The position numbers and the translations under genes were made by a program. A stretch of DNA of 64,000 bases, taken from NCBI RefSeq assembly GCF_900105615.1, contig NZ_LT630003.1:3353501-3417500 (forward strand), in the 5' to 3' direction. How positions within the stretch are numbered: the stretch's first letter is position 1; every line of letters begins with the position of its first letter. The notes under the pieces were generated by a model. It searched no databases. It worked only from the letters and a program-made list of their open reading frames with translations, and was not told the DNA's origin. The DNA comes from Lacrimispora sphenoides JCM 1415. GTDB lineage: Bacteria; Bacillota; Clostridia; Lachnospirales; Lachnospiraceae. Positions 1 through 64,000 of the stretch are shown here, piece by piece.

Positions 1-507
1 TACAATAAGCATTTTCATATTCTCCAGATTGTTTTCAAAAACACCGATGGAATCCATCCCATTGGAGTAAATGCATTTTATCCCAAGGACAAGAAGTTTT
101 TTTGTTAAATATTCCACAGGAATGGCGGAAAAGCCGGTTGCGTACAAAAATACGTAACCTACATCCAGTTGGCCCAGGCGCCTGGCAAATTCCCGGATGT
201 CTTCATAGGAATTATACTTTAAAAGAGAGTTAGAGCAAAAGCTGTTGATAAACTGCATTCCGGCATCCTCATTGTCCCTGGCCCGGTTTACAAGCGGCAG
301 CAGCTTGTAATACATGTCCACAAACCCGCTGTAGCCCAGCTTTTTTGTCAGGCGCATAATGGTTGAGGTGGAGGTGTAATTTTCCTTTGCAACTCCCCTC
401 ACCCCCATTTTAAGCATGGAATCCATGTGTTCAATGATATAACGGAGAACACTGTCCTCCACCTCAGTCAGGTTCTTTCCCGCTGTCAGTTTGCTTAAAT
501 CCACCAT
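1..507 (-). CDS. MurR/RpiR family transcriptional regulator, C-terminus cut off by the window edge
   Basis: The 169 visible residues form an RpiR-type N-terminal helix-turn-helix (residues about 12-75, with the typical stretch STSTIMRLTKKLGYSGF) followed by the start of the SIS sugar-phosphate-binding domain (around residues 110-169, YVFLYATGFSA). RpiR proteins are cytoplasmic repressors or activators that sense phosphosugars. I chose the ATG at 507 because AAGGA lies 9 bases upstream; an in-frame ATG at 543 has no good ribosome binding site. The gene runs off the left edge, so its ligand and target genes cannot be inferred. The preceding 95-residue gene ends 3 bases upstream of the alternative start, suggesting one transcript. 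Confidence 0.85.
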   Translation of the reverse strand, partial: MVDLSKLTAGKNLTEVEDSVLRYIIEHMDSMLKMGVRGVAKENYTSTSTIMRLTKKLGYSGFVDMYYKLLPLVNRARDNEDAGMQFINSFCSNSLLKYNSYEDIREFARRLGQLDVGYVFLYATGFSAIPVEYLTKKLLVLGIKCIYSNGMDSIGVFENNLENMKMLIV

Positions 508-546
508 TCCTGCTATCCTTCTTTCCTCATTCTCGTCTCTCATCCA

Positions 547-834
547 TTATAAAAAATCTTCATACCCCTGAATCATGGGATAAGGGGCGCAGTCCTTTAA
601 GGCCGCGGTTATGGTTCCCTTCACATAGGTGCTGAACCCCTGGCGGCGAAAATCTTCCTTGTTCTTATTTTTTATCAGCCGGCCGCCTCTGCCCAGTTCT
701 CCGATGTAATTCCCATTCTGGTCGTAGATTTCTTTTCCATAGAATTTCCCAAGAATCCTTCCGTCACAAGCAGCCAGGTAATCCCTCTGCCTTACTCCGA
801 TATAGTTTCCCTGCCAATTCCAGTATCGTTCCAT
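547..834 (-). CDS. Conserved hypothetical protein, 95 aa, with two WNWxGxYIG-type repeats
   Basis: I do not recognise a named function. The protein has repeated short beta-like units (YWNWQGNYIGVR, then YDQNGNYIGELGRGG), so it is probably a small all-beta protein of the type sometimes described as a beta-flower fold; that label is from memory. It has no signal peptide or membrane segment. The start is supported by GAGGAAGG about 10 bases upstream. It lies immediately upstream of and in the same direction as the RpiR regulator and is probably co-transcribed with it. Confidence 0.6.
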   Translation of the reverse strand: MERYWNWQGNYIGVRQRDYLAACDGRILGKFYGKEIYDQNGNYIGELGRGGRLIKNKNKEDFRRQGFSTYVKGTITAALKDCAPYPMIQGYEDFL

Positions 835-935
835 TGAAATCCATCCTTCCTCTTATCATTCTCTGCAATCATACACCATTTTTCCTCAAAAAGAAACACT
901 TTAGGGTGGCACATTGCTAAATTTTCAATGAATGC

Positions 936-964
936 TGGATTTTTCACGGGTTCTGTTATATAAT
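936..964 (+). promoter_or_regulatory. Probable promoter of the DAHP synthase gene
   Basis: A perfect TATAAT lies at 959-964, with a weak -35 (TGGATT, 936-941) 17 bases upstream. The start codon at 1008 lies about 43 bases downstream, preceded by AGGAGG. No T-box or attenuator-like hairpin is visible in the leader. Confidence 0.45.
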
Positions 965-1007
965 CAACAGAAAAAACACAGATTAATCACATACACAGGA
1001 GGATGCC

Positions 1008-2036
1008 ATGGGATTTCAATACGTAAACAATCTGCCAAGCCCGGAAGAAATTAAGGAACGCTTTCCACTTCCAGCAGAATTTAAAGCCCTTAAAATAGAA
1101 CGCGATCAAGCCATCAGCGATGTACTCACAGGAAAAAGCGATAAATTCCTTGTTATTATCGGTCCTTGCTCCGCTGACAATGAGGAGTCTGTTTCTGATT
1201 ATGTAAACCGGCTTGTGAAGGTACAGGAAAAGACAAAAGACCGTCTGATCCTCATCCCGAGAATTTATACCAATAAACCCAGAACCACGGGAGAAGGATA
1301 CAAGGGAATGCTTCACCAGCCTGATCCGGAAAAAAAACCGGACATGCACGAAGGTCTCATTGCCATCCGCAGGATGCACATGAATGTGTTCCTTGAAACC
1401 GGTTTATCCACAGCAGATGAGATGCTGTATCCGGAAAACCTGGGATATCTTGATGATATTATGTCTTACATTGCCATTGGTGCCCGTTCCGTGGAAAACC
1501 AGCAGCACCGTCTGACTTCCAGTGCCTGTGACGTTGCCGTGGGCATGAAAAATCCTACCAGCGGAGACATGTCCGTTATGCTTAACTCCGTAGTGGCCGC
1601 ACAGCAGGCCCATGATTTCACCTACAGAGGTTGGGAAGTGAGAAGCAAGGGCAATCCATTGGCCCACACCATCCTAAGAGGTGCGGTCAACAAGCACGGC
1701 CAGTGCATCCCCAACTACCATTTTGAAGATTTATTCCTTCTTCATGAGATGTACAGCCGCCGCAATCTCCAGAACCCGGCCTGCATCGTGGACACCAACC
1801 ACTCCAATTCCAACAAGAAATATAAGGAGCAGTTCCGTATTTCCAAGGAAGTCCTGCACAGCAGAAAGCATTCCCCGGAAATCCGTTCCCTGGTAAAAGG
1901 CCTGATGATTGAAAGCTACATTGAGCCGGGCAGCCAGAAAGTTGGAGAAGGCATTTACGGAAAATCCATCACCGATCCCTGTCTGGGATGGGAAGATTCC
2001 GAGCGTCTGATCTATGAAATTGCTGAAAATGCATAA
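1008..2036 (+). CDS. aroF: 3-deoxy-7-phosphoheptulonate synthase (DAHP synthase), class I
   Basis: This enzyme condenses phosphoenolpyruvate with erythrose 4-phosphate to DAHP, the first step of the shikimate pathway, in the cytoplasm. At 342 residues it has the length of the AroF/G/H family. IIGPCSADN at residues 50-58 and PRTTGEGYKG at about 91-100 are the family metal and PEP-binding motifs; RGAVNKHGQ and DTNHSN further on contribute metal ligands. The start has an AGGAGG site 6 bases upstream. It stands alone with its own terminator. Which aromatic end product inhibits it cannot be read from the sequence, so the symbol is used in the generic sense (aroF/aroG/aroH). Confidence 0.93.
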   Translation: MGFQYVNNLPSPEEIKERFPLPAEFKALKIERDQAISDVLTGKSDKFLVIIGPCSADNEESVSDYVNRLVKVQEKTKDRLILIPRIYTNKPRTTGEGYKGMLHQPDPEKKPDMHEGLIAIRRMHMNVFLETGLSTADEMLYPENLGYLDDIMSYIAIGARSVENQQHRLTSSACDVAVGMKNPTSGDMSVMLNSVVAAQQAHDFTYRGWEVRSKGNPLAHTILRGAVNKHGQCIPNYHFEDLFLLHEMYSRRNLQNPACIVDTNHSNSNKKYKEQFRISKEVLHSRKHSPEIRSLVKGLMIESYIEPGSQKVGEGIYGKSITDPCLGWEDSERLIYEIAENA

Positions 2037-2056
2037 TATAATATTTTAATTCAAGT

Positions 2057-2099
2057 CATGCCAGAGGCATTTTTACTGTCTCCGGCATGTTTCTTTTTA
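2057..2099 (+). terminator. Rho-independent terminator after aroF
   Basis: CATGCC (2057-2062) pairs with GGCATG (2084-2089), with further partial pairing inside the loop, followed by TTTCTTTTT. It lies 20 bases after the aroF stop. Confidence 0.65.
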
Positions 2100-2311
2100 C
2101 TGATTACTATCCGTATTCTCCGATTGTTATTAGTAATTAACCTTTTTTTTAATTATTTTTCAATTTTCTCTTGTTTTTCTAATAAGAGATGATAAAATAA
2201 AATTGAAGTCATTCATATGACTCTTCATCCTGTTGATATCTATATACCCCTCTATGTTGTTGGCACGCTCATGCCGGGTTTATCCGGCTATCAGGAAAAG
2301 GAGGTATGGGT

Positions 2312-2557
2312 ATGCGGACCATTGAAGTCGATATCCAGCTGCGTTACACCCCCATTCCCCTCGCGCTTTTAATCAACACCGCTAATGCCTTTGACTGTGA
2401 TATCTATATTGACTACGGTTTAACAAAGGTGAATGTCAAGAACTACGACGAGATGAAAAAAGGGCTTAACACGCAGAACCGGAACTTACAATTTAATTTC
2501 GACGGCATTGATGAGCTGGCCGCCGAAGGACGGATCGAGATGCTGTTTCAACCGTAA
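2312..2557 (+). CDS. HPr-fold protein lacking the phosphorylatable histidine
   Basis: The 81-residue protein follows the HPr phosphocarrier pattern from end to end: an initial strand, an ALLINTANAFDCDIYI helix and strand, a VNVKNYDEM segment matching the VNAKSIMGL region of true HPr, and GIDELAAEG near the C-terminus. The GLHARPA motif that holds His15 is replaced by RYTPIPL, so it cannot act as a normal PTS phosphocarrier. The KS region with regulatory Ser46 is also changed (KN). I start at the second ATG (2312), 7 bases after AGGAGG; the first ATG at 2306 is only one base from it. A GCCGG/CCGGC hairpin sits just upstream (2273-2288). Its function is unknown; a regulatory or structural role is only inferred. 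Confidence 0.7.
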   Translation: MRTIEVDIQLRYTPIPLALLINTANAFDCDIYIDYGLTKVNVKNYDEMKKGLNTQNRNLQFNFDGIDELAAEGRIEMLFQP

Positions 2558-2593
2558 TCCGTCAGAAAGGAACCTTTATGAACTATCATAAAA

Positions 2594-2638
2594 AAGAGAG
2601 TTGATATTAGCATAACGCTGATCATCAACTCTCTTTTC
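2594..2638. terminator. Bidirectional terminator between converging genes
   Basis: A perfect 12-base stem, AAGAGAGTTGAT (2594-2605) with ATCAACTCTCTT (2624-2635), has A-rich and T-rich flanks. It can end both the HPr-like gene (plus) and uppP (minus). Confidence 0.85.
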
Positions 2639-2647
2639 TATATTTCC

Positions 2648-3481
2648 TTAACCAAGGAAAGCAGTAATGGTAAAATACAAAAGCACCACTGCTCCCAATA
2701 CAATTCTGTAATATCCGAAGAATTTAAAATCATGCTGTCTGATATATCCCATTAAGAACTTAATCGAATAAACAGAAACTACAAAAGCAATCACCATGCC
2801 TAAAATCAGATAGAAGACCTGAGGTCCGGTAAAATTCATTCCATATTTCACAACCTTTAAAAGGCTGGCTCCAAACATCACCGGTATTCCCAGGAAAAAG
2901 GAAAACTCTGCGGAAGCCGCCCGGGAACAGCCCAGGATCATGGCGCCGAGAATGGTGGCACCGGAACGTGAGGTACCCGGAATCAGGGCCAGAAGCTGAA
3001 ACAGTCCGATCCAAAGAGCTGTCTGGTAAGAGATATCTCCCACCTTCTGAACTTCAAAGCTCCGGTACTGGTTCCTGTTCTCAATGATGATAAACAGCAC
3101 ACCATAAAGGATCAGGGTCGCCGCCACTACATAGCCGTTCATCAGATACTCATCAAGGATATCATCCACCAGGAACCCGATCACTGCTGCGGGAATACAG
3201 GCTAAGATGATCTTTGACCATAGAACCAGAGTGGCCTGCTTCTGCGCCGGTTTTTTCCTGACGGAAAAGGGGTTAAGCTTGTCAAAATACAAAACCAGCA
3301 CCGCCAGAATCGCCCCCAGCTGAATGACAACCAAAAACATATTTTTAAATGCACTCGGCTGATTTAAGTGTATAATCTCATCTACCAGGATCATGTGGCC
3401 CGTACTGCTTATGGGCAGCCACTCTGTAAAGCCCTCCACAATTCCAAGAACAATTACTTTTAAAATCTCAATGATATTCAT
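2648..3481 (-). CDS. uppP: Undecaprenyl-diphosphatase
   Basis: This integral membrane enzyme removes a phosphate from undecaprenyl diphosphate, recycling the lipid carrier for cell wall synthesis and giving some bacitracin resistance. The 277-residue length is typical. The two catalytic signatures are present: [15 protein letters not shown] at residues 16-30 and PGTSRSGAT at 168-176. About seven to eight hydrophobic segments are visible. It is followed at a short distance upstream by ung in the same direction (18 bases between), so the two may share a transcript, and it ends at a strong bidirectional terminator. Confidence 0.95.
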
Positions 3482-3499
3482 TCCTTTTCCCCTGTCTTT

Positions 3500-4174
3500 T
3501 TAAATATTTTCAATCTGCCAGTCAATAGGCTCCAACCCATTTTCCTTTAAATAGGCATTGGTTCTGCTAAAGTGTTTACAGCCAAAGAATCCCCTGTAAG
3601 CGGAAAGAGGGCTGGGATGAGGCGCCTCCAGAATGAGGTGCCTTGGGTTTGTTAACATGACCTTCTTATTCTGGGCCGGGCGTCCCCATAAAAGGAATAC
3701 CATAGGCCGGTCCTGTTTATTTAAAATTTTAATGGCTGCATCCGTAAAGGTCTCCCAGCCGATCCCCTGGTGGGAATTGGCTGCATGGGCACGCACCGTA
3801 AGCACCGTATTTAGGAGCATGACCCCCTGATCTGCCCACTTTTTTAAATATCCGTTATTTGGAACCTCACAGCCAAGATCTTCCCGAAGCTCCTGATAAA
3901 TATTAACAAGGGACGGAGGAATATCCACATCTGGCTTTACGGAAAAACAAAGCCCGTGGGCCTGCCCATTATTATGATAAGGATCCTGACCTAAAATCAC
4001 TACCTTTGCATTGGAAAGAGGCGTGAACTGAAACGCGTTAAAAATGTCGTTTGGGTCAGGAAAGACCTGGGTCTTTTCATATTCATGCTTCACTTTCTGA
4101 TAAAGTTCCCTGTAATATGGCTTTTTAAACTCTTCGCTTAAGGGTTCCAGCCAGTCGTTCTCAATTGCTCCCAT
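3500..4174 (-). CDS. ung: Uracil-DNA glycosylase, family 1
   Basis: Removes uracil from DNA as the first step of base excision repair. Family 1 motifs are clear: the water-activating GQDPYH at residues 62-67 (Asp64 catalytic) and HPSPLSAYRGF near residue 187, which carries the catalytic His and the DNA-intercalating loop. Its 224 residues match the bacterial enzyme. The upstream stretch contains GGAGAAAG before the ATG. It sits between hisF and uppP, all on the minus strand, with no evident functional link. Confidence 0.96.
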   Translation of the reverse strand: MGAIENDWLEPLSEEFKKPYYRELYQKVKHEYEKTQVFPDPNDIFNAFQFTPLSNAKVVILGQDPYHNNGQAHGLCFSVKPDVDIPPSLVNIYQELREDLGCEVPNNGYLKKWADQGVMLLNTVLTVRAHAANSHQGIGWETFTDAAIKILNKQDRPMVFLLWGRPAQNKKVMLTNPRHLILEAPHPSPLSAYRGFFGCKHFSRTNAYLKENGLEPIDWQIENI

Positions 4175-4225
4175 TCTTTCTCCTTTGCATCTTTCGGGAA
4201 AACCCCATTTGTATAAAATTAAACC

Positions 4226-4987
4226 TTAAATCCTCACCGGTACTCCCATGACTTCCAAATACCGTTTTAATTCCATGATCTCCAGCTCCTTGTAATGAAA
4301 CAGGGAGGCCGCTAAAGCAGCATCTGCCTTTCCTTCCGTCAGTGCGTGATGGAAATGCTCCATCGTGCCTGCACCTCCTGAAGCGATCACCGGCACGGAA
4401 ACATGCTCTGCTATGATGCGGTTTAACTCATCATCATATCCTGCCTTCGTTCCGTCACAGTCCATGCTGGTGAGGAGGATCTCTCCTGCACCAAGGCTGT
4501 CTGCCTTCATGGCCCATTCTACCGCATCCAGTCCGGTATCGATCCGGCCGCCGTTCTTAAATACGTTCCAGCCACTTCCATCCTTCCGCCTTCTGGCATC
4601 AATGGCAACCACCACGCATTGGCGTCCGAATTTGCCTGCTGCGTCGGAGATCAGCTGAGGAGTATTGATGGCTGAGGAATTAATGGATATCTTATCCGCA
4701 CCTTCTCTTAAAAGCATTCTAAAATCCTCCACCGTGCGGATCCCGCCGCCAACAGTAAAGGGGATAAATACCTTTTCCGCCACCCGGCGCACCATATCCA
4801 CCACCGTATTCCGGTTGTCAGAGGACGCGGTGATATCAAGGAACACCAGCTCATCGGCGCCGGCCCTGTCATAAGCCGCTGCAATCTCCACCGGATCCCC
4901 GGCATCCTGTAAATTTACGAAATTAACACCCTTTACTACTCTTCCGTCCTTCACATCCAAACATGGAATGATCCTCTTCGTAAGCAT
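4226..4987 (-). CDS. hisF: Imidazole glycerol phosphate synthase, cyclase subunit
   Basis: HisF uses ammonia from HisH to convert PRFAR to imidazole glycerol phosphate and AICAR, a branch point of histidine and purine synthesis. The TIM-barrel starts with [19 protein letters not shown], including catalytic Asp11, and VVVAIDAR carries the second catalytic Asp near residue 130. The 253-residue length is standard. It follows hisH by 11 bases in the same operon. No other his gene is present, so the pathway is split over the chromosome. Confidence 0.96.
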
Positions 4988-4998
4988 CCTGTACCTCC

Positions 4999-5607
4999 TT
5001 AAGTCAATTCAATGAAATTTTTCAGAATAGTAAGGCCAGTATCACCGCTCTTCTCGGGATGGAACTGGCAGGCAAAAAGATTATCATGTTCCACCGATGC
5101 CCCAAACTTTATTCCATAGGTTGCAGAAGCAGCTACATCAGATTCCCGTCCCGCTTCTAAATAATATGAATGGACAAAATACACATATGCCCCGGAATCA
5201 ATTCCTTTAAAAAGTCTTGTACCAGGCTTTATATCCAGACGGTTCCAGCCCATATGAGGGACTTTAAGCCCCGGTGTCTCCGGAAATTTCACGATCTTAC
5301 CAGGAAGCAGGGAAAGTCCCCTGACCCCTTCGCATTCTCCGCTGCTTTCAAAGAAAAGCTGAAGCCCAAGGCATATCCCGAGAAAAGGCGTTCCTTTTGA
5401 AATCACCTGATGGATCACATCCACCAGCTCATACTGATGAAGCTTTTCCATCGCATCGCCAAAAGAACCAACACCCGGAAGAATCACCTTGTCCGCAGAA
5501 AGGAGGATCTCCTTTTCCCGGCTTACCACAGGCTTTTCTCCCAATGCGGTCAGTGCTTTCTCCACACTTTTTAAGTTTCCAGCATCGTAGTCGATTATCG
5601 CTATCAT
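4999..5607 (-). CDS. hisH: Imidazole glycerol phosphate synthase, glutamine amidotransferase subunit
   Basis: Class I glutaminase that supplies ammonia to HisF through the barrel tunnel. The nucleophile lies in FLGICLGLQ (Cys79) and the His/Glu of the triad in CQFHPEKSG near residues 183-185. I start at the ATG at 5607, 8 bases after AGAGG; an upstream in-frame GTG at 5616 overlaps that site. The length of 202 residues is normal. A promoter lies directly upstream (5638-5666), so hisH-hisF form a short operon. Confidence 0.95.
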
Positions 5608-5637
5608 GGCCGTCACCTCTTTACGTCTTTTTTCAAC

Positions 5638-5666
5638 ATTTTAACACAGTAACGTGTAATGTACAA
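5638..5666 (-). promoter_or_regulatory. Promoter of hisH-hisF
   Basis: On the minus strand TTGTAC (5661-5666) and TAAAAT (5638-5643) are separated by exactly 17 bases, about 30 bases upstream of the hisH start. Confidence 0.55.
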
Positions 5667-5678
5667 CGCAAAATAAGC

Positions 5679-6296
5679 CTATAATTTCCGAAAGAATTTC
5701 GTTGAATTTTCTAAAACAGCATCAGCCTTTCCCTTTACCGTTTCCGGCAATTGGGCCAGCGTTTCATGAATCCTATACATGTGGGCCTTTTTATTAATGG
5801 AAACTGTCTTCTCAAAAGGCCAGCGGATGACCGTAGGAGTCTTAAAACCTACCCCAAGTTCCAAGACCAGCAGCTTTTTATTAAGGGTTCCTGCCAGCCA
5901 CGCGGTATAAGCCTTCCACTGGGGAAGGTAGCCCTCTTCTATGTAATTCTCCGCCTCTATGGTATTGCCTGTCAGAGGTTCCCCGCAATGAGGACAGACA
6001 TCCTTTGGGATCTCTCCCGGCTCCCAGATATCCTTTGTACAGGTTTTGGAGCACTGCCTCCATGTCACGTTCCCGCAGGGTGCTACCATCCGGCTCTTAT
6101 CCAGGGGAGTTTTAAATATTTCTCCATCGGTCACTGTAGTTACAAGAAAGAAATCCTTATCCTTTATGAGTTCATTCATTTTCTCATAAAGGTTTCCCAT
6201 ATCCGGAATTCCCTCTGCTTTCCATTCCTCTCCGATTCCGATCAAAAGCTTTTCACAAGCTGCTATTTCTTCTAAAATCTGTTCATTCACAGTCAT
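5679..6296 (-). CDS. Sirtuin-like (Sir2-fold) protein with altered active site
   Basis: The 205-residue protein keeps the sirtuin outline: LLIGIGEEW near residues 17-25 where GAGIS is expected, GIPDMG at 29-34 for GIPDFR, four zinc-type cysteines (C82, C86, C101, C104), and a C-terminal ELGVGFKTPTVIRWPFE segment that matches the NAD-site end of sirtuins. The catalytic His, 8 residues before the first zinc Cys, is Cys74 (PCGN instead of HG). A normal deacylase reaction is therefore doubtful; NAD or ADP-ribose binding remains possible. The start at 6296 has AAGGTGG upstream. It is transcribed alone. Confidence 0.65.
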   Translation of the reverse strand: MTVNEQILEEIAACEKLLIGIGEEWKAEGIPDMGNLYEKMNELIKDKDFFLVTTVTDGEIFKTPLDKSRMVAPCGNVTWRQCSKTCTKDIWEPGEIPKDVCPHCGEPLTGNTIEAENYIEEGYLPQWKAYTAWLAGTLNKKLLVLELGVGFKTPTVIRWPFEKTVSINKKAHMYRIHETLAQLPETVKGKADAVLENSTKFFRKL

Positions 6297-6449
6297 CTAT
6301 CCACCTTCTTTTTCAAACAATACCCATATATTATACATCAAAGGGGATTTTAAGAAAAGAAGGAAATTCTGTTCTTGCGGCGTGCCATGGATATATGCTA
6401 TACTAATCCATGCATTTAGTCAAATAATGAAAAAGGAAGTCAGCAGATC

Positions 6450-6881
6450 ATGAATAAGTTTAAGAGGCTTTCTCCCTTTTTGGGAGGCTGCGCCGCCATT
6501 GCGGTCCTGGCACTGCTTTTAGTCGTATATACTCTGACAAAACCGGTTCCCATGGCGGGGACAAAAAGCATTTCCATTGATGTGGTATATGAAAACGGAG
6601 TAACGGACCACTATCAGATCACTACAGAAGCGCAGTTTCTGTTAGAAGCGCTTAAATCTATACCGAATCTTCAAATTGAAGGAACCACTTCCGAAGAATT
6701 TGGCCTCATGGTCAATACAATTAACGGAAAACGGGCAGACTACCAAAAGGACGGCGCTTACTGGGCTCTTCTCTGCAACGGGGAAACTTGCACCTACGGA
6801 GTGAGCCAGCAGGCCATCAAGGATGGAGAGCGCTATACCTTTCAGTACACATTGACCTCTGAGGAAATAAAAAAATCATGA
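6450..6881 (+). CDS. Membrane-anchored DUF4430 domain protein
   Basis: 143 residues: a hydrophobic N-terminal anchor at about residues 10-30, then an extracellular domain of the DUF4430 type (TEAQFLLEALKS, MVNTINGKRADYQ, YWALLCNG, and a final FQYTLT strand). DUF4430 resembles the C-terminal domain of transcobalamin and intrinsic factor, so corrinoid or small-molecule binding is possible but not shown. Its stop overlaps the next start by four bases (ATGA), which ties it to the ECF S component that follows. Confidence 0.7.
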   Translation: MNKFKRLSPFLGGCAAIAVLALLLVVYTLTKPVPMAGTKSISIDVVYENGVTDHYQITTEAQFLLEALKSIPNLQIEGTTSEEFGLMVNTINGKRADYQKDGAYWALLCNGETCTYGVSQQAIKDGERYTFQYTLTSEEIKKS

Positions 6882-7399
6882 AAAATAATCCCCTGATTAC
6901 CACCAGGGAACTGGTATTAGACGCACTGCTTTCAGCCCTTTTATTTGTAAGCCAGGTAAGCTTGTCCTGGCTTCCCAACGTAGAACTGGTATCCCTGCTT
7001 CTAATTTTATACACCCTCGTATTCCGCAAACACGTATGGATCATCCTATACGTGTTTGTTATATTGGAAGGGTTGGTCTACGGCTTCGGCCTCTGGTGGT
7101 TTTCCTATCTCTATGTGTGGCCCATACTCCCGGCCGCCGTATTTTTGATTTACAAAAACAATACGCCAAGGCTCTTTGGCATATCCCTGCTTTCCGGAAT
7201 CTTTGGAATGCTGTTTGGATTCTTCTGTTCGGGGTTCTACTTAATTTCCGGAGGCCCCGGCGCAGCTTTTACCTGGTGGGCGGCAGGAATCCCATATGAT
7301 ATCGTCCACGGAACAGGCAATTTCTTACTGTCCCTCATTTTATTCCAGCCGTTATACCGGCTGCTCACCTCATTAAAACAGGGGCAATCTCATCAATAA
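6878..7399 (+). CDS. ECF transporter S component
   Basis: A 173-residue, very hydrophobic protein with about five to six membrane helices, a short charged N-terminus (TTRELVLDALLSALLFVSQ, a common start in S components) and a glycine-rich loop. S components bind vitamins or metals and dock on the shared EcfAA'T energy module, which is not in this window. Coupling to a DUF4430 protein suggests the two recognise the same substrate, perhaps a corrinoid; the specificity is inference only. Confidence 0.75.
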   Translation: MKNNPLITTRELVLDALLSALLFVSQVSLSWLPNVELVSLLLILYTLVFRKHVWIILYVFVILEGLVYGFGLWWFSYLYVWPILPAAVFLIYKNNTPRLFGISLLSGIFGMLFGFFCSGFYLISGGPGAAFTWWAAGIPYDIVHGTGNFLLSLILFQPLYRLLTSLKQGQSHQ

Positions 7400-7413
7400 A
7401 GGAGTGTATGCTT

Positions 7414-8619
7414 ATGGAATCAGCAACCGTAAGATTAAAAAAAGGAGAAGGACGCTCATTAAAAGCCGGCGGTCCTTGGATCTATGACAATGAAATCGAT
7501 ACCATCACCGGGGATTATACCAACGGTGATATCGTATCCGTGGAGGACTTTGATGGCTATTTCCTGGGGCATGGCTTCATCAATACCAATTCCAGGCTCA
7601 CCGTCCGCATCATGTCCAGGAAAAAGAACAATGAAGTAAACGAAAGCTTTCTGGAAATGCGGGTCCGCAACGCCTGGGAATACCGCAAAGCCACTGTGGA
7701 CACTTCCAGCTGCCGCCTCATCTTCGGAGAGGCAGACTTCCTTCCCGGCATTGTAGTAGACAAGTTTGGGGATATCCTTGTGGTGGAATCCCTTGCCCTT
7801 GGCATTGACCGGCTAAAGCCTGTAATCCTGGAAAAGTTAAAAAAGGTTCTGGAAGAGGACGGCATTAAAATCCGCGGCATTTACGAGCGAAGCGACGCAA
7901 AGGTCCGCCTCCAGGAAGGCATGGAACGCTATAAGGGCTTCATCGGTCCTTCCTTTGACACCAAGGTGGAAATCACAGAAAACGGGGTTAAATACCAGGT
8001 GGATGTCCAGGATGGGCAGAAAACCGGCTTTTTCCTTGACCAAAAATACAACCGCCTTGCCATTCAGCGCTTATGTAAGGATAAGCGGGTCTTAGACTGC
8101 TTTACCCATACCGGCTCCTTTGCCTTAAATGCCGGTATTGCCGGAGCAAGAGAAGTTCTAGGGGTGGATGCCTCTGAGCTTGGCATCGCACAGGCAAAAG
8201 AAAACGCCGCATTAAACGGCTTATCTGACCGGGTAGCCTTTCAGTGCGCCGATGTTTTTGAACTCCTTCCCCAGCTGGAGAAAAGCGGGGAAACCTTCGA
8301 TGTGGTCATCCTGGACCCTCCTGCCTTCACCAAATCCAGGAACTCGGTGAAAAACGCAGTAAAAGGCTACCGTGAGATCAATCTCCGCGGCATGAAGCTG
8401 GTAAAGGACGGTGGCTATTTAGCCACCTGCTCCTGTTCCCATTTCATGACCCCCGAGCTTTTCACAAAGACCATCCGGGAAGCTGCAGCAAACGTCCACA
8501 AACGCCTCCGTCAGGTAGAATACCGGACTCAGGCAGCAGATCATCCGATCTTATGGGCGGGAGATGAAACCTCCTATTACTTAAAATTTTACATCTTTCA
8601 GGTTTGCGACGAGAAATAA
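7414..8619 (+). CDS. Class I SAM-dependent rRNA methyltransferase of the RlmI type
   Basis: About 401 residues with an N-terminal PUA-like RNA-binding domain (GPWIYDNEID near the start) and a C-terminal Rossmann methyltransferase (DCFTHTGSFALNAG for SAM binding, VILDPPAFTKS for catalysis, CSCSHFMT). This is the layout of RlmI, which makes 5-methylcytosine at 23S rRNA position 1962. I start at the second ATG (7414), 9 bases after GGAG; the ATG at 7408 is too close to it. It follows the ECF gene by 14 bases and may be co-transcribed. The exact target base is not certain. Confidence 0.88.
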   Translation: MESATVRLKKGEGRSLKAGGPWIYDNEIDTITGDYTNGDIVSVEDFDGYFLGHGFINTNSRLTVRIMSRKKNNEVNESFLEMRVRNAWEYRKATVDTSSCRLIFGEADFLPGIVVDKFGDILVVESLALGIDRLKPVILEKLKKVLEEDGIKIRGIYERSDAKVRLQEGMERYKGFIGPSFDTKVEITENGVKYQVDVQDGQKTGFFLDQKYNRLAIQRLCKDKRVLDCFTHTGSFALNAGIAGAREVLGVDASELGIAQAKENAALNGLSDRVAFQCADVFELLPQLEKSGETFDVVILDPPAFTKSRNSVKNAVKGYREINLRGMKLVKDGGYLATCSCSHFMTPELFTKTIREAAANVHKRLRQVEYRTQAADHPILWAGDETSYYLKFYIFQVCDEK

Positions 8620-8733
8620 AATTAAGGGTTAATCGGATATTCCCAATCCGCCTACCTGCCTGATGAGGTTAAAAGGGGGTGTCCAAAAAGTGATTTATAA
8701 GTCGGCTCCCCCCTTACCTTGGTAAACAATAAT

Positions 8734-9626
8734 TCAAGTTAGGCATTTCATACATCCAATAAGATATAAAATTGCAATATGAACTGGATAAAATACATAG
8801 AAAAAGTATTTATATCCTCTTCCCTTCTTTCCATCATACAGTAAAAGGATAGGTAAGGCTGCCAGCATCATCCATTGATAGTTGTTAAATAGTATGTACT
8901 CCAGATTAACTTTTGGAATTGAAAATTCTATTTGAATAATATTATCACATACATATTTCAAAAATTCATATGTACGCTGATATCCCCAAAAATCTATACG
9001 ATATAGAACTCTGGTTGTAAACCCTGAAGCGAAAAGTATAAAATGCAAAAAGCAAAATACAATATAAAATACAGAAAAAAGTTTTTTATTAAAACAGCAG
9101 TAATATATTCCAATCCCTAATATAACAAATATAATTCCACCTTCTAGAAATAAAATGCTTCCACAGATTGGTGTCAGGATCAAATCAAAAAATGTTGAAT
9201 ATACAACATTTGGGATAATCACAATTGCACTAACAATTTGCCATAAGACATAATATAGTAGAAAGCGATAGCCTTTCTTCTTATTTTCTATAATCTTATC
9301 AATAATGGAAATTAAGATTGCTATTGTAAAGATTACTCTAAATATATTATTTGTTATGTAATATAAATAATGACTTTTTGACAAGGTATCTATCTCAATT
9401 AATATAACATCAATAAATCCCATAATAATACTGGAAACATATAATTTTAATAGATATTTTTTTCTGTCTTTTGTATAATGTATTGCTAATGCACTACAAT
9501 AAAAAAAATGGGTGCTGATATTCTCCCAAACCATCGTAAATATATAGGCATACCAGGTATGAATTCCCCTATATGATCTATTAACATTAATATAGCCGCC
9601 AATATTTTTAAAGATGTGCTTGACAT
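8734..9626 (-). pseudogene. traX family membrane protein, split by a frameshift in a homopolymer
   Basis: Two reading frames together make one TraX-family protein. The first starts at ATG 9626 (GAGG upstream) and reads [20 protein letters not shown], ending with [11 protein letters not shown]. The second continues with [19 protein letters not shown] down to 8734 and has the typical TraX end [17 protein letters not shown]. The switch falls on eight A residues at 9501-9508 (T8 in the coding sense); nine would restore one frame. TraX-like proteins are polytopic membrane proteins, first known for pilin acetylation in F-type conjugation. The break could be phase variation, real decay or a sequencing error. 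The region is clearly AT-richer than its surroundings. Confidence 0.8.
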
Positions 9627-9674
9627 TATGCCTCTTTCTTGGAGTTGTATTTATATAAATTTTGATTATTCTAC

Positions 9675-9734
9675 AAAAAATCAGAAGCCAGTAAAGACCA
9701 AAAACTTTTTATCCAAACAAACTTCTGATTTTTT
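9675..9734. terminator. Bidirectional terminator downstream of the secreted-protein gene
   Basis: AAAAAATCAGAAG (9675-9687) pairs perfectly with CTTCTGATTTTTT (9722-9734). On the minus strand it follows the gene at 9802-10269; on the plus strand nothing obvious ends here. Confidence 0.7.
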
Positions 9735-9801
9735 GCTAGATGATCAAGATACCTGCATTGAAATTATCATAGCTAAATTACACGATTACAGCTATTTTTC
9801 C

Positions 9802-10269
9802 TTATTTTACCGTCCCATCAAAGTTTGATGGAGCTAAAAATGATATATAAAATGTATCTTCTGCTTTTTTTGTGGTAACTGTAAATGTAACCGATTTACC
9901 ACTTTTTACTGTTTTAGAACCCTTAGCACCGATACACTTAACTTTTAAAGCTTTGTTATGATAGTTGTTTACTGTAATTGTGTAGGAAGTTTTACCTTTG
10001 AATTTGTAGTTTGTATAAAGGGTTGAATTACCGGCTTCCCCGTCAAAACCATATGGCTTATTTGAGATATCCCATACTTCAGTTGGTTTATCAATGCTAC
10101 GCCCTACTGCTCCAGCACCTGGTTCTTTGAATCCCACACCATAATTTCCTGCTGATGTCACTATGGCTTTATCGTTCGCTACACCAATATTTGTACTTGC
10201 ATAGACAGGAATAGCAAACATCATTACAGATAACCCTACTGCTACTAATTTCATTACACTTTTTTTCAT
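9802..10269 (-). CDS. Small secreted protein of unknown function
   Basis: 155 residues with a clear signal peptide (MKKSVMKLVAVGLSVMMFA, cleavage near VYAS-TN, about residue 26). The mature part is glycine-rich and then beta-rich; its C-terminal half (TSYTITVNNYHNKALKVKC, then VKSGKSVTFTVTT) has an Ig-like or carbohydrate-binding look. GGAGAAAGAG precedes the ATG. I do not recognise a family with a known role. It lies inside the AT-rich patch between traX and a mobile-element remnant, so it may have been acquired. Confidence 0.65.
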   Translation of the reverse strand: MKKSVMKLVAVGLSVMMFAIPVYASTNIGVANDKAIVTSAGNYGVGFKEPGAGAVGRSIDKPTEVWDISNKPYGFDGEAGNSTLYTNYKFKGKTSYTITVNNYHNKALKVKCIGAKGSKTVKSGKSVTFTVTTKKAEDTFYISFLAPSNFDGTVK

Positions 10270-10478
10270 TTCTCTTTCTCCTTTGTAGTTAAAATTTTAG
10301 AACATCCTAAATTAATTCAAAACTGCTTAGTCCATTGGAATCACCCCCACTTTCGTTAAAATAAATAACATATCTTCTTGAATAGAAATTCTACTACCCA
10401 AAGAGATAAATCTTGCTTATTCATAAAATTAGCTTATTTGAACAAAATAATTAGTAAATTTCCATTAGAATTAAAAAA

Positions 10479-10553
10479 CGGTCATTGGTGTATTGGAAAC
10501 TAAGTACTCATGTTAAGAACACAAGCACATATCCAATCAACTACCAACGACCG
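10479..10553. repeat. Long imperfect inverted repeat in a gene-free stretch (10270-10727)
   Basis: CGGTCATTGGTGTATTGGA (10479-10497) faces TCCAATCAACTACCAACGACCG (10532-10553, shown here in part by its ends TCCAA and CGACCG). About 17 of 20 positions can pair around a 34-base loop. It could be the ends of a decayed small insertion element or a structured RNA. I see no gene in the rest of 10270-10727. Confidence 0.45.
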
Positions 10554-10727
10554 CTTAATGCAATCAAATTTCATTGATGTTAAAATTAATTACAATATAA
10601 ATGATAAACAAGGATAATCAGTATTATTTGTTCTATGCATAATGTTAATAATAACGTTCCTTAATTATCATTCTTTACTTGACACTTGTATTATACCAAA
10701 ATATTTCCCCCATAAATGTTTTTGTAA

Positions 10728-11093
10728 TTATCGTCGCATTTTTCTTCCTAAACGTAACTTATTCTTATTTATATGCTTTGGAATCTTATTCTTATATTTA
10801 GCAGCCATTACTAAAATATCAGCTTGTTTCATCATCTTATATTCTGCAAATGCTTCTTCTGATGTATCCCGATAGGCTAATTTTATTACATTATTGGTTC
10901 CACGTAGCTTAATCACACTATAATACTTTTTCATGCTTACATTATGACGAACACCTAACGGAAGGTCTTCTTTTTGTCCGCTCCATTTGGAATGATTCGT
11001 GTATTTCTTCTTACAATTTGACAGCATAGTATTTAGGGTTTGCGGAAGGATACAAAAGGCACTAAAATAAGCCCACATACTCATATTTTTCAT
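10728..11093 (-). pseudogene. C-terminal remnant of an HNH homing/phage-type endonuclease with an AP2 domain
   Basis: The 121-residue open frame matches the end of the phage-type HNH-AP2 nuclease family: LPQTLNTMLSNC (the CxxLPQxLN segment after the HNH core), DLPLGVRHN, a KKYYSVIKLRG AP2 strand, TSEEAFAEYK, and a final YKNKIPKHINKNKL. The HNH catalytic part itself is missing. No good ribosome binding site precedes the first ATG. I therefore read it as a truncated mobile gene rather than a working protein. The assignment is from motif memory only. Confidence 0.5.
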
Positions 11094-11163
11094 ACAAGCA
11101 TATCGACTTATTTAGATGTCCAAATTTATTATATTTTAATAGTGTTACATACCAAGGCTCTTA

Positions 11164-11193
11164 TGGTGTCAAATTATAAAATTGGTGTCAAAT
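11164..11193. repeat. Short direct repeat
   Basis: TGGTGTCAAAT occurs at 11164-11174 and 11183-11193, 19 bases apart. It lies in the AT-rich gap between the nuclease remnant and the aldo/keto reductase gene. Its role is unknown; it may mark an old insertion boundary. Confidence 0.3.
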
Positions 11194-11315
11194 CACTGGT
11201 TTTATCCGATTCACTTTCAGAAAGCCTAGTAAATACAAGGGCTGTAGGGTTTTTCTTTAAAAAGGACTGCTAAAAGTAATTTGGGGCATCCTCTTCTGCT
11301 CACTCATTCCATCCT

Positions 11316-12455
11316 TCAGCCAAGCAGCGAATCAGCTTCTATCATATTTTTAATGATCGGTACCCCAAATGGGCAACGGCTTTCGCAGCTGCCGCAGGCA
11401 ATACACTCATCACCGCCATGAGACAGGCTTTGATAATGAGAACGTATGGATGGAGGTATTGCTTCTTTATCCAGCCGTGCGATGTCTAAGTATTTGTTGA
11501 CAGCGGCAATATCTATTTCAGAGGGACATGGCTGGCAATGTCCGCAGTACACGCAGTTTCCATCAAAAGCGCTGTGCACTTCGTTATAAATCCATGTGTA
11601 ATCCCTATCAGAGTCAGATGCCGAAAGATAACTCATGGTGTCCTTCATTTCAGCCCGGGTTTTACAGCCTGTCAGGACGCTGGCAACCGCTGGCCTTGAG
11701 AGTGCATAATGGACGCACTGCTGCGAAGTCATCGGCCTGCTGTAAGGCGTATGTTCCGGAGAAAGCAGTTTGCCGCCGCCAAAGGTTTTCATCACAGTAA
11801 TACCAACTTGTTTTTGCGTACACAGCTTGTATAATTCCGCACGTTTGGGATCAATTCCGTTATAAGCCCCTGCCTGGAAGCCATTATCAAGACAATCGAA
11901 AATACTAGCTTTCGATGAGAGCATATCAAATGCAGGATTAATGCTGAACATCATCATCTCCGGCACTCCTGTCTCAATGACCTTCATAGCAGTTTCAGGG
12001 TTATGGGAGCTAAAACCAATGTGCCGGATGTCCCCTTGTTGTTTTAAACGCTCCACATATGTAACAAAATCTGTCTCGAAAACATTTTTATAGTCCTGCT
12101 CCGAATCAATAAAAAACATCATGCCAAAATCTATGTAGCCGAAGACCCGCAGCAGTTCTTCAAAATACTGCTTGACCACTGGCATATCCCGGCTGATATC
12201 GTACTGCATATTTACATTCGTGGATCCGATATGCCCCTGTAACATCACCTGATCCCGCTTACTGCCCAGTGCTTTTGCGATGTTTTCACGCACTTCCGTG
12301 CCGGGCATAAAAACATCCATGAGATTAACGCCAAACTCAAGTGCGGCATCAATCGTCTCCTTCACCTGCTCGTATGGCTTGCCGTCAAGGTGTTCGCAGC
12401 CAAGGCCAATAATACTTGCATGCTTGCCGGTTTTTCCGACCTCTCTGTATTCCAT
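11316..12455 (-). CDS. Aldo/keto reductase-like protein with C-terminal 4Fe-4S clusters
   Basis: 379 residues: an aldo/keto reductase TIM barrel (residues about 1-270) followed by two ferredoxin-type motifs, CVYCGHCQPCP and CIACGSCESRCPFGV, for two [4Fe-4S] clusters. Cytoplasmic electron-transfer oxidoreductase of unknown substrate. Of the usual catalytic tetrad, Asp47 is there, but the tyrosine position reads MPGTE and the lysine position reads LQGHI, so the standard carbonyl reduction mechanism is unlikely; His in HIGFSSHN remains. The start has AGGAGG upstream. It is monocistronic. Confidence 0.85.
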   Translation of the reverse strand: MEYREVGKTGKHASIIGLGCEHLDGKPYEQVKETIDAALEFGVNLMDVFMPGTEVRENIAKALGSKRDQVMLQGHIGSTNVNMQYDISRDMPVVKQYFEELLRVFGYIDFGMMFFIDSEQDYKNVFETDFVTYVERLKQQGDIRHIGFSSHNPETAMKVIETGVPEMMMFSINPAFDMLSSKASIFDCLDNGFQAGAYNGIDPKRAELYKLCTQKQVGITVMKTFGGGKLLSPEHTPYSRPMTSQQCVHYALSRPAVASVLTGCKTRAEMKDTMSYLSASDSDRDYTWIYNEVHSAFDGNCVYCGHCQPCPSEIDIAAVNKYLDIARLDKEAIPPSIRSHYQSLSHGGDECIACGSCESRCPFGVPIIKNMIEADSLLG

Positions 12456-12664
12456 CTTATTCCCTCCTGAATATATATCTTTTAATTTTTGCCCCGTAAT
12501 ATATCCGCCTTCTCCTATGTCTTTAACTGCCAGTCTCCAGTCTGGACAGCAGCTTTTTAGTGGCAGAATCTTCCGTTATTTCCTCCGTTTGCCCTATTAT
12601 AACTGTTATATCAGCACTTGTAAACAGAGAAGTCAAGATATGGTCTGGGATTCCAATTTAAAAA

Positions 12665-12710
12665 ATACCTCGCAATTAATTAATCTATCATCAATTGCGA
12701 GGTATCATTT
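12665..12710. terminator. Terminator with a perfect 13-base stem
   Basis: ATACCTCGCAATT (12665-12677) pairs with AATTGCGAGGTAT (12693-12705), with A5 before and T6 shortly after. In the minus direction it ends the ABC transporter operon at 12742-14710. Confidence 0.85.
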
Positions 12711-12741
12711 TTTGATTGTTTTATAAGCCTTGTTTTATACT

Positions 12742-13614
12742 TTATTCCAGATTAAGACGCTTGGACAGGATACGCTCAGTGCCGAAAAAGAATATCGCTA
12801 GCTGAATTGCGTTGTATATAACCGAACCGATGAAAGTTAAGTGAATGACCAGGGAAATCCCTTGTGTATCAGGCATCGTTTCAATCATGCGGAAGAACGA
12901 TTGGAAAGACGGTACGTTTCCCAGAATAATCATTGCAAGGCCGTTGATAAAGCTAAACAGCATAGATATTGCAATAAAGGCGATAACGGACATCATCACG
13001 CGGTTTTTGCTGGCCAGATGGCCAAGTGCCATAGAAAAGTACATGTGGTAAAGCTGGACCAGTCCGCTTACGATGATCAGAACAATCACCTCAAACACCA
13101 GCAGCGGCCAGGACGAAACATGAGCAATCGCGCGGCTGATGGCATTCCATAACTGGGGATCGGTAATTGCTGTAAAAACTTTGGCAGTACCTGCAGTGCC
13201 CAGCACCAGAATAAAAACAGATGCAAAAGCCACCAGAGAGCTGGCCAGCGACATCACAAATGCCACCACGCCCTTTGCTGCGATCAGCTGCCAGGGCTTT
13301 ACCGGCAGGGTAAACATCAGGTAACCTTCATCGCACAGAAGGCCCTTATAAAACCGCTGAATAACAACGATCAGCGTCAGGACACTCATTGCGACCAGAA
13401 CGCCGAAATAAGCGATGATGGAGAGCGTCTGGATCAGGCTGAGAAGGCCGCGGCCAAAGCTTAAACCAGACATCAGGCCGTTATAATAACCGTTGGCCAG
13501 CGAGCCTAAGCCCATAAATGCATTAAGAATGGATATGGCGATAATCGCCAGGTAAATAGGCACAAGCGTGCGCCCAATGGATTTAAATTCATATTTGCAA
13601 AGTTTGCCAAACAT
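12742..13614 (-). CDS. ABC transporter permease subunit
   Basis: 290 residues with about six hydrophobic segments and the start MFGKLCKYEFKSIGRTLVP, typical of ABC-2 type permeases paired with YtrA-family regulators. The start has AGGAGGAAATAAG upstream. It lies 17 bases after the ATPase gene in a GntR-ATPase-permease operon. Related operons answer to cell-envelope stress or antibiotics, but the substrate cannot be read here. Confidence 0.8.
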   Translation of the reverse strand: MFGKLCKYEFKSIGRTLVPIYLAIIAISILNAFMGLGSLANGYYNGLMSGLSFGRGLLSLIQTLSIIAYFGVLVAMSVLTLIVVIQRFYKGLLCDEGYLMFTLPVKPWQLIAAKGVVAFVMSLASSLVAFASVFILVLGTAGTAKVFTAITDPQLWNAISRAIAHVSSWPLLVFEVIVLIIVSGLVQLYHMYFSMALGHLASKNRVMMSVIAFIAISMLFSFINGLAMIILGNVPSFQSFFRMIETMPDTQGISLVIHLTFIGSVIYNAIQLAIFFFGTERILSKRLNLE

Positions 13615-13631
13615 CTTATTTCCTCCTTATT

Positions 13632-14339
13632 CTAGCTGCTATACGCGAAGATTTCGCGGAACAGCTGATCGACTGACTTGCCTTCCTGCTCACGGATGTT
13701 ATCCACGGTATCATGGCGGACAACCTTGCCGTTTTGCAGGAAAATGGCCTCATCCAACACGCGCTCGATATCAGAAATAAGATGCGTGGACAACATGACC
13801 GTGCCATTTTCGTTATAGTTGGTCAGAATCGTGTTCAAGATAAAGTCACGTGCTGCCGGGTCAACCCCGCCGATCGGTTCATCAAGCAGATAAAGCTGCG
13901 CCTTACGGCTCATAATAAGCGCAAGCTGCACCTTTTCTTTGGTACCCTTTGACATGGTTTTAAGCCGGTCATTCGGCTGAATACCAAGAGCCGAGAACAT
14001 CTCCATTGCCTTTGGCCGGTCAAAATCCAAATAAAAGTCGGCGAAGAAGTCTGTTAAGTCACAGGCCTTCATCCAGTCGGCAAAGTACATGCGATCCGGC
14101 AGGTAAGAGATGACTGACTTGGTTTCCACGCCAGGCGCATTGCCGTTTACCTCCAGAGTACCGGAGGTGGGCTGCAAGAGTCCGCACAAAAGCTTAATAA
14201 AGGTGGTCTTGCCTGAGCCGTTTGGACCCAGAAGACCTACGATGCGGCCGCGGCCTACCGCCAGATCAATATGGTCAAGCGCGGGCTTTGTTCCATAATT
14301 CTTAGTCAGACCACGCGCAGTGATAAGTTCCTGATTCAT
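13632..14339 (-). CDS. ABC transporter ATP-binding protein
   Basis: 235 residues with Walker A GPNGSGKT near residue 38, a Q-loop, a Walker B LYLLDEPIGG, and the H-loop LSTHL. The signature reads MSKGTKEKVQLAL rather than LSGGQ, a variant common in small ABC-2 exporters. It overlaps the GntR gene by four bases (ATGA), and the permease follows 17 bases later. It is expected to drive export or membrane-lipid or peptide flipping. Confidence 0.88.
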   Translation of the reverse strand: MNQELITARGLTKNYGTKPALDHIDLAVGRGRIVGLLGPNGSGKTTFIKLLCGLLQPTSGTLEVNGNAPGVETKSVISYLPDRMYFADWMKACDLTDFFADFYLDFDRPKAMEMFSALGIQPNDRLKTMSKGTKEKVQLALIMSRKAQLYLLDEPIGGVDPAARDFILNTILTNYNENGTVMLSTHLISDIERVLDEAIFLQNGKVVRHDTVDNIREQEGKSVDQLFREIFAYSS

Positions 14340-14710
14340 ACATGTTCCTCCTTTTTATCCCACGCGGCAAACAGCTCGCGGATTTGTTCATCGGTGTAGC
14401 CCAGGGCACGCATGGACGCAAGAAATTCATCCATCCGCGCATAGGCAAGCTCCTTCCGCACGTTGTGGATGAGTGACAGATCCTCAGTGACGATCCGTCC
14501 GGCTGTGCGGCGGGTTTCTGCTAACCCCCTGCTTTCCAGCTCCGCCAGGGCACGCTGCATTGTATTCGGGTTGACCCCCGCCTCACTGGCCAGCGCGCGT
14601 ACCGTTGGCACAGCCGAGCCAGGTGCATATAAGCCGGACACGATGCGCAAAGTGAGCTGTTCGACAAGTTGTATCCAGATCGGCCGGTCATCGGTCAGTT
14701 TCCAGATCAT
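14336..14710 (-). CDS. GntR family transcriptional regulator, YtrA subfamily
   Basis: 124 residues: a winged helix of GntR type (VPTVRALASEAGVNPNTMQR) at residues about 15-70 and a short C-terminal helical tail without a ligand domain, as in YtrA. It heads the operon and overlaps the ATPase gene by four bases, so it most likely represses its own transporter operon. The upstream region (14725-14815) has several TACAAT/TTGTA elements in both orientations that could hold promoter and operator. AGGAGG precedes the start. Confidence 0.88.
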   Translation of the reverse strand: MIWKLTDDRPIWIQLVEQLTLRIVSGLYAPGSAVPTVRALASEAGVNPNTMQRALAELESRGLAETRRTAGRIVTEDLSLIHNVRKELAYARMDEFLASMRALGYTDEQIRELFAAWDKKEEHV

Positions 14711-15011
14711 AATACTGCCTCCTTTTGTATTGCTGTATCATTTTATTGTAATATTAAGGATTATTGTACCATTGTATTGTTGTACTAATTCCTTAATACA
14801 AGAATACAATTATTCTGATTATTTGTCAATAGGTATTTTTAAATTATAGTTTTTCAAACTATTGCCAAAACTTGTTTCTCTCATACTCTCTTCATTCATC
14901 TTACTGATAACCTGGCGGATTTTACAATGATCAATCGGATATTCGCTATCTGCTTTGCCACATGATAAGGTTAAATTGGGCATGATGACAGCGGTCAGCG
15001 CAAATAAAAAA

Positions 15012-15042
15012 GTTTGAGCCCCCAGCAATGAGAGGCTCAAAC
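15012..15042 (-). terminator. Terminator of the polysaccharide deacetylase gene
   Basis: GTTTGAGCC (15012-15020) pairs with GGCTCAAAC (15034-15042); reading the minus strand, it is followed by a T-run (TTTTTTATT). Confidence 0.8.
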
Positions 15043-15084
15043 ACGTTCCGTTCTTTATTAGATTCTGTACACTTTCTTCATCCT

Positions 15085-16044
15085 TTATGGATAAAAGTGA
15101 AAATAAACTCCGCCTGGGGCAGCTCCTCCCCGGAGCGCGGCCATCTCACTTACCGTAACCAGCTGGTAGCCTGCCTCTGTAAGTCTGGGGATCATTTCAA
15201 GGGCTGCTGCTCCGGTCTGGGAATAAAGCTCATGCATCAGAACGATGTCCCCATCCCGTACCTGGCTCATTACCGCATTTACCGTTTTACCGGCATTTCG
15301 CGTCTTCCAGTCCCTTGTATCTATACTCCACATAATCACGGGAGCTTGTACATTTGCAAGGACCGTACCGTTTTTTGCTCCTCCCGGTGGTCTTATCAGG
15401 GAAGGTCTGACGCCGCAGGCAGCTTGTACCGCATCATTGCATTGGTTTATCTGGCTCTGGATCTGGGTACCGCTTAACTTGGTCAGATTTTTGTGCTCAT
15501 ACGTGTGATTGCCGATTTCATGTCCTTCCGCAACCATGCGCTGCAGTTCTGCCCCATAAGAAGAAACACGGCTTCCCACCACGAAAAACGTGGCTTTTCC
15601 ACCGTACTGTGCCAGACAATCCATAATCTGATTTCCCACGGGTGCAAACGGTCCGTCATCAAAGGTCAGAGCCACCATGGGCCTTTTAGGGTCTATCTGG
15701 CGTCCTGCGGCTGCCTGTTCCTGGCTCTCCTGTGTATCGGCCTCCTGCTGCCCTTCTCCTGCAGACCCGGCATTTAAATCCTGGCCCTCTGCGCTGCTCT
15801 GGCTCTCGCCACCGGCTCCATCTTCCGTATGCTTTCCCGGTTGTTCTGAAATATTACCGTTCCCATCTACCCACCTGGCCACACCTGGTCCCAGGTTTTC
15901 ATCTATCCAGTCATTCCGTACTTCCGATGCCTCGTGGCCTGATGCTGTTTCATCCGCCATGGAAGAAAACGGTGTTGCCGGTACGAACGCTGTCACAAGT
16001 GCAACGGTCATCAGACCGAAGCCCAATTGTAATAGTTTTTTCAT
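15085..16044 (-). CDS. Secreted polysaccharide deacetylase (NodB domain)
   Basis: 319 residues with a signal peptide (residues 1 to about 30), a low-complexity Glu/Gln/Ala/Gly linker at about 65-115, and a NodB-type carbohydrate esterase family 4 domain. TFDDGP at 127-132 supplies the catalytic base and a metal Asp, and GNHTYEH at 178-184 the two metal His. RPPGG and DTRDWKT match later CE4 motifs. It probably removes acetyl groups from peptidoglycan or another surface glycan outside the membrane. It has its own terminator, and a GGAGAG site precedes the start. Confidence 0.92.
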   Translation of the reverse strand: MKKLLQLGFGLMTVALVTAFVPATPFSSMADETASGHEASEVRNDWIDENLGPGVARWVDGNGNISEQPGKHTEDGAGGESQSSAEGQDLNAGSAGEGQQEADTQESQEQAAAGRQIDPKRPMVALTFDDGPFAPVGNQIMDCLAQYGGKATFFVVGSRVSSYGAELQRMVAEGHEIGNHTYEHKNLTKLSGTQIQSQINQCNDAVQAACGVRPSLIRPPGGAKNGTVLANVQAPVIMWSIDTRDWKTRNAGKTVNAVMSQVRDGDIVLMHELYSQTGAAALEMIPRLTEAGYQLVTVSEMAALRGGAAPGGVYFHFYP

Positions 16045-16190
16045 GTTACATCTCTCCTTTCCCCTCTTTTTGCCCGTGCTTTCCGGACAAACAGGTATAC
16101 TACCTGCAGGGTGTTTTCCTGTTACTAACCACTACTATACAGGAAATAGGAGGAAATTGGAAGAAAATTTCCAAACTTAAATAAAAAGGC

Positions 16191-16907
16191 CTAGTGGCGC
16201 AGGAGCGCACGAACCACTGCTTCCATGCTTTTTTCCTCTGCTTCGATCGTTAACCTTGGCTCATGAATGTCCTCCAGATAATGTGCATCGGAATTGCTGA
16301 TGATCCGGCAGCCCTCCAGATAAGGGTTCTTTTTCCTAAGCTCATGAAGCCTTGTAAGGTCCTTTACCTCCGCCGTTGCAAACTGACTGTCAGGAGGCAC
16401 AAAGCCTAAATTCGAGAGCAGGCTGTTGGCAGACTTATCGATATGGGCCGGGAACATGACGCCTCCATAGGACCGGACCAGGCCCCACAACTGGTCAAAA
16501 GAGATATCCACGCTGTTAATGAGAAGATTGGGCACTGTTCCGCATAGGACATCTTCCTTATTATATATCTGCTGCTTTCCAAATATTTCCTCATTGTTTG
16601 GAAATGCCATCAACCGTTCATACACGTACTTATCAAACTCCATAGCCTTATCAAGATGGTCAAACAGGCATACTGCATGTACCTCCTCCGATGTACAGAC
16701 TTCCATTCCCGGCAAAGCAACAATCCCATATTCCCTTGCAAAATGTAACACAGCCGGACAATTTTTACAGGAATTGTGATCCGTTACTGCGATCACGTCA
16801 AGCCCCTTTAAGGCAGCCATCCCCACAATATTTGCCGGAGTCATATCATCATCCCCGCACGGTGATAAGCAGGAATGGATGTGAAGGTCATAAGTTAAGT
16901 TCATCAT
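16191..16907 (-). CDS. PHP domain phosphoesterase-like protein
   Basis: 238 residues with PHP metal-binding motifs: DLHIHSCLSPCGDD at residue 7, VTDHNSCKN, PGMEVCTSEEVH, FPAHIDK and ISNSDAHYL. PHP proteins are metal-dependent phosphoesterases or nucleases; the substrate here is unknown. It ends a five-gene minus-strand operon with DRTGG proteins, a hydrogenase-like Fe-S protein and an RsbW-like ATPase, and its start overlaps the preceding gene by about 20 bases. Two adjacent ATGs (16907, 16904) are possible. A role in signalling linked to the divergent hydrogenase is inferred. Confidence 0.85.
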   Translation of the reverse strand: MMNLTYDLHIHSCLSPCGDDDMTPANIVGMAALKGLDVIAVTDHNSCKNCPAVLHFAREYGIVALPGMEVCTSEEVHAVCLFDHLDKAMEFDKYVYERLMAFPNNEEIFGKQQIYNKEDVLCGTVPNLLINSVDISFDQLWGLVRSYGGVMFPAHIDKSANSLLSNLGFVPPDSQFATAEVKDLTRLHELRKKNPYLEGCRIISNSDAHYLEDIHEPRLTIEAEEKSMEAVVRALLRH

Positions 16908-17238
16908 GGGGCAGCCTTTGATAGATCAGCAGGGCGGCCTCAAAGATGGGCAGCTCTGTTTTTAAAACCGTAATTTTCTGGTCCGCCGCCTTTTTCACGG
17001 CCGCTTCGTCAAGAGCAGTACCCTCTGCCATGACTACGCAGGCAGCGTCGGCAAGTGAGGCTACCGCAAGGGTATTTACATTACCCATCACCGTTACCCA
17101 TGCACACCCCTCTGCCGCTCTTCCCATTGCAATACTCAATAAATCACAGCAAAACGGTTTTTTAATCTCACGGTCAAGCTCTTCTCCTTCATTGATAACA
17201 TTAAATAAATTGCTGTCAATCAGTTCTCTTACTGTCAT
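16888..17238 (-). CDS. DRTGG-type domain protein, 116 aa
   Basis: The protein begins MTVRELIDSNLFNVINEGEE and continues with a small Rossmann-like alpha/beta domain (CDLLSIAMGRAAEGCAWVTV, VASLADAACVVMAEGT), matching the DRTGG domain that occurs next to CBS or phosphotransacetylase domains and binds nucleotides or effectors in some proteins. I start at ATG 17238 (AAGGA 6 bases upstream), overlapping the end of the hydrogenase-like gene by 23 bases. A second DRTGG gene occurs in the same operon (19193-19540). Confidence 0.75.
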   Translation of the reverse strand: MTVRELIDSNLFNVINEGEELDREIKKPFCCDLLSIAMGRAAEGCAWVTVMGNVNTLAVASLADAACVVMAEGTALDEAAVKKAADQKITVLKTELPIFEAALLIYQRLPHDELNL

Positions 17239-18631
17239 TGCGCTTCCTTCTCCCTTCTTTTCTGTCAAGCTGAGTCATTTCATCAGAAATTCTCTCGATA
17301 TATTTTGTCATGACCTTGAATTTCTCATAGCTGTCTCTGTCGCCTTCCACAATATCGGCCGCCAGCCTGGAAACTTCCTCCGCCAGCTTATGCACATTGT
17401 CCCGTAGGAAATAAACGCAGTCGGATTCCACTGCTTCTCCACGCACAATGTCCTCGGCCAGGGCTTTGCAGGTAGGTGCACCGCAGGAACCGCAGTCTAA
17501 GCCGGGAAGCTTCTTTAACAGCCGTTCCACCTGATTAAGCCTTGCAAAGCTTTCCATCATGGTTTCGCCTAAATTAAACACCGGCTCATAGTGAACCTCC
17601 TTGGTCCACTTTACCAGTTCCTCTGCTCCCGCCTGCATATGGCTCCTTGCCACAGGCATGTACTTTCGAAGCCGTTTGAGCTTTACCTCCGCTACATATG
17701 GATTTTCTACCGTGAGCACGCCGCCCACGCAGCCGCCGTTGCAGGCACTGAGCTCTACAAATTTCAGGTTCGTGAATTTCTGATCCTCCATATCTTCCAG
17801 AACCCTTATGACATTTTCAATGCCATCTGCTGCCAGGTAATCCTCGGTAAAGAGGCCGCTTGCCTCTCCTCCGCTGCGCCCCCAGCTGACTCCGATTTTA
17901 CCTGAAGTCCCAATTTCAGGCGGATCATCACCCACCGCCTTCATACAGGATAAAAGCTGGGGATATAAGTCCTTTATGGCAAGCACCTTATTCACTTCAC
18001 TGCGTTCCGTTCCCAGAGGGGATTTCACATAGGTCACCTTGGATGGACAGGGAGAGATGAATATGATTCCGATCTTATCCCTCTCAAGTCCGGTTTTTTC
18101 CATTGCTTTTTGGGCTGCAAGGATGGCTGCCACCTCCACCGGAGGATTTAATGGCAGGAGGTTTGGGATTAAGTTTGGGAACTTGACTCTTATGAGCCGC
18201 ACCACGGAAGGACAGGCGGTGCTGATGGCCGGAAGCTTATCCGGATTTTCACTTAAATATTCCCTGGTAGCCTCGCTTACCAGCTCCGCTGCCGCGCTTA
18301 CTTCAAATACATCATCAAACCCCATCATAAGAAGAGCATTTAAGACGATATTCACATCATCCAGATTGTTAAACTGGCTGTATAGGGATGGCGGCGGCAA
18401 TGCTACCGTATATTCATACTGTTTCAAAACCTCCAGCTTGTCATATGTAGCATGTTTTGCATGGTGAGGACATACCCGGATGCACTCCCCGCAGTCAATG
18501 CAGAATTTACTGTTGATCTGTGCCTTGCCGTTTCTCACCCTGATGGCCTGAGTAGGGCACCGTTTGATACAGTTGATACACCCCATGCAAAGCTCTTCAT
18601 CAAGTCTTACTGAATGATAAAATTTATCCAC
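17216..18631 (-). CDS. [FeFe]-hydrogenase-like Fe-S protein of the putative sensory/group D type
   Basis: 471 residues. Two ferredoxin motifs (CMGCINCIKRCP from Cys15; CIDCGECIRVCP from Cys44), then a hydrogenase H-cluster domain: L1 is STACPSV (Cys140), L2 SPCPSK (Cys195), L3 ELSACNGGCVGG (Cys297, Cys301). All four H-cluster ligand cysteines are kept, but the proton-transfer cysteine before Cys140 is Ala, and the L2 Glu is lost. A C-terminal four-cysteine Fe-S domain (Cys380, 383, 388, 405) follows. This fits a sensor rather than an efficient catalyst. GTG start with GAGG 7 bases upstream. Operon: DRTGG, RsbW-like, this gene, DRTGG, PHP. Confidence 0.85.
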   Translation of the reverse strand: MDKFYHSVRLDEELCMGCINCIKRCPTQAIRVRNGKAQINSKFCIDCGECIRVCPHHAKHATYDKLEVLKQYEYTVALPPPSLYSQFNNLDDVNIVLNALLMMGFDDVFEVSAAAELVSEATREYLSENPDKLPAISTACPSVVRLIRVKFPNLIPNLLPLNPPVEVAAILAAQKAMEKTGLERDKIGIIFISPCPSKVTYVKSPLGTERSEVNKVLAIKDLYPQLLSCMKAVGDDPPEIGTSGKIGVSWGRSGGEASGLFTEDYLAADGIENVIRVLEDMEDQKFTNLKFVELSACNGGCVGGVLTVENPYVAEVKLKRLRKYMPVARSHMQAGAEELVKWTKEVHYEPVFNLGETMMESFARLNQVERLLKKLPGLDCGSCGAPTCKALAEDIVRGEAVESDCVYFLRDNVHKLAEEVSRLAADIVEGDRDSYEKFKVMTKYIERISDEMTQLDRKEGRRKRNDSKRTD

Positions 18632-18655
18632 CTTTTTACCTCATTTCCTCTTTAT

Positions 18656-18767
18656 CGCCCACAGCCTTTGGGCATAAAAGTATACCGAAGGATGTTTCCG
18701 CGTTTCGCCCACGTCCTCTGGGCATAAAGGTATATCCCCGAAGGGTGTTTCCACATTATCGCCCAGC
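18656..18767. repeat. Two tandem imperfect 50-54 base repeats plus the start of a third
   Basis: Copies begin CGCCCAC at 18656 and 18706, and a truncated third at 18760 (CGCCCAGC). Each full copy contains a small hairpin (GCCCA with TGGGC) followed by GGCATAAA and GAAGG-TGTTTCC. They fill the gap between the RsbW-like gene and the hydrogenase-like gene on the transcribed strand, so they may act as RNA processing or spacing elements. Confidence 0.6.
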
Positions 18768-18770
18768 TTC

Positions 18771-19193
18771 CTATATATTCACCATCATACGAATGGTCGT
18801 TCCTTTTCCTATTACCGTATCGATCTCCATCTCATCCGAATACTTTTTCATATTCGGAAGCCCCATTCCGGCTCCAAAGCCCAGGGAACGCACTGCATCC
18901 GGCGCAGTGGAATATCCTGCCTGCATGGCCAGTCCGACATCTGGTATTCCTGGGCCCACATCAGCCAGGATCATCTCGATCCTGTCCGTAGTTATGTTAA
19001 CGGTTATCTCTCCCCCCTGCGCGTGGATCACCATATTGATCTCCCCTTCATACATGGCAATTGCCACCTTGCGCACTGCTTCCGGGGTGACCCCCATCTT
19101 TTTCAGCTTGCTTTTCACATCACTGCTGGCTTCCCCTGCTCTTGTAAAATCATCAGGTGAAATCCTGTAGTGAAACGTTATCATATCCGTCAT
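18771..19193 (-). CDS. RsbW/SpoIIAB-like ATP-binding protein
   Basis: 140 residues with the GHKL fold of anti-sigma factor kinases: VRKVAIAMYEGEINMVIHAQ (N box, with Glu-Asn), IEMILADVGPGIPDV (G1, DxGxG), and SLGFGAGMGLPNMKKYS (G2). RsbW-type proteins phosphorylate STAS antagonists or bind sigma factors; no STAS or sigma gene is in this window. The start overlaps the upstream DRTGG stop (TGATG). Together with the PP2C phosphatase at 38242-39426 it suggests a partner-switching-like circuit, which is inference. Confidence 0.85.
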   Translation of the reverse strand: MTDMITFHYRISPDDFTRAGEASSDVKSKLKKMGVTPEAVRKVAIAMYEGEINMVIHAQGGEITVNITTDRIEMILADVGPGIPDVGLAMQAGYSTAPDAVRSLGFGAGMGLPNMKKYSDEMEIDTVIGKGTTIRMMVNI

Positions 19194-19540
19194 CAGATCG
19201 CACCTCCGTGAAGTCCTGCCTCATAAAGCAGGCCGCAGGCCGAGAACATACGATGCCCGGTGGACAGGATAATGATTCCCCGCTCCTCTGCCATCAAAAG
19301 CATGGACTCATCCGGCTTCTTGCCTCTGACAAATACAATACAGACAATGTCAAGCATCTCCGCCGTACGGATTACCTGGGGGTTGCATAGTCCCGTAAGA
19401 AGGACCGAATGATCCTTGGAAAACGCCAGCACATCGCTCATCATATCAGAACCGCAGGCACTCTTTACCTCCTCATCCAGGTGGTCCTCTCCTGCAAGCA
19501 CCTTGGCACCCAGTTTATCTCTTACATCTCTCACTGTCAT
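19193..19540 (-). CDS. DRTGG domain protein, 115 aa, first gene of the signalling operon
   Basis: Begins MTVRDVRDKLGAKVLAGEDH and carries the DRTGG-like pattern SACGSDMMSDVLAFSKDHSV, VIRTAEMLDIVCIVFVRGK and ILSTGHRMFSACGLL. It is a paralogue of the 116-residue gene at 16888-17238. I prefer ATG 19540, which has GGGGAG 7 bases upstream, over a GTG at 19594. It is divergent from hydC with about 230 bases between; that region should hold both promoters, but I see no convincing -35/-10 pair in it. Confidence 0.78.
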   Translation of the reverse strand: MTVRDVRDKLGAKVLAGEDHLDEEVKSACGSDMMSDVLAFSKDHSVLLTGLCNPQVIRTAEMLDIVCIVFVRGKKPDESMLLMAEERGIIILSTGHRMFSACGLLYEAGLHGGAI

Positions 19541-19774
19541 ATTGATGCTCCCCTTTCCTTCTTCCTTCCAGCTTTTGGGCAACTTGATTCGCACTATTCA
19601 CACAATTCGTATCATTATTAACTATTATAACATAAATAGGGCGCCAGGTATAGAAAGATTCCACGGAAGGATTGTTATTTTTTTATCGAATGTTGCCGAA
19701 ACTATAGATTTTTCATTCATAACATGTTAAAATATCATGTACATTGCATAAGCAACATATAAGGAGGTTATAAA

Positions 19775-20269
19775 ATGGCTTGTAAAACACAAGGCGTCCA
19801 ATTTAACGGGACCAAGGAGCAGGAAGCTGCTTTAAAGGAAGCAATCGCCCTGCTCAAAGACACAAAAGGATCTCTCATGCCTATCATGCAAAAGGCACAG
19901 GAGATTTACGGCTATCTTCCAATCGAAGTCCAGACCATAATTTCTGACGAAGCGGGTATTCCCCTTGAGAAGATTTATGGCGTTGCAACTTTTTATGCCC
20001 AGTTCGCACTTCAGCCAAAGGGCAAGTACCAGGTATCTGTCTGTCTAGGAACTGCTTGTTATGTTAAAGGTTCCGGAGACATCTTCCATAAGCTCGAGGA
20101 AATCCTTGGGATTACCAACGGCGAATGTACACCGGATGGAAAGTTCTCCCTTGATTCCTGCCGCTGCGTAGGTGCCTGCGGCCTGGCTCCCGTCATGATG
20201 GTGAACGGGGATGTTTACGGTAGGCTGACCACTGATGATGTTCAAGACATACTTGCAAAGTACGAATAG
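19775..20269 (+). CDS. hydC: NADH-dependent [FeFe]-hydrogenase subunit HydC (NuoE-like, [2Fe-2S])
   Basis: 164 residues of the thioredoxin-like [2Fe-2S] ferredoxin family: an N-terminal helical part (LMPIMQKAQEIYGYLPIEVQ) and four cluster cysteines in CLGTACYVKGSG and CRCVGACGLAPV. In trimeric hydrogenases this subunit sits with HydB on the NAD side and passes electrons. AAGGAGG precedes the start. First gene of the plus-strand operon hydC, GHKL ATPase, ferredoxin, hydB, hydA. Two unrelated-looking small genes lie between hydC and hydB, an arrangement seen in other clostridia. Confidence 0.92.
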   Translation: MACKTQGVQFNGTKEQEAALKEAIALLKDTKGSLMPIMQKAQEIYGYLPIEVQTIISDEAGIPLEKIYGVATFYAQFALQPKGKYQVSVCLGTACYVKGSGDIFHKLEEILGITNGECTPDGKFSLDSCRCVGACGLAPVMMVNGDVYGRLTTDDVQDILAKYE

Positions 20270-20281
20270 AAAGTCACGCTT

Positions 20282-20839
20282 ATGATGACAGAGATTTCTT
20301 TAAATATCCTGGATGTGGCGGAAAACTCCACGCGGGCAGGGGCTACCCTGGTTACCATTCTTGTTTCCGTCGAAACGGCTGCAGACAAACTGATTGTCAC
20401 CATTGAGGACAACGGCTGCGGCATGACAAAGGAGCAGGCACTTCAAGTGACTGATCCCTTTTTTACCACCAGGGAAACCAGAAAAGTGGGCCTTGGCGTT
20501 CCGTTTTTTAAATATGCGGCGGAAAGCACAGGCGGAAGTTTTTCCATTGAGTCAGAGCTGGGTAACGGCACGGTAGTAACCGCTGTTTTCGGACTATCCC
20601 ATATCGACCGTATGCCCCTTGGTGATATAAACAGTACCATTGAAACCCTTATCACCTGTCATCCGGACACAGACTTTCTCTATATCTATCGTTACAACCA
20701 AGCGTCGTTTGAGCTGGATACCAGAGCTTTCCGCGAAATTTTAGGGGATATCCCCTTTGATACCCCGGAGGTATCGGCTTATATTAAGGAATATCTCAGT
20801 GAAAACAAATTGGAAACAGATGGAGGCGCGGCCATTTAG
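20282..20839 (+). CDS. GHKL ATPase domain protein in the hyd operon
   Basis: 185 residues. A histidine-kinase-type ATP-binding domain without a phosphoacceptor domain: ILDVAENSTRAGA (N box), EDNGCGMTKEQ (G1), TRKVGLGVPFFKYA (G2). The C-terminal 70 residues (from about 115, LGDINSTIETL) have no obvious motif. It follows hydC by 12 bases and lacks a strong ribosome binding site, suggesting translational coupling. It may be the second kinase-like component of a redox or hydrogen signalling set along with the divergent RsbW-like protein. Confidence 0.85.
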   Translation: MMTEISLNILDVAENSTRAGATLVTILVSVETAADKLIVTIEDNGCGMTKEQALQVTDPFFTTRETRKVGLGVPFFKYAAESTGGSFSIESELGNGTVVTAVFGLSHIDRMPLGDINSTIETLITCHPDTDFLYIYRYNQASFELDTRAFREILGDIPFDTPEVSAYIKEYLSENKLETDGGAAI

Positions 20840-20873
20840 GTCCGTCGGATCAAAGTTGAATTGGAGGATTAAC

Positions 20874-21251
20874 ATGAAGACTCTTGAAGAATTAAAAGCA
20901 ATTCGGGAAAAGATGCAGGGTCAGGTCAGCATGCGTGGCGAAGATCACGGACGTACCCGGATTCTGGTCGGCATGGCTACATGCGGAATAGCCAGCGGAG
21001 CAAGACCTGTACTTAATACATTATCAAACCTGGTTCAGGAAAACAATATGACAGATCGTTTTTCTGTTACCCAGACCGGATGCATCGGTTTATGTCAATA
21101 TGAACCGATCGTTGAAATTCTGGAACCCGGTAAAGAAAAAGTTACTTATATCAATATGACCCCGGAAAAAGCAGAAGAAGTTTATAAAGAGCATTTACTG
21201 AGTGGCCACGTTGTTCAAAACTATACGTTAGCTTCTGCTGACATTAAATAA
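20874..21251 (+). CDS. Thioredoxin-like [2Fe-2S] ferredoxin
   Basis: 125 residues starting MKTLEELKAIREKMQGQV. Cluster cysteines lie in MATCGIASGA and in TQTGCIGLCQYEP, the pattern of stand-alone NuoE-like ferredoxins that accompany bifurcating hydrogenases. Ribosome binding site GGAGG 6 bases upstream of ATG 20874. It lies 12 bases before hydB and probably carries electrons for, or senses the state of, the HydABC complex. Confidence 0.85.
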   Translation: MKTLEELKAIREKMQGQVSMRGEDHGRTRILVGMATCGIASGARPVLNTLSNLVQENNMTDRFSVTQTGCIGLCQYEPIVEILEPGKEKVTYINMTPEKAEEVYKEHLLSGHVVQNYTLASADIK

Positions 21252-21263
21252 GGAGGAAATAAG

Positions 21264-23051
21264 ATGTATCGTTCACATGTATTAGTTTGCGGCGGCACAG
21301 GATGTACTTCCTCTGGAAGCCAGCAGATTATGGTAAAATTAAGAGATGAATTAAAGAATCAGGGTCTGGATCAGGAAGTATCCGTTGTACAGACCGGCTG
21401 CCACGGCCTTTGTGCATTAGGCCCGATCATGATCGTTTACCCGGATGCCACCTTCTATGCAATGGTTAAGGAAGATGATATTTCTGAAATTGTAACCGAG
21501 CACTTATTAAAAGGACGTCCGGTGGAAAGACTACTTTATGATGAGACTGTGACTCCGGCAGGCATCAAGGCTTTAAGTGATACCGATTTCTATAAAAAAC
21601 AGCACAGGATCGCTCTGCGCAACTGTGGTGTCATCAATCCGGAAGAGATTGAAGAATACATTGGTACCGGCGGATATCAGGCTCTTGGTAAGGTTCTTAC
21701 TGAGATGACTCCTGACGAAGTGATCCAGACTCTCCTAGACAGCGGATTAAGAGGACGAGGCGGCGCAGGTTTCCCAACCGGCCTCAAATGGAAGCTGGCC
21801 AAGCAAAACGACGCAGATCAGAAGTATGTCTGTTGTAACGCAGACGAAGGCGACCCAGGCGCATTCATGGACCGTTCCGTATTAGAGGGTGATCCTCATG
21901 CTCTTTTGGAGGCCATGACCATTGCCGGCTATGCCATCGGTGCTTCCCAGGGTTACATCTACGTACGTGCTGAGTATCCCATCGCAGTACAGCGTTTAAA
22001 GATCGCCATTGACCAGGCCAAAGAGATGGAGCTTTTAGGCGACGATATCTTTGGATCCGGTTTCTCCTTTAACATTGACCTTCGTTTGGGTGCTGGTGCC
22101 TTCGTTTGCGGCGAAGAGACCGCACTTATGGTTTCCATCGAAGGCAACCGCGGTGAGCCAAGACCTCGTCCTCCGTTCCCGGCACAGAAAGGTTTATTCG
22201 GCAAGCCAACCATCTTAAATAATGTTGAAACTTATGCAAATATCCCGCAGATCATCTTAAACGGATCCGAATGGTTTGCTTCCATGGGTACTGAGAAATC
22301 CAAGGGAACAAAGGTATTCGCTTTAGGCGGAAAAATCCATAACACCGGACTGGTAGAAGTTCCTATGGGAACTACTCTCCGTGAGATCATCGAAGAAATC
22401 GGCGGCGGCATTCCAAACGGCAAAAAGTTCAAGGCTGCCCAGACCGGCGGACCATCCGGCGGCTGTATCCCTGTGGAACATTACGATATTCCTATTGATT
22501 ACGACAACCTGATTGCAATCGGCTCCATGATGGGTTCCGGCGGTCTGATTGTTATGGATGAAACCGACTGTATGGTTGATATCGCAAAATTCTTCCTGGA
22601 ATTCACCGTAGAAGAATCCTGCGGAAAATGTACGCCATGCCGTATCGGGACAAAGCGTATGCTGGAGATCCTCGATAAGATCACCAAGGGACAGGCAAAG
22701 CTGGAAGATTTAGACCGTCTGGAAGAGTTGTGCTACTATGTAAAAGAAAACTCTGCCTGCGGCCTTGGACAGACAGCACCAAACCCGGTTCTGTCAACCC
22801 TTAAGTTCTTCCGCGACGAATACAATGCCCATATTGTCGATAAGACATGTCCGTCTGGTGTGTGCAAAGCGCTGCTCTCCTATCATATTGATGCAGAGAA
22901 ATGTAAGGGCTGTACCCTTTGTGCAAGAAACTGTCCGGTTAACGCTATCTCCGGTTCCGTTAAGAACCCACATGTCATTGATCCTGAGAAGTGTATCAAG
23001 TGCGGCGTATGTATGGAGAAATGTAAGTTTGACGCTGTTTACAAGAAATAA
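21264..23051 (+). CDS. hydB: NADH-dependent [FeFe]-hydrogenase subunit HydB (NuoF-like flavoprotein)
   Basis: 595 residues. N-terminal thioredoxin-like [2Fe-2S] domain (CGGTGCTSSGS, QTGCHGLCALGP), central NuoF FMN/NAD module (GLRGRGGAGFPTGLKW, CNADEGDPGAF, LGAGAFVCGEETAL), the NuoF [4Fe-4S] site (ESCGKCTPCRIGTKR), and two C-terminal ferredoxin clusters (CKGCTLCARNCP, CIKCGVCMEKC). This is the electron-bifurcating or NAD-linked subunit that exchanges electrons between NAD(H), ferredoxin and HydA in the cytoplasm. GGAGG upstream. Followed directly by hydA. Confidence 0.95.
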   Translation: MYRSHVLVCGGTGCTSSGSQQIMVKLRDELKNQGLDQEVSVVQTGCHGLCALGPIMIVYPDATFYAMVKEDDISEIVTEHLLKGRPVERLLYDETVTPAGIKALSDTDFYKKQHRIALRNCGVINPEEIEEYIGTGGYQALGKVLTEMTPDEVIQTLLDSGLRGRGGAGFPTGLKWKLAKQNDADQKYVCCNADEGDPGAFMDRSVLEGDPHALLEAMTIAGYAIGASQGYIYVRAEYPIAVQRLKIAIDQAKEMELLGDDIFGSGFSFNIDLRLGAGAFVCGEETALMVSIEGNRGEPRPRPPFPAQKGLFGKPTILNNVETYANIPQIILNGSEWFASMGTEKSKGTKVFALGGKIHNTGLVEVPMGTTLREIIEEIGGGIPNGKKFKAAQTGGPSGGCIPVEHYDIPIDYDNLIAIGSMMGSGGLIVMDETDCMVDIAKFFLEFTVEESCGKCTPCRIGTKRMLEILDKITKGQAKLEDLDRLEELCYYVKENSACGLGQTAPNPVLSTLKFFRDEYNAHIVDKTCPSGVCKALLSYHIDAEKCKGCTLCARNCPVNAISGSVKNPHVIDPEKCIKCGVCMEKCKFDAVYKK

Positions 23052-23068
23052 TGGAGGGAAATTGGATC

Positions 23069-24814
23069 ATGGAGAATATCACAATAAAAATCAATGGCAT
23101 GGACGTAAGCGCTCCGGCAGGCTCCACCATCCTGGAAGCTGCCAGACTGGCCCATGTTGAGATACCGACTTTATGCTTTTTAAAAGATATGAATGAAATC
23201 GCTGCCTGCCGTATCTGTACCGTTGAAATTAACGGCGGCAAAATGGCCGCTTCCTGCGTTTACCCCATTAATCCGGGCATGGAAGTAAAGACCAATACAC
23301 CTAAACTTCGTGACTACAGAAAGAAAACGCTTCAGCTGATCCTTTCCAATCACGACCGTTCCTGTCTCTCCTGTGTCCGCAGCGGAAACTGCGAATTACA
23401 GACCTTATGTAAGGAACTGGGAGTTGATGTGGATGATTATTACGATGGGGCAAAAACACCTTCTACCCCAGATGAAAGTGCAGCCCATATGGTACGGGAT
23501 AACAGCAAATGTATCCTTTGCCGCCGCTGTTCCGCTGTCTGTGAAAAAGTTCAGGGAATCGGGGTGATCGGACCGAATGAACGTGGATTCGCTACCGTCA
23601 TCGGCTCTGCCTTTGACAAGGGACTTGGTGAAACAAGCTGCGTATCCTGCGGACAGTGTATCGCTGTCTGTCCTACCGGCGCTCTTTATGAGAAGAGCAG
23701 CATTGACGAAGTGGCTGCTGCCATTGCAGATCCGTCAAAGCTCGTGATCGTCCAGACCGCTCCGGCTGTACGTGCAGCCCTGGGAGAAGAATTCGGTTAT
23801 TCCATCGGAACCAATGTGGAAGGCCAGATGGTTGCCGCTTTAAGAAGACTGGGCTTTGACAAGGTATTTGATACCAACTTCAGCGCCGATTTAACCATTA
23901 TGGAAGAAGCACATGAATTCATTGACCGCGTGCAAAACGGCGGCGTCCTTCCATTAATCACCTCCTGCTCCCCAGGATGGATCAAATATTGTGAGCACTA
24001 CTTCCCGGATATGACAGAGAACTTATCATCCTGCAAATCCCCGCAGCAGATGTTCGGCGCCATTGCCAAATCCTACTATGCGGAAAAGATGGGCCTGAAG
24101 CCAGAGGATATTGTATCTGTCAGCGTAATGCCATGTACCGCTAAGAAATTTGAAATCGGAAGAGATGACCAGGATGCCAACGGCTCTCCTGACGTAGATT
24201 ATTCCATGACCACCAGAGAGCTGGCCAGAATGATCAAACAGTCAGGAATCCGGTTCACAGAGCTTCCTGACGAAGATTTCGACACACCTTTAGGCCTTGG
24301 TACCGGAGCAGCTGTTATCTTTGGAGCCACCGGCGGCGTTATGGAAGCAGCTTTAAGAACGGCTGTAGAAAGCCTGACCGGGGAAGAGCTTGAAAGACCT
24401 GACTTCACCGATGTTCGTGGAACAGAGGGTATCAAGGAAGCTACCTACCGTGTAGGCGATCTGGATGTAAATGTTGCAGTCGCTTCCGGTCTCGGCAATG
24501 CAAGGGAACTCCTTAACCGGGTGAAATCCGGAGAGGCAAATTATCACTTCATCGAGATCATGGGATGCCCCGGCGGATGTGTAAACGGCGGCGGACAGCC
24601 TCAGCAGCCTGGCTTTGTACACAATACAACGGATATCCGCGGCCTGCGCGCTAAGGTTCTTTATGATGTAGATGCTGCAAAGACCATTCGTAAGTCTCAC
24701 GAGAACCCTGCAATCAAGGAACTTTATGAGACCTACCTTGGAGAGCCGGGAAGTGAAAAGGCTCATCACCTGCTTCATACAACTTATGTAAAGAGAAAAA
24801 TAAACGAAATTTAA
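23069..24814 (+). CDS. hydA: [FeFe]-hydrogenase catalytic subunit HydA (trimeric, bifurcating type)
   Basis: 581 residues from ATG 23069 (GGAGGG 10 bases upstream). N-terminal [2Fe-2S] domain (Cys36 to 63), a His-ligated cluster region (NHDRSCLSCVRSGNC near 104-117), two [4Fe-4S] clusters (CILCRRCSAVC, CVSCGQCIAVCP), then the H-cluster domain with L1 TSCSPGW (298-304), L2 MPCTAKKFE and L3 EIMGCPGGCVNGG. It makes or oxidises H2 at the H-cluster. L1 has Ser where the classical motif is TSCCP; I recall this as a variant of this subgroup. The hydE, F and G maturases are not in the window. Confidence 0.95.
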   Translation: MENITIKINGMDVSAPAGSTILEAARLAHVEIPTLCFLKDMNEIAACRICTVEINGGKMAASCVYPINPGMEVKTNTPKLRDYRKKTLQLILSNHDRSCLSCVRSGNCELQTLCKELGVDVDDYYDGAKTPSTPDESAAHMVRDNSKCILCRRCSAVCEKVQGIGVIGPNERGFATVIGSAFDKGLGETSCVSCGQCIAVCPTGALYEKSSIDEVAAAIADPSKLVIVQTAPAVRAALGEEFGYSIGTNVEGQMVAALRRLGFDKVFDTNFSADLTIMEEAHEFIDRVQNGGVLPLITSCSPGWIKYCEHYFPDMTENLSSCKSPQQMFGAIAKSYYAEKMGLKPEDIVSVSVMPCTAKKFEIGRDDQDANGSPDVDYSMTTRELARMIKQSGIRFTELPDEDFDTPLGLGTGAAVIFGATGGVMEAALRTAVESLTGEELERPDFTDVRGTEGIKEATYRVGDLDVNVAVASGLGNARELLNRVKSGEANYHFIEIMGCPGGCVNGGGQPQQPGFVHNTTDIRGLRAKVLYDVDAAKTIRKSHENPAIKELYETYLGEPGSEKAHHLLHTTYVKRKINEI

Positions 24815-24851
24815 ACTGTGATATAAAAAGAACTGCTGTAAATAAGTGTAC

Positions 24852-24901
24852 AAAAATGAGCTTTGATTGGTCCCAAAACCATGATCAAAGCTCATTTTTT
24901 A
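24852..24901. terminator. Strong terminator after hydA
   Basis: A perfect 16-base stem, AAAAATGAGCTTTGAT (24852-24867) with ATCAAAGCTCATTTTT (24884-24899), with flanking A and T runs. It ends the hyd operon and, on the minus strand, the DUF2264 operon. Confidence 0.92.
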
Positions 24902-24944
24902 TACCTTAAATATTAAGTTCCTATACTCCTATTCTCCTATTCAC

Positions 24945-26879
24945 CTAAAGACATACGAACCCGTCGATCCCTGTAAAGTCAACCCTTTCTCTTCCGCCAA
25001 ATGCAGATAATTCCTCCGGGCTAAAGTCTGAATCCGCGTCTTTCGTCAGATATAGAGCGATTAAGTATTCTGATTTATCATAGAATTTTTCTCTTGTATA
25101 CGAAGCATATATTAGACAGGAATTTTTAGACACCGCATTGACATCCTCCCTGATACAATAGGAAAGCTTCTGCCAACCCGAATATAATACGATTGCTGTC
25201 TGAAGATTTTTCGCTTTTGCGATTATGTAAGGAAGGCTTCGCTTTTCATATTCAACGATTCCTTCCTTTACTTCCAAAATCCCATCTTCTATGGGAAGTC
25301 CGAAATGCCCTAAAGTCAACGTAAAAGGCCTGTCATTTACCCTTACCCTGTCCACCCGAAGCGTACCGAAAGGAACTTCTATATCCGCCATATCGACTTT
25401 TTTCGCCCTGCTTTTCATTATATCAAAGAAAGCTGTCCGGTACAAAATACCCATCTCATCTTTACAAAAAGCAAAGGATGTGGGCACTTCCTTTCCATTT
25501 AATTTATATGCCATCGCTTCCGCCGGGGTTTTTGCCATCTTCTCCCAAGGAAGCGAAGAAGAAAATGCAGCTCTTGCATATGCGGGAAGGTAATCTGAAG
25601 ACCCATCAAACATAAATTTAGACGTTTTTATTTCTGTAATGCCGCTTTCCTTGTGATTTACGAACCGGATGCCCGGTGCCCCCAGCGTACATACAAAGTC
25701 CTTTGTCTGGTCCCAGGGATTCTCCTCTTTTTCAGTCCAGAAAGGATGTTCTTTTTCAAGGATCAGGCACAAAAAGGCTTTGCTGCACCAAAAAGGACTG
25801 CTCACACAGGAATACGACTGTACCATAGGCAAAAACGGACCATAAAAGCCGAGACAGGGAACCGAATTTACAAACATTTCTTCTTTCGTGATAAATTGCA
25901 AAAGATTTCCGGACATAAGACGGCGGGCAGAAGGAAATGTGAAATCAGGAGAGCTGTCATATTTCTTTAAAAATCCGCCTGCACAAAGGGCGGACGATAC
26001 ACAGAAACGGTAGATTCCGCTCCGCCCCCAAAGGATGCTTTCGCCCTTTTCACTGAACATTCTCCAATAAGACGATAAAAATAAACCGATATTCTTTTCA
26101 AATACAGCTGCTGCTTCCTTTTCGTATTTGTAGCCGTAATATTTACACCAAAGCGAGGCATCTAATATAAATTCCCAGGCACTATAATAATCAAAGAGAT
26201 TTCCGTCCCTATACCAGCCTTCGCCCGCATACAAAGAAAGCAGATACTCCAGGTGGTCTTTATATAACACTTCATCCACCTTATAGCCTTCTAGCTTTAA
26301 AAACGTAAGTGCCAGTAAATTAAAAAATCGCCAATTGGTATCATGGGTCTGATAATGTCCATATTCGGATAAGAATCCTGCCACAACATCCTTTTCTTCC
26401 TGCGTAAATCTGTCCCAGATCACAGGTTTGGAAATGAGAAGGTTGATCCCCATGATCCCGCATTCCACAGTTTGCTGAAAAGGGCCCGGGCCAACCTTTT
26501 CTTCTATAAGTTCGTTCAAAGTCCCAAACCCTGTTTCAGCACCTGCAGTCATTCCCCGAACGATTTGATATGCGTAGTAATCACGAACATTGATTCCGTT
26601 CAGAGTCAGGTTTTCGTCTTCCAGTATCAGAGGGACCGCCATACACAAGGATCTTGCCAGTCCTTCAAATCGTGCCGCGCCTATGCGCCCCCTCTGATCG
26701 CCGGGAGACGGGTAACTTATTTTTTCTTCGTTTCTTGGGGGAGATACCGGATCGTCTATGGATTTTATATGGGAAAACAGCCCCCCAAGCAGAAACTTCC
26801 CCGCCTCTATCCAATGGCTCCGGTCCATTCCGCTGAAAGGGCTTTGTTCATAATTGGGATTTACAACTTCAAATTTCAT
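24945..26879 (-). CDS. DUF2264 domain protein, probable glycan-processing enzyme
   Basis: 644 residues matching the DUF2264 family from the N-terminus (GMDRSHWIEAGKFLLGG, SYPSPGDQRGRIGAARFEGLARS) through an all-helical toroid-like domain (TNWRFFNLLAL, GWYRDGNLFDYYSAWEF). A C-terminal beta-rich part follows. Such proteins look like alpha/alpha-barrel polysaccharide lyases or unsaturated uronyl hydrolases, but no reaction is proven. No signal peptide, so it is cytoplasmic. It is the last gene of the sugar ABC operon (29584-30939 to here) and presumably acts on the imported oligosaccharide. Confidence 0.82.
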   Translation of the reverse strand: MKFEVVNPNYEQSPFSGMDRSHWIEAGKFLLGGLFSHIKSIDDPVSPPRNEEKISYPSPGDQRGRIGAARFEGLARSLCMAVPLILEDENLTLNGINVRDYYAYQIVRGMTAGAETGFGTLNELIEEKVGPGPFQQTVECGIMGINLLISKPVIWDRFTQEEKDVVAGFLSEYGHYQTHDTNWRFFNLLALTFLKLEGYKVDEVLYKDHLEYLLSLYAGEGWYRDGNLFDYYSAWEFILDASLWCKYYGYKYEKEAAAVFEKNIGLFLSSYWRMFSEKGESILWGRSGIYRFCVSSALCAGGFLKKYDSSPDFTFPSARRLMSGNLLQFITKEEMFVNSVPCLGFYGPFLPMVQSYSCVSSPFWCSKAFLCLILEKEHPFWTEKEENPWDQTKDFVCTLGAPGIRFVNHKESGITEIKTSKFMFDGSSDYLPAYARAAFSSSLPWEKMAKTPAEAMAYKLNGKEVPTSFAFCKDEMGILYRTAFFDIMKSRAKKVDMADIEVPFGTLRVDRVRVNDRPFTLTLGHFGLPIEDGILEVKEGIVEYEKRSLPYIIAKAKNLQTAIVLYSGWQKLSYCIREDVNAVSKNSCLIYASYTREKFYDKSEYLIALYLTKDADSDFSPEELSAFGGRERVDFTGIDGFVCL

Positions 26880-26907
26880 AAAAACCCCTCAACCTTCTTT
26901 TTCTTCA

Positions 26908-27744
26908 TCAACCAATGATCTCTTTTATGAAAATAAGATTGTTTTTTAGCTTTTCATCCGAGCTTTCTTTGCCTGAAAAATCCTCAAACGTCACATAGCC
27001 ATCATAGCCTACGGCTTTTAATGCATTAAAAAATTTTGGAAAGTCCGCATATCCGTCGGAAAAAGACGCCCAGTCTGCTCCGTATTTCTCTCCTTTTTTC
27101 AGCCAGCAGGCATTTTTAATATGTATATGGTCTAAATATTCCCCCAGGATTTCCAGAGCCATCTGGTATTCTTCCAGACCTTCGTATATGATATTTCCTG
27201 TATCATAGATAACACCGATATATTCTGGATCAAAGTTTTTAGCAAGTGCGTAAGCCGCGGACGCGGAAGGAGTAATTGTTCCGTGGTGCATTTCAAAATG
27301 CGCCTTTATTCCTGTTTCCTTTGCTTTTTCTTCCACTCTCTGAAAGCCGCAGAGCGCTTCTTCAAACACCTGCTTATAGCCCTTTTCAGCATCATATTTA
27401 GGGGCGTTCACACGGATCCTCCCGGCTCCCATCTTTTTTGCAGCCCGCATAACAGAAGTGATTTTATCAATATCATCGGTACAGGTAAGATAAGAAGCAA
27501 GGGCATTGACCTCTAAACCGTATTTATCCGCCAAAGCCTTTAACTCCTCCGCCTTTTCTTCCACCGTGTTTATATCCACGGTGCAGTAATTATTTCTCCA
27601 GTAAGACGGTTGTTCCTTGGCAAACTCCTCTTTTATTTCTGCTACCCTGAAATCCACACCGTCATAACCATACTCTTTCATTTTTTTAAGAGCTTCCTCT
27701 ATTGTCATTTCAGGAAGGCCCACAGTAAACACAGAATATTTCAT
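26908..27744 (-). CDS. Sugar phosphate isomerase/epimerase family TIM-barrel protein
   Basis: 278 residues with the xylose-isomerase-like TIM barrel pattern: MKYSVFTVGLPEMTIEEALK, YGYDGVDFRV, KAHFEMHHG (metal Glu/His), YIGVIYDTGNI (metal Asp) and IHIKNACW. These proteins interconvert keto- and aldo-sugars or epimerise them using a divalent metal. GGAGAAAG precedes the start. It lies between the permease and DUF2264 genes and likely handles a monosaccharide released by the neighbouring enzymes. Confidence 0.87.
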   Translation of the reverse strand: MKYSVFTVGLPEMTIEEALKKMKEYGYDGVDFRVAEIKEEFAKEQPSYWRNNYCTVDINTVEEKAEELKALADKYGLEVNALASYLTCTDDIDKITSVMRAAKKMGAGRIRVNAPKYDAEKGYKQVFEEALCGFQRVEEKAKETGIKAHFEMHHGTITPSASAAYALAKNFDPEYIGVIYDTGNIIYEGLEEYQMALEILGEYLDHIHIKNACWLKKGEKYGADWASFSDGYADFPKFFNALKAVGYDGYVTFEDFSGKESSDEKLKNNLIFIKEIIG

Positions 27745-27760
27745 ATTTCTCTCCTTTCTC

Positions 27761-28591
27761 CTAACCCTTCAGCCCGCTGGTAGCTACCCCCTGTACAAAA
27801 TACTTCTGCAGCGCAATAAAAATAATAAACACCGGAATAAGCGCAATCACTGCTGCCGCCATCATCCAGGCGTAATTTGTGGAGTACATCGTATTAAAGA
27901 GCCTTATCATAAGTTGTATCGTCTTTTTCTCGGTCGAACTTAAATAAATGAGTGGACCCATAAAGTCATTCCATTCAAAAACAAAAGAAGTAATCGCCAT
28001 GGTAGCAATTGCAGGTTTCGAAAGGGGTAGCATGATCCGGGCTAAAATCCCGTATTCACTGAGTCCGTCGATTCTGGCTGCCTCTAAAAGCTCATTGGGG
28101 ATCCCCATATAAAACTGCCGGATTAAGAAAACGCCCATGGCCGTAAATGCATGCATTAATATAATACCTATATGACTGTCTACCAGGTGAAATTTACTCA
28201 TCATGATGTATTGCGGAACCATATAGACCTGCCACGGAATCGCAATCGTAGTAACATAAGCCATAAAGAGTGTGTTGCGCCCCTTAAAATCAAGCTTTGC
28301 AAACGCGTAAGCCGCAGCTGAAGATGTGGTGATCTGCAGGATCATCGTTGCAAACGTAAGTTTAAAGGAATTGATAAAGCCTATGGACAGAGGGAATTTT
28401 TCCCAGATCACGGTGTAGTTTGACCATACGGGATTTCTCGGTATCCATTTAATCGGATAAGCAAATACGTCCTTTTCCAGCTTTAAAGAAGCAGAAATCA
28501 TCCAGGCAAAAGGCGTAAGCATTATGAGGGCACAGAATATCATAAGGCCATAAATTATGATCAGTTTTATCGTACCTGTGTGTTTTTTCAT
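27761..28591 (-). CDS. Carbohydrate ABC transporter permease, MalG type
   Basis: 276 residues, six membrane segments, and the permease EAA loop EAARIDGLSEYGILARIMLPLSKPA (shown only by its ends EAARIDG and LPLSKPA). MalG-type proteins form the inner-membrane channel with a MalF-type partner, here the next gene upstream, 11 bases away. The cognate ATPase is not in the window; such importers commonly share an MsmX/UgpC-like ATPase. Confidence 0.93.
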   Translation of the reverse strand: MKKHTGTIKLIIIYGLMIFCALIMLTPFAWMISASLKLEKDVFAYPIKWIPRNPVWSNYTVIWEKFPLSIGFINSFKLTFATMILQITTSSAAAYAFAKLDFKGRNTLFMAYVTTIAIPWQVYMVPQYIMMSKFHLVDSHIGIILMHAFTAMGVFLIRQFYMGIPNELLEAARIDGLSEYGILARIMLPLSKPAIATMAITSFVFEWNDFMGPLIYLSSTEKKTIQLMIRLFNTMYSTNYAWMMAAAVIALIPVFIIFIALQKYFVQGVATSGLKG

Positions 28592-28602
28592 AATTCCACC
28601 TC

Positions 28603-29493
28603 CTATAAGTCGTTGGTGAACTTTTTCTCTACCTTAAATTGCAGCAGGGTAAAGGCAAGTACGATCAGAAACAGAACGATGGAAAGTGCGGAAGCATATC
28701 CGAATGCGTTATCTTTAAACGCTTTGTTGTATATGTGATAGGCCAGGACCTTTGTTGCCGTACCGGGACCGCCCTGAGTTGTGATATACATAATGTCATA
28801 TGATTTAAAAGTGGAAATTGTAAGCATCATAACAACAAAGAATGTGGTGGGGGTAACCGTAGGCCAGGTAATATTCGTAAACTGCTGGAATTTAGAAGCC
28901 CCATCAATCCTGGCCGCCTCGTAAAGTTCCCCGGGGACGCCCTGCAAAGCCGCAAGGTAAACGATCATATAATATCCCACTCCCTTCCAGACCGTAAGAC
29001 CGATGATCGTGGGCATAGCCCAGTGTTTATCCGCCGCCCAGCGCGGAGGATTCGCGATTCCTATGGAGCGAAGCACAGAATTTACCGGACCTGACTGTGG
29101 GGAAAACAGAGCCATCCACACAATAGCAATCGCCACTAAGGACGCCACATATGGAAAGAAAAGGACAGAGCGGAAAAACACCCTTCCTTTCAGATTCGAA
29201 TTCATGAGCATGGCCAAAAGCAAAGAAAACAGCATAGTTACAGGGACTGTAACTACTGTATAATAAATGGTATTTATAAGAACCAAAGAAAACTGGGAAT
29301 CCTTCGTGAACATCTGTATAAAATTCTTAAAGCCTACAAAGTTTACAGTCTGACCAAAATTCCATTCACATAAACTCATGACAAAAGTCAGAATGATCGG
29401 GATAAATGTCAAAATAAAATAGCCTATGAAATTCGGCAGAATAAAAGAATAAGCGATCAGGCTTTTCTTACGTCTATAACTTTTTTTAAGCAT
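28603..29493 (-). CDS. Sugar ABC transporter permease, MalF type
   Basis: 296 residues with six membrane segments and the EAA loop YEAARIDGASKFQQFTNITWP; starts with the basic stretch MLKKSYRRKKSLIAYSF. It pairs with the MalG-type protein downstream. A stem-loop separates it from the substrate-binding protein gene upstream and may lower its expression relative to that gene. Confidence 0.93.
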   Translation of the reverse strand: MLKKSYRRKKSLIAYSFILPNFIGYFILTFIPIILTFVMSLCEWNFGQTVNFVGFKNFIQMFTKDSQFSLVLINTIYYTVVTVPVTMLFSLLLAMLMNSNLKGRVFFRSVLFFPYVASLVAIAIVWMALFSPQSGPVNSVLRSIGIANPPRWAADKHWAMPTIIGLTVWKGVGYYMIVYLAALQGVPGELYEAARIDGASKFQQFTNITWPTVTPTTFFVVMMLTISTFKSYDIMYITTQGGPGTATKVLAYHIYNKAFKDNAFGYASALSIVLFLIVLAFTLLQFKVEKKFTNDL

Positions 29494-29540
29494 AAGCGAT
29501 ACCTCCGTCCGTATTTGAAACCATAAGAAACAATTTTTGA

Positions 29541-29569
29541 AAATGGCGGTCAGGTTTTGACCGCCATTT
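29541..29569 (-). promoter_or_regulatory. Intercistronic stem-loop between binding-protein and permease genes
   Basis: AAATGGCGGTCA (29541-29552) pairs perfectly with TGACCGCCATTT (29558-29569) around a five-base loop. No long T-run follows on the minus strand, so it is more likely a partial attenuator or 3'-end stabiliser of the binding-protein mRNA than a full terminator, as in malE-malF operons. Confidence 0.65.
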
Positions 29570-29583
29570 CATGATTTCTAACT

Positions 29584-30939
29584 TTACTTCGCTCCGGCCT
29601 CTTTTGCCCTTTCAATCGCCGTTTTAATTCCTTCGTCAATGGAGACGCTATTGGTCATGATATCAGAATGCATCTCTTCTATTACCGTATTGATCGCTTT
29701 TGCATTGGGATCCATAGGCTGTTCCACAATATAATTGGGAGGTGTCAGGAATTTTGAAAGCCCTTCCGGTGCATTGGGGAACTGTTCTGGTAATTTGTCG
29801 AATATATCTAATATGGATTGGCCCTTCCAGCCGGGGACGATCCCGCGCTCCGCAATTACTTTAGCCCCTTCTTCCCCGCAAACATAGCTCAAAAATTCCC
29901 AGGCCTCTTCCGGGTGTTCCGAATATGCGCCGATGGAACAGGGGGTAATCCCGCCTACCATATTTTCGTATGTATTACCTTTGGAATTAGGCAAGGTCAC
30001 TGCGCCCCATTTAAAATAGTGTTCGCTTTGAGGTGTTACATTGCCGGTAAGCATTTCAATATACCAGGATCCGATTTGAAGCATTGCAACCTGCTCATTG
30101 TAAAAAACACCTGAATAATGGATATTTCCTGTCTTTAATTCACCGTAATCCTGAACAGACTTATCTTCATTCTGCATTCCGAGAATCGTCTCATAATAAG
30201 GCTTTAGTTTTTCATAGGTGGATGTATCCAGATAATTGAATTCGTCAATGAATCTGGAATACTGATAAACGTTTGACGGCCATGTATGCACATGGGATCC
30301 ATATACTTTTTCCGCGCCTTCACCCGAAGTCATCTTCTTTGCAAGTTCCCTGTATTCCTCCATCGTCATACCATCTTTTGGATATTGGACTCCTGCTTTA
30401 TCAAATAAATCTTTATTGTAGAAAATCATATTGTTATCTGTCCGGAAAGGAAGGCCGTAGACAACGCCGTTCAGACTCAGGGACTTTTCCGCACCGCCGT
30501 ATGGCTTCATATCGAAACCGGTGATTCTGTCTGTTAAAGGCTGCAGATGCCCTCCTGCGATCAAAGCGCTCATTTCAGGCAGACCCTTCATAAAAACCAC
30601 ATCATACTTTTCTTTTGCACCCATCTTGACAACGATCGTATCCGAATATTCTGCGGCCGAAAATTCAACAATATCAACCTTGATATTCGGATGAGACTTT
30701 TCAAACGCTTCCACCATGATCGGATAATACGCGGTGTTTGAATAATCCCAAAGCGAAACTTTGATTGTCACCGGTTCAGTACTTGCTGCCGTATTCGTCT
30801 GCGCTGCAGCTGCCGTAGTTCCCGCCGCTGTAGTTCCTGCTGCCGTAGCACTGCCAGAACCTGAACTGCCCCCGCAAGCTGCCAGACTGGCTGCCGTAAT
30901 GCCTGCAAGTCCCAATGCTGCAATCTTTCTCAACTTCAT
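29584..30939 (-). CDS. Extracellular sugar-binding lipoprotein of an ABC importer
   Basis: 451 residues. Lipoprotein signal peptide ending in LAAC (Cys22), then a low-complexity Ala/Thr/Gly linker (residues about 23-50, with repeated TAAGT units), then a family 1 solute-binding domain (VTIKVSLWDYSNTAYYPIMV, YSGVFYNEQVAMLQIGSWY). It captures an oligosaccharide outside the membrane. AAAGGAGGAG precedes the start. First gene of the operon, divergent from the YesM/YesN pair that presumably regulates it. Confidence 0.93.
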   Translation of the reverse strand: MKLRKIAALGLAGITAASLAACGGSSGSGSATAAGTTAAGTTAAAAQTNTAASTEPVTIKVSLWDYSNTAYYPIMVEAFEKSHPNIKVDIVEFSAAEYSDTIVVKMGAKEKYDVVFMKGLPEMSALIAGGHLQPLTDRITGFDMKPYGGAEKSLSLNGVVYGLPFRTDNNMIFYNKDLFDKAGVQYPKDGMTMEEYRELAKKMTSGEGAEKVYGSHVHTWPSNVYQYSRFIDEFNYLDTSTYEKLKPYYETILGMQNEDKSVQDYGELKTGNIHYSGVFYNEQVAMLQIGSWYIEMLTGNVTPQSEHYFKWGAVTLPNSKGNTYENMVGGITPCSIGAYSEHPEEAWEFLSYVCGEEGAKVIAERGIVPGWKGQSILDIFDKLPEQFPNAPEGLSKFLTPPNYIVEQPMDPNAKAINTVIEEMHSDIMTNSVSIDEGIKTAIERAKEAGAK

Positions 30940-31113
30940 ATAACTCCTCCTTTGATTTTTATTGCATTATGTATGCTATTTAACTGATTGTTAATGATAT
31001 ATTAGTATTTTTTCACAATACATACAAGGGAATATCTTACGATTTTGTGTAATATCTTACCAGGGCAACCTGGTTATGCTTGACTTTTTTTATTACAATC
31101 ATATAATTAATGT

Positions 31114-32883
31114 ATGAAAAAGAATAATTTATTTTATAAAACCCTTACATTTAAATTACTGCTGTATTGTTTTTGTTTTGTCTTGCTTCTTACTTCTGTT
31201 TTTACCTGGATATTTTATTCTTCCGCAAAAGAAAAATACGAAAGGGATGCAGAGGAAAGCGCTCTTATGCTTCATACGAATGCCAATTATGGCATAGAAA
31301 ATAACTTAGCCCAGGTTTCTGCTTTAAATACCGTCCTTTCCGCTAATACAAAAATCACCGCTTTTCTTTCCGACAACGGAAAAGACAGCATACGCAATAT
31401 GTCTTATGCGCTCTCGGCAGTTACCGAAGCAAAAATGCTGTTAAACACAACATCCATCTCCGGTTACGTTCCTAAAATGCTCCTTACTTCAGACCGGAAC
31501 CAGAGGTATATACAAATCGGCCTTTTTTACGGTCAGATTTCCGACAAGGCGACTTTTGAGAAATTATGCCCCGAAGAATTGGCCGGCCCCTCCTTTTCTT
31601 ATCCCATAACAGTGAATCCCTTTAATCCGGAATTTTACGGTCAGTACAAGCCGGAACAGATACTTCCCCTACGTTTTCCCGTAAGCAGCTATGCAACAAA
31701 CCAAAAAATAGGAAATTTTTATATAGCCTTAGATACCGCCATACTTGCGGATCCCCTAAAAGGCCTGGAAGAATCCTTTATTCTTCTTGGCGACCAGCTT
31801 TATAAAATTGAAAACACACATTTTTCACCTCTGGATTTTGATGTGAAGCAATTTGATGCTTTAGCTCCTAACTCTCATATTGTGTCAAAGGAATACAAAG
31901 ACCTTTATAACGGAACGGTATTCCTTACAAAATCCAAGTCGGGCGTCGTTTTAATAAGCCCTTTAAAAGCTCTTCATGAGGATATATTCGTACCTGATTT
32001 TAATTTTATATTCCCCGCTTTTTCTTTACTTTTCCTTCAGGTGTTTTTCTGGTATCTTTTATTAAACAAGCTTGTCAATAAGCCGGTAAAGATCATTTAC
32101 AATCAGGTGTCAAGAATGATAAAAGCGGATTATGAGGTCTCACCTGCATTTACGGGCATCTCGGAATTTGAAGAAATAAGCACCCATATCAACGAACTGG
32201 CCGGAGCGTTTCAATTGGCACTGAATCAGTTAAAGGAGGAAGAAACACTGAAAAGGAATTATAAATTCCGCCTTTTGCAGAACCAGATCCATCCTCATTT
32301 CATTTACAACACTCTAAATTCCATCCGATGGCTGGGACAGATGAACTCTGTCTTGCCGATCGTGGACATGACAACCTCTCTTTCCAATATGATGAGAGCC
32401 GTTTTTAAGAACAATTCCGAATGGTTCCGCGTGGAAGAAGAACTGGACTTTATAAAAGAATACATCCATTTGCAGTCTTACCGTTATGCAGATATGTTTA
32501 CTCCGGTATTTGACATTCCGGATCCGGAAGTTTTAAGCGCTTCTGTTTTAAGATTCACCTTGCAGCCCTTAGTGGAGAATGCACTTTTTCACGGCATAGG
32601 TCCTGCAGGCAGGAAATGTGAATTGCTGATAGGGGTATACAGGGAGCGTGAAGATCTGATTTTCGTGGTAAAAGACAACGGAGTCGGTCTTACCGACCGG
32701 TCTTTGGATGAAATCGCAAGGGAAACAGCAAAGGCAGACAGGCTTTCCGGCATAGGAATCCAAAACATACACCAGAGAATACAAATGGAGTTCGGCGACC
32801 AATATGGGCTGAACATAGAAAGCATTCTCGGTGAATTTACTAAAGTTACCGTAAAAATGCCTCTGATCTATAAAAAGCCGTAA
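31114..32883 (+). CDS. Sensor histidine kinase, YesM family
   Basis: 589 residues: membrane helix at about 12-35, an extracellular sensing domain (about 40-300), a second membrane helix (about 300-325), HAMP-like linker, then the LytS/YesM kinase core with phosphoacceptor His in NQIHPHFIYNTLNSIRW near residue 395, and a GHKL ATPase domain (VVKDNGVGLTDR, LSGIGIQNIHQRI). It phosphorylates the response regulator encoded 33 bases downstream. It is divergent from the sugar ABC operon, so it most likely senses that sugar. Confidence 0.93.
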   Translation: MKKNNLFYKTLTFKLLLYCFCFVLLLTSVFTWIFYSSAKEKYERDAEESALMLHTNANYGIENNLAQVSALNTVLSANTKITAFLSDNGKDSIRNMSYALSAVTEAKMLLNTTSISGYVPKMLLTSDRNQRYIQIGLFYGQISDKATFEKLCPEELAGPSFSYPITVNPFNPEFYGQYKPEQILPLRFPVSSYATNQKIGNFYIALDTAILADPLKGLEESFILLGDQLYKIENTHFSPLDFDVKQFDALAPNSHIVSKEYKDLYNGTVFLTKSKSGVVLISPLKALHEDIFVPDFNFIFPAFSLLFLQVFFWYLLLNKLVNKPVKIIYNQVSRMIKADYEVSPAFTGISEFEEISTHINELAGAFQLALNQLKEEETLKRNYKFRLLQNQIHPHFIYNTLNSIRWLGQMNSVLPIVDMTTSLSNMMRAVFKNNSEWFRVEEELDFIKEYIHLQSYRYADMFTPVFDIPDPEVLSASVLRFTLQPLVENALFHGIGPAGRKCELLIGVYREREDLIFVVKDNGVGLTDRSLDEIARETAKADRLSGIGIQNIHQRIQMEFGDQYGLNIESILGEFTKVTVKMPLIYKKP

Positions 32884-32916
32884 AAGAATATGATTCGTTT
32901 ATGAAAGAGGTAAAAT

Positions 32917-34458
32917 ATGAAATATAAGGTCCTGATTGTTGACGATGAACCCTTAGCCCGTATAGGGCTTTCAGGTCTTGTTTGTGAGAACTTCCCTGAA
33001 TTTGAGATAGGCTCTACTGCCGCAAACGGCAATGAAGCAATCGAAATCTTAAAAAAAGAGACCTTTGACCTGGTCATAACAGACATAAAAATGCCTGCAG
33101 CGGACGGATTTGACATTTTAACATACATACAAAACACAGAGGATAAAAACGCTCCTTTGTGTATCCTTTTATCCAGCTTTGAAGAATTTGAATATGCCCG
33201 GACTGCCATGAAGCTAAATGCCTTTGACTATCTTGTAAAAATGGAGCTGAACAAAGAAACCCTTGAAAAAACATTAAACAAGGCTAAAAAAGTACTGGCT
33301 GAGAGAAAAACAGAAACCAGCAGGTATGGGCAGGAAATCAATCTGTTCACGAACCGGTTTCTCTACCACCTGGTAAGCGGCGGCTACACTTCCGAGGAAG
33401 AAATCTTGGATTTCATAAAAATGTACGATCTGGATTTAAAAGCGAAGTTTTATCAGCCCCTGACCGTAGACATTCTTTTTGAAAAGGAAAACTTAAATAC
33501 CGGAACTTACTCCACCTATTTAAACATTTTAAGTACCGTAAAGGAGTGCATCGGCCGTTATACAAAAAGTACGGTAATCGCGTACAACCATCAAAGGATT
33601 GCATGTATCCTTCTCTTTCATAAAGCAGATGAAATCGATGTGCTGACCAATACAGTCTCAGAAGACATCCGACAGCTTATTAAAATTTTTTTCAATATCT
33701 GTGTCTCTATAAAACCGGGAAAAACCACCTCTTCCCTCAATGAGATCCACCTGTGTTTTGAATTTAATAAGGAAGAAGCCCCTTCCCCTAATAAAACCTT
33801 TGATCTGAATGTTTTCAACAAAAGACTGATAGAATCCCTGGAAAACTTCAATCTTACTCTTTTTGACCAGACAGTCAGAGCGATTGAAGCCGCCATAGAT
33901 ACCCTTGCATTTGAAGAACTGATCAATATTGTGTCCTTTATGATACATTTGGTCATGAACTGCATCTATGACGGAGAAACTATACTTTCGGAGAGCTACA
34001 AAAATGAGGCAAAATCTTATCAGGTTTTATATACCTATCATAAGAAAACTGAAATCATCAGATATCTGGATGTATTTAAAACCGCGGTAAAAAGCGCAAT
34101 GCAAAACCAATTAAACGATCCGAAATACAATCTGGTCATACAGGCAAAAGATTATATCAAAAATCATATTTTTATGAAAATCAGTTTAGCGGATACCGCT
34201 TCTTTTATAAATGTCAGCCCTAATTATTTATCCGCTCTTTTCAGACAATATTCCGATCTTGGCTTTTCTGAATATATCAATAAAATGAAAGTTAAAAAAG
34301 CGCAGGAGCTGCTTGCAAAAAGCAACTTGAAGATTTATCAGATCAGTGAAGAACTGGGATTTGACAACCCGCAGTATTTTTCAAGAGTCTTTAAAAAATA
34401 TACGGGACACACCCCTACGGATATGGGGAGATGTGCCCTGAAACAGGAGGAAAATTAA
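32917..34458 (+). CDS. Response regulator with AraC-type DNA-binding domain, YesN family
   Basis: 513 residues. Receiver domain at 1-120 with VDDEP acidic pair and phosphoacceptor Asp in FDLVITDIKMPAADG (about residue 55), a long central helical region, and a C-terminal AraC domain with two helix-turn-helix motifs (DTASFINVSPNYLSALFRQY; QISEELGFDNPQYFSRVFKK). Partner of the preceding kinase. AGAGG upstream of the start. It should activate the divergent sugar importer operon and probably the GH2 gene that follows without a gap. Confidence 0.94.
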   Translation: MKYKVLIVDDEPLARIGLSGLVCENFPEFEIGSTAANGNEAIEILKKETFDLVITDIKMPAADGFDILTYIQNTEDKNAPLCILLSSFEEFEYARTAMKLNAFDYLVKMELNKETLEKTLNKAKKVLAERKTETSRYGQEINLFTNRFLYHLVSGGYTSEEEILDFIKMYDLDLKAKFYQPLTVDILFEKENLNTGTYSTYLNILSTVKECIGRYTKSTVIAYNHQRIACILLFHKADEIDVLTNTVSEDIRQLIKIFFNICVSIKPGKTTSSLNEIHLCFEFNKEEAPSPNKTFDLNVFNKRLIESLENFNLTLFDQTVRAIEAAIDTLAFEELINIVSFMIHLVMNCIYDGETILSESYKNEAKSYQVLYTYHKKTEIIRYLDVFKTAVKSAMQNQLNDPKYNLVIQAKDYIKNHIFMKISLADTASFINVSPNYLSALFRQYSDLGFSEYINKMKVKKAQELLAKSNLKIYQISEELGFDNPQYFSRVFKKYTGHTPTDMGRCALKQEEN

Positions 34459-36135
34459 ATGATACGTACCTTTCAAACAAATACAATCAGAAAAATATCA
34501 GAACTTTCCGGTAAACTTTGGGATTTCACCCCCTTAGACGGAAAAGATAAGACGTTCCCGGTACCTGTCCCAAGTGCCTGGGAGACTTATCCAGGATATG
34601 AAGCTTACAGGGGAGAAGGGAAATATTCCACTACTTTTACGGCAGAGGGGAATGTACGGCTTCTGCTGAAAGGCGTGAGCCACACAGCAAAAGTTTTCGT
34701 AGACGGGACCATGATAGGAACCCATTACAACGCCTACACACCTTTTGAGATTTTCCTGAAAGGATTGCCTGGAGGAGAACATCTGCTTGAGGTCATAGCG
34801 GATAACCGGTTTTCAGAAGAAAGCTCGCTGCATATACCCAACGATTATATGAGTTACGGCGGCATTACCAGAGGTGTCGTTTTAGAGCAGCTTAACTGTG
34901 CATACATAAAATGGATCCATATCACACCTGAAAAAAAGGGCGATACCTGGAAGGCCGGCCTCACACTTTGCATTTCCAATATTTCAGATGAAGATATCAC
35001 CTTTGATGCAACGGTAACGATAAATAAAGCAGATTTAAAACTTCCGGACATTACCATAAAAGCAAATACGGAATCTTTGATACAAACAGAGGCGGCCGTA
35101 TCAGATGCAAAAGAATGGAGCATGGAACATCCAAACTTATACACAGTAGAAGTCACGCTCTTCAAAGACGGTACAGCCATAGACGACTTAGCAGAGAGAA
35201 TCGGCTTCCGGGAAGTGAAAATAGAAAACAGCTCTGTCTTCTTAAACGGCAAAGCTCTCCTTATAAAGGGAATCTGCCGTCACGAAGACCATCCCGCATT
35301 CGGCTGTGCTATCCCATTTTCTCAGATTGCCTCAGATTTGCAGACTATCAAAGATATGGGTGTGAATTCTATAAGATGCGTTCATTATCCCAATGATGAA
35401 ATTTTCCTGGATTTATGCGACGAACTGGGGATTTTGATCTGGGAAGAAAACCACGCAAGAGGGCTTTCCGAAGAACATATGAGGAATCCTAATTTTGAAA
35501 GGCAGGCAGAAGAAGTGATCCGTGAAATGATCGTGAATCACTATAATCATCCGAGCATCTATATTTGGGGTATCTTAAATGAATGTGCCAGTGAAACTCC
35601 CTACGGCAGGGAATGTTATAAAAAACAGTATGAACTCATCAGGCAGCTGGATTCTTCCCGCCCCCGTTCCAGTGCAAGCTGTAAGTTTAAAACAGATATC
35701 TGCCTAGACTTTCCGGAAGTAGTTTCCTACAACATTTATCCGAGATGGTACCACAACACACCTGTCCGGGAATATTTAGATGATCTGTATCAATGGGTAC
35801 AAACAGAAACACCTGGAAAAGATAAACCATTCCTTATTACGGAAGTGGGCGCAGGAGCCATTTACGGTTACAGAAGCCAAGCAAAGGTCAAGTGGTCAGA
35901 AGAGTATCAGGCGGACACGCTGGGAGAACAGCTTACTGCCATCCTGGAACACCCCGGTTCGTCGGGACTGTATATCTGGCAGTTCTGCGATGTCAGAATC
36001 AGTGAAGAATGGTTCCTTAACCGCCCAAGGACAATGAATAATAAGGGAATTGTCGACGAATACAGAAGACACAAACTTTCTTATGAGGTTGTGAAAGAAA
36101 TTTATACAAGTTATGGAAATTATAAGAAATCATAA
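34459..36135 (+). CDS. Glycoside hydrolase family 2, beta-glucuronidase-like
   Basis: 558 residues with the GH2 layout: N-terminal jelly-roll (PVPSAWETYPGYEAYRGEG), Ig-like middle, TIM barrel. The acid/base is Glu375 in SIYIWGILNECASE and the nucleophile Glu462 in PFLITEVGAGA. Residues 527-529 (NNK, in TMNNKGIVDEYRR) line up with the NxK motif that holds the glucuronate carboxylate in beta-glucuronidases, so a uronic acid substrate is likely. No signal peptide, so it cleaves imported oligosaccharides. Its ATG directly follows the yesN-like stop, with AGGAGG inside the end of that gene. Confidence 0.88.
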   Translation: MIRTFQTNTIRKISELSGKLWDFTPLDGKDKTFPVPVPSAWETYPGYEAYRGEGKYSTTFTAEGNVRLLLKGVSHTAKVFVDGTMIGTHYNAYTPFEIFLKGLPGGEHLLEVIADNRFSEESSLHIPNDYMSYGGITRGVVLEQLNCAYIKWIHITPEKKGDTWKAGLTLCISNISDEDITFDATVTINKADLKLPDITIKANTESLIQTEAAVSDAKEWSMEHPNLYTVEVTLFKDGTAIDDLAERIGFREVKIENSSVFLNGKALLIKGICRHEDHPAFGCAIPFSQIASDLQTIKDMGVNSIRCVHYPNDEIFLDLCDELGILIWEENHARGLSEEHMRNPNFERQAEEVIREMIVNHYNHPSIYIWGILNECASETPYGRECYKKQYELIRQLDSSRPRSSASCKFKTDICLDFPEVVSYNIYPRWYHNTPVREYLDDLYQWVQTETPGKDKPFLITEVGAGAIYGYRSQAKVKWSEEYQADTLGEQLTAILEHPGSSGLYIWQFCDVRISEEWFLNRPRTMNNKGIVDEYRRHKLSYEVVKEIYTSYGNYKKS

Positions 36136-36195
36136 AAAATATCAAGGATTTCCGTTGTTATGCATGGATTTCCATAAAACGTCCATATTAATACT

Positions 36196-36229
36196 GTCTT
36201 CCGGGAAAACACACCGGAGGATAGTATAA
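36196..36229 (+). promoter_or_regulatory. Inverted repeat upstream of the spore coat genes
   Basis: ACTGTCTTCCGG pairs with CCGGAGGATAGT around a short A-rich loop, about 20 bases before the first coat gene. It could be the operator of a sporulation regulator or a 5' mRNA stabiliser; I see no clear housekeeping promoter here. Confidence 0.4.
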
Positions 36230-36247
36230 CAATGGAGGGAATATCAT

Positions 36248-36421
36248 ATGAGCCCAAAAGAATTAAATTATATTGAAGATGCTCTTGGCCATGAGCAGTT
36301 TTTAAAAACCCAATGCCAGCAAGCAGCGCAGAATCTTCAGGATCCTGAATTAAAAGCTTGTGCCCAGCAGCTTATGCAGAAGCACCAGCAGATTTTTGAC
36401 AGCTTCTATAACTTAGTGTAA
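36248..36421 (+). CDS. Small spore coat-associated protein, 57 aa
   Basis: The 57-residue frame starts MSPKELNYIEDALGHEQFLK and is helical and glutamine-rich (QCQQAAQNLQDPE, QQLMQKHQQIFDSFY), in the style of small CotF-related coat proteins of Lachnospiraceae. GGAGGG lies upstream of the ATG. It precedes the larger CotF-like gene by 13 bases in a two-gene unit. Expression during sporulation is expected but not shown. Confidence 0.75.
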   Translation: MSPKELNYIEDALGHEQFLKTQCQQAAQNLQDPELKACAQQLMQKHQQIFDSFYNLV

Positions 36422-36434
36422 GGAGGAATCACAT

Positions 36435-36680
36435 ATGGATGACAAGAGTATTATGGAAAACCTGCTCCACACCACAAAAGGAGTGTGCGACTTATACCTG
36501 CATGGAACCATCGAATCCCCTACCATGAACGTACATCAGGCATTTGACACCGCATTAAGCGACAGCCTGTGCATGCAGGGCGATATCTACAAGAAAATGT
36601 CCGCAAAGGGATGGTATACCACAGATCAGGCAGAACAGCAGAAACTTACGAAAGTTAAGAGCCAGTACGCAGGAATGTAA
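36435..36680 (+). CDS. Spore coat protein, CotF family
   Basis: 81 residues: MENLLHTTKGVCDLYLHGTI, then a helical core (VHQAFDTALSDSLCMQGDIY) and a C-terminal KMSAKGWYTTDQAEQQKL segment, which is the typical CotF signature. A structural protein of the spore coat. AGGAGG 9 bases upstream of the ATG. It ends at a strong terminator shared with the converging hydrogenase gene. Confidence 0.85.
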   Translation: MDDKSIMENLLHTTKGVCDLYLHGTIESPTMNVHQAFDTALSDSLCMQGDIYKKMSAKGWYTTDQAEQQKLTKVKSQYAGM

Positions 36681-36682
36681 AT

Positions 36683-36733
36683 AAAAAAGCTATGGGTGTT
36701 CCCGATAATAAAGGGAACATCCATAGCCTTTTT
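36683..36733. terminator. Bidirectional terminator between coat genes and hydrogenase
   Basis: An imperfect 21-base stem, AAAAAAGCTATGG plus TGTTCCC (36683-36703) with GGGAACA plus CCATAGCCTTTTT (36713-36733), with A6 and T5 ends so that it works on both strands. Confidence 0.9.
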
Positions 36734-36734
36734 G

Positions 36735-38186
36735 TTAATGTCTGTGCATCGCTACTTCTTCAAGGCCCTGGTTTCGTAGGTTCTCGTGAACTTCTCTTCC
36801 ATCCGCCTGTTTGATCAGCAAATCACGGGCTTTCTTTGCTTCATTCTCACTCTTATGCCTGCTGGGGCCGCCTACACAGCCTCCCACACATGCCATTCCT
36901 TCTATGAAGTCTCCTGGAAGCCTTCCAATCTTAAGAAGCATCAGAGCCTTCTTGCACTCAGCCGCTCCATTGCATTTAAGGACTTCGATATCCGTACTTT
37001 CTCCCGTCTCCTTTAAGCATTCCAGAACAGCCGCAGTCACACCGCCGCCATTTCCAAAACGCTTACCAAATACGGATCCTGCCTGGTAGGTGTTTTCTTC
37101 CGGCAAAAGCTCTACGCCCTTTGATGCCATCATTGCCTGAATTTCTCCCAGGGTCAGGGCATAATCCGCGTTGTCTTTAATATTTAAATCCAGGGTTTCG
37201 CTTTTCTTAGCAATACACGGCCCGATGAATACGGTGATCGTCTCCGGGTCCTTTTCCTTCAGCATTCTTGATACAGCGCACATAGGAGATACGGTGGTTG
37301 ACATATTCTCAAGGAGCATAGGATAATGCTGTTTAATCATGTTCACAAATGCCGGACAGCAGGAGGTCGTCATCTTCTTGCCTTCCTTATAAGCTTCTGC
37401 CCATTCCGCCGCTTCTGCTGCAGCGGTCAGATCGCCGCCAAGGGCAACCTCAACCATATCCTGGAAACCGATTTTCTTTAAAGCGGTTCTCCAGCTTGCC
37501 ATGGTGATTTCCGGGCCGAACTGGCCTTCTGTCGCCGGAGCGACCATGGCAACCACCCGTTTCCCGGCGTTAATAAGATTAATCACATCCACCAGGAATG
37601 TCTTGGAATCAATGGCGCCAAAGGGGCAGCCATGAATGCAGGCTCCGCACTGGATGCATTTGCTCTCGTCAATGACTACAATGCCGTTCTCGTCCATGGT
37701 GATGGCATCCACCGGACAGCTTTTCTTACAGGGACGGGTCAGATCTGCAATGGCGTTATAAGGACATGCCTGGGAACACTTGCCGCATTCCTTGCATTTA
37801 TCAGGATCAATATAAGCACGATCACGTCCCATGCTGATAGCGCCAAAATTACAGGAACCCTGGCACGCCTTACCCATACACAGCTGGCAGTTATCGGTTA
37901 CCACATACCGGGCGATGGGACAGTCTTCACAGGCAGAGCTGATTACCTGAACGACGTTCTTCGTATCCCTTCCGCTGGGGCAGAGACCTTCCGCCAGGCG
38001 GATTCTCTCTCTGATGATTTCCCGTTCCCTGTAAATGCAGCAGCGGAACTGGGCCTTGGGACCTGGAATGATATCATAGGGAATCTCATTTCTTTTCTCC
38101 TCCAGCTTTCCCTCCCATGCAAGTTTCGCCACTTCATTTAAAACCTGATGCTTTATGCGAAGTAATGTCGCATCATTTGTTGCCAT
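36735..38186 (-). CDS. [FeFe]-hydrogenase, monomeric group B type
   Basis: 483 residues from ATG 38186 (AAGGAGG upstream). N-terminal ferredoxin-like clusters with many cysteines (CQLCMGKACQGSCNFG, CKECGKCSQACP, CKKSCPVDAI, CIQCGACIHGCPFGAI), then an H-cluster domain with intact motifs: L1 TSCCPAF, L2 GPCIAKKSE, L3 EGMACVGGCVGGP. Cytoplasmic, probably ferredoxin-dependent H2 turnover. It lies downstream of the sensory operon (TrxFd, HydS, PP2C) on the same strand with a 55-base gap, so it is a likely target or partner of that sensor. Confidence 0.92.
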   Translation of the reverse strand: MATNDATLLRIKHQVLNEVAKLAWEGKLEEKRNEIPYDIIPGPKAQFRCCIYREREIIRERIRLAEGLCPSGRDTKNVVQVISSACEDCPIARYVVTDNCQLCMGKACQGSCNFGAISMGRDRAYIDPDKCKECGKCSQACPYNAIADLTRPCKKSCPVDAITMDENGIVVIDESKCIQCGACIHGCPFGAIDSKTFLVDVINLINAGKRVVAMVAPATEGQFGPEITMASWRTALKKIGFQDMVEVALGGDLTAAAEAAEWAEAYKEGKKMTTSCCPAFVNMIKQHYPMLLENMSTTVSPMCAVSRMLKEKDPETITVFIGPCIAKKSETLDLNIKDNADYALTLGEIQAMMASKGVELLPEENTYQAGSVFGKRFGNGGGVTAAVLECLKETGESTDIEVLKCNGAAECKKALMLLKIGRLPGDFIEGMACVGGCVGGPSRHKSENEAKKARDLLIKQADGREVHENLRNQGLEEVAMHRH

Positions 38187-38241
38187 ATTCTTCCTCCTTG
38201 TAACTTCCACGTATCGTGGCTCTGTGAATATCTATCCAAAT

Positions 38242-39426
38242 TCAATAATAGGTTACCGTAACCCTTTTCCCCATTTCTTCCACTACGTGCTTTAACTGCT
38301 CCACAAGATTCTGGCGGATGCCCAAATCAAAGGGCAGGCCAGGATTCTGATAAGCGCTGTTAATTGCCATTCCCACGTATAACTTAAGCTCCGTACAATC
38401 CTCAATGATCATCTTCGCCACCATGGAAGCTCCATTTGGCTTATCTAACTCCAGGAAAAAATCCTCTGTGACAGATTCATTCATTACATAACGCCTTAAA
38501 AGCTTTAAAACTTTATTTAATGTCAAAACACCTTCCGTAACCAGCTCAATACCGTCAATATAAGCGATTGGCGGAATGTCCGGGTCATCGTAATCCAGGG
38601 AAACAGACAGCTCCCTTTCAGTTATCCTGGAAACAATATTTGCACTGGTTCCTCCGCAAACGACTTTCTTAGCGGTTTCATCTCCTGACAGGAAATCATT
38701 CACCATCACGCAGTCGTCCTCCGTCTTCCTGGGTGGGCCTGTCATCAAATGCACCGGCTTGCGGTCAATGATCCTCATAACGGCAACCGTGGTATCATCG
38801 CCGGGCCGGTACTGATACAGTTCATCACAGGCACTGGTTAGCGCAGTAGCAAGACGAGCAGCAGATATGGTCAGGCGGTACTGCTTCACCGCATAAGAAG
38901 CAACATCCTCCCACAGCCAGCCAAAATTCAGGAGCTTCCCCACTCCTGCATGGATGGTCCCGTCACTCATCAGGATCAGCGCGTCCCCTTTTCTCACCTT
39001 AAAACGGTACTCATTGATTTTTTTATCCCTGATAACCCTGGTGTTTCGCGGTATGGAAACCAGGCTCCCATCCCTGATGAAGATACAGCCGGGATTATCA
39101 AATTCTACCAGATAAGCTTCACCGTCATGAAACACCTGAAGGATGCTGAAGGTGGAATAGGCTACCTGGCGCACCTGACATACCGGAAGAGTCTCCACAA
39201 TGGTTTCCACACACTCTTCCAGGGTCGCACCGTTTAGAAACATGGTTCCTAAAATCTTAGAGGTCATGGTGGCGAGAATGTTGGCCTTTACCCCGCTGCC
39301 CATACCGTCGGCGAGTATCATAATATTGGAATCCTCGGTCTGCAATAGTTCAACCTTATCTCCGCACAATACTTCCTTGAATTTATTCAGGCTTGTGTAT
39401 GCAACATCTACGGTAACCCCCATCAC
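38242..39426 (-). CDS. SpoIIE-type PP2C serine phosphatase paired with HydS
   Basis: 394 residues. A PP2C domain with metal-binding Asp in MILADGMGSGVKANILAT (about 30-50), ALILMSDGTIHAG and YRPGDDTTVAVMRI. The C-terminal 160 residues (after about 235) hold an uncharacterised domain with VVCGGTSANIVSRI. It likely dephosphorylates a signalling protein in response to the hydrogen- or redox-sensing HydS, whose gene overlaps it by four bases. No substrate protein is encoded nearby; the RsbW-like protein at 18771-19193 suggests what the circuit may look like. Confidence 0.88.
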   Translation of the reverse strand: MMGVTVDVAYTSLNKFKEVLCGDKVELLQTEDSNIMILADGMGSGVKANILATMTSKILGTMFLNGATLEECVETIVETLPVCQVRQVAYSTFSILQVFHDGEAYLVEFDNPGCIFIRDGSLVSIPRNTRVIRDKKINEYRFKVRKGDALILMSDGTIHAGVGKLLNFGWLWEDVASYAVKQYRLTISAARLATALTSACDELYQYRPGDDTTVAVMRIIDRKPVHLMTGPPRKTEDDCVMVNDFLSGDETAKKVVCGGTSANIVSRITERELSVSLDYDDPDIPPIAYIDGIELVTEGVLTLNKVLKLLRRYVMNESVTEDFFLELDKPNGASMVAKMIIEDCTELKLYVGMAINSAYQNPGLPFDLGIRQNLVEQLKHVVEEMGKRVTVTYY

Positions 39427-41153
39427 TTAACCTCACCTTCACTTCCCTCATCCAGTAAGGATCTGCAAAGCTTCGTCAAGGTAGTCTTGGTCTCCGCCGT
39501 AGTTTCCCCTAAGAGGCCAGCAATTTCCTGGGCCACCATCATCTGCTTGTGAATGACCTTCTGTGCCAGGGCAATGGTTTCCAGTTTCTGTTCGTAGTCC
39601 TGTTTTGCCTGTTCTTCCTCTTTGGTGATATCTATGAAGGTGGCTAATACCACATCTTCTTTTTCAATGTAGAGAATATTCTGAAGAGTGGAAATATGGT
39701 ATTCCCCATAAGTCACCTTTTTTCCATGGATCTTCTGGTGGGTATTATAAACCCACTGGAAATCCGAAGGATCAATGAGTTCATATAAATACATGGTCAA
39801 AGCTTCCTGCCTTGTTTTTCCAAAATACTTTTCTCCCACTGCAGAATACTCTAAAATTTTCATATCTTTATCCACGATCAGAACAATATTGGGAGAGGTT
39901 TGCATCACGAGATTGGATAATGACTCTGATTTTTCATGCATAAATGGAATGCACATATTAAGCTCTGCCTTTTTCTGGAATACCGCTATGGCCTTTTCCC
40001 GGCAGGTGGAATAACCGCAGGCGCCGCAGTTTAATTCATCCTCCGGCCTGGTCTTTCCGGTCATTTTTAATATCTCCTGAATCTGGGCCTCTGTTGGCAT
40101 GGCATCTTTGGGTGCACGGTCCAGGAACAGCTTCCGAAAGGAGAGTCGTTCCATAACAGGGGCCAGCTCCTCCCTTGGTACCGGATCCTTTTCAATGGAT
40201 TCCTCCATATCCAGCTTGATCTTAAATCTGGATACATTCTCGTCCTCTACGGTGGGTCCCTTGATGCAGCCGCCGGAGCACATATTCATCTCAATAAAGC
40301 AGCCCTTAATTCCTCCCCGCAGCATGCTTTCACACAAATCCATGCAGTTAAGGCAGCCATGGACATAAAATTTCCGGTATCCATCCCGTTCCTCTTCTGT
40401 AGCCAGAACAGAATTTACCACTCCATTGGTAACCGGATAAAGGCGGTTGATTCTGGGGTTCCTTTCAAACGGGATATCCTCGCAGTCTTCAATGGTGATT
40501 TCCTCTTCAGAAAGCCACCTGGAAATATCATTGAAATTCAGGACAGCATCAATATAGCCATCATGACGGGGGTCTCCAGCTTCCTTTTTCTTTGCGATGC
40601 ACGGTCCAAGGAAAACCACCTTTACCTCAGTTCCCAATTCTTTTTTTAACATCTTTCCATGGGCAATCATAGGAGATACCACAGGAGCCATATATGGAAT
40701 CAGCTGGGGGTAATAAATCTCGATCAGATCATTGACGCTGGGACAGCAGGTGGTGATGATGTTCTCCATCTTCCCTTCACTTAAAAGCCTGGCATATTCC
40801 GCTGTTACAACAGCCGCCCCTTCCGAAGTCTCCCTTACGTCATAAAATCCCAGCTTCCGCAGCGCACCGTTAACCTGGCCGATGGTCTTATAGTTTAACA
40901 ATCCCATATAAGACGGTGCCAGGGAGATAACCGTCCGGATCCCAGCGTCAATGTAACTCTTTACCAGATCCAGATCACTTATGAGAGTTTTTGCTGACTG
41001 AGGACATACCTGCATGCATTTTCCGCATAAAATGCACTTATCCGGCATAATTTCAGCCCGCTCATCTTTAATCATGACTGCCTTGACTTCGCAATTACGA
41101 ATACATTTATAGCAATGTTTGCATTTAGTAGCCTTGAAATCAATGATTCCCAT
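39423..41153 (-). CDS. hydS: Sensory [FeFe]-hydrogenase with PAS domain (group C type)
   Basis: 576 residues: two ferredoxin motifs (CKHCYKCIRNCE, CILCGKCMQVCP), an H-cluster domain with L1 TTCCPSV, L2 GPCIAKKKE and L3 EMNMCSGGCIKGP, a four-Cys Fe-S domain (CGACGYSTCREKA), a PAS domain at about 425-530 (SPNIVLIVDKDMKILEYSA) and a C-terminal coiled coil. This is the known layout of hydrogen-sensing hydrogenases that signal through a PP2C phosphatase. Operon order TrxFd, hydS, PP2C, with 2-base spacing and a 4-base overlap, fits the described group C modules. Confidence 0.92.
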   Translation of the reverse strand: MGIIDFKATKCKHCYKCIRNCEVKAVMIKDERAEIMPDKCILCGKCMQVCPQSAKTLISDLDLVKSYIDAGIRTVISLAPSYMGLLNYKTIGQVNGALRKLGFYDVRETSEGAAVVTAEYARLLSEGKMENIITTCCPSVNDLIEIYYPQLIPYMAPVVSPMIAHGKMLKKELGTEVKVVFLGPCIAKKKEAGDPRHDGYIDAVLNFNDISRWLSEEEITIEDCEDIPFERNPRINRLYPVTNGVVNSVLATEEERDGYRKFYVHGCLNCMDLCESMLRGGIKGCFIEMNMCSGGCIKGPTVEDENVSRFKIKLDMEESIEKDPVPREELAPVMERLSFRKLFLDRAPKDAMPTEAQIQEILKMTGKTRPEDELNCGACGYSTCREKAIAVFQKKAELNMCIPFMHEKSESLSNLVMQTSPNIVLIVDKDMKILEYSAVGEKYFGKTRQEALTMYLYELIDPSDFQWVYNTHQKIHGKKVTYGEYHISTLQNILYIEKEDVVLATFIDITKEEEQAKQDYEQKLETIALAQKVIHKQMMVAQEIAGLLGETTAETKTTLTKLCRSLLDEGSEGEVK

Positions 41154-41155
41154 GA

Positions 41156-41395
41156 TTACAGCCTCCCCATGATCTCTTTGTCAAAAAACTCCTTTGTATC
41201 TTCTGGTTTTAAAGAGTATAACTGACCTTCCACAGTCACACAGACGCCATTTACGCAATCGCCGCAGCAAAAAGACCCGTTTAGATCCACCTTATCCTCC
41301 AGGTGGTTCTCCTTCACAAGGGTCTGCAGCTGTGCGATGATTTCTCTGGAACCCTTTAAATGGCATGCGCTCCCTATACATATTGTTACTCTCAT
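41156..41395 (-). CDS. Small thioredoxin-like [2Fe-2S] ferredoxin (TrxFd)
   Basis: 79 residues with cluster cysteines in CIGSACHLKGS and FCCGDCVNGVC. A stand-alone NuoE-like ferredoxin; such genes precede hydS in group C hydrogenase operons and probably feed electrons to the sensor. It has the start MRVTICIG and GGAGGG upstream. First gene of the sensory operon; its stop is 2 bases from the hydS start. Confidence 0.88.
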   Translation of the reverse strand: MRVTICIGSACHLKGSREIIAQLQTLVKENHLEDKVDLNGSFCCGDCVNGVCVTVEGQLYSLKPEDTKEFFDKEIMGRL

Positions 41396-41504
41396 GAATA
41401 TTCTCCCTCCAAATTTATTACCTTACATTCAATTGCCCTTTTGGAATATTATCGCACATCGTTATATCTCTATCAATAATTTTTTATCGATTTCCTGTTC
41501 TTTT

Positions 41505-43256
41505 TCACATACAGGAAATAATTGTCTCTAAAATCTCCTGTTTCTCTACGTCAATAAGGCCATATGTATTCAGCCGCAGCTCAGGAATTACCGGAAGGCT
41601 TGCAAAAGCAAGGGTCATGAAAGGATCGATGCTGTCACCGATTCCAAGACTTCTTGTCTGGGACTTTAGTTCTTCCAGCTTTTCATCCACCCATTCAGCC
41701 GGCTCCTCGCTCATAAGACCTGCGATGGGAAGAGGCAGTTCACCCAAAAGCTTCCCATCGGCCACGACCGCCAGGCCGCCCCGGTTCTTCCTCACAATGT
41801 TGGCAGCAAGAGCCATATCTTCATCATTGGTCCCTGTAACAATCAGGTTATGGGAATCGTGGGCAATGCTGGTGGCCACTGCACCCCGTTTTAAGCCATA
41901 CCCCCCTAAAAAGCCGAGTCCCATATGGCCGGTATTATGATGGCGTTCCAGCACTGCCATTTTCACGATGTCCTGCTCAATGTTGACGCCGGGAGCGACC
42001 CCCACCTTTTCTACCCATGGGGCCAGAAGGGATTTGGTGGTAAGCTCTCCGGGAGTGAGACAAATTACCCGGATGGTATTGCCTTTTTTCTTTATATGGA
42101 AATCTTCCGGACGAATCTCGTCTAAATGGAAGGAATCTCCCACTCTGACAGGCGTTTCCACGCGACCTTCTTCAGCTGCAAGGATTTCCTCCTTCATTGC
42201 ACCGTTTTCCGCCACCAGCTTTCCATTTTTATATACCTGCTTTACCTCAAATTCATTGAGATCGGAAACGACAATGAAGTTTGCCTTATATCCCGGTGCA
42301 ACGGCTCCTACATCCCGAAGCCCGAAATACACAGCCGGATGAAGGGATGCCATCATGACCGCATGAATCGGATCAGCACCCAGGCTAATGGCCTTCTTAA
42401 TGATATAGTCTAAATGCCCCAGCCGGATCAAATCCCCTGGATGCTTGTCATCGGTAACCAGCATGCAGCGGTGGTAATACGGCTCCTTAAACAGGGGCAT
42501 AAGGGCATTTAAATTCCTGGCTGCCGTGCCCTCCCGGATCATGATCCACTGGCCTCTCTTAAGCTTTTCCACGGCCTCTTCCCAATCGGAGCATTCATGG
42601 TCCGACTGCACTCCGGCTGTCACATAGGCATTAAGTTCCCTGCCGGAAAGCCCGGGAGCATGACCGTCGATTAAGAGATTCCTGTTCCTGGCCTCCTCTA
42701 CCTTATCAAGGATTCCACGGTCAGCCCTTACGGTTCCGTAGGAGTTCATAAGCTCGGCAAGGCCCAGAACCCGCTCCTCTTCATAGAGAGGGGAAAGATT
42801 CTCAGCCGCCAGGACAGCCCCCGATTCATCAAGTCCTGTTGCCGGTACACAGGAGGGAAGCATGAAATACACATCAAGGGTAAGTCCCTTCGTCCGCTCC
42901 ATCATAAAGCGGATCCCTTCCGCTCCCGCCACATTGGCGATCTCGTGAGGATCCGTAATAACCGCCTGAGTCCCATGAGGCACCACAGAGCGTTCAAATT
43001 CTCCTGGTGCAACCATGGAGCTTTCCAGGTGAATATGGCCGTCAATCAGTCCCGGGCAAACCACCGCGCCCCCCAGCTCGATCTCTGTCTGTCCCTCATA
43101 TTCTCCAACTCCTACTATGTAACCTTCCTCGATGGCAATATCTCCGTTTTCCAGCTCAGCCGTAAAAACATTGACCACCCTGGCATTCTTTAGCACCAGG
43201 GACGCCTTTTTCGCCCCTGATGCTGCCAAAACCCGTTCTGCTAACAACCGATCCAT
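41505..43256 (-). CDS. ade: Adenine deaminase
   Basis: Converts adenine to hypoxanthine and ammonia in purine salvage, in the cytoplasm. 583 residues, an amidohydrolase-superfamily metalloenzyme: PGLIDGHIHLESSM metal motif near 70-83, VITDPHEIANVAG, and LVTDDKHPGDL, with the AdeC C-terminal domain (IAHDSHNLIVTGTND). AGGAGG precedes the ATG. It lies 16 bases after the purine nucleoside phosphorylase gene, so the two form a purine salvage operon. Confidence 0.95.
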   Translation of the reverse strand: MDRLLAERVLAASGAKKASLVLKNARVVNVFTAELENGDIAIEEGYIVGVGEYEGQTEIELGGAVVCPGLIDGHIHLESSMVAPGEFERSVVPHGTQAVITDPHEIANVAGAEGIRFMMERTKGLTLDVYFMLPSCVPATGLDESGAVLAAENLSPLYEEERVLGLAELMNSYGTVRADRGILDKVEEARNRNLLIDGHAPGLSGRELNAYVTAGVQSDHECSDWEEAVEKLKRGQWIMIREGTAARNLNALMPLFKEPYYHRCMLVTDDKHPGDLIRLGHLDYIIKKAISLGADPIHAVMMASLHPAVYFGLRDVGAVAPGYKANFIVVSDLNEFEVKQVYKNGKLVAENGAMKEEILAAEEGRVETPVRVGDSFHLDEIRPEDFHIKKKGNTIRVICLTPGELTTKSLLAPWVEKVGVAPGVNIEQDIVKMAVLERHHNTGHMGLGFLGGYGLKRGAVATSIAHDSHNLIVTGTNDEDMALAANIVRKNRGGLAVVADGKLLGELPLPIAGLMSEEPAEWVDEKLEELKSQTRSLGIGDSIDPFMTLAFASLPVIPELRLNTYGLIDVEKQEILETIISCM

Positions 43257-43272
43257 AAGAAAACTCCTCCTT

Positions 43273-44103
43273 TTATTTACGCGCGATCTTTGTAATAGAA
43301 GCTGTAATCAGCCTTTTAAACAAAGGTGCAACCCGGTCTGCTGTCTCTTGTACCTCTCCATGGCTTAAAGGCTGATCCGTAATGCCGCAGGCCATATTGG
43401 TGATACAGGAAATGCCGCAAACCTTCATCCCCATGTGGTTTGCTGCAACTGCTTCACAGGCTGTGCTCATTCCTACCGCATCAGCTCCCAGAATGCGGCA
43501 CATCTGTACCTCTGCCGGAGATTCATATGCCGGGCCGGAAAGCTGCATGTAAATACCCTCTCTAAGGCCGATTTCTTCTTCTCCTGCAGCCTCTCTGATG
43601 GTCTGCTGAAGCTCTCTGCTGTAAACATCACTCATATCCGGGAATCTGGGTCCCAGCTCTTCTAAATTTTCCCCGATTAACGGAGACGGAACAAAGCTCG
43701 CAATATGATCCCTTATGAGCATGAAATCCCCCGCCTTAAACTCTTTGTTAACACCGCCGCAGGCATTGGTTAAAAACAGGACCTTGGCTCCTAAAAGTCC
43801 CATAAGCCTGGCCGGAAGCACCACATCCGTCATTGGATATCCCTCATAAAAATGAACCCGTCCCTGCATGATAACCACCGGAACATCATTTACATATCCG
43901 AATACAAACCTTCCTTTATGGCCTGCCACCGTTGAAATCGGAAATCCTTCAATGTCTTTATAATCAATGGATGTCTCTACCTTTATCTCCTCTGCATATT
44001 CCCCAAGGCCGGACCCCAGGATCAGAGCTATCTCCGGGACAAAGTCAGTCTTCTCCCGCACACTTTCCAAACAATTTTTAAGCTTTGCATATACTTCATT
44101 CAT
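43273..44103 (-). CDS. Purine nucleoside phosphorylase
   Basis: Splits purine nucleosides with phosphate to free base and (deoxy)ribose 1-phosphate. From ATG 44103 the protein has 276 residues, the size of trimeric PNPs; AAGGAG lies 10 bases upstream. GSGLG at 30-34 binds phosphate, VAGHKGRFVFG and GRVHFYEGY follow, and TNACGGVN with VGMSTACEAVAA forms the base-binding pocket. Reading could extend to 44202, but that segment has no homology signs. It feeds adenine or hypoxanthine to the adjacent adenine deaminase or phosphoribosyltransferases. Confidence 0.93.
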   Translation of the reverse strand: MNEVYAKLKNCLESVREKTDFVPEIALILGSGLGEYAEEIKVETSIDYKDIEGFPISTVAGHKGRFVFGYVNDVPVVIMQGRVHFYEGYPMTDVVLPARLMGLLGAKVLFLTNACGGVNKEFKAGDFMLIRDHIASFVPSPLIGENLEELGPRFPDMSDVYSRELQQTIREAAGEEEIGLREGIYMQLSGPAYESPAEVQMCRILGADAVGMSTACEAVAANHMGMKVCGISCITNMACGITDQPLSHGEVQETADRVAPLFKRLITASITKIARK

Positions 44104-44228
44104 ATACCATTTTCTCCTTTCATAGTTACCATCAGATTTGATCGTCATAGGTATATACAGTATACCACATCTGCCAATATATCTGTATCTATATTTTGAC
44201 AAATATGGGGGAATAATGATATACTGAA

Positions 44229-44323
44229 GGTGTTCGTACTAACCCGGAAGGATCCCTGACGGCGAAGGCGAGGAGAATACGTAAACCGGAAATCCCATGC
44301 CTTTTGGTGTGGGATTTTTTGAT
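44229..44323 (+). promoter_or_regulatory. Structured leader with terminator upstream of an ABC importer; riboswitch-like, class unknown
   Basis: About 60 bases of GC-rich, purine-rich leader (44230-44288, with CCCGG, GGATCC, ACGGCGAAGGCG) contrast with AT-rich flanks. They are followed by a Rho-independent terminator: AAATCCCA (44290-44297) with TGGGATTT (44309-44316 region) and a T6 run, 55 bases before the importer start. TGTTCGTAC (about 44231-44239) can also pair with GTACGGACA (about 44352-44360) close to the ribosome binding site. This aptamer-plus-terminator layout is that of a riboswitch; I could not match TPP, purine, guanidine, SAM, FMN, cobalamin or other classes I know. Confidence 0.6.
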
Positions 44324-44376
44324 GGACGTAAAGAAAAAAGAACCATAACAGGTACGGACAGAAAGCGAGGATCATT

Positions 44377-45438
44377 ATGAAAAAAGCATTATCCCTATTG
44401 ATGGCATTTGCTGCAACGGCTGCCGTACTCTCTGGCTGTGCAAAGGGCGGCGCTGAACCCCCCCAGGCAACATCAGTCTCTGAAAAGGAATCCACCTCTG
44501 AGACAGCAGAAGAAACGTCAAAAGCCCAAGAACCTGCTGATCGTTATACCTTAAAGATCGGTTCCTTAAAAGGGCCTACCTCTATGGGCCTTGTAAAGCT
44601 GATGGACCAGTCTGAAAAAGGCAATGCAGAAGGCTCCTATGATTTTACCATGGTAACCGCTGCTGACGAACTCCTTGGAAAAATAGTAAGCAAAGAATTG
44701 GATGTCGCTCTTGTACCCGCCAATATGGCCTCCATTATTTATAACAAAACCAATCATGAGGTGACCGTCCTGGATATTAACACCCTGGGTGTTCTCTACG
44801 GGGTATCCGCCGATGATTCCATTAAAACAGCCTCAGACTTAAAGGGTAAGACCGTCTACTTGACCGGCAAAGGAACCACACCGGACTATGCCCTTCAGCA
44901 CGTGCTTAAAGCCAGCGGCTTAACCGCTGACGACATAACCCTGGAATATAAATCCGAAGCCGCTGAGGTCGTTTCTATCCTGAAGGAAAAGCCTGATGCA
45001 GTAGGTCTTCTTCCCCAGCCCTTTGTAACAGCTGCCATGGCTCAGAATGACTCCCTTAAAATGGTTCTTGACTTAACAAAGGAGTGGGATGCCACAGCCG
45101 GTGAAAACGGCGGCAGTCTGGTGACCGGAGTTACCATCTGCCGGAATGACGTGATCAAAGACCATGGGGATGCCATTGCCACCTTTATGGCGGAACATAA
45201 GGAATCCGCGGAATTTGCCAATGCCAATGTAGCTGAAACCGCAGCTCTGGTGGCTGCTGCCGGAATCATTGAAAAAGCCCCGGTTGCTGAAAAGGCCATC
45301 CCATACTGCAGCATCACCTATGTAGACGGAGACCAGATGAAATCTCTGTTAAGCGGATACTTAAAAGTTCTTTTCGATATGGAGCCGTCTTCCGTAGGCG
45401 GAACACTGCCAGCCGATGACTTCTACTATATGCCATAA
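44377..45438 (+). CDS. NMT1/SsuA-like substrate-binding lipoprotein
   Basis: 353 residues: lipoprotein signal ending LSGC (Cys21), a Ser/Thr/Glu linker to about residue 50, then a type 2 periplasmic-binding domain (LKIGSLKGPTSMGLVKLM, DVALVPANMASIIYN, DLKGKTVYLTGKGTTPDYA). Proteins of this group bind thiamine precursors, sulfonates, nitrate-like or other small molecules; the substrate here is unknown. GCGAGGATC precedes the start. First gene of a three-gene importer operon under the structured leader and divergent from purine salvage genes. Confidence 0.88.
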   Translation: MKKALSLLMAFAATAAVLSGCAKGGAEPPQATSVSEKESTSETAEETSKAQEPADRYTLKIGSLKGPTSMGLVKLMDQSEKGNAEGSYDFTMVTAADELLGKIVSKELDVALVPANMASIIYNKTNHEVTVLDINTLGVLYGVSADDSIKTASDLKGKTVYLTGKGTTPDYALQHVLKASGLTADDITLEYKSEAAEVVSILKEKPDAVGLLPQPFVTAAMAQNDSLKMVLDLTKEWDATAGENGGSLVTGVTICRNDVIKDHGDAIATFMAEHKESAEFANANVAETAALVAAAGIIEKAPVAEKAIPYCSITYVDGDQMKSLLSGYLKVLFDMEPSSVGGTLPADDFYYMP

Positions 45439-45470
45439 TTAAGGTAAAGCTTTGTAAGGAGAATCCCATT

Positions 45471-46241
45471 ATGAAACCAACAGCCCTCCCGGCTAAAAAG
45501 GCCGGTATCATCTTTCTCTGGCTTCTTGCGTGGCAGGCAGTAAGCCTGTCCGTGCACAACAGCATTATACTGGTAGGCCCTTTGGAGGTGATCCAGGCTT
45601 TATGGGGCCAGGGGGCCAAGTCCGGCTTCTGGTTAACCATTGCCCTCTCCTTTGGAAAGATAAGCCTTGGATTCCTTATGGCCTTTGGCTCAGGAATCCT
45701 GGCCGGGGGAGCCGCATGGCGTTTCCCCCTCTTAAGGGATTTGCTGGAACCGCTTATGTCCCTGATAAAGTCGGTTCCGGTGGCTTCCTTTGTCATACTG
45801 GCCCTGATCTGGGTAGGTTCTGAAAATTTGTCCGTTTTTATCGCCTTTCTTGTGGTATTCCCCATCATTTACATAAATACCATAGCAGGATTTATGAGTA
45901 CCGATCCAAAGCTTTTGGAAATGGCCTGGGTGTTCCGTATGCAAGGCAAAAAGAAGCTCCTTTATATATACCGCCCCGCCCTTCTTCCCTACCTCATAAG
46001 CGGCTGCAGGGTGGCTTTGGGCATGGGCTGGAAATCCGGGGTTGCCGCCGAGGTGATCGGCGTCCCAAGCAATTCCATCGGCGAAAAACTCTATATGGCA
46101 AAAATTTATTTAAGTACTGCGGACCTTTTTGCCTGGACCCTGGTTATTATCGTCATCAGCGCCCTTTTTGAAAAATTCTTTTTATGGCTTTTAAGCCTTG
46201 CAAGTCCCGGCCGGAAATCCCATAAAAGAAAGGAGGTCTGA
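45471..46241 (+). CDS. ABC transporter permease, NitT/TauT type
   Basis: 256 residues, about six membrane segments, BPD_transp_1 domain with the loop KLLYIYRPALLPYLISGCR and LGMGWKSGVAAEVIG, typical of SsuC/TauC/ThiX permeases. AAGGAG precedes the ATG. It sits between the binding protein and the ATPase genes. Confidence 0.9.
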   Translation: MKPTALPAKKAGIIFLWLLAWQAVSLSVHNSIILVGPLEVIQALWGQGAKSGFWLTIALSFGKISLGFLMAFGSGILAGGAAWRFPLLRDLLEPLMSLIKSVPVASFVILALIWVGSENLSVFIAFLVVFPIIYINTIAGFMSTDPKLLEMAWVFRMQGKKKLLYIYRPALLPYLISGCRVALGMGWKSGVAAEVIGVPSNSIGEKLYMAKIYLSTADLFAWTLVIIVISALFEKFFLWLLSLASPGRKSHKRKEV

Positions 46242-46244
46242 TCC

Positions 46245-46823
46245 ATGGAACTAAAGGTAAACCATCTGTCCAAATCCTTTGGGACTCTTAAAGTATTTAT
46301 GCAGGTAAATCTTTCCCTTCATTCCGGCCAGGTCTACTGCCTCATGGGACCCTCAGGATCCGGAAAAACCACATTCTTCCGGATCCTTCTGGGACTTGAA
46401 GAGGCCGACTCCGGATCCATGGAAGGACTTCAGGGCACAAGAGCCTCCGCCGTGTTTCAGGAGAACCGTCTGTGCGAATCATTTACCCCGGTAGACAACA
46501 TTACCATGGTAATCCCCGGTCGTTCCTCCCGAAGCAGAAAACAGGCCAGAGAAGAGCTTTTAAGGCTTCTTCCGGAAGAGGCCTTGTCCCGCCCCGTGTC
46601 TACCTTAAGCGGAGGAATGAAGCGCCGGGTTGCCATTGTAAGAGCCTTGTCGGTCCCTTGTGATATGATTTTAATGGACGAACCCTTTACCGGTCTTGAT
46701 GAGAAAACAAAACGAACCGTAATTCAATATATCAAAGAAAAGACCCGTGACAAGCTTGTCATCATAAGCACCCACCAGGAGGAGGATGTGGCACTCCTTA
46801 ACGGCACCCTTATAAAACTGTAA
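46245..46823 (+). CDS. ABC transporter ATP-binding protein, NitT/TauT type, short form
   Basis: 192 residues: Walker A MGPSGSGKTT near 33-42, signature LSGGMKRRVAIVRAL, Walker B MILMDEPFTGLDEKT, H-loop ISTHQ. It is about 50 residues shorter than SsuB or TauB relatives because it lacks the C-terminal extension, but all nucleotide-binding motifs are there. AGGAGG 8 bases upstream. Last gene of the importer operon, directly followed by a very strong terminator. Confidence 0.9.
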   Translation: MELKVNHLSKSFGTLKVFMQVNLSLHSGQVYCLMGPSGSGKTTFFRILLGLEEADSGSMEGLQGTRASAVFQENRLCESFTPVDNITMVIPGRSSRSRKQAREELLRLLPEEALSRPVSTLSGGMKRRVAIVRALSVPCDMILMDEPFTGLDEKTKRTVIQYIKEKTRDKLVIISTHQEEDVALLNGTLIKL

Positions 46824-46867
46824 AAACAGGGGCAAAAGCAGATATTCCTGCTTTTGCCCCTGTTTAA
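46824..46867. terminator. Strong terminator after the ABC importer
   Basis: Perfect 18-base stem AAACAGGGGCAAAAGCAG (46824-46841) with CTGCTTTTGCCCCTGTTT (46848-46865) around a six-base loop. It overlaps the end of the ATPase stop codon region and also serves the minus-strand lipoprotein gene. Confidence 0.93.
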
Positions 46868-46887
46868 TTCCTATCTTATTTTCAGTT

Positions 46888-47580
46888 TTATTTCAGTTTT
46901 AAAGTATCCAGTGCTGCTTCAATCTGACCTTCTACCGCAGTGTCCGGTGATTCAATCGTTCCTGCTGCACTGATGTACTTCTTTGTAGCAGCATTGTAGG
47001 AACCGGAAATTGCATAATAACGGACTCCATCCTGATTCGTCTTATACCGGATTGCATAGCGGAACGTCTGGCTTCCGTCGCTGCCGTTTTCAACATTATA
47101 GCGGACAAATTCCATATCCTCGCCACGGCTGACAAATTCCTTGTATTCTTCCATGGTAGCCGGATAAACTTCTCTGGCTCCGTCGGCGTCTTCTCCTTCT
47201 ACATAGACAACTTCCAGCAGATCGTTGCCATTGGGAGAAGTGAATGCGACTGAGCTTTCATCTCCATCGTCTTCAATGGTCCAGCCCTGGGGCGGTGTAA
47301 TCTGATATTTTCCAGATTTAGATGTAAAGACGCCGGAAGTTAAATCTCCTGCATCAGAAGCAGTGGTTTCGGTGGTTTCGTCTGTTCCGTCTTCCTCACT
47401 ATCAGATTCATCCTCACCTAACGTAGTCTCATCTGTACCAGCTACTTTCGTTTCGGCAGCACTTACTTCTGTAGGATTATCCTGCGAGGATTTCCCATTA
47501 TCTTTTGATCCACAGCCCGTAGCCGCCATCATAACTGCCATGGCGATGGCTATTACTGCCAACATTTTGTTTTTTCTCAT
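46888..47580 (-). CDS. Lipoprotein of unknown function with acidic linker
   Basis: 230 residues from ATG 47580 (AGGAG 8 bases upstream). Lipobox MAATGC, a strongly acidic Ser/Thr/Glu/Asp linker (about residues 25-80), then a globular domain (KYQITPPQGWTIEDDGDES, FVRYNVENGSDG, AIRYKTNQDGVRYYAISG) that resembles PsbP-like or DUF1795-type fold proteins. It is surface-anchored, with no recognised activity. It stands alone, converging with the importer operon. Confidence 0.75.
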   Translation of the reverse strand: MRKNKMLAVIAIAMAVMMAATGCGSKDNGKSSQDNPTEVSAAETKVAGTDETTLGEDESDSEEDGTDETTETTASDAGDLTSGVFTSKSGKYQITPPQGWTIEDDGDESSVAFTSPNGNDLLEVVYVEGEDADGAREVYPATMEEYKEFVSRGEDMEFVRYNVENGSDGSQTFRYAIRYKTNQDGVRYYAISGSYNAATKKYISAAGTIESPDTAVEGQIEAALDTLKLK

Positions 47581-47702
47581 TTTAATCACTCCTCATCATC
47601 ATCAATCTCATTCCTGGTGACGATGAGGATTATAACATTATCTGCATCAAATGTATAGGGGATTAAAGGAACTGAAAGAATCACCAAAAATTCTTAATAA
47701 TT

Positions 47703-48173
47703 TTAATGGGAAGCTTCCGGGCGCTCCAGATCCAGTAACTTCACTTTAATATCCAGGCCTCCGCCATATCCTATGAGGCTTCCGTTGGCCCCTATTACCC
47801 GGTGACAAGGAATGATGACAGGTATGGGATTGCGGTTATTTGCCATGCCAACCGCACGGCAGCCTTTGGGATTATCAATCATGACCGCAATATCCTTATA
47901 GCTTTTCGTCTCTCCGTATGGAATCAGCAGCAACGCATTCCAAACCTTTTTTTGAAATTCCGTTCCCTCCGGCTTAAGTGGCAGATCAAACACCGTTCTC
48001 TTTCCAGCCATATATTCCTCCAATTGGCCTTCTGCTCTCCGGATCAGCTCTGTCCGCTCCCTTACGGCATTCAAAGGCTCCGTCCTCCCAAAATCAATTC
48101 TTAGAAGCGCTTCATCATCACATAAAATGGTAAGAGGTCCTATTTTGCTCTCATAAACTTCCCAGTACTTCAT
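47703..48173 (-). CDS. ogt: Methylated-DNA-[protein]-cysteine S-methyltransferase
   Basis: Suicide repair protein that transfers the methyl group from O6-methylguanine to its own cysteine. 156 residues; the acceptor is in VIIPCHRVIGANG near residue 120, the helix-turn-helix arginine in CRAVGMANNRNPIP. No Ada-type regulatory domain. The upstream gap contains the promoter region but no clear operator. Confidence 0.94.
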   Translation of the reverse strand: MKYWEVYESKIGPLTILCDDEALLRIDFGRTEPLNAVRERTELIRRAEGQLEEYMAGKRTVFDLPLKPEGTEFQKKVWNALLLIPYGETKSYKDIAVMIDNPKGCRAVGMANNRNPIPVIIPCHRVIGANGSLIGYGGGLDIKVKLLDLERPEASH

Positions 48174-48562
48174 ATAAAATTCCTTCTTTCTCTTATGAAC
48201 GGTACCATGTTTTCATCTAATTACATTATATCATATACAAAGCTAAGAGACGACCTCTTCTTTCATTCCTTGTTCCAGGGCCGAAAGTAGTAAGCTATCT
48301 GTTTTTTCAAATATTTCTCATAATTCTTTTAGTCTTTTTATGAAATGTTTATGGCTTAGTCAAACTTCGGTCATATTTTCCGCGTATACTAAATATTGAA
48401 AAGGAACCCCACCCTTTTAACATTGACTTTTTATTTTTCATACTCAACCGGCAGGAACATTTTATGTACCTGCCGGTTCCTCCCATTTCAGGGCTATTTT
48501 TTCCTTAAAAACCGCATAAATACAGGCTTAATAATGAATTTGAAATTTTTTCTAAAATAATG
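48174..48562. other. Gene-free stretch between ogt and the tRNA operon
   Basis: I see no coding region here. It contains a GC-rich hairpin, AACCGGCAGG (48446-48455) with CCTGCCGGTT (48469-48478), without a following T-run on either strand. It may be the end of a small RNA or just a structural element. The rest is AT-rich spacer. Confidence 0.5.
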
Positions 48563-48591
48563 TTGACAAAATGATATCCATCATATATAAT
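48563..48591 (+). promoter_or_regulatory. Consensus promoter of the tRNA operon
   Basis: Perfect TTGACA (48563-48568) and TATAAT (48586-48591) with a 17-base spacer, about 55 bases before the first tRNA, as expected for a strongly expressed stable RNA operon. Confidence 0.9.
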
Positions 48592-48646
48592 AACTCTTGC
48601 GTTGCGGAAAAGCAACCAAGCGAAAGATGGAAAATGCTTTCACTAT

Positions 48647-48721
48647 CGGGGTGTGGCTCAGTTTGGCTAGAGTACCTGGTTTGGGACCAGGGGGTCGCAG
48701 GTTCGAATCCTGTCACCCCGA
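48647..48721 (+). tRNA. tRNA-Pro (TGG anticodon)
   Basis: Acceptor CGGGGTG pairs with CACCCCG; anticodon loop TTTGGGA gives TGG; T-arm GGTTCGAATCC. CCA is not encoded. First of six tRNAs. Confidence 0.95.
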
Positions 48722-48768
48722 TTCAAGAGAAAAACCGTCAATGGTAGTTTTAGTTTCTCTTACCTTTT

Positions 48769-48839
48769 GCGGGTGTAGTTCAATGGTAGAACACCAGCCT
48801 TCCAAGCTGGATACGTGGGTTCGATTCCCATCACCCGCT
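48769..48839 (+). tRNA. tRNA-Gly (TCC anticodon)
   Basis: Acceptor GCGGGTG with CACCCGC; anticodon TCC in CAGCCTTCCAAGCTG; T-loop GGTTCGATTCC. CCA not encoded. Confidence 0.95.
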
Positions 48840-48842
48840 TTT

Positions 48843-48916
<74 letters not shown>

Positions 48917-48949
48917 TTTCACATCTCTAACCAAGGTGTGAAAATTTAT

Positions 48950-49024
48950 GGTGGGTATGGCGAAGTTGGTTATCGCGCCAGATTGTGGCTCTGGAGGCCC
49001 AGGGTTCGAATCCCTGTACTCACC
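48950..49024 (+). tRNA. tRNA-His (GTG anticodon)
   Basis: Acceptor GTGGGTA with TACTCAC, plus the extra 5' G (48950) opposite C73 that is diagnostic for tRNA-His. Anticodon GTG in CCAGATTGTGGCTCTGG. Confidence 0.95.
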
Positions 49025-49063
49025 TTTCCCTTTTAGGGAATTTTTTTTTATCACAAGTTTTAA

Positions 49064-49135
49064 TGGGCTATCGCCAAGCGGTAAGGCACAGGACTTTGAC
49101 TCCTGCAGTCGTTGGTTCGAATCCAACTAGCCCAG
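49064..49135 (+). tRNA. tRNA-Gln (TTG anticodon)
   Basis: Acceptor TGGGCTA with TAGCCCA; anticodon TTG in AGGACTTTGACTCCT; T-loop GGTTCGAATCC. Confidence 0.95.
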
Positions 49136-49138
49136 TAT

Positions 49139-49211
49139 GGGATACTAGCTCAGGTGGTAGAGCACTTGACTTTTAATCAAGTTGTCCGGGGTTCGAGTCC
49201 CCGGTGTCTCA
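49139..49211 (+). tRNA. tRNA-Lys (TTT anticodon)
   Basis: Acceptor GGGATAC with GTGTCTC; anticodon TTT in CTTGACTTTTAATCAAG; T-loop GGTTCGAGTCC. Last tRNA of the operon, followed by a terminator 11 bases later. Confidence 0.95.
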
Positions 49212-49222
49212 TGAATGCATCG

Positions 49223-49263
49223 AAAAAGAGCGGGAAATCATTTGATTTCCTGCTCTTTTTTTA
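49223..49263 (+). terminator. Terminator of the tRNA operon
   Basis: AAAAAGAGCGGGAAATCA pairs with TGATTTCCTGCTCTTTTT (one G-T pair) around a two-base loop, followed by more T residues. Confidence 0.9.
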
Positions 49264-49420
49264 TTTACCCGCATGTAATATAAAAGGTGATTGTTAATAT
49301 GTCCCTAAAAAACTATAATAGGATCATGGCATTCACTCCACTCTCCTCTCTTATTTGTGCATAAAGAGAGAGGACGAACAAACCGATAACAAATATAATG
49401 CAAAAGAAAGGATTGATTTT

Positions 49421-50272
49421 ATGGAATGGATTGAGGGATTAAACAAATCAATAAACTATATTGAGGAACATTTAACGGAAGATATAGACTATGAGCAGTT
49501 GGGGAAAATCGCATGTTGTTCTGTTTATCATTTTCAGAGAATGTTCGCATATATGGCAAATGTACCTTTATCTGAATACATCCGGCGCAGGCGTATGTCC
49601 TTGGCAGCGGTGGATCTGCAGAACGGGGATAATAAAATTATTGATGTTGCTCTTAAATATGGATATCACTCTCCCACTGCCTTTAACCGGGCATTTCAAA
49701 GCATCCATGGAGTAGCGCCATCTCGTATAAAAGAAAGCGGTGCTACCGTAAAATCATATCCGCCTATCAGTTTCAAAATTATAATAAAAGGAGTGGATGA
49801 ATTGAATTATCGAATTGAGAAGAAGGATCCGTTTCGGATTGTAGGAACTACACAATCCCTGTACCGGGAAATTGAAAAGAATTTTGAAATTGTACCTCAA
49901 ATGTGGAGCAAGGCAGCCATGGACGGAACGATTCCTAAATTAGCCTCCATGGCAAATGGATGCCCTGGCGGAATATTAGGAGTCAGCATCTGCAATGACC
50001 TGGAAGAATGGCGGTATTTTATAGCCGCAGCCAGTACAAAAGAAATTGATGATACTTTGGAAGAATATACGGTTCCCTCTTTCACCTGGGCCATATTCTC
50101 CGGAGAAGGCCAATGCCCCCAGGCAATACAAGAGCTAGAGAAGCGAATTGTCACCGAATGGCTTCCCACTTCTGGATACGAATATGATAATGGACCGGAT
50201 ATTGAGGTCTATTTAAACCCTGACCCTCAAAACGCAAGATTTGAAGTGTGGATTCCCGTTATTAAAAAATAA
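49421..50272 (+). CDS. AraC family regulator with GyrI-like effector-binding domain
   Basis: 283 residues from ATG 49421 (AAAGGA 8 bases upstream). N-terminal AraC DNA-binding domain (EQLGKIACCSVYHFQRMFAY; IIDVALKYGYHSPTAFNRAF; residues 8-105), then a GyrI/BmrR-like small-molecule-binding domain (from about 125: ELNYRIEKKDPFRIVG, ending YLNPDPQNARFEVWIPV). Such two-domain activators respond to drugs or small hydrophobic ligands. The gene immediately downstream is a deletion remnant, so its target may have been lost. Confidence 0.9.
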   Translation: MEWIEGLNKSINYIEEHLTEDIDYEQLGKIACCSVYHFQRMFAYMANVPLSEYIRRRRMSLAAVDLQNGDNKIIDVALKYGYHSPTAFNRAFQSIHGVAPSRIKESGATVKSYPPISFKIIIKGVDELNYRIEKKDPFRIVGTTQSLYREIEKNFEIVPQMWSKAAMDGTIPKLASMANGCPGGILGVSICNDLEEWRYFIAAASTKEIDDTLEEYTVPSFTWAIFSGEGQCPQAIQELEKRIVTEWLPTSGYEYDNGPDIEVYLNPDPQNARFEVWIPVIKK

Positions 50273-50285
50273 TCAGGAGGGCATC

Positions 50286-50461
50286 TTGGATAGGAGAAAT
50301 GAAAACTTTAATGTTTTTCTTAAAGCAGTAGACGACCGTTATAAAGATTTCGTTGTACAAATAAATGATTATCTAACACTTACATGGCATTCATGCCTGC
50401 ATTAAGTGAAGAAAACACCCCTTATATCAAAGTACTTTTAGAAAAGGAGTTAAACGCATAA
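50286..50461 (+). pseudogene. Internally deleted remnant of a small conserved protein gene
   Basis: One frame from TTG 50286 reads NFNVFLKAVDDRYKDFVVQI and NDYLT, which looks like the N-terminus of a roughly 140-residue Firmicutes protein. After a frame change near 50380 another frame reads YMAFMPALSEENTPYIKVLL and ends EKELNA before the stop at 50461, which looks like the C-terminus of the same family. The middle, about 80 residues in relatives as I remember them, is missing. I do not know a function. It follows the AraC-GyrI gene by 13 bases and was probably its operon partner. Confidence 0.55.
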
Positions 50462-50474
50462 TAACTGCATGTAA

Positions 50475-50551
50475 CAGCGGCCAATCATTCAAAGGGCATA
50501 GACTGCTATGGAGGTAACCCAAAAGGCAGTCTCTGCGTGAAATGGCCGCTG
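50475..50551. repeat. Nested inverted repeats (cruciform-like element)
   Basis: Outer arms CAGCGGCCA (50475-50483) and TGGCCGCTG (50543-50551) enclose inner arms AGACTGC (50500-50506) and GCAGTCT (50526-50532). There is no T-run next to it. It could be a small structured RNA or the relic of a mobile element. Confidence 0.5.
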
Positions 50552-50600
50552 ATTTCATGACATTATGCTGAACACTCTTCATTTTCATACTTACCGGAAT

Positions 50601-51029
50601 TTAATATGCTTCCAGATTGTCGCACATTTTCATTAATACTTTACAGAATACAGCTATTTCGTCTTCTGGTATATGGTCGCAGATAAGTTCTTCAAACTGC
50701 TGAAAAACTTTTCTTACCTCTTCTGCTTCAGCAACCCCTTTATCCGTAAGACTGATCAGAACGGAACGTCTGCAGTCCGGATTATTTTCCCTGAGAAGGA
50801 ACCCCATATCCTGCAGTTTGTCTATATTTCTTGACAAGGTGGCCGTATCAAAATGGCATCGGTCTGCCAGCTCTTTTTGGGTGATATGGTCTTTTTGTAA
50901 AAGATTATATAAAATCCTTGCCTGTCCCTGTCCAGGCGTCAATCCGATATTTGACAGAAGCGGTGAAATAATCTGCTTCCTGGCCTTTTCTTCACGAACC
51001 AATAGTTCTCTCACACTATGTTGCTTCAT
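50601..51029 (-). CDS. MarR family transcriptional regulator
   Basis: 142 residues from ATG 51029 (AAAGGAG 11 bases upstream; the in-frame GTG at 51041 overlaps that site). Winged helix at about 35-100 (ITQKELADRCHFDTATLSRN, LLRENNPDCRRSVLISLTDK). It lies 79 bases downstream of the two ABC exporter genes on the same strand. The promoter of those genes carries two tandem near-palindromes, so it probably represses its own operon, as other MarR-exporter sets do. Ligand unknown. Confidence 0.9.
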   Translation of the reverse strand: MKQHSVRELLVREEKARKQIISPLLSNIGLTPGQGQARILYNLLQKDHITQKELADRCHFDTATLSRNIDKLQDMGFLLRENNPDCRRSVLISLTDKGVAEAEEVRKVFQQFEELICDHIPEDEIAVFCKVLMKMCDNLEAY

Positions 51030-51108
51030 ATATTTTATCACTCCTTTCCCTTCGCAAAGGGCACAAATAAGTCATGAAACAGTTGTGCCCTTCTGCGCTT
51101 TCCTCTCA

Positions 51109-52965
51109 TTATTCTAATTCAAACTGCCCTGTATGCAGTTGATAATACTTTCCTTTTTCCTGCAGCAATTCGTCATGGCTGCCCCGCTCAATAATCTCTC
51201 CTTTTTCAAGAACCAAGATGGCATCTGAGTTTCTTACGGTGGAAAGCCTGTGGGCAATGACGAATACCGTCCGGTCTTTCATTAGGGCATCCATCCCTTT
51301 TTCTATGAGTTTTTCTGTTCGTGTATCAATGGAGCTGGTGGCTTCATCCATGACAAGAACAGGCGGCTGTGATATGGCAGCCCTGGCGATGGCGATCAGC
51401 TGCCTCTGGCCCTGTGATAAATTGCTGCCGTCACTTTCTAACATAGTATCGTATCCATTGGGAAGACGCCTTATAAAGGAATCCGCATTTGCGATTTTTG
51501 CGGCAGCCAGTATGTCTTCACGGGAAGCATTCAGTCTTCCATACCGGATATTATCTGCAATGCTTCCGGTAAATAAGTGGGTATCCTGTATGACCAGAGA
51601 AATGGAACGCCTTAAATCATCTTTTTTTATGTTTCGGATATCGATTCCATCGTAGGTTATGGTGCCCCCATTTAATTCGTAAAATCGGTTAATAAGGTTG
51701 ATGATAGTCGTTTTTCCCGCGCCGGTAGAACCAACGAATGCGATCTTCTGACCAGGCTTGGCATACAGGCTGATGCTGTTTAAAATAGTGTTTCCGCCTG
51801 TATAACCGAAAACCACATCGTGAAACCGGACATCTCCCTTTAAAGGGACCAGAAGATATCCGTGATCTTTGTCAGGAACTTTCCAGGCAAACGAACCGGT
51901 ATAAATATCCGTTTCCTTAAGGCTCCCATCTGCCTCCTGCTCCACCCTCTTTAAAGTGACGGTTCCTTCATCATTTTCAGGCTCTTCCTCCATCATATTA
52001 AAAATCTTTTCTGCACTGGCCAGCGCTACCATGAGAAAATTGATCTGCATGGTAAACTGGTTCATAGGCATGGCACTCTGCCTGACATAAACCAGATACG
52101 AGGCCAGAGTTCCCATATTAATAAGTCCGGACAGAGCGAACAATCCGCCCACACAGGCAGAAATGGCATAATTAATGTAAGAAAGAGAAACTATCGTAGG
52201 AACGGTAATGCCTGTATAAGTTGCGGCCATTGTCGAGGAAATCCTCAATTTCTCATTCAGCTCACAAAACTTTTTTAAGTCCTGTTTTTCATGGCGGAAA
52301 ATCTTTTCTACTTTCTGCCCTTCCACCATTTCCTCAACGTAACCATTAATATTTCCCAGATTCTTCTGCTGTTCTACAAAATATCTTTTGCTCAGCGTCC
52401 CATTGTGACGAATATATATTAACATAATCAGGAGAAAAAATACAACGATTAATGACAGCTTCCAGTCCAGGAGGATTAGCATGATAATGGTACCTGTGGA
52501 AGTGATAAAGCTCTGGATCAGTAATGTAAAGCTGTTGTTGAGCGCTTCCGAGATGGTGTCGACATCATTTGTAAAATGACTCATTAAATCCCCGTGTGTA
52601 TGGGTATCAAAAAATTCTAAAGGAAGCTTCTGGGTATGGCGGAATAAGTCTATCCTTATCTCACTGACCACCTTCTGGGAAACGTGGACCATCATCCGGC
52701 TATAAATCAGACAGGAAACAGCTCCCGCCAGATAGATCAGTCCCATGATAACAATCATTCTCACAAGACCGGGTATATCCCCCGGCAGAATGTATTCGTT
52801 TATGACCGGTTTCAGCAGATAGGTTCCCATGATTCCGGAAAATGCACTGATGCTGACCAGGATCGCTATGGCCAGCATGGAAAGCTTATAATGGCCGATG
52901 TATTTCAAAAGCTTTACCAGAGCTTTTTTTGTGTTTTGGGGTCTTACATGTCCGGTATTCTTCAT
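51109..52965 (-). CDS. ABC exporter half-transporter (membrane plus ATPase), second of a pair
   Basis: 618 residues: six-helix ABC membrane domain (about 20-330), an unusual insert at about 335-390 before the ATPase domain (DNDEGTVTLKRVEQEADGSL), then the nucleotide-binding domain with GSTGAGKTTI, LSQGQRQLIAIARA and PPVLVMDEATSSIDT. It forms a heterodimeric multidrug-type exporter with the preceding gene, whose stop overlaps this start by one base (TAATG). Confidence 0.93.
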   Translation of the reverse strand: MKNTGHVRPQNTKKALVKLLKYIGHYKLSMLAIAILVSISAFSGIMGTYLLKPVINEYILPGDIPGLVRMIVIMGLIYLAGAVSCLIYSRMMVHVSQKVVSEIRIDLFRHTQKLPLEFFDTHTHGDLMSHFTNDVDTISEALNNSFTLLIQSFITSTGTIIMLILLDWKLSLIVVFFLLIMLIYIRHNGTLSKRYFVEQQKNLGNINGYVEEMVEGQKVEKIFRHEKQDLKKFCELNEKLRISSTMAATYTGITVPTIVSLSYINYAISACVGGLFALSGLINMGTLASYLVYVRQSAMPMNQFTMQINFLMVALASAEKIFNMMEEEPENDEGTVTLKRVEQEADGSLKETDIYTGSFAWKVPDKDHGYLLVPLKGDVRFHDVVFGYTGGNTILNSISLYAKPGQKIAFVGSTGAGKTTIINLINRFYELNGGTITYDGIDIRNIKKDDLRRSISLVIQDTHLFTGSIADNIRYGRLNASREDILAAAKIANADSFIRRLPNGYDTMLESDGSNLSQGQRQLIAIARAAISQPPVLVMDEATSSIDTRTEKLIEKGMDALMKDRTVFVIAHRLSTVRNSDAILVLEKGEIIERGSHDELLQEKGKYYQLHTGQFELE

Positions 52966-54692
52966 TAGGACTGGACACCTCCTTTCTGCTGGGAAAAATA
53001 AATATCCTGATATATTTCATTGTCAGCCAGCAGCTGATCATGAGTTCCAATGGCATTTATTTTTCCGTCATCAAGGATCATGATCTGGTCGGCATCCATG
53101 ATAGAGGATATCCGCTGGCTGATAATGATCTTTGTCATGCCGGGAAGGGATTTTTCCAGGCCCTCTTTAATCTTTGCTTCTGTCTCGGTATCAAGGGCGC
53201 TTGTAGAATCGTCCAGAATGAGTACCTTTGGCGCTTTTAAGATCGCTCTCGCAATGCATAGCCGCTGTTTCTGTCCGCCTGAGACGTTAACACCTCCCTG
53301 CCCCAGCTCCGTATCATATCCATGATCCAGTCGGCCGATAAATTCATTAACACAGGCAATGCTGCATGCTCTTTCTATTTCTTCATCCGTTGCATCCTCT
53401 TTTCCCCAGTAAAGATTTTCCTTCACTGAGCCGGAAAAAAGGGTATTCTTCTGTAACACCATGGCAATGGAATCCCTTAGGTGGTCCTGAGTATATTCGT
53501 ATATAGGATGACCGTCTATGATAATATTACCGGCTGTCACCTCATAGAGCCTTGGAATCAGCTGCACCAGAGTACTTTTGGCGGCACCTGTCTGACCAAT
53601 GATTCCTACGGTCTCACCGGGCCCAATTTCAAAGGAAATATCGGAAAGCACATATTCCTTTGCATCTTCCTTATATTTAAAGTATACATGTTCAAACCGG
53701 ATCCTTCCTTCTTTGATGGTGATATCTTTTGCGCGGTCATCATTGATGGTCGGTTCTTCCTCTAAGACTTCTGAAATCCTCTTCCATGAGGTTAAGGACC
53801 GGGTAAACAAAAGAAAAACATTGGAAAACATCATAAGAGAATTAAGCACCTGCAATACATAGCTAAGAAAGCTGGTCAGGGCACCTACCTTCATGTTACC
53901 GATCATAACCAGGTTTCCGCCAAACCACAGGATACTCAATATGGTCCCATACATAACAAACTGTAAGGCAGGCATATTTAAGGCTGCCAGAGAAAAGGAT
54001 CTTTCGGAGGAATTCTGTAAATTCATGTTTCCCTCTTTAAATTTACTTATCTCATAATCGCCCCGGACATAAGCCTTTACCACGCGGATGGCGATCAGAT
54101 TCTCCTGAATGATCCGGTTCACAAGATCAACGGCTCCCTGCATTTTTGTGTATAAGGGTCTTACATTTTTAATGATTGTAAATAAAATGACAGCCAGCAC
54201 GGGGGCTGCAATTAAAAATACCACAGCCAGTTCGGCATTCAACCGGAAGGAAACGATCAATGCAGTCATCATCATTACTGGAGAACGAAAACCAGGACGC
54301 ATTCCGTTTGTAATGGAATTCTGGATTGTGGTAACATCGCTGGTCAGCCTTGTTACCAGAGAAGGGGTACTGAACCGGTCCGTGTTAGCAAAAGAATACG
54401 TCTGCATTTTTTGAAACTCTGCCATTCGGATCTGAGCTCCCACACCATTTCCGCAGATCGCGGTATACCGGGCGCATGCATGCCCGAGAAAAAGAGAAAT
54501 AACAGCAAAGAATACCATTTGAAATCCTTTTAGAAATATGTAATTTCTATCACCGTTTGCAACTCCCACATCAATGATGTCAGCCATAATCATGGGAATA
54601 ACTAATTCAAAAATGGTTTCCGCCTCAATACAGATGATCGCAAGAATGAATTCTTTTTTGTACTTTTTTGCATAGAGAATTAAATTTTTCAT
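52965..54692 (-). CDS. ABC exporter half-transporter (membrane plus ATPase), first of a pair
   Basis: 575 residues from ATG 54692 (GGGAG upstream). ABC membrane domain (MKNLILYAKKYKKEFILAII start, six helices) and ATPase with GQTGAAKSTL (Walker A), VSGGQKQRLCIARA and LILDDSTSALDTETE. The Asp at the catalytic Glu position of Walker B (LDDS instead of LDEA) suggests a degenerate ATP site, as in heterodimeric exporters such as BmrCD or TM287/288. It is first in the operon behind a consensus promoter with tandem operators. Confidence 0.93.
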   Translation of the reverse strand: MKNLILYAKKYKKEFILAIICIEAETIFELVIPMIMADIIDVGVANGDRNYIFLKGFQMVFFAVISLFLGHACARYTAICGNGVGAQIRMAEFQKMQTYSFANTDRFSTPSLVTRLTSDVTTIQNSITNGMRPGFRSPVMMMTALIVSFRLNAELAVVFLIAAPVLAVILFTIIKNVRPLYTKMQGAVDLVNRIIQENLIAIRVVKAYVRGDYEISKFKEGNMNLQNSSERSFSLAALNMPALQFVMYGTILSILWFGGNLVMIGNMKVGALTSFLSYVLQVLNSLMMFSNVFLLFTRSLTSWKRISEVLEEEPTINDDRAKDITIKEGRIRFEHVYFKYKEDAKEYVLSDISFEIGPGETVGIIGQTGAAKSTLVQLIPRLYEVTAGNIIIDGHPIYEYTQDHLRDSIAMVLQKNTLFSGSVKENLYWGKEDATDEEIERACSIACVNEFIGRLDHGYDTELGQGGVNVSGGQKQRLCIARAILKAPKVLILDDSTSALDTETEAKIKEGLEKSLPGMTKIIISQRISSIMDADQIMILDDGKINAIGTHDQLLADNEIYQDIYFSQQKGGVQS

Positions 54693-54718
54693 ATCAGGCT
54701 CCCGTGTTAGTTGTTGTA

Positions 54719-54744
54719 GCAATTATTGCACTTGCAACAATTGC
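54719..54744 (-). promoter_or_regulatory. Two tandem MarR-type operators
   Basis: GCAATTATTGC (54719-54729) and GCAACAATTGC (54734-54744) share the pattern GCAAnnATTGC and start 15 bases apart, directly downstream of the -10 of the exporter promoter. A repressor bound here would block initiation; the MarR protein of the same operon is the obvious candidate. Confidence 0.6.
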
Positions 54745-54754
54745 ACACATAACT

Positions 54755-54782
54755 ATTATATCGTGATTCTTTGAATTGTCAA
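54755..54782 (-). promoter_or_regulatory. Consensus promoter of the exporter-MarR operon
   Basis: On the minus strand, TTGACA (54777-54782) and TATAAT (54755-54760) are both perfect and lie 16 bases apart. Confidence 0.85.
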
Positions 54783-54967
54783 TGGATTTTATAGTACCCT
54801 TTCTAGAAAATGTAGGCAGGCTGACACCATTTTACGCTCCTCTGCCTGGTTTACTGTTGCCATGGCATTCACAAATCAGAGATTTTTTTAAGAAACCGGA
54901 TAAAGCAAATCAAAGAGCTATCAAAACTTGCAGCGTCATTTCCCAATAATTTTATTCATAAACTAAG

Positions 54968-55009
54968 AATCCCTCTCAGACAATGACTTTGTCCGAGAGG
55001 GATTTTTCA
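54968..55009. terminator. Terminator with no recognised gene in front of it
   Basis: AATCCCTCTC (54968-54977) with GAGAGGGATT (54995-55004), extended by GACA/TGTC inside, followed by T5. The plus-strand stretch before it (about 54850-54988) has a short open frame that reads FLRNRIKQIKELSKLAASFP before stopping inside the hairpin; I do not recognise it, and it may be the tail of a decayed gene. I see nothing else in 54783-55020. Confidence 0.7.
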
Positions 55010-55026
55010 GATATTTTCATTTTTTA

Positions 55027-55056
55027 TTGGTATATTTACAAGTTGGATCATATAAT
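55027..55056 (+). promoter_or_regulatory. Probable promoter of the small toxin gene
   Basis: TATAAT at 55051-55056 is perfect; a -35-like TTGGTA (55027-55032) lies 18 bases upstream. The predicted transcript has a leader of about 75 bases before the ATG at 55136, long enough to hold the 5' pairing arm. Confidence 0.6.
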
Positions 55057-55135
55057 TATACTGGCAGGTACAAACTGCTGGCAATCGTGTATAGGGTGGT
55101 AGGCCTCGATTCTACATAGAATGGAGGTGTTGCTC

Positions 55136-55222
55136 ATGAAGAATTTTGACTTTAAGGACTTAATGTCTTTTGGTATGTTCCTTCTAGCACTGCTGACATT
55201 CGTCATTATGACATGTCGCTAA
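55136..55222 (+). CDS. Small hydrophobic peptide, holin-like type I toxin candidate, 28 aa
   Basis: 28 residues: a short polar start (MKNFDFKDLMS) followed by a single membrane helix (FGMFLLALLTFVIMTC) and a final Arg. This matches the pattern of the small putative holin-like toxins of Firmicutes (TxpA/BsrG style: LMxFGxFxLALLTFVI). GGAGG lies 9 bases upstream of the ATG. The gene has its own promoter and terminator, and its leader and trailer contain complementary arms. Type I toxins act by disturbing the membrane. Nothing proves toxicity here. Confidence 0.65.
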   Translation: MKNFDFKDLMSFGMFLLALLTFVIMTCR

Positions 55223-55224
55223 AC

Positions 55225-55275
55225 GCAAAAGACCTTCCCTGTACTTTGGCCGGTCGGGAAAGTCTTTGCTTTTCT
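55225..55275 (+). terminator. Terminator after the toxin gene
   Basis: GCAAAAGACCTTCCC (55225-55239) pairs with GGGAAAGTCTTTGC (55256-55269) with one bulge, followed by TTTTC. Confidence 0.75.
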
Positions 55276-55311
55276 AATTAGCCAACCACCCTGTGGCGAT
55301 TGCCTTTCTTT
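55225..55311 (-). ncRNA. Candidate antisense RNA to the toxin mRNA
   Basis: On the minus strand, TATAAT-like boxes lie at 55312-55322; transcription from there would run through 55304-55225 and be complementary to the 3' end of the toxin transcript, as RatA is to txpA. No strong -35 is visible and the exact ends are unknown. Confidence 0.35.
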
Positions 55312-55416
55312 ATTATATTATACATACTCTTTAAAATATTACAAGTACAAGATTTTATTTTAAAATCTTTGTAACTACTTCCTGTTTTAAGCTGTCTAAA
55401 GACTGAAATTACAAAA

Positions 55417-55471
55417 AGCGAAAACCTTATTAAATTAAGGCATTCGCTACAAATAAAAAGGTGCGAGACTG
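55417..55471 (-). repeat. tRNA-3'-end plus terminator module, degenerate copy A
   Basis: On the minus strand it reads CGGGTTCAGTCTCGCACC, like the T-arm and acceptor end of the tRNA-Gly at 62839, then a T-rich spacer and the hairpin AGCGAA/TTCGCT (55417-55448), then T5. The tRNA body is missing. It matches copy C at 62795-62846 in order and orientation. A separate hairpin, ATAGCGTAG (55508-55516) with CTACGCTAT (55529-55537), follows on the plus side. I see no gene in 55276-55670. Confidence 0.55.
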
Positions 55472-55670
55472 AACCCGAACTGATATGCCCCCTTAAAGTA
55501 AGACTTTATAGCGTAGCAGTTTTAACTACTACGCTATTTCTTTATGCAGCTTAAAGACCAAGCTAAAGCAGCATATACCACTTTTTTCTCTTGTCCAAAG
55601 GTCATGATTCCCCCTGCAGTGGAATGGTTTGCAGCAGTTTATGAATTCAACCTCACTCACCTCCTATCAA

Positions 55671-56021
55671 CTATTTGCTCTTAGCCTGTTCTATACAGTC
55701 CTTTACCGCAGTCTTGATTGCATCACTGGTCACCGTAGCAGAGGCAACCGCATCCACCTCCCAGGTTAGCTCTTCCACAATTTTGGCGGGCAATTCTTCA
55801 ATCGCTCTGTCGCCAATGCCAACGGTTTCATTGTGATCGGTTATTTTTACAGAAAGAAGGGAATCCTGATCAAATTCCACCTCCACTTCCACATCACCGG
55901 CATAGCCTTCGGCGGCAGCCGTATAAGTTCCGGCTTTATAGGTATCTGAGGAACCTCCGCATCCGGCGAAAAGTGCCAGTATACACAATGCCGCAGCTAT
56001 CGCTAAAGTCATTTTTTTCAT
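55671..56021 (-). CDS. FMN-binding domain lipoprotein
   Basis: 116 residues: lipoprotein signal ending LFAGC (Cys21), then an FMN_bind domain (GTYTAAAEGYAGDVEVEVEF, DHNETVGIGDRAIEELP, VDAVASATVTSDAIKTAV). The SATVTS stretch is where FMN is covalently attached to Thr in NqrC/RnfG-type proteins. A surface electron carrier, perhaps for ferric reductase-like or extracellular electron transfer. It lies 35 bases downstream of the iron-uptake ATPase gene and may be part of that operon, which would suit iron reduction. Confidence 0.85.
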   Translation of the reverse strand: MKKMTLAIAAALCILALFAGCGGSSDTYKAGTYTAAAEGYAGDVEVEVEFDQDSLLSVKITDHNETVGIGDRAIEELPAKIVEELTWEVDAVASATVTSDAIKTAVKDCIEQAKSK

Positions 56022-56056
56022 TATTCATTTCCTCCGTTTCCCTTTTTCTGATTCTG

Positions 56057-56857
56057 TTATTGAAATACCTGTCCTCCCACGCCGTAAGGCAGACATACGG
56101 GAACAGCCAGAACAGGATGAGGAATCACCACCGCCTCCACATCGAAAACCTCCCGGAGCGTCTTGGGTGTAATCACATTCTCCGGCGAACCGGCGCTGTG
56201 TTTTTTTCCGGCCTTGATTGCCACTAAATAATCGGAAAACATAATGGCGTGATTCAGGTCATGGAGAACCATAACCACAGTAACACCCTGTACCTCATTT
56301 AATTTCCGCAAAAGCTGTAGGACTTCCAACTGGTGCGAAATATCCAGATATGTAGTTGGCTCATCCAAAAACAGGAGTTCTGTTTTTTGCGCTAATGCCA
56401 TGGCAATCCACCCCCGCTGCCGTTGGCCGCCGGAAAGCTGATCCATTTCCCGGTCGGCAAGTTCTGTCATGCTTGTGCTGGACAGCGCCCATCGGATGAT
56501 TTCCTGATCTTTTGATGTAAGTCCTGACAGCTTGGTGCGGTGGGGAAAACGCCCGTATTCCACTAAGTCGCTCACAGTGATACCGGTAGGCGTCTGGGCA
56601 CCCTGGGGAAGGAGCGCCAGCTTTTGTGCCACCAGCTTGGTTGGCATACTGTGAATGGGCTGGCCTTCCAGATAGACTGCTCCGCCGGACGGCACGATAA
56701 GGCGGGACATGGTTTTCAAAATGGTTGATTTTCCAGAGCCATTGGAGCCAATCAGCGTTGTTATTTTCCCTGCGGGTATGTCAATATCCATATCACGGAA
56801 AACCGAAATGCCGTTATATCCGGCGGACAGCTTATCCGCTGTAATACATGATTGCAC
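56057..56857 (-). CDS. Iron-siderophore ABC transporter ATP-binding protein
   Basis: 266 residues of the FepC/FhuC type: Walker A GSNGSGKSTI, signature LSGGQRQRGWIAMALAQ, Walker B LLFLDEPTTYLDI, H-loop VLHDLNHAI. GTG start with AAGGAGG upstream. Energises uptake of ferric siderophores together with the two permeases encoded just upstream. Confidence 0.93.
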   Translation of the reverse strand: MQSCITADKLSAGYNGISVFRDMDIDIPAGKITTLIGSNGSGKSTILKTMSRLIVPSGGAVYLEGQPIHSMPTKLVAQKLALLPQGAQTPTGITVSDLVEYGRFPHRTKLSGLTSKDQEIIRWALSSTSMTELADREMDQLSGGQRQRGWIAMALAQKTELLFLDEPTTYLDISHQLEVLQLLRKLNEVQGVTVVMVLHDLNHAIMFSDYLVAIKAGKKHSAGSPENVITPKTLREVFDVEAVVIPHPVLAVPVCLPYGVGGQVFQ

Positions 56858-56871
56858 GATCTTTCACCTCC

Positions 56872-57870
56872 TTATGCCTGCCTGCGAAGCAGAATGAGAA
56901 AATAGGGTGCGGCCAGAACGGAAATCACGATTCCAACCGGTATTTCAATGACTCCAAAAAGAGAACGCCCTATGGTATCCGCAAAAAGCAGGAGTAATCC
57001 CCCAAGCAACATGGATACAGGCAAGAGCACATGGTGCCTTCCGCCTACAAATTTTCTTGCTATATGGGGGGCAACCAACCCGATAAAGCCGATTCCGCCG
57101 CTAACGGAAATGCAGCTGGCTGCCAATGCCACTGCCACCATCAATAAGGTTCTTCGTTCCCTCTCCACGCGAACCCCCAATGCAAGGGATGCTTCTTCTC
57201 CCAAAAGCAGTAAGTCCAAAATACCTGCTTTCGCAAGAAGCAGCGGAATCAGAATCAGCAGATAGGGAAGCAGTGCCTTCACCTGATACCAGCTGGTGCC
57301 CCAGATATTGCCTGCCAGCCATCTGGCTGCCAGCTGATAGCTGCTGTTTTCCATGTCGGCAGCCATAATCAGCATCAGGGACGAAAAACCGGCCGAAATG
57401 CCAATGCCGCCAAGCAAGAGATAAGACGGTATGATCTTCCCGCTTCTTTTGGAAAATCCATATAGCATGCCCGCTGCCAGTAACCCACCCGCCATGGCAA
57501 AAAGCGGCTGATAAACCATGGTTCTGATATGCAAGGTGGGAAATAAAGTCAAAAACAGCATGACTGTAAATCCAGCTCCCGCATTGATTCCCAATACCCC
57601 CGGATCAGCCAGTGGATTTTCTGTCACCGCCTGCAGTGTACAGCCGGACAGTGCCAATCCCATTCCGCATAAGACGGCAAGAATAATGCGGGGAAGGCGA
57701 ATTTTCAAAAGAGTGACGGATGCATCCGGGGCGCCCGGATGGAGCAGGCTTGCAATTACGTCTGAATAAGGGATATTTGAATAGCCGCAGTTGATTGATA
57801 GCAGGATAGCCCCGGTTACCGCTAACAGGAGAACCAATGGTACTAACTTTTGCCTGTGTTTCTTTTTCAT
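56872..57870 (-). CDS. Iron-siderophore ABC transporter permease 2
   Basis: 332 residues, FecCD family with about nine to ten helices: LPRIILAVLCGMGLALSGCT, NPLADPGVLGINAGAGF, and GFIGLVAPHIARKFVG near the C-terminus, which contacts the ATPase. Its ATG overlaps the stop of permease 1 by four bases. AAAGGAG upstream. Confidence 0.94.
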   Translation of the reverse strand: MKKKHRQKLVPLVLLLAVTGAILLSINCGYSNIPYSDVIASLLHPGAPDASVTLLKIRLPRIILAVLCGMGLALSGCTLQAVTENPLADPGVLGINAGAGFTVMLFLTLFPTLHIRTMVYQPLFAMAGGLLAAGMLYGFSKRSGKIIPSYLLLGGIGISAGFSSLMLIMAADMENSSYQLAARWLAGNIWGTSWYQVKALLPYLLILIPLLLAKAGILDLLLLGEEASLALGVRVERERRTLLMVAVALAASCISVSGGIGFIGLVAPHIARKFVGGRHHVLLPVSMLLGGLLLLFADTIGRSLFGVIEIPVGIVISVLAAPYFLILLRRQA

Positions 57871-58919
57871 AAAACTGCTCCTTTCTTCCGGTACGTCAGC
57901 ACCAGAAAGAACGGAACGCCAATGGCCGATACCAGCGCACCTACCGGCGTGTCAAAAGGAGCGTTAATGAAACGGGCGGCGATATCCGCCAGCACAAGCA
58001 GTATTGCCCCCAACAGGGCGGATACCGGCAAAAGCCTGCGGTAATCCTCACCGGCAAGGAATCGTGAAATGTGCGGCACGATCAGCCCCAGGAATGAGAT
58101 TCCGCCAACCAAGGATACGCTGGCCCCCGCCAAAATCAACACCGCTCCGATGCCGGTCAGACGAACAGCCCATACGTTTACACCGAGTCCCGCTGCGCTT
58201 TCCTCTCCCAGGACAAGCACCGATAACCTTCCAGAAAGAAGCTGGCTGATAAGCCCTGCACCCGCGATCCATGGCACGGTCAGGAGTAGGCTCTGCCATG
58301 TAATGCCGGATAAGCTCCCAGCCGTCCAAAACGACAGTGATTTTGAAAGTCCGAAGGTGAGGGAAATCCCCTGACTCATTGCAGTTAACAGGGCGGAAAC
58401 AGCACTTCCGGCCAAGATGAGCCGAATAGATCCGGATTTATGCTTGCCGACTCCTATCCCATATACCAGCAGAACGGCCAGTGCTGCTCCTATAAACGCG
58501 AAGAGCATCGTACCAAGGCTTGACAAGGACGGCAAAAGGACGGCGGTTAGAGCGACGAAAAATCCTGCCCCCGCATTGACTCCTAAAAGCCCGGCATCTG
58601 CCAAAGGATTCCTTGTCACACCCTGCATCACGCCGCCAGCAAGGGCAAAGGCCCCCCCGGTAAAGCAGGCGGCCAATGCTCTGGGCATACGCATCTCCAA
58701 CATAATTCTTCCTATGTCGGAAGATGCTGCAGGATGAAAAAGCGTATCTATTAAAATACTAATATTCCCGCCTGCCACACCGACGCTGGCTGAGAACAGG
58801 AGAGAGAGCAACAACGTACACCCCATCATAGCAAGAGAGAAAGCAAAGCCTGTTTTGGTCCGAAGCCATCCCACAGGCATAGGCGAAGGGCTTGCCAGGG
58901 CCCTGGGATTATTCAACAT
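57867..58919 (-). CDS. Iron-siderophore ABC transporter permease 1
   Basis: 350 residues from ATG 58919, FecCD family: MRMPRALAACFTGGAFALAG, NPLADAGLLGVNAGAGF, SFLGLIVPHISRFLAGED. The chosen start overlaps the end of the binding-protein gene by 11 bases and has no clear ribosome binding site, so translation is probably coupled; longer readings into the upstream gene are not supported by similarity. Forms the channel with permease 2. Confidence 0.92.
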   Translation of the reverse strand: MLNNPRALASPSPMPVGWLRTKTGFAFSLAMMGCTLLLSLLFSASVGVAGGNISILIDTLFHPAASSDIGRIMLEMRMPRALAACFTGGAFALAGGVMQGVTRNPLADAGLLGVNAGAGFFVALTAVLLPSLSSLGTMLFAFIGAALAVLLVYGIGVGKHKSGSIRLILAGSAVSALLTAMSQGISLTFGLSKSLSFWTAGSLSGITWQSLLLTVPWIAGAGLISQLLSGRLSVLVLGEESAAGLGVNVWAVRLTGIGAVLILAGASVSLVGGISFLGLIVPHISRFLAGEDYRRLLPVSALLGAILLVLADIAARFINAPFDTPVGALVSAIGVPFFLVLTYRKKGAVL

Positions 58920-59925
58920 TGCTGTGGTTGAGGATGGCGTTTGCCAGTTTTTCCATGTACAGTAGTTTGCCGTTTGCCGTATATGCCATATTATATTGCG
59001 CCTCATTCTTACCGAAATATACATTTCCAGCCTTTACTGCTTTTAGGTTCTGCCAAACAGGGCTGTTTCCTGTATCTCCAATCTGGCCATCATCGCTGAA
59101 AAAGAAGATATGATCCGCATCAATTTTGGAAAAGTACTCCGCGTCAACTACTTCTCCCCAGACCTCCTCCGGAACTCCCGAGGAAGGTGCCAGCTTCAAT
59201 TCATCGTATATCAGTTCCCCGGGGCCTCCGGTCCGATAAACATAGTAGGAACCGAAATGCACTGAATTGGCTTCCACAACAGCAAAGGTTTCCTCGCCAA
59301 CCGTTTCCTTAACCTTTGCGGAAAGCTCAGCGGCCTTTGCGTCATAATCAGCAAGCCACTGTGTCACAGCGTCCTCTTTCCCAAACCACTGGCCTAACTG
59401 CTGAAAGCGTCCCCGCCAGTTGACATAGCTGATGTCATCGTTAATCATCACCGTAGGGGCGATACCTTTAAGCTGCTCATATACCTTGTCATGCCGGATA
59501 TTCATAATAATAAGATCCGGTTTTAGCTCAGCGATTTTTTCAAGGTTCAAATCCCCAGATGCGGCGGCTCCGGAATAGTTGCCAACGATTTCAATCTTGT
59601 TATGGGTGAAATACTCCTGTAGATAGTCCGGAACGGTTATGCCATCATACATACTGGTGTTGGCTGATGCAATAAATGGCATGTCCAAAATGATTAGTTC
59701 ATCTACTAAACCGGAAACGTCCACAATGCGCTGCGGATTAGCGGGTATTTCAACTTGACCTTTCATGTCTTCAACCGTTATGGTATCGCCAGTTTGATCC
59801 GCTGGTTCTGCAGTCTGAGCGGAAGGTGTTGATTCTGATGTGTGTGAGTGATCTACCCCAGGCGAGCATGCGGCCAGTGCCGTCACCAGCATAAGACAAA
59901 TTGGAATCATAAGTCGTTTCTTCAC
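58909..59925 (-). CDS. Ferric siderophore-binding lipoprotein
   Basis: 338 residues: lipoprotein signal ending ALAAC (Cys20), then a class III helical-backbone binding domain (TITVEDMKGQVEIPANPQRI, KIAELKPDLIIMNIRHDKVY, EEVWGEVVDAEYFSKIDADH). Captures ferric siderophores outside the cell. GTG start with AGGAGG 6 bases upstream. First gene of the iron operon, behind a promoter whose spacer holds a DtxR/IdeR-like box. Confidence 0.93.
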   Translation of the reverse strand: MKKRLMIPICLMLVTALAACSPGVDHSHTSESTPSAQTAEPADQTGDTITVEDMKGQVEIPANPQRIVDVSGLVDELIILDMPFIASANTSMYDGITVPDYLQEYFTHNKIEIVGNYSGAAASGDLNLEKIAELKPDLIIMNIRHDKVYEQLKGIAPTVMINDDISYVNWRGRFQQLGQWFGKEDAVTQWLADYDAKAAELSAKVKETVGEETFAVVEANSVHFGSYYVYRTGGPGELIYDELKLAPSSGVPEEVWGEVVDAEYFSKIDADHIFFFSDDGQIGDTGNSPVWQNLKAVKAGNVYFGKNEAQYNMAYTANGKLLYMEKLANAILNHSNVE

Positions 59926-59951
59926 TTTTAACCTCCTCGTATAAATCGTGC

Positions 59952-59981
59952 ATTTTAGTTAGGCATAGCTAACCCTGATAA
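59952..59981 (-). promoter_or_regulatory. Promoter of the iron operon with an iron box in its spacer
   Basis: On the minus strand TTATCA (59976-59981) and TAAAAT (59952-59957) are 18 bases apart. The spacer contains the near-palindrome GTTAGGCATAGCTAAC (59958-59973, plus-strand reading), similar to DtxR/IdeR operators. A repressor bound there would block RNA polymerase when iron is plentiful. Confidence 0.65.
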
Positions 59982-60103
59982 GTATACAAAAAGTACGGCT
60001 TACCTTCTGCCCTTAGACGGAGCTTTTCTGCCCCTTGGCGGAATTGTATGGGGCAGTCGTATTCTTGCAGAACGCACTGGACATTTGTTTCAGAAAATAA
60101 CCA

Positions 60104-60132
60104 TTGACTAGTTAGGCTAAGCTAACTATAAT
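60104..60132 (+). promoter_or_regulatory. Promoter of the AraC-type gene with an iron box in its spacer
   Basis: TTGACT (60104-60109) and TATAAT (60127-60132) are 17 bases apart, and the box GTTAGGCTAAGCTAAC (60111-60126) fills the spacer. It is the second copy of the box found at 59958, so both divergent units should share one iron-responsive repressor. Confidence 0.7.
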
Positions 60133-60211
60133 ATAATAGATTAATAAAATGTTTACTGCCCCTCGGCAGATTTTCTTTGTTGGAAGGCGGACATAACAAA
60201 GGACTGATAGA

Positions 60212-61106
60212 ATGTCATATTTACCGTTGAAATTTGAATCATCAAACATATTTCCGAAAGAAATAATTGCGATACGTCCAGATGTACATATCATGGTATC
60301 CTCTGGTATTTTTTCTAATAATACAAAGAGACAATCTGGCACCACAGCCCCTGTGTTTGAACTAAGCTATACTCGAATATTTCATATACGGAGAGGTGAA
60401 TCGTGTGCCCGTAGAGCTTCGTCCCGGATATTCGTCGCTGGGTTTTTTAGGAGAGGCTTGCTCACAATCAGGATACAGCAGTGGCGAAGAAGTTCAGCTA
60501 TACTCTATTTGGGTTAGCCCTAACACGTTCGATGGCTTTTGTGAAGCGGTTTGTGGTAAAAGTAATATTGGGTTCCGCTCTTTCCAAAAGGATACGTATT
60601 CTTGTTGTGGCTTTAAAAGCGATGCCCGGGAAGAAGGCATTATAAATAAATTGGATATGTGTTTTATAAAAGAAGCGAATCAGATAAACAGACTTCTGTT
60701 AGAAAGCTATGTTTTAGAGTTGTTATCCATTAATATAGAAAGGCTGATTTGCATAGATAGCAGCAGGGATTATATAAGCCAGCTATCCAGAGCAGATATG
60801 GATAGTTTGACTTATGCACGCGAGATTCTTCTGAATCGGCTGGATTCACCCCCAACATTGCTGGAATTATCCCGGATAATCCATATGAATGATTGTAAGT
60901 TAAAACGTTCTTTTAAGCAGTATTTCGGGAAAACCGTTTATGCGTTTATTCGGGAGCAGCGGCTTGAAAAAGCGTTTGCGTTGTTAGAGCAAGGGAAACA
61001 TAACGTGAGTGAATCGGCCTTTGCTGTGGGGTATACAAACGTAAGCCATTTCTCGGAGGCGTTTCAAAAGAAGTTCGGAATTCCTCCGCGCCTCCTGATA
61101 AGATAA
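60212..61106 (+). pseudogene. AraC family regulator (PchR-like), interrupted by a frameshift
   Basis: Two frames make one protein of about 297 residues. The first starts at ATG 60212 (MSYLPLKFESSNIFPKEIIA) and reads to VFELSY; the second, from about 60372, reads LEYFIYGEVNRVPVELRPGY and continues to the C-terminal AraC domain (LLELSRIIHMNDCKLKRSF, SAFAVGYTNVSHFSEAFQKK). One extra base near 60365-60375 explains the break. PchR-like activators bind siderophore and switch on uptake genes, fitting the divergent iron operon. A translated remainder from GTG near 60396 would still have the DNA-binding domain. Confidence 0.7.
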
Positions 61107-61328
61107 TTTGACACGAAAATAACTTTTAAAAAGGCTGCTAGGTCGGCGCCAGAACAAAGGGGCTGACTTTGCTGGCACTCAATTAAGAAGTATCAAGAAG
61201 CACTCAGATTGGGTAGTCGGCAAGCGGAATGTGACTACAAGAGACGGACCATACCATTAACTGCAAAGGCAAGGTTTAATGTCTACCCCCTGTCTACCCC
61301 CGAAAAGACATTTTTATATATCAAAAAT

Positions 61329-61380
61329 AGCGAAAACCCTGATAAAACCTAGGCTTCCGCTATAAATTAAAAGAGCGCTC
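61329..61380 (-). repeat. tRNA-terminator-like module, degenerate copy B
   Basis: The hairpin AGCGAAAACC/AGGCTTCCGCT (61329-61361) and the following TATAAATTAAAAGAGCGCTC match copies A and C in order and orientation, but almost nothing of the tRNA part is left. I see no gene in 61107-61420; a short double occurrence of GTCTACCCCC lies near 61280-61300. Confidence 0.45.
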
Positions 61381-61420
61381 CGATTAAAAGCTATATCATA
61401 TATCATGAACACTCATTATG

Positions 61421-61693
61421 TTAACTTAGTTTTAAATATTCTTGAACTATTATAACGGCATTCTTGTTTAAGTCCTCATGTCCGCTCAGCTGCAGCGTTT
61501 TACAAGGTAAAGAATTAGCCCACTGCATATGTGTCTTCATACACGGAGAACCATCCAAATCATATCTGGCTGAGTTATCAAGAAAACGGCAATGCCCCTC
61601 ATACATATCTCCACCTTTCATGATTCTTTCTCCGTATATTTCATATTCTCTCTTATTAATCCGATCATTTCTTGTTTCGACAGATGCATCCAC
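61421..61693 (-). CDS. Hypothetical protein, up to 90 aa, possibly a fragment
   Basis: I do not recognise this frame. From an internal Met it reads MYEGHCRFLDNSARYDLDGS, and it ends LNKNAVIIVQEYLKLS, which faintly recalls the last helix of P-loop kinases. No convincing ribosome binding site precedes the first ATG. It lies 33 bases downstream of the DUF89 gene on the same strand. It may be the C-terminal piece of a lost gene. Confidence 0.35.
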   Translation of the reverse strand: MDASVETRNDRINKREYEIYGERIMKGGDMYEGHCRFLDNSARYDLDGSPCMKTHMQWANSLPCKTLQLSGHEDLNKNAVIIVQEYLKLS

Positions 61694-61726
61694 TTTCGAT
61701 TTTATATCGCTGCTCCTGGCGGTTTA

Positions 61727-62599
61727 TTAGTTTTTCCAAGCTTTGTTTTTCATACAAATCATTTTCTTTTCCTCAACACCAATATCTTTTGCAATTACAT
61801 CACATTTGGTCATCAACAGGAAATAGATATTTTTATTTTCTTCACTCAAGCATTCATAGTTTGCTTGCCCTTTGGCAATTACTACATCAGCCTTTTTATA
61901 AACTTCTTTGAATGCAGGACTCGTTCGATTAAGGACAGTCCCAAGAGAACCATCCCCATTATCAATAATCTCTGCATATTCATCAATCCCTACAGAATAT
62001 GCGACTTCAGATATAGAATCATTTACCACAGGTTTCCCTCGTACTCCAAATAGCAATTTTACTTTAGGATTCAGTTCTTTAATTTTTTTTAAAAGAATCT
62101 TATCCATACAGATTTCTCCACAATTATCACCTAAATATAACAAAGTTCCTGCATTTGAAATATCTTTCAATAGTGCATGAGAATCATCAATTGCTAATTC
62201 CAATTGTTCCATTTTATCAAAACAATCATAAATATCCTCTAATAATGTATTGTGTATAGGATTGAAGTCTATGATATTACCAACAATCGCATATCGAATT
62301 GCTGACATAAACGAATTTTCAGCCTGCTCTATCTTACTCTCAAATTCAGGTAACAATTCCATAAACATAGTATTGTAGTAATTTCTGGTTTCTTTATATG
62401 GGTCTGGATTATTCGTATGTCTTTTTATCATTTCAAAGATTTCACCTATAATTTCTGGAGTAGTTTCATCAAAATTCATTTTACTAAGATAGGTAAAAAC
62501 TTCTCTTAATAACTCTTCCTTTGTATTAATTCCGGTGATATTTGCTACTTTAATAACTTGGTTAACAACACATGGTAAACATTTATCCTGTAATCTCAT
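61727..62599 (-). CDS. DUF89 family protein (damage-control phosphatase-like)
   Basis: 290 residues matching the DUF89/ARMT1 family: CLPCVVNQV at the N-terminus (CxxC type seen in prokaryotic members), LYLGDNCGEICMDKILL (metal-binding Asp-Asn), GKPVVNDSI, and GDGSLGTVLNRTSPAF. These are metal-dependent phosphatases thought to clear damaged sugar phosphates or related metabolites. AGAGG precedes the ATG. The neighbourhood (AT-rich, next to a tRNA) gives no further clue to its substrate. Confidence 0.85.
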   Translation of the reverse strand: MRLQDKCLPCVVNQVIKVANITGINTKEELLREVFTYLSKMNFDETTPEIIGEIFEMIKRHTNNPDPYKETRNYYNTMFMELLPEFESKIEQAENSFMSAIRYAIVGNIIDFNPIHNTLLEDIYDCFDKMEQLELAIDDSHALLKDISNAGTLLYLGDNCGEICMDKILLKKIKELNPKVKLLFGVRGKPVVNDSISEVAYSVGIDEYAEIIDNGDGSLGTVLNRTSPAFKEVYKKADVVIAKGQANYECLSEENKNIYFLLMTKCDVIAKDIGVEEKKMICMKNKAWKN

Positions 62600-62794
62600 A
62601 ATGATACCTCTTTCGTTTATATTTCTTATTTATCAATTTCTAATACCATAATATCGTACCGTGCACATATCAGCGTAACAAAAAGTCCCATGAATATCAA
62701 GGGATTTTCAACCTAAATACTGCTCTTGGATATATCTACAATCCACTAAAGGAAAAAGAAGCGGAACCGTATACAAGCTGACAGACAAAAAAAT

Positions 62795-62826
62795 AGCGGA
62801 AGTCCTTTAAAATAAAGGCTTCCGCT
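62795..62826 (-). terminator. Terminator of the rRNA/tRNA-Gly transcript (copy C of the module)
   Basis: AGCGGAAG-CCTTTA pairs with TAAAGGCTTCCGCT; on the minus strand it is followed by TATTTTTTT. It lies 13 bases after the tRNA-Gly 3' end and is the intact parent of the modules at 55417 and 61329. Confidence 0.85.
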
Positions 62827-62838
62827 ACAAATAAAAAA

Positions 62839-62911
62839 AGCGCGAGACGGGACTCGAACCCGCGACCCCGACCTTGGCAAGGTCGTACTCCACCAACTGA
62901 GCCACTCGCGC
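62839..62911 (-). tRNA. tRNA-Gly (GCC anticodon)
   Basis: On the minus strand, acceptor GCGCGAG pairs with CTCGCGC; anticodon GCC in CGACCTTGCCAAGGTCG; T-arm GGGTTCGAGTCCC. CCA not encoded. It follows the 23S rRNA by about 98 bases and should be part of the rRNA transcript. Confidence 0.96.
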
Positions 62912-63009
62912 ATATCTCTTATTAACTTTCCTCTTGAGACATATACCCTCAAAACCACACATTGCTACATATCTATTTTCATCCGTTCTTCCTCTTACCT
63001 AAACCAACC

Positions 63010-64000
<991 letters not shown>

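Follow-up and report, generated by a model that had tools for sequence, protein, structure and literature searches.

A group D-like [FeFe]-hydrogenase gene is inherited with kinase-like, DRTGG and PHP genes in clostridia and may belong to a signaling module

Introduction

Group C (M2f) sensory [FeFe]-hydrogenases include HfsB of Thermoanaerobacterium and HydS of Ruminococcus albus and, like the protein described here, have a serine phosphatase or kinase gene next to their own in the cited accounts (PMC5707799, PMC11837493). Deletions of hfsA/hfsB alter fermentation products and adhE expression, and a regulatory role for a hydrogenase-like protein therefore has genetic support (PMC5707799, PMC11837493).

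TamHydS of Thermoanaerobacter mathranii belongs to group D (M2e), also termed putative sensory (PMC8163306, PMC13104023, PMC6984386). Group D proteins are described as lacking a PAS domain (PMC8163306), and their C-terminal cluster is reported as not reduced by H2 (PMC13104023). A 2012 survey listed M2e genes that precede hydABC by a few loci, as for Cthe_0335 and Cthe_0340-0342, and suggested regulation through a histidine/serine kinase; in the sections cited here it names the kinase only, and neither DRTGG nor PHP proteins (PMC3561251). The account of TamHydS names an AraC-family flank in the portion cited, and the term PHP does not occur in it (PMC8163306); a search for DRTGG together with hydrogenase returned one other paper, PMC10102598. 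Here we describe a set of genes around a group D-like HydS that we did not find described in the literature searched, and whose near-obligate association and natural fusions name a candidate relay path made of defined proteins.

Gene content of the locus

We analyzed a 64,000-nt stretch of the Lacrimispora sphenoides JCM 1415 genome (NZ_LT630003.1), hereafter the window, whose positions serve as coordinates. A sequence-only reading had proposed ten genes in two divergent groups, and open reading frame, Pfam and NCBIfam analyses bore out every gene and strand. On the minus strand lie genes for a small DRTGG-fold protein, DRTGGa (19193..19540; Pfam 26.8 bits), an RsbW/SpoIIAB-like GHKL protein (18771..19193; HATPase_c_2, 43.1 bits), HydS (17216..18631), a second small DRTGG-fold protein, DRTGGb (16888..17238; PF07085, 21.8 bits against a cut-off of 25.2), and a PHP-family phosphoesterase (16191..16907; PF02811, 34.7 bits, cut-off 26.4). 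Because a methionine in each alignment is nearly invariant, we moved the likely start of DRTGGa from the listed GTG at 19594 (19193-19594) to ATG 19540, and that of DRTGGb from the listed TTG at 17268 (16888-17268) to ATG 17238.

The plus-strand group comprises NuoE-like hydC (19775..20269; PF01257, 172.3 bits), a GHKL ATPase that we call G (20282..20839; HATPase_c, 53 bits), a thioredoxin-fold [2Fe-2S] protein gene (20874..21251; PF01257, 30.6 bits on 20868-21251), hydB (21264..23051; PF01512, 154.9 bits) and hydA (23051..24814). The last encodes a group A catalytic subunit (NCBIfam NF040763, group A6, 902.9 bits, cut-off 765) with 7q4v_A as its nearest solved relative by sequence. The gene for G thus sits within the hyd operon in this window. 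No STAS, PP2C, HisKA or receiver domain was found by Pfam in the ten proteins (HisKA and receiver at E 0.1), which sets the locus apart from two-component systems, and none of the ten matched the AraC family.

The divergent region between DRTGGa and hydC (19541..19774) contains a weak Rex-like match at 19672-19689 with three mismatches, the best there. The window as a whole has nine such sites against 5.0 expected, which is not significant, and Rex control of this locus is unsupported. Of 41 relatives whose divergent region was usable, 10 have a Rex-like site with at most two mismatches, against 13 of 2100 mononucleotide shuffles.

HydS has features of group D hydrogenases

HydS matches the Fe_hyd_lg_C (94.9 bits) and FeS (50.5 bits) families of Pfam. 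Alignment with HydA1 of 8a6t places Cys140, Cys195, Cys297 and Cys301 at the H-cluster ligands, as the sequence-only reading had claimed, and all four are cysteine in each of 72 aligned sequences (the window protein and 71 relatives). The substitution of alanine for the proton-transfer cysteine also held: Ala139 occupies that position (C299 of CpI), and 56 of the 72 rows have alanine there. Ser193 stands at the position of Met353, where the column holds threonine in 38 rows, serine in 33 and alanine in one; serine or threonine in place of Met353 is given as a criterion of group D (PMC8163306). A C-terminal CX2CX4CX16C motif (C380, C383, C388, C405) is complete in 72 of 72 rows, and the cysteines of two N-terminal [4Fe-4S] motifs are present in 69 to 71 of 72, the remainder being gaps and one serine. 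Group C proteins carry a PAS domain in the published accounts, whereas HydS had no PAS match (Pfam, E 0.1).

In a phylogenetic tree that includes no published group D sequence, HydS falls into its own clade of 32 rows (support 100/100), apart from rows of groups A, B and C, labels that were assigned by best match to the window's own proteins. This clade is also separate from that of the window's own PAS-bearing hydrogenase. A placement outside the [FeFe]-hydrogenases, which would have spoken against the initial reading, was not seen. In its sequence features, HydS resembles the published group D (M2e) of putative sensory hydrogenases, and the sensor type is therefore already known.

Six genes are inherited together

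Among 148 class-level genomes, 72 encode group D HydS, 71 the RsbW-like kinase and 70 PHP, nearly always together. HydS and PHP were both present in 70 genomes and both absent from 76, HydS alone occurring in 2 and PHP alone in none (Fisher 1.4e-40); one genome with no PHP found was G037. For HydS and the RsbW-like kinase the counts were 70 with both, 2 with HydS only, 1 with the kinase only and 75 with neither (Fisher 9.4e-39). These counts omit one genome, G040, whose match lies in locus L107 and groups with group C rows in the tree. At E 1e-40, HydS matched in 120 of 299 phylum-level genomes; a scan of viral contigs with HydS found no relative.

The GHKL ATPase G followed the same pattern, with both G and HydS in 71 genomes, HydS only in 1, G only in 8 and neither in 68. 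Among HydA-positive genomes, 67 of 68 with group D HydS encode G, compared with 8 of 50 without it. G therefore tracks HydS rather than HydA, and on account of this distribution we assign it to the sensor module as a sixth member; a role as a general hydABC subunit is ruled out. These results show that six genes are inherited together in roughly half of the clostridial genomes covered.

Gene order, neighbors and fusions

The order DRTGGa-RsbW-HydS-DRTGGb-PHP recurred in loci seeded from either end. Of 71 HydS-seeded loci, 67 had the kinase gene upstream and 66 had DRTGGa there, every miss being a contig end; DRTGGb lay downstream in 66 and PHP in 62, and 57 loci had all four partners. From the other end, among 80 PHP-seeded named loci (the best 80 of at least 536), HydS was found in 72 and all four partners in 71. 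With the loci pooled and the window included, 177 of 185 had a kinase gene no more than 900 bp from HydS. The locus sets (HydS-seeded, PHP-seeded and phylum) may share taxa, and genes were labeled by best single-sequence matches and cleaner profiles, because initial profiles did not separate HydS from other hydrogenases.

Natural fusions tie parts of the module together: DRTGGa with RsbW (L246), RsbW with HydS (L224), HydS with DRTGGb (L214, L228) and PHP with GHKL (L208, L235-L238, L240). The phylum loci were hand-picked, partly for long HydS frames or for the family of L208, so the fusion counts are not a frequency. Co-occurrence, gene order from two seeds and fusions together rule out a chance neighborhood, the linkage being far beyond chance.

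The pooled count flagged three loci without a kinase, of which L232 does have one that an overlap rule missed, leaving L211 and L222; these are second copies that keep HydS and DRTGGb with hydABC and lack kinase, DRTGGa and PHP. Of nine loci counted as lacking DRTGGb, L108 and L162 have it, and in the others it is displaced, rearranged, cut or on another contig. DRTGGa was not detected in L210 and L223, L224 has neither DRTGGa nor PHP nearby, L138 has the other four genes without HydS, L152 has DRTGGb-PHP only and L155 PHP only. The two kinase-less copies, together with the slow, reversible activity described for TamHydS (PMC8163306), would suit a HydS that is itself a slow catalyst trading electrons with HydABC or Rnf under modulation by its neighbors. 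Given the loss of the proton-transfer cysteine and a nearly invariable association with the kinase and phosphoesterase genes, we consider this very unlikely.

Many module loci adjoin hydABC, some adjoin Rnf and some neither. A cluster occurring mostly without any hydrogenase, the outcome that would have undermined the initial proposal, was seen neither in the co-occurrence data nor in the loci. hydA or hydB lay within the fetched stretch in 46 of 71 HydS-seeded and 60 of 80 PHP-seeded loci (again the best 80 of at least 536); the 25 HydS-seeded loci without either include contig ends. In 9 of the 71 the module separates hydC from the remaining operon genes, and this, with the position of G in the window, could indicate a system that assembles or maintains the HydABC complex, with the GHKL ATPases as chaperone-like factors and no signaling. 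Such a role appears quite unlikely, as 50 of 118 HydA-positive genomes lack group D HydS, HydS retains the full set of H-cluster cysteines, and in L104 all six Rnf subunits (NCBIfam) adjoin the module and the stretch contains neither hydA nor hydB.

Candidate kinase, DRTGG and PHP proteins

The RsbW-like protein scores 60 bits against the SpoIIAB model TIGR01925, below its cut-off of 135. In alignment to 1til, its Glu49 and Asn53 coincide with SpoIIAB positions 46 and 50, and E49, E51, N53 and H57 are kept in 68 of 68 aligned sequences. We take Glu49 and Asn53 to be the N-box residues of a GHKL serine kinase; with both present the protein is a putative member of that class, presumably also resembling RsbT. 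It shares with RsbW/SpoIIAB the GHKL fold and the N-box Glu and Asn, but a STAS antagonist and a PP2C are missing from the module, and two DRTGG proteins and a PHP protein adjoin the kinase instead.

The predicted folds of DRTGGa and DRTGGb both match DRTGG structures, though Pfam is weak for DRTGGb; for the latter, an AF2 model (pLDDT 93) gave 3l2b (1.2e-4) and then 2ioj (4.5e-4) as best Foldseek matches. The search with DRTGGa also returned MurE/MurF, LpxD and HPr-kinase N-terminal domains, which we take as fold neighbors only. Both proteins thus have a predicted fold in common with AF1212 (2ioj) and the CBS-DRTGG region of a CBS pyrophosphatase (3l2b, 3l31), but here a stand-alone DRTGG pair without a pyrophosphatase domain flanks a hydrogenase gene. 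Asp50 and Ser53 of DRTGGa (numbered from GTG 19594) and Asp42 and Ser45 of DRTGGb (from TTG 17268) are invariant. The DRTGGa serine aligns with a serine of AF1212, another DRTGG protein; it may therefore be structural or ligand-binding, which weakens its reading as a phosphosite.

In the PHP protein, H9, H11, D43, H44, E69, H77, H155, D207 and H209, presumably its metal-ligand pattern, are identical in 65 of 65 aligned sequences. Most of the solved structures matched by its profile are enzymes acting on nucleic acids, EndoQ and an exoribonuclease among them, and below the NCBIfam thresholds it matches, among others, TrlF, CehA, nucleoside bisphosphate phosphatase and RNase RNM. These matches, and the pyrophosphatase regulatory region among the structural relatives of both DRTGG proteins, would also fit a nucleotide messenger, in which the DRTGG proteins bind an adenine nucleotide, PHP hydrolyzes a nucleotide instead of a phosphoprotein and the kinase-like protein integrates adenylate state and the HydS redox signal. 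Two CBS domains in L215, and one called in L226, are fused ahead of the RsbW-like protein and point the same way. However, no synthase is apparent in the module, and only 5 of 179 kinases carry a long extension, with CBS called by Pfam in 2 of the 5; we regard a nucleotide messenger as rather unlikely.

A proposed signaling module

On balance, and by a narrow measure, we think it probable that DRTGGa, the SpoIIAB-like GHKL kinase, group D HydS, DRTGGb, the PHP phosphoesterase and the second GHKL ATPase form a six-part cytosolic signaling module. HydS and DRTGGb would form its core, with the kinase docking on HydS. H2 or a reduced carrier would alter the state of HydS, which would gate kinase activity; phosphoryl acceptors would most likely be the DRTGG proteins, at their invariant serine, and PHP would reset the signal. 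The output would tune enzymes that balance ferredoxin, NADH and H2, namely HydABC here and Rnf in some relatives. HydS would probably sense H2 or redox state and then signal to the kinase, DRTGG proteins and phosphoesterase.

The sequence-only reading had called the locus a complete but undescribed signaling chain. A co-inherited module of the five minus-strand genes and G stands, and the literature searched contained no account of the DRTGG-kinase-PHP-GHKL set around HydS. The chain cannot be called complete, since no output component or substrate was found, and the output, the substrate and what DRTGG and PHP do are inferred. A bolder reading, possible though doubtful, is a new class of partner switching across the clostridial phylum, in which an [FeFe]-hydrogenase active site would serve as sensor, DRTGG would stand in for STAS and PHP for PP2C, setting ferredoxin/NADH/H2 flow through HydABC and Rnf. 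If HydABC and Rnf are indeed controlled by the module, fermentative H2 metabolism would have a widespread switch in it.

An opposing phosphatase could also lie outside the module. In partner switching with the hfs-type PP2C (38242-39426), the window's two sensory loci would be joined. This SpoIIE-type PP2C is encoded some 19 kb away from the module, next to the PAS-bearing sensory hydrogenase, and in L106 such a PP2C is directly upstream of DRTGGa. Across the 148 genomes, PP2C and group D HydS were nevertheless independent (28 with both, 44 with HydS only, 20 with PP2C only, 56 with neither; Fisher p 0.12), so a general partnership is not supported, L106 being an exception, and we consider this arrangement extremely improbable. 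The second sensory-hydrogenase locus, with its hfs-type PP2C and PAS-bearing hydrogenase, spans 36735-41153 of the same window.

Features of the hydrogenase-like protein

The sequence-only reading described ten genes in two divergent sets, and gene calls with Pfam and NCBIfam searches bore out its strands, coordinates and families throughout. On the minus strand (16191-19540) lie DRTGGa, an RsbW-like kinase, the hydrogenase-like Fe-S protein HydS (17216-18631), DRTGGb and PHP. The start codons of DRTGGa and DRTGGb should probably be corrected to 19540 and 17238, where a Met is nearly invariant. HydS was said to retain the H-cluster ligands and to lack the proton-transfer cysteine, and in the alignment Cys140, 195, 297 and 301 do occupy ligand positions, with Ala139 at the cysteine position.

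Land et al. (PMC8163306) characterize group D, subclass M2e, by lack of Cys299, a hydroxyl residue in place of Met353, a C-terminal CX2CX4CX16C, two N-terminal [4Fe-4S] motifs and absence of a PAS domain. By these sequence features, HydS would belong to M2e: Ser193 replaces Met353 (Ser or Thr in 71/72 aligned sequences), the C-terminal motif (C380, C383, C388, C405) is kept in 72/72, both N-terminal motifs are present and Pfam detected no PAS domain. A tree built from 69 hydrogenase-domain rows placed HydS in a 32-row clade (support 100/100), separate from the A, B and C rows; because the rows were labelled by their best match among the window's own proteins and include no published group D sequence, the assignment is based on features, not on the tree. 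The genome, a single 5.3 Mb contig, has five [FeFe]-hydrogenase domain matches. Named genomes nearest to it in PHP and HydS, among the matches listed, include Lacrimispora amygdalina (L114) and [Clostridium] citroniae (L117), so the organism is probably of Lachnospiraceae type.

Co-inheritance across the class

The survey covered 148 genomes sampled evenly across the class, of which 121 have completeness of 90% or more and contamination of 5% or less. Of the 148, 72 carry group D HydS (73 matches less genome G040, whose match falls with group C), 70 the module's PHP subfamily and 71 the RsbW-like protein. HydS and PHP are found together in 70 genomes, HydS alone in 2 (G037, with no match for PHP, and G071, where the contig ends), PHP alone in none and neither in 76. 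For HydS and the kinase the corresponding numbers are 70, 2, 1 and 75; the 2 with HydS alone are G049 and G084, where HydS sits at a contig end, and in G132, which has the kinase without HydS, the contig stops just past the kinase. HydA (E < 1e-150) is present in 118/148 genomes, including 68 of the 72 with HydS.

The GHKL ATPase G (20282-20839), encoded within the plus-strand hyd operon, is found in 79/148 genomes: 71 that have HydS (of 72) and 8 that do not. When only HydA-positive genomes are counted, it occurs in 67/68 with HydS and 8/50 without. G thus follows the sensor, and the module comprises six genes.

Conserved gene order and neighbors

In the HydS-seeded set, 67 of 71 genes have the kinase upstream and 66 have DRTGGa there, each miss being a contig end; DRTGGb lies downstream in 66, PHP in 62, and all four partners are present in 57. 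The remaining misses come from contig ends, from insertions of 4 kb (L045, L049), from module parts placed on a different contig (L047, L056, L057, L070; see L203-L206) and, in G037, from real loss. Among PHP-seeded loci, the best 80 of at least 536 and from named genomes, DRTGGb is found in 78, DRTGGa, kinase and HydS in 72 each, and all four in 71; real exceptions are L138 (without HydS), L150 (rearranged), L152 (DRTGGb-PHP only) and L155 (PHP alone). At L155 (7951-8757) the PHP is of the module's subfamily, with no other module gene found nearby. Twenty further loci were chosen by hand from other parts of the phylum, and 15 of them repeat the five-gene order, including L214, with HydS and DRTGGb fused, and L220, with HydS in two frames; DRTGGa was undetected in L210 and L223 of these loci, and L224 holds only a kinase-HydS fusion and DRTGGb. 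Pooling the HydS loci, window included, the kinase lies within 900 bp of HydS in 177/185, and 5 loci end before the kinase. L211 and L222, also among the 20 phylum loci, are second copies in which HydS and DRTGGb lie beside hydABC but kinase, DRTGGa and PHP are missing; their genomes (G165, G428) contain a fuller module as well.

Of the 71 HydS-seeded loci, 37 have the module ahead of the hyd genes and on their strand, and 9 have it between hydC and the remaining hyd genes. G without hydC follows the module in 5, the layout is divergent in 2, the module comes after the hyd operon in 2, and 16 show no hyd genes. Some of these 16 are contig cuts, since L203, L204 and L205 carry DRTGGb-PHP or PHP beside hyd genes on another contig. 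The divergent layout of the window is the commonest among the best 80 of at least 536 PHP-seeded loci (44/80). Genes for all six Rnf subunits (NCBIfam) come after the module and G in L104, seven further loci have an RnfD-like neighbor, and in L061 dihydroorotate dehydrogenase genes follow the module.

Gene fusions and active-site residues

Single open frames join DRTGGa to kinase (L246; here Pfam recognizes the ATPase alone, while our own profile finds the DRTGGa part at 89 bits), kinase to HydS (L224), HydS to DRTGGb (L214, L228) and PHP to GHKL (L208, L235, L236, L237, L238, L240), with Pfam domains confirmed in L224, L214, L228, L208 and L238. L239, from a seventh genome of the PHP-GHKL family, has the two in separate frames. 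Each kind of fusion is found in one genome family, so we count it as a single event. Taken together, the fusions suggest that DRTGGa, kinase, HydS and DRTGGb form a physical chain in that order and that PHP pairs with GHKL. CBS domains fused ahead of the kinase (L215, 10173-11081; L226, 8104-8955) hint at adenine-nucleotide input. The 132-residue N-terminal extension of the L165 kinase (4002-4823) has no Pfam match at E 0.01, and its start codon may have been called too early.

Kinase Glu49 and Asn53 (aligned with SpoIIAB 46 and 50), Glu51 and His57 are kept in 68/68 sequences, and the PHP metal-binding set is identical in 65/65. G retains Asn15 and the glycine boxes in 54/54, with no constant Glu at position 14; judged by this residue, G would not be an RsbW-type kinase. 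Both DRTGG proteins carry an invariant Asp and, three positions on, an invariant Ser (DRTGGa 67/67, DRTGGb 69/69), placed in predicted structures at a helix start after a strand, a site that we take to be reminiscent of the STAS phosphosite. AF1212, another DRTGG protein, also has Ser at the aligned place, which calls for caution about this likeness.

Proposed mechanism and related systems

In the mechanism we propose, only the gene-level facts are observed; sensing, gating, reset and output are proposed steps that would probably run as follows. HydS would sense H2 or a reduced carrier and gate the kinase through direct contact, the DRTGG proteins would act as a switch or nucleotide-sensing part, PHP would reset the signal, and the output would tune HydABC or Rnf. 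For TamHydS, the Thermoanaerobacter mathranii protein, PMC13104023 cites an H2-induced change in secondary structure and states that the C-terminal cluster is not reduced by H2. In the related hfs system, regulation by a hydrogenase-like protein has genetic support (PMC5707799, PMC11837493). The sensor, its kinase neighbor and its position near hydABC are already in print (PMC3561251, PMC8163306); in open-licence PMC literature we found neither the DRTGG and PHP partners described, nor the six-gene set, nor the fusions.

The window has a second sensory locus, of hfs type (36735-41153, minus strand), separated from the group D module by about 17 kb. It encodes a PAS-bearing hydrogenase (39423-41153), a SpoIIE-type PP2C (38242-39426) and a further hydrogenase (36735-38210), the one on which the tree's B rows are based, all on the minus strand. 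In L106 an hfs-type PP2C lies directly upstream of DRTGGa, in a module with a HydS only 36% identical to that of the window. HydA (23051-24814) has TSCSPGW, with Ser where the TSCC motif has its second Cys; 13/17 group A rows share this Ser, as does the solved relative 7q4v.
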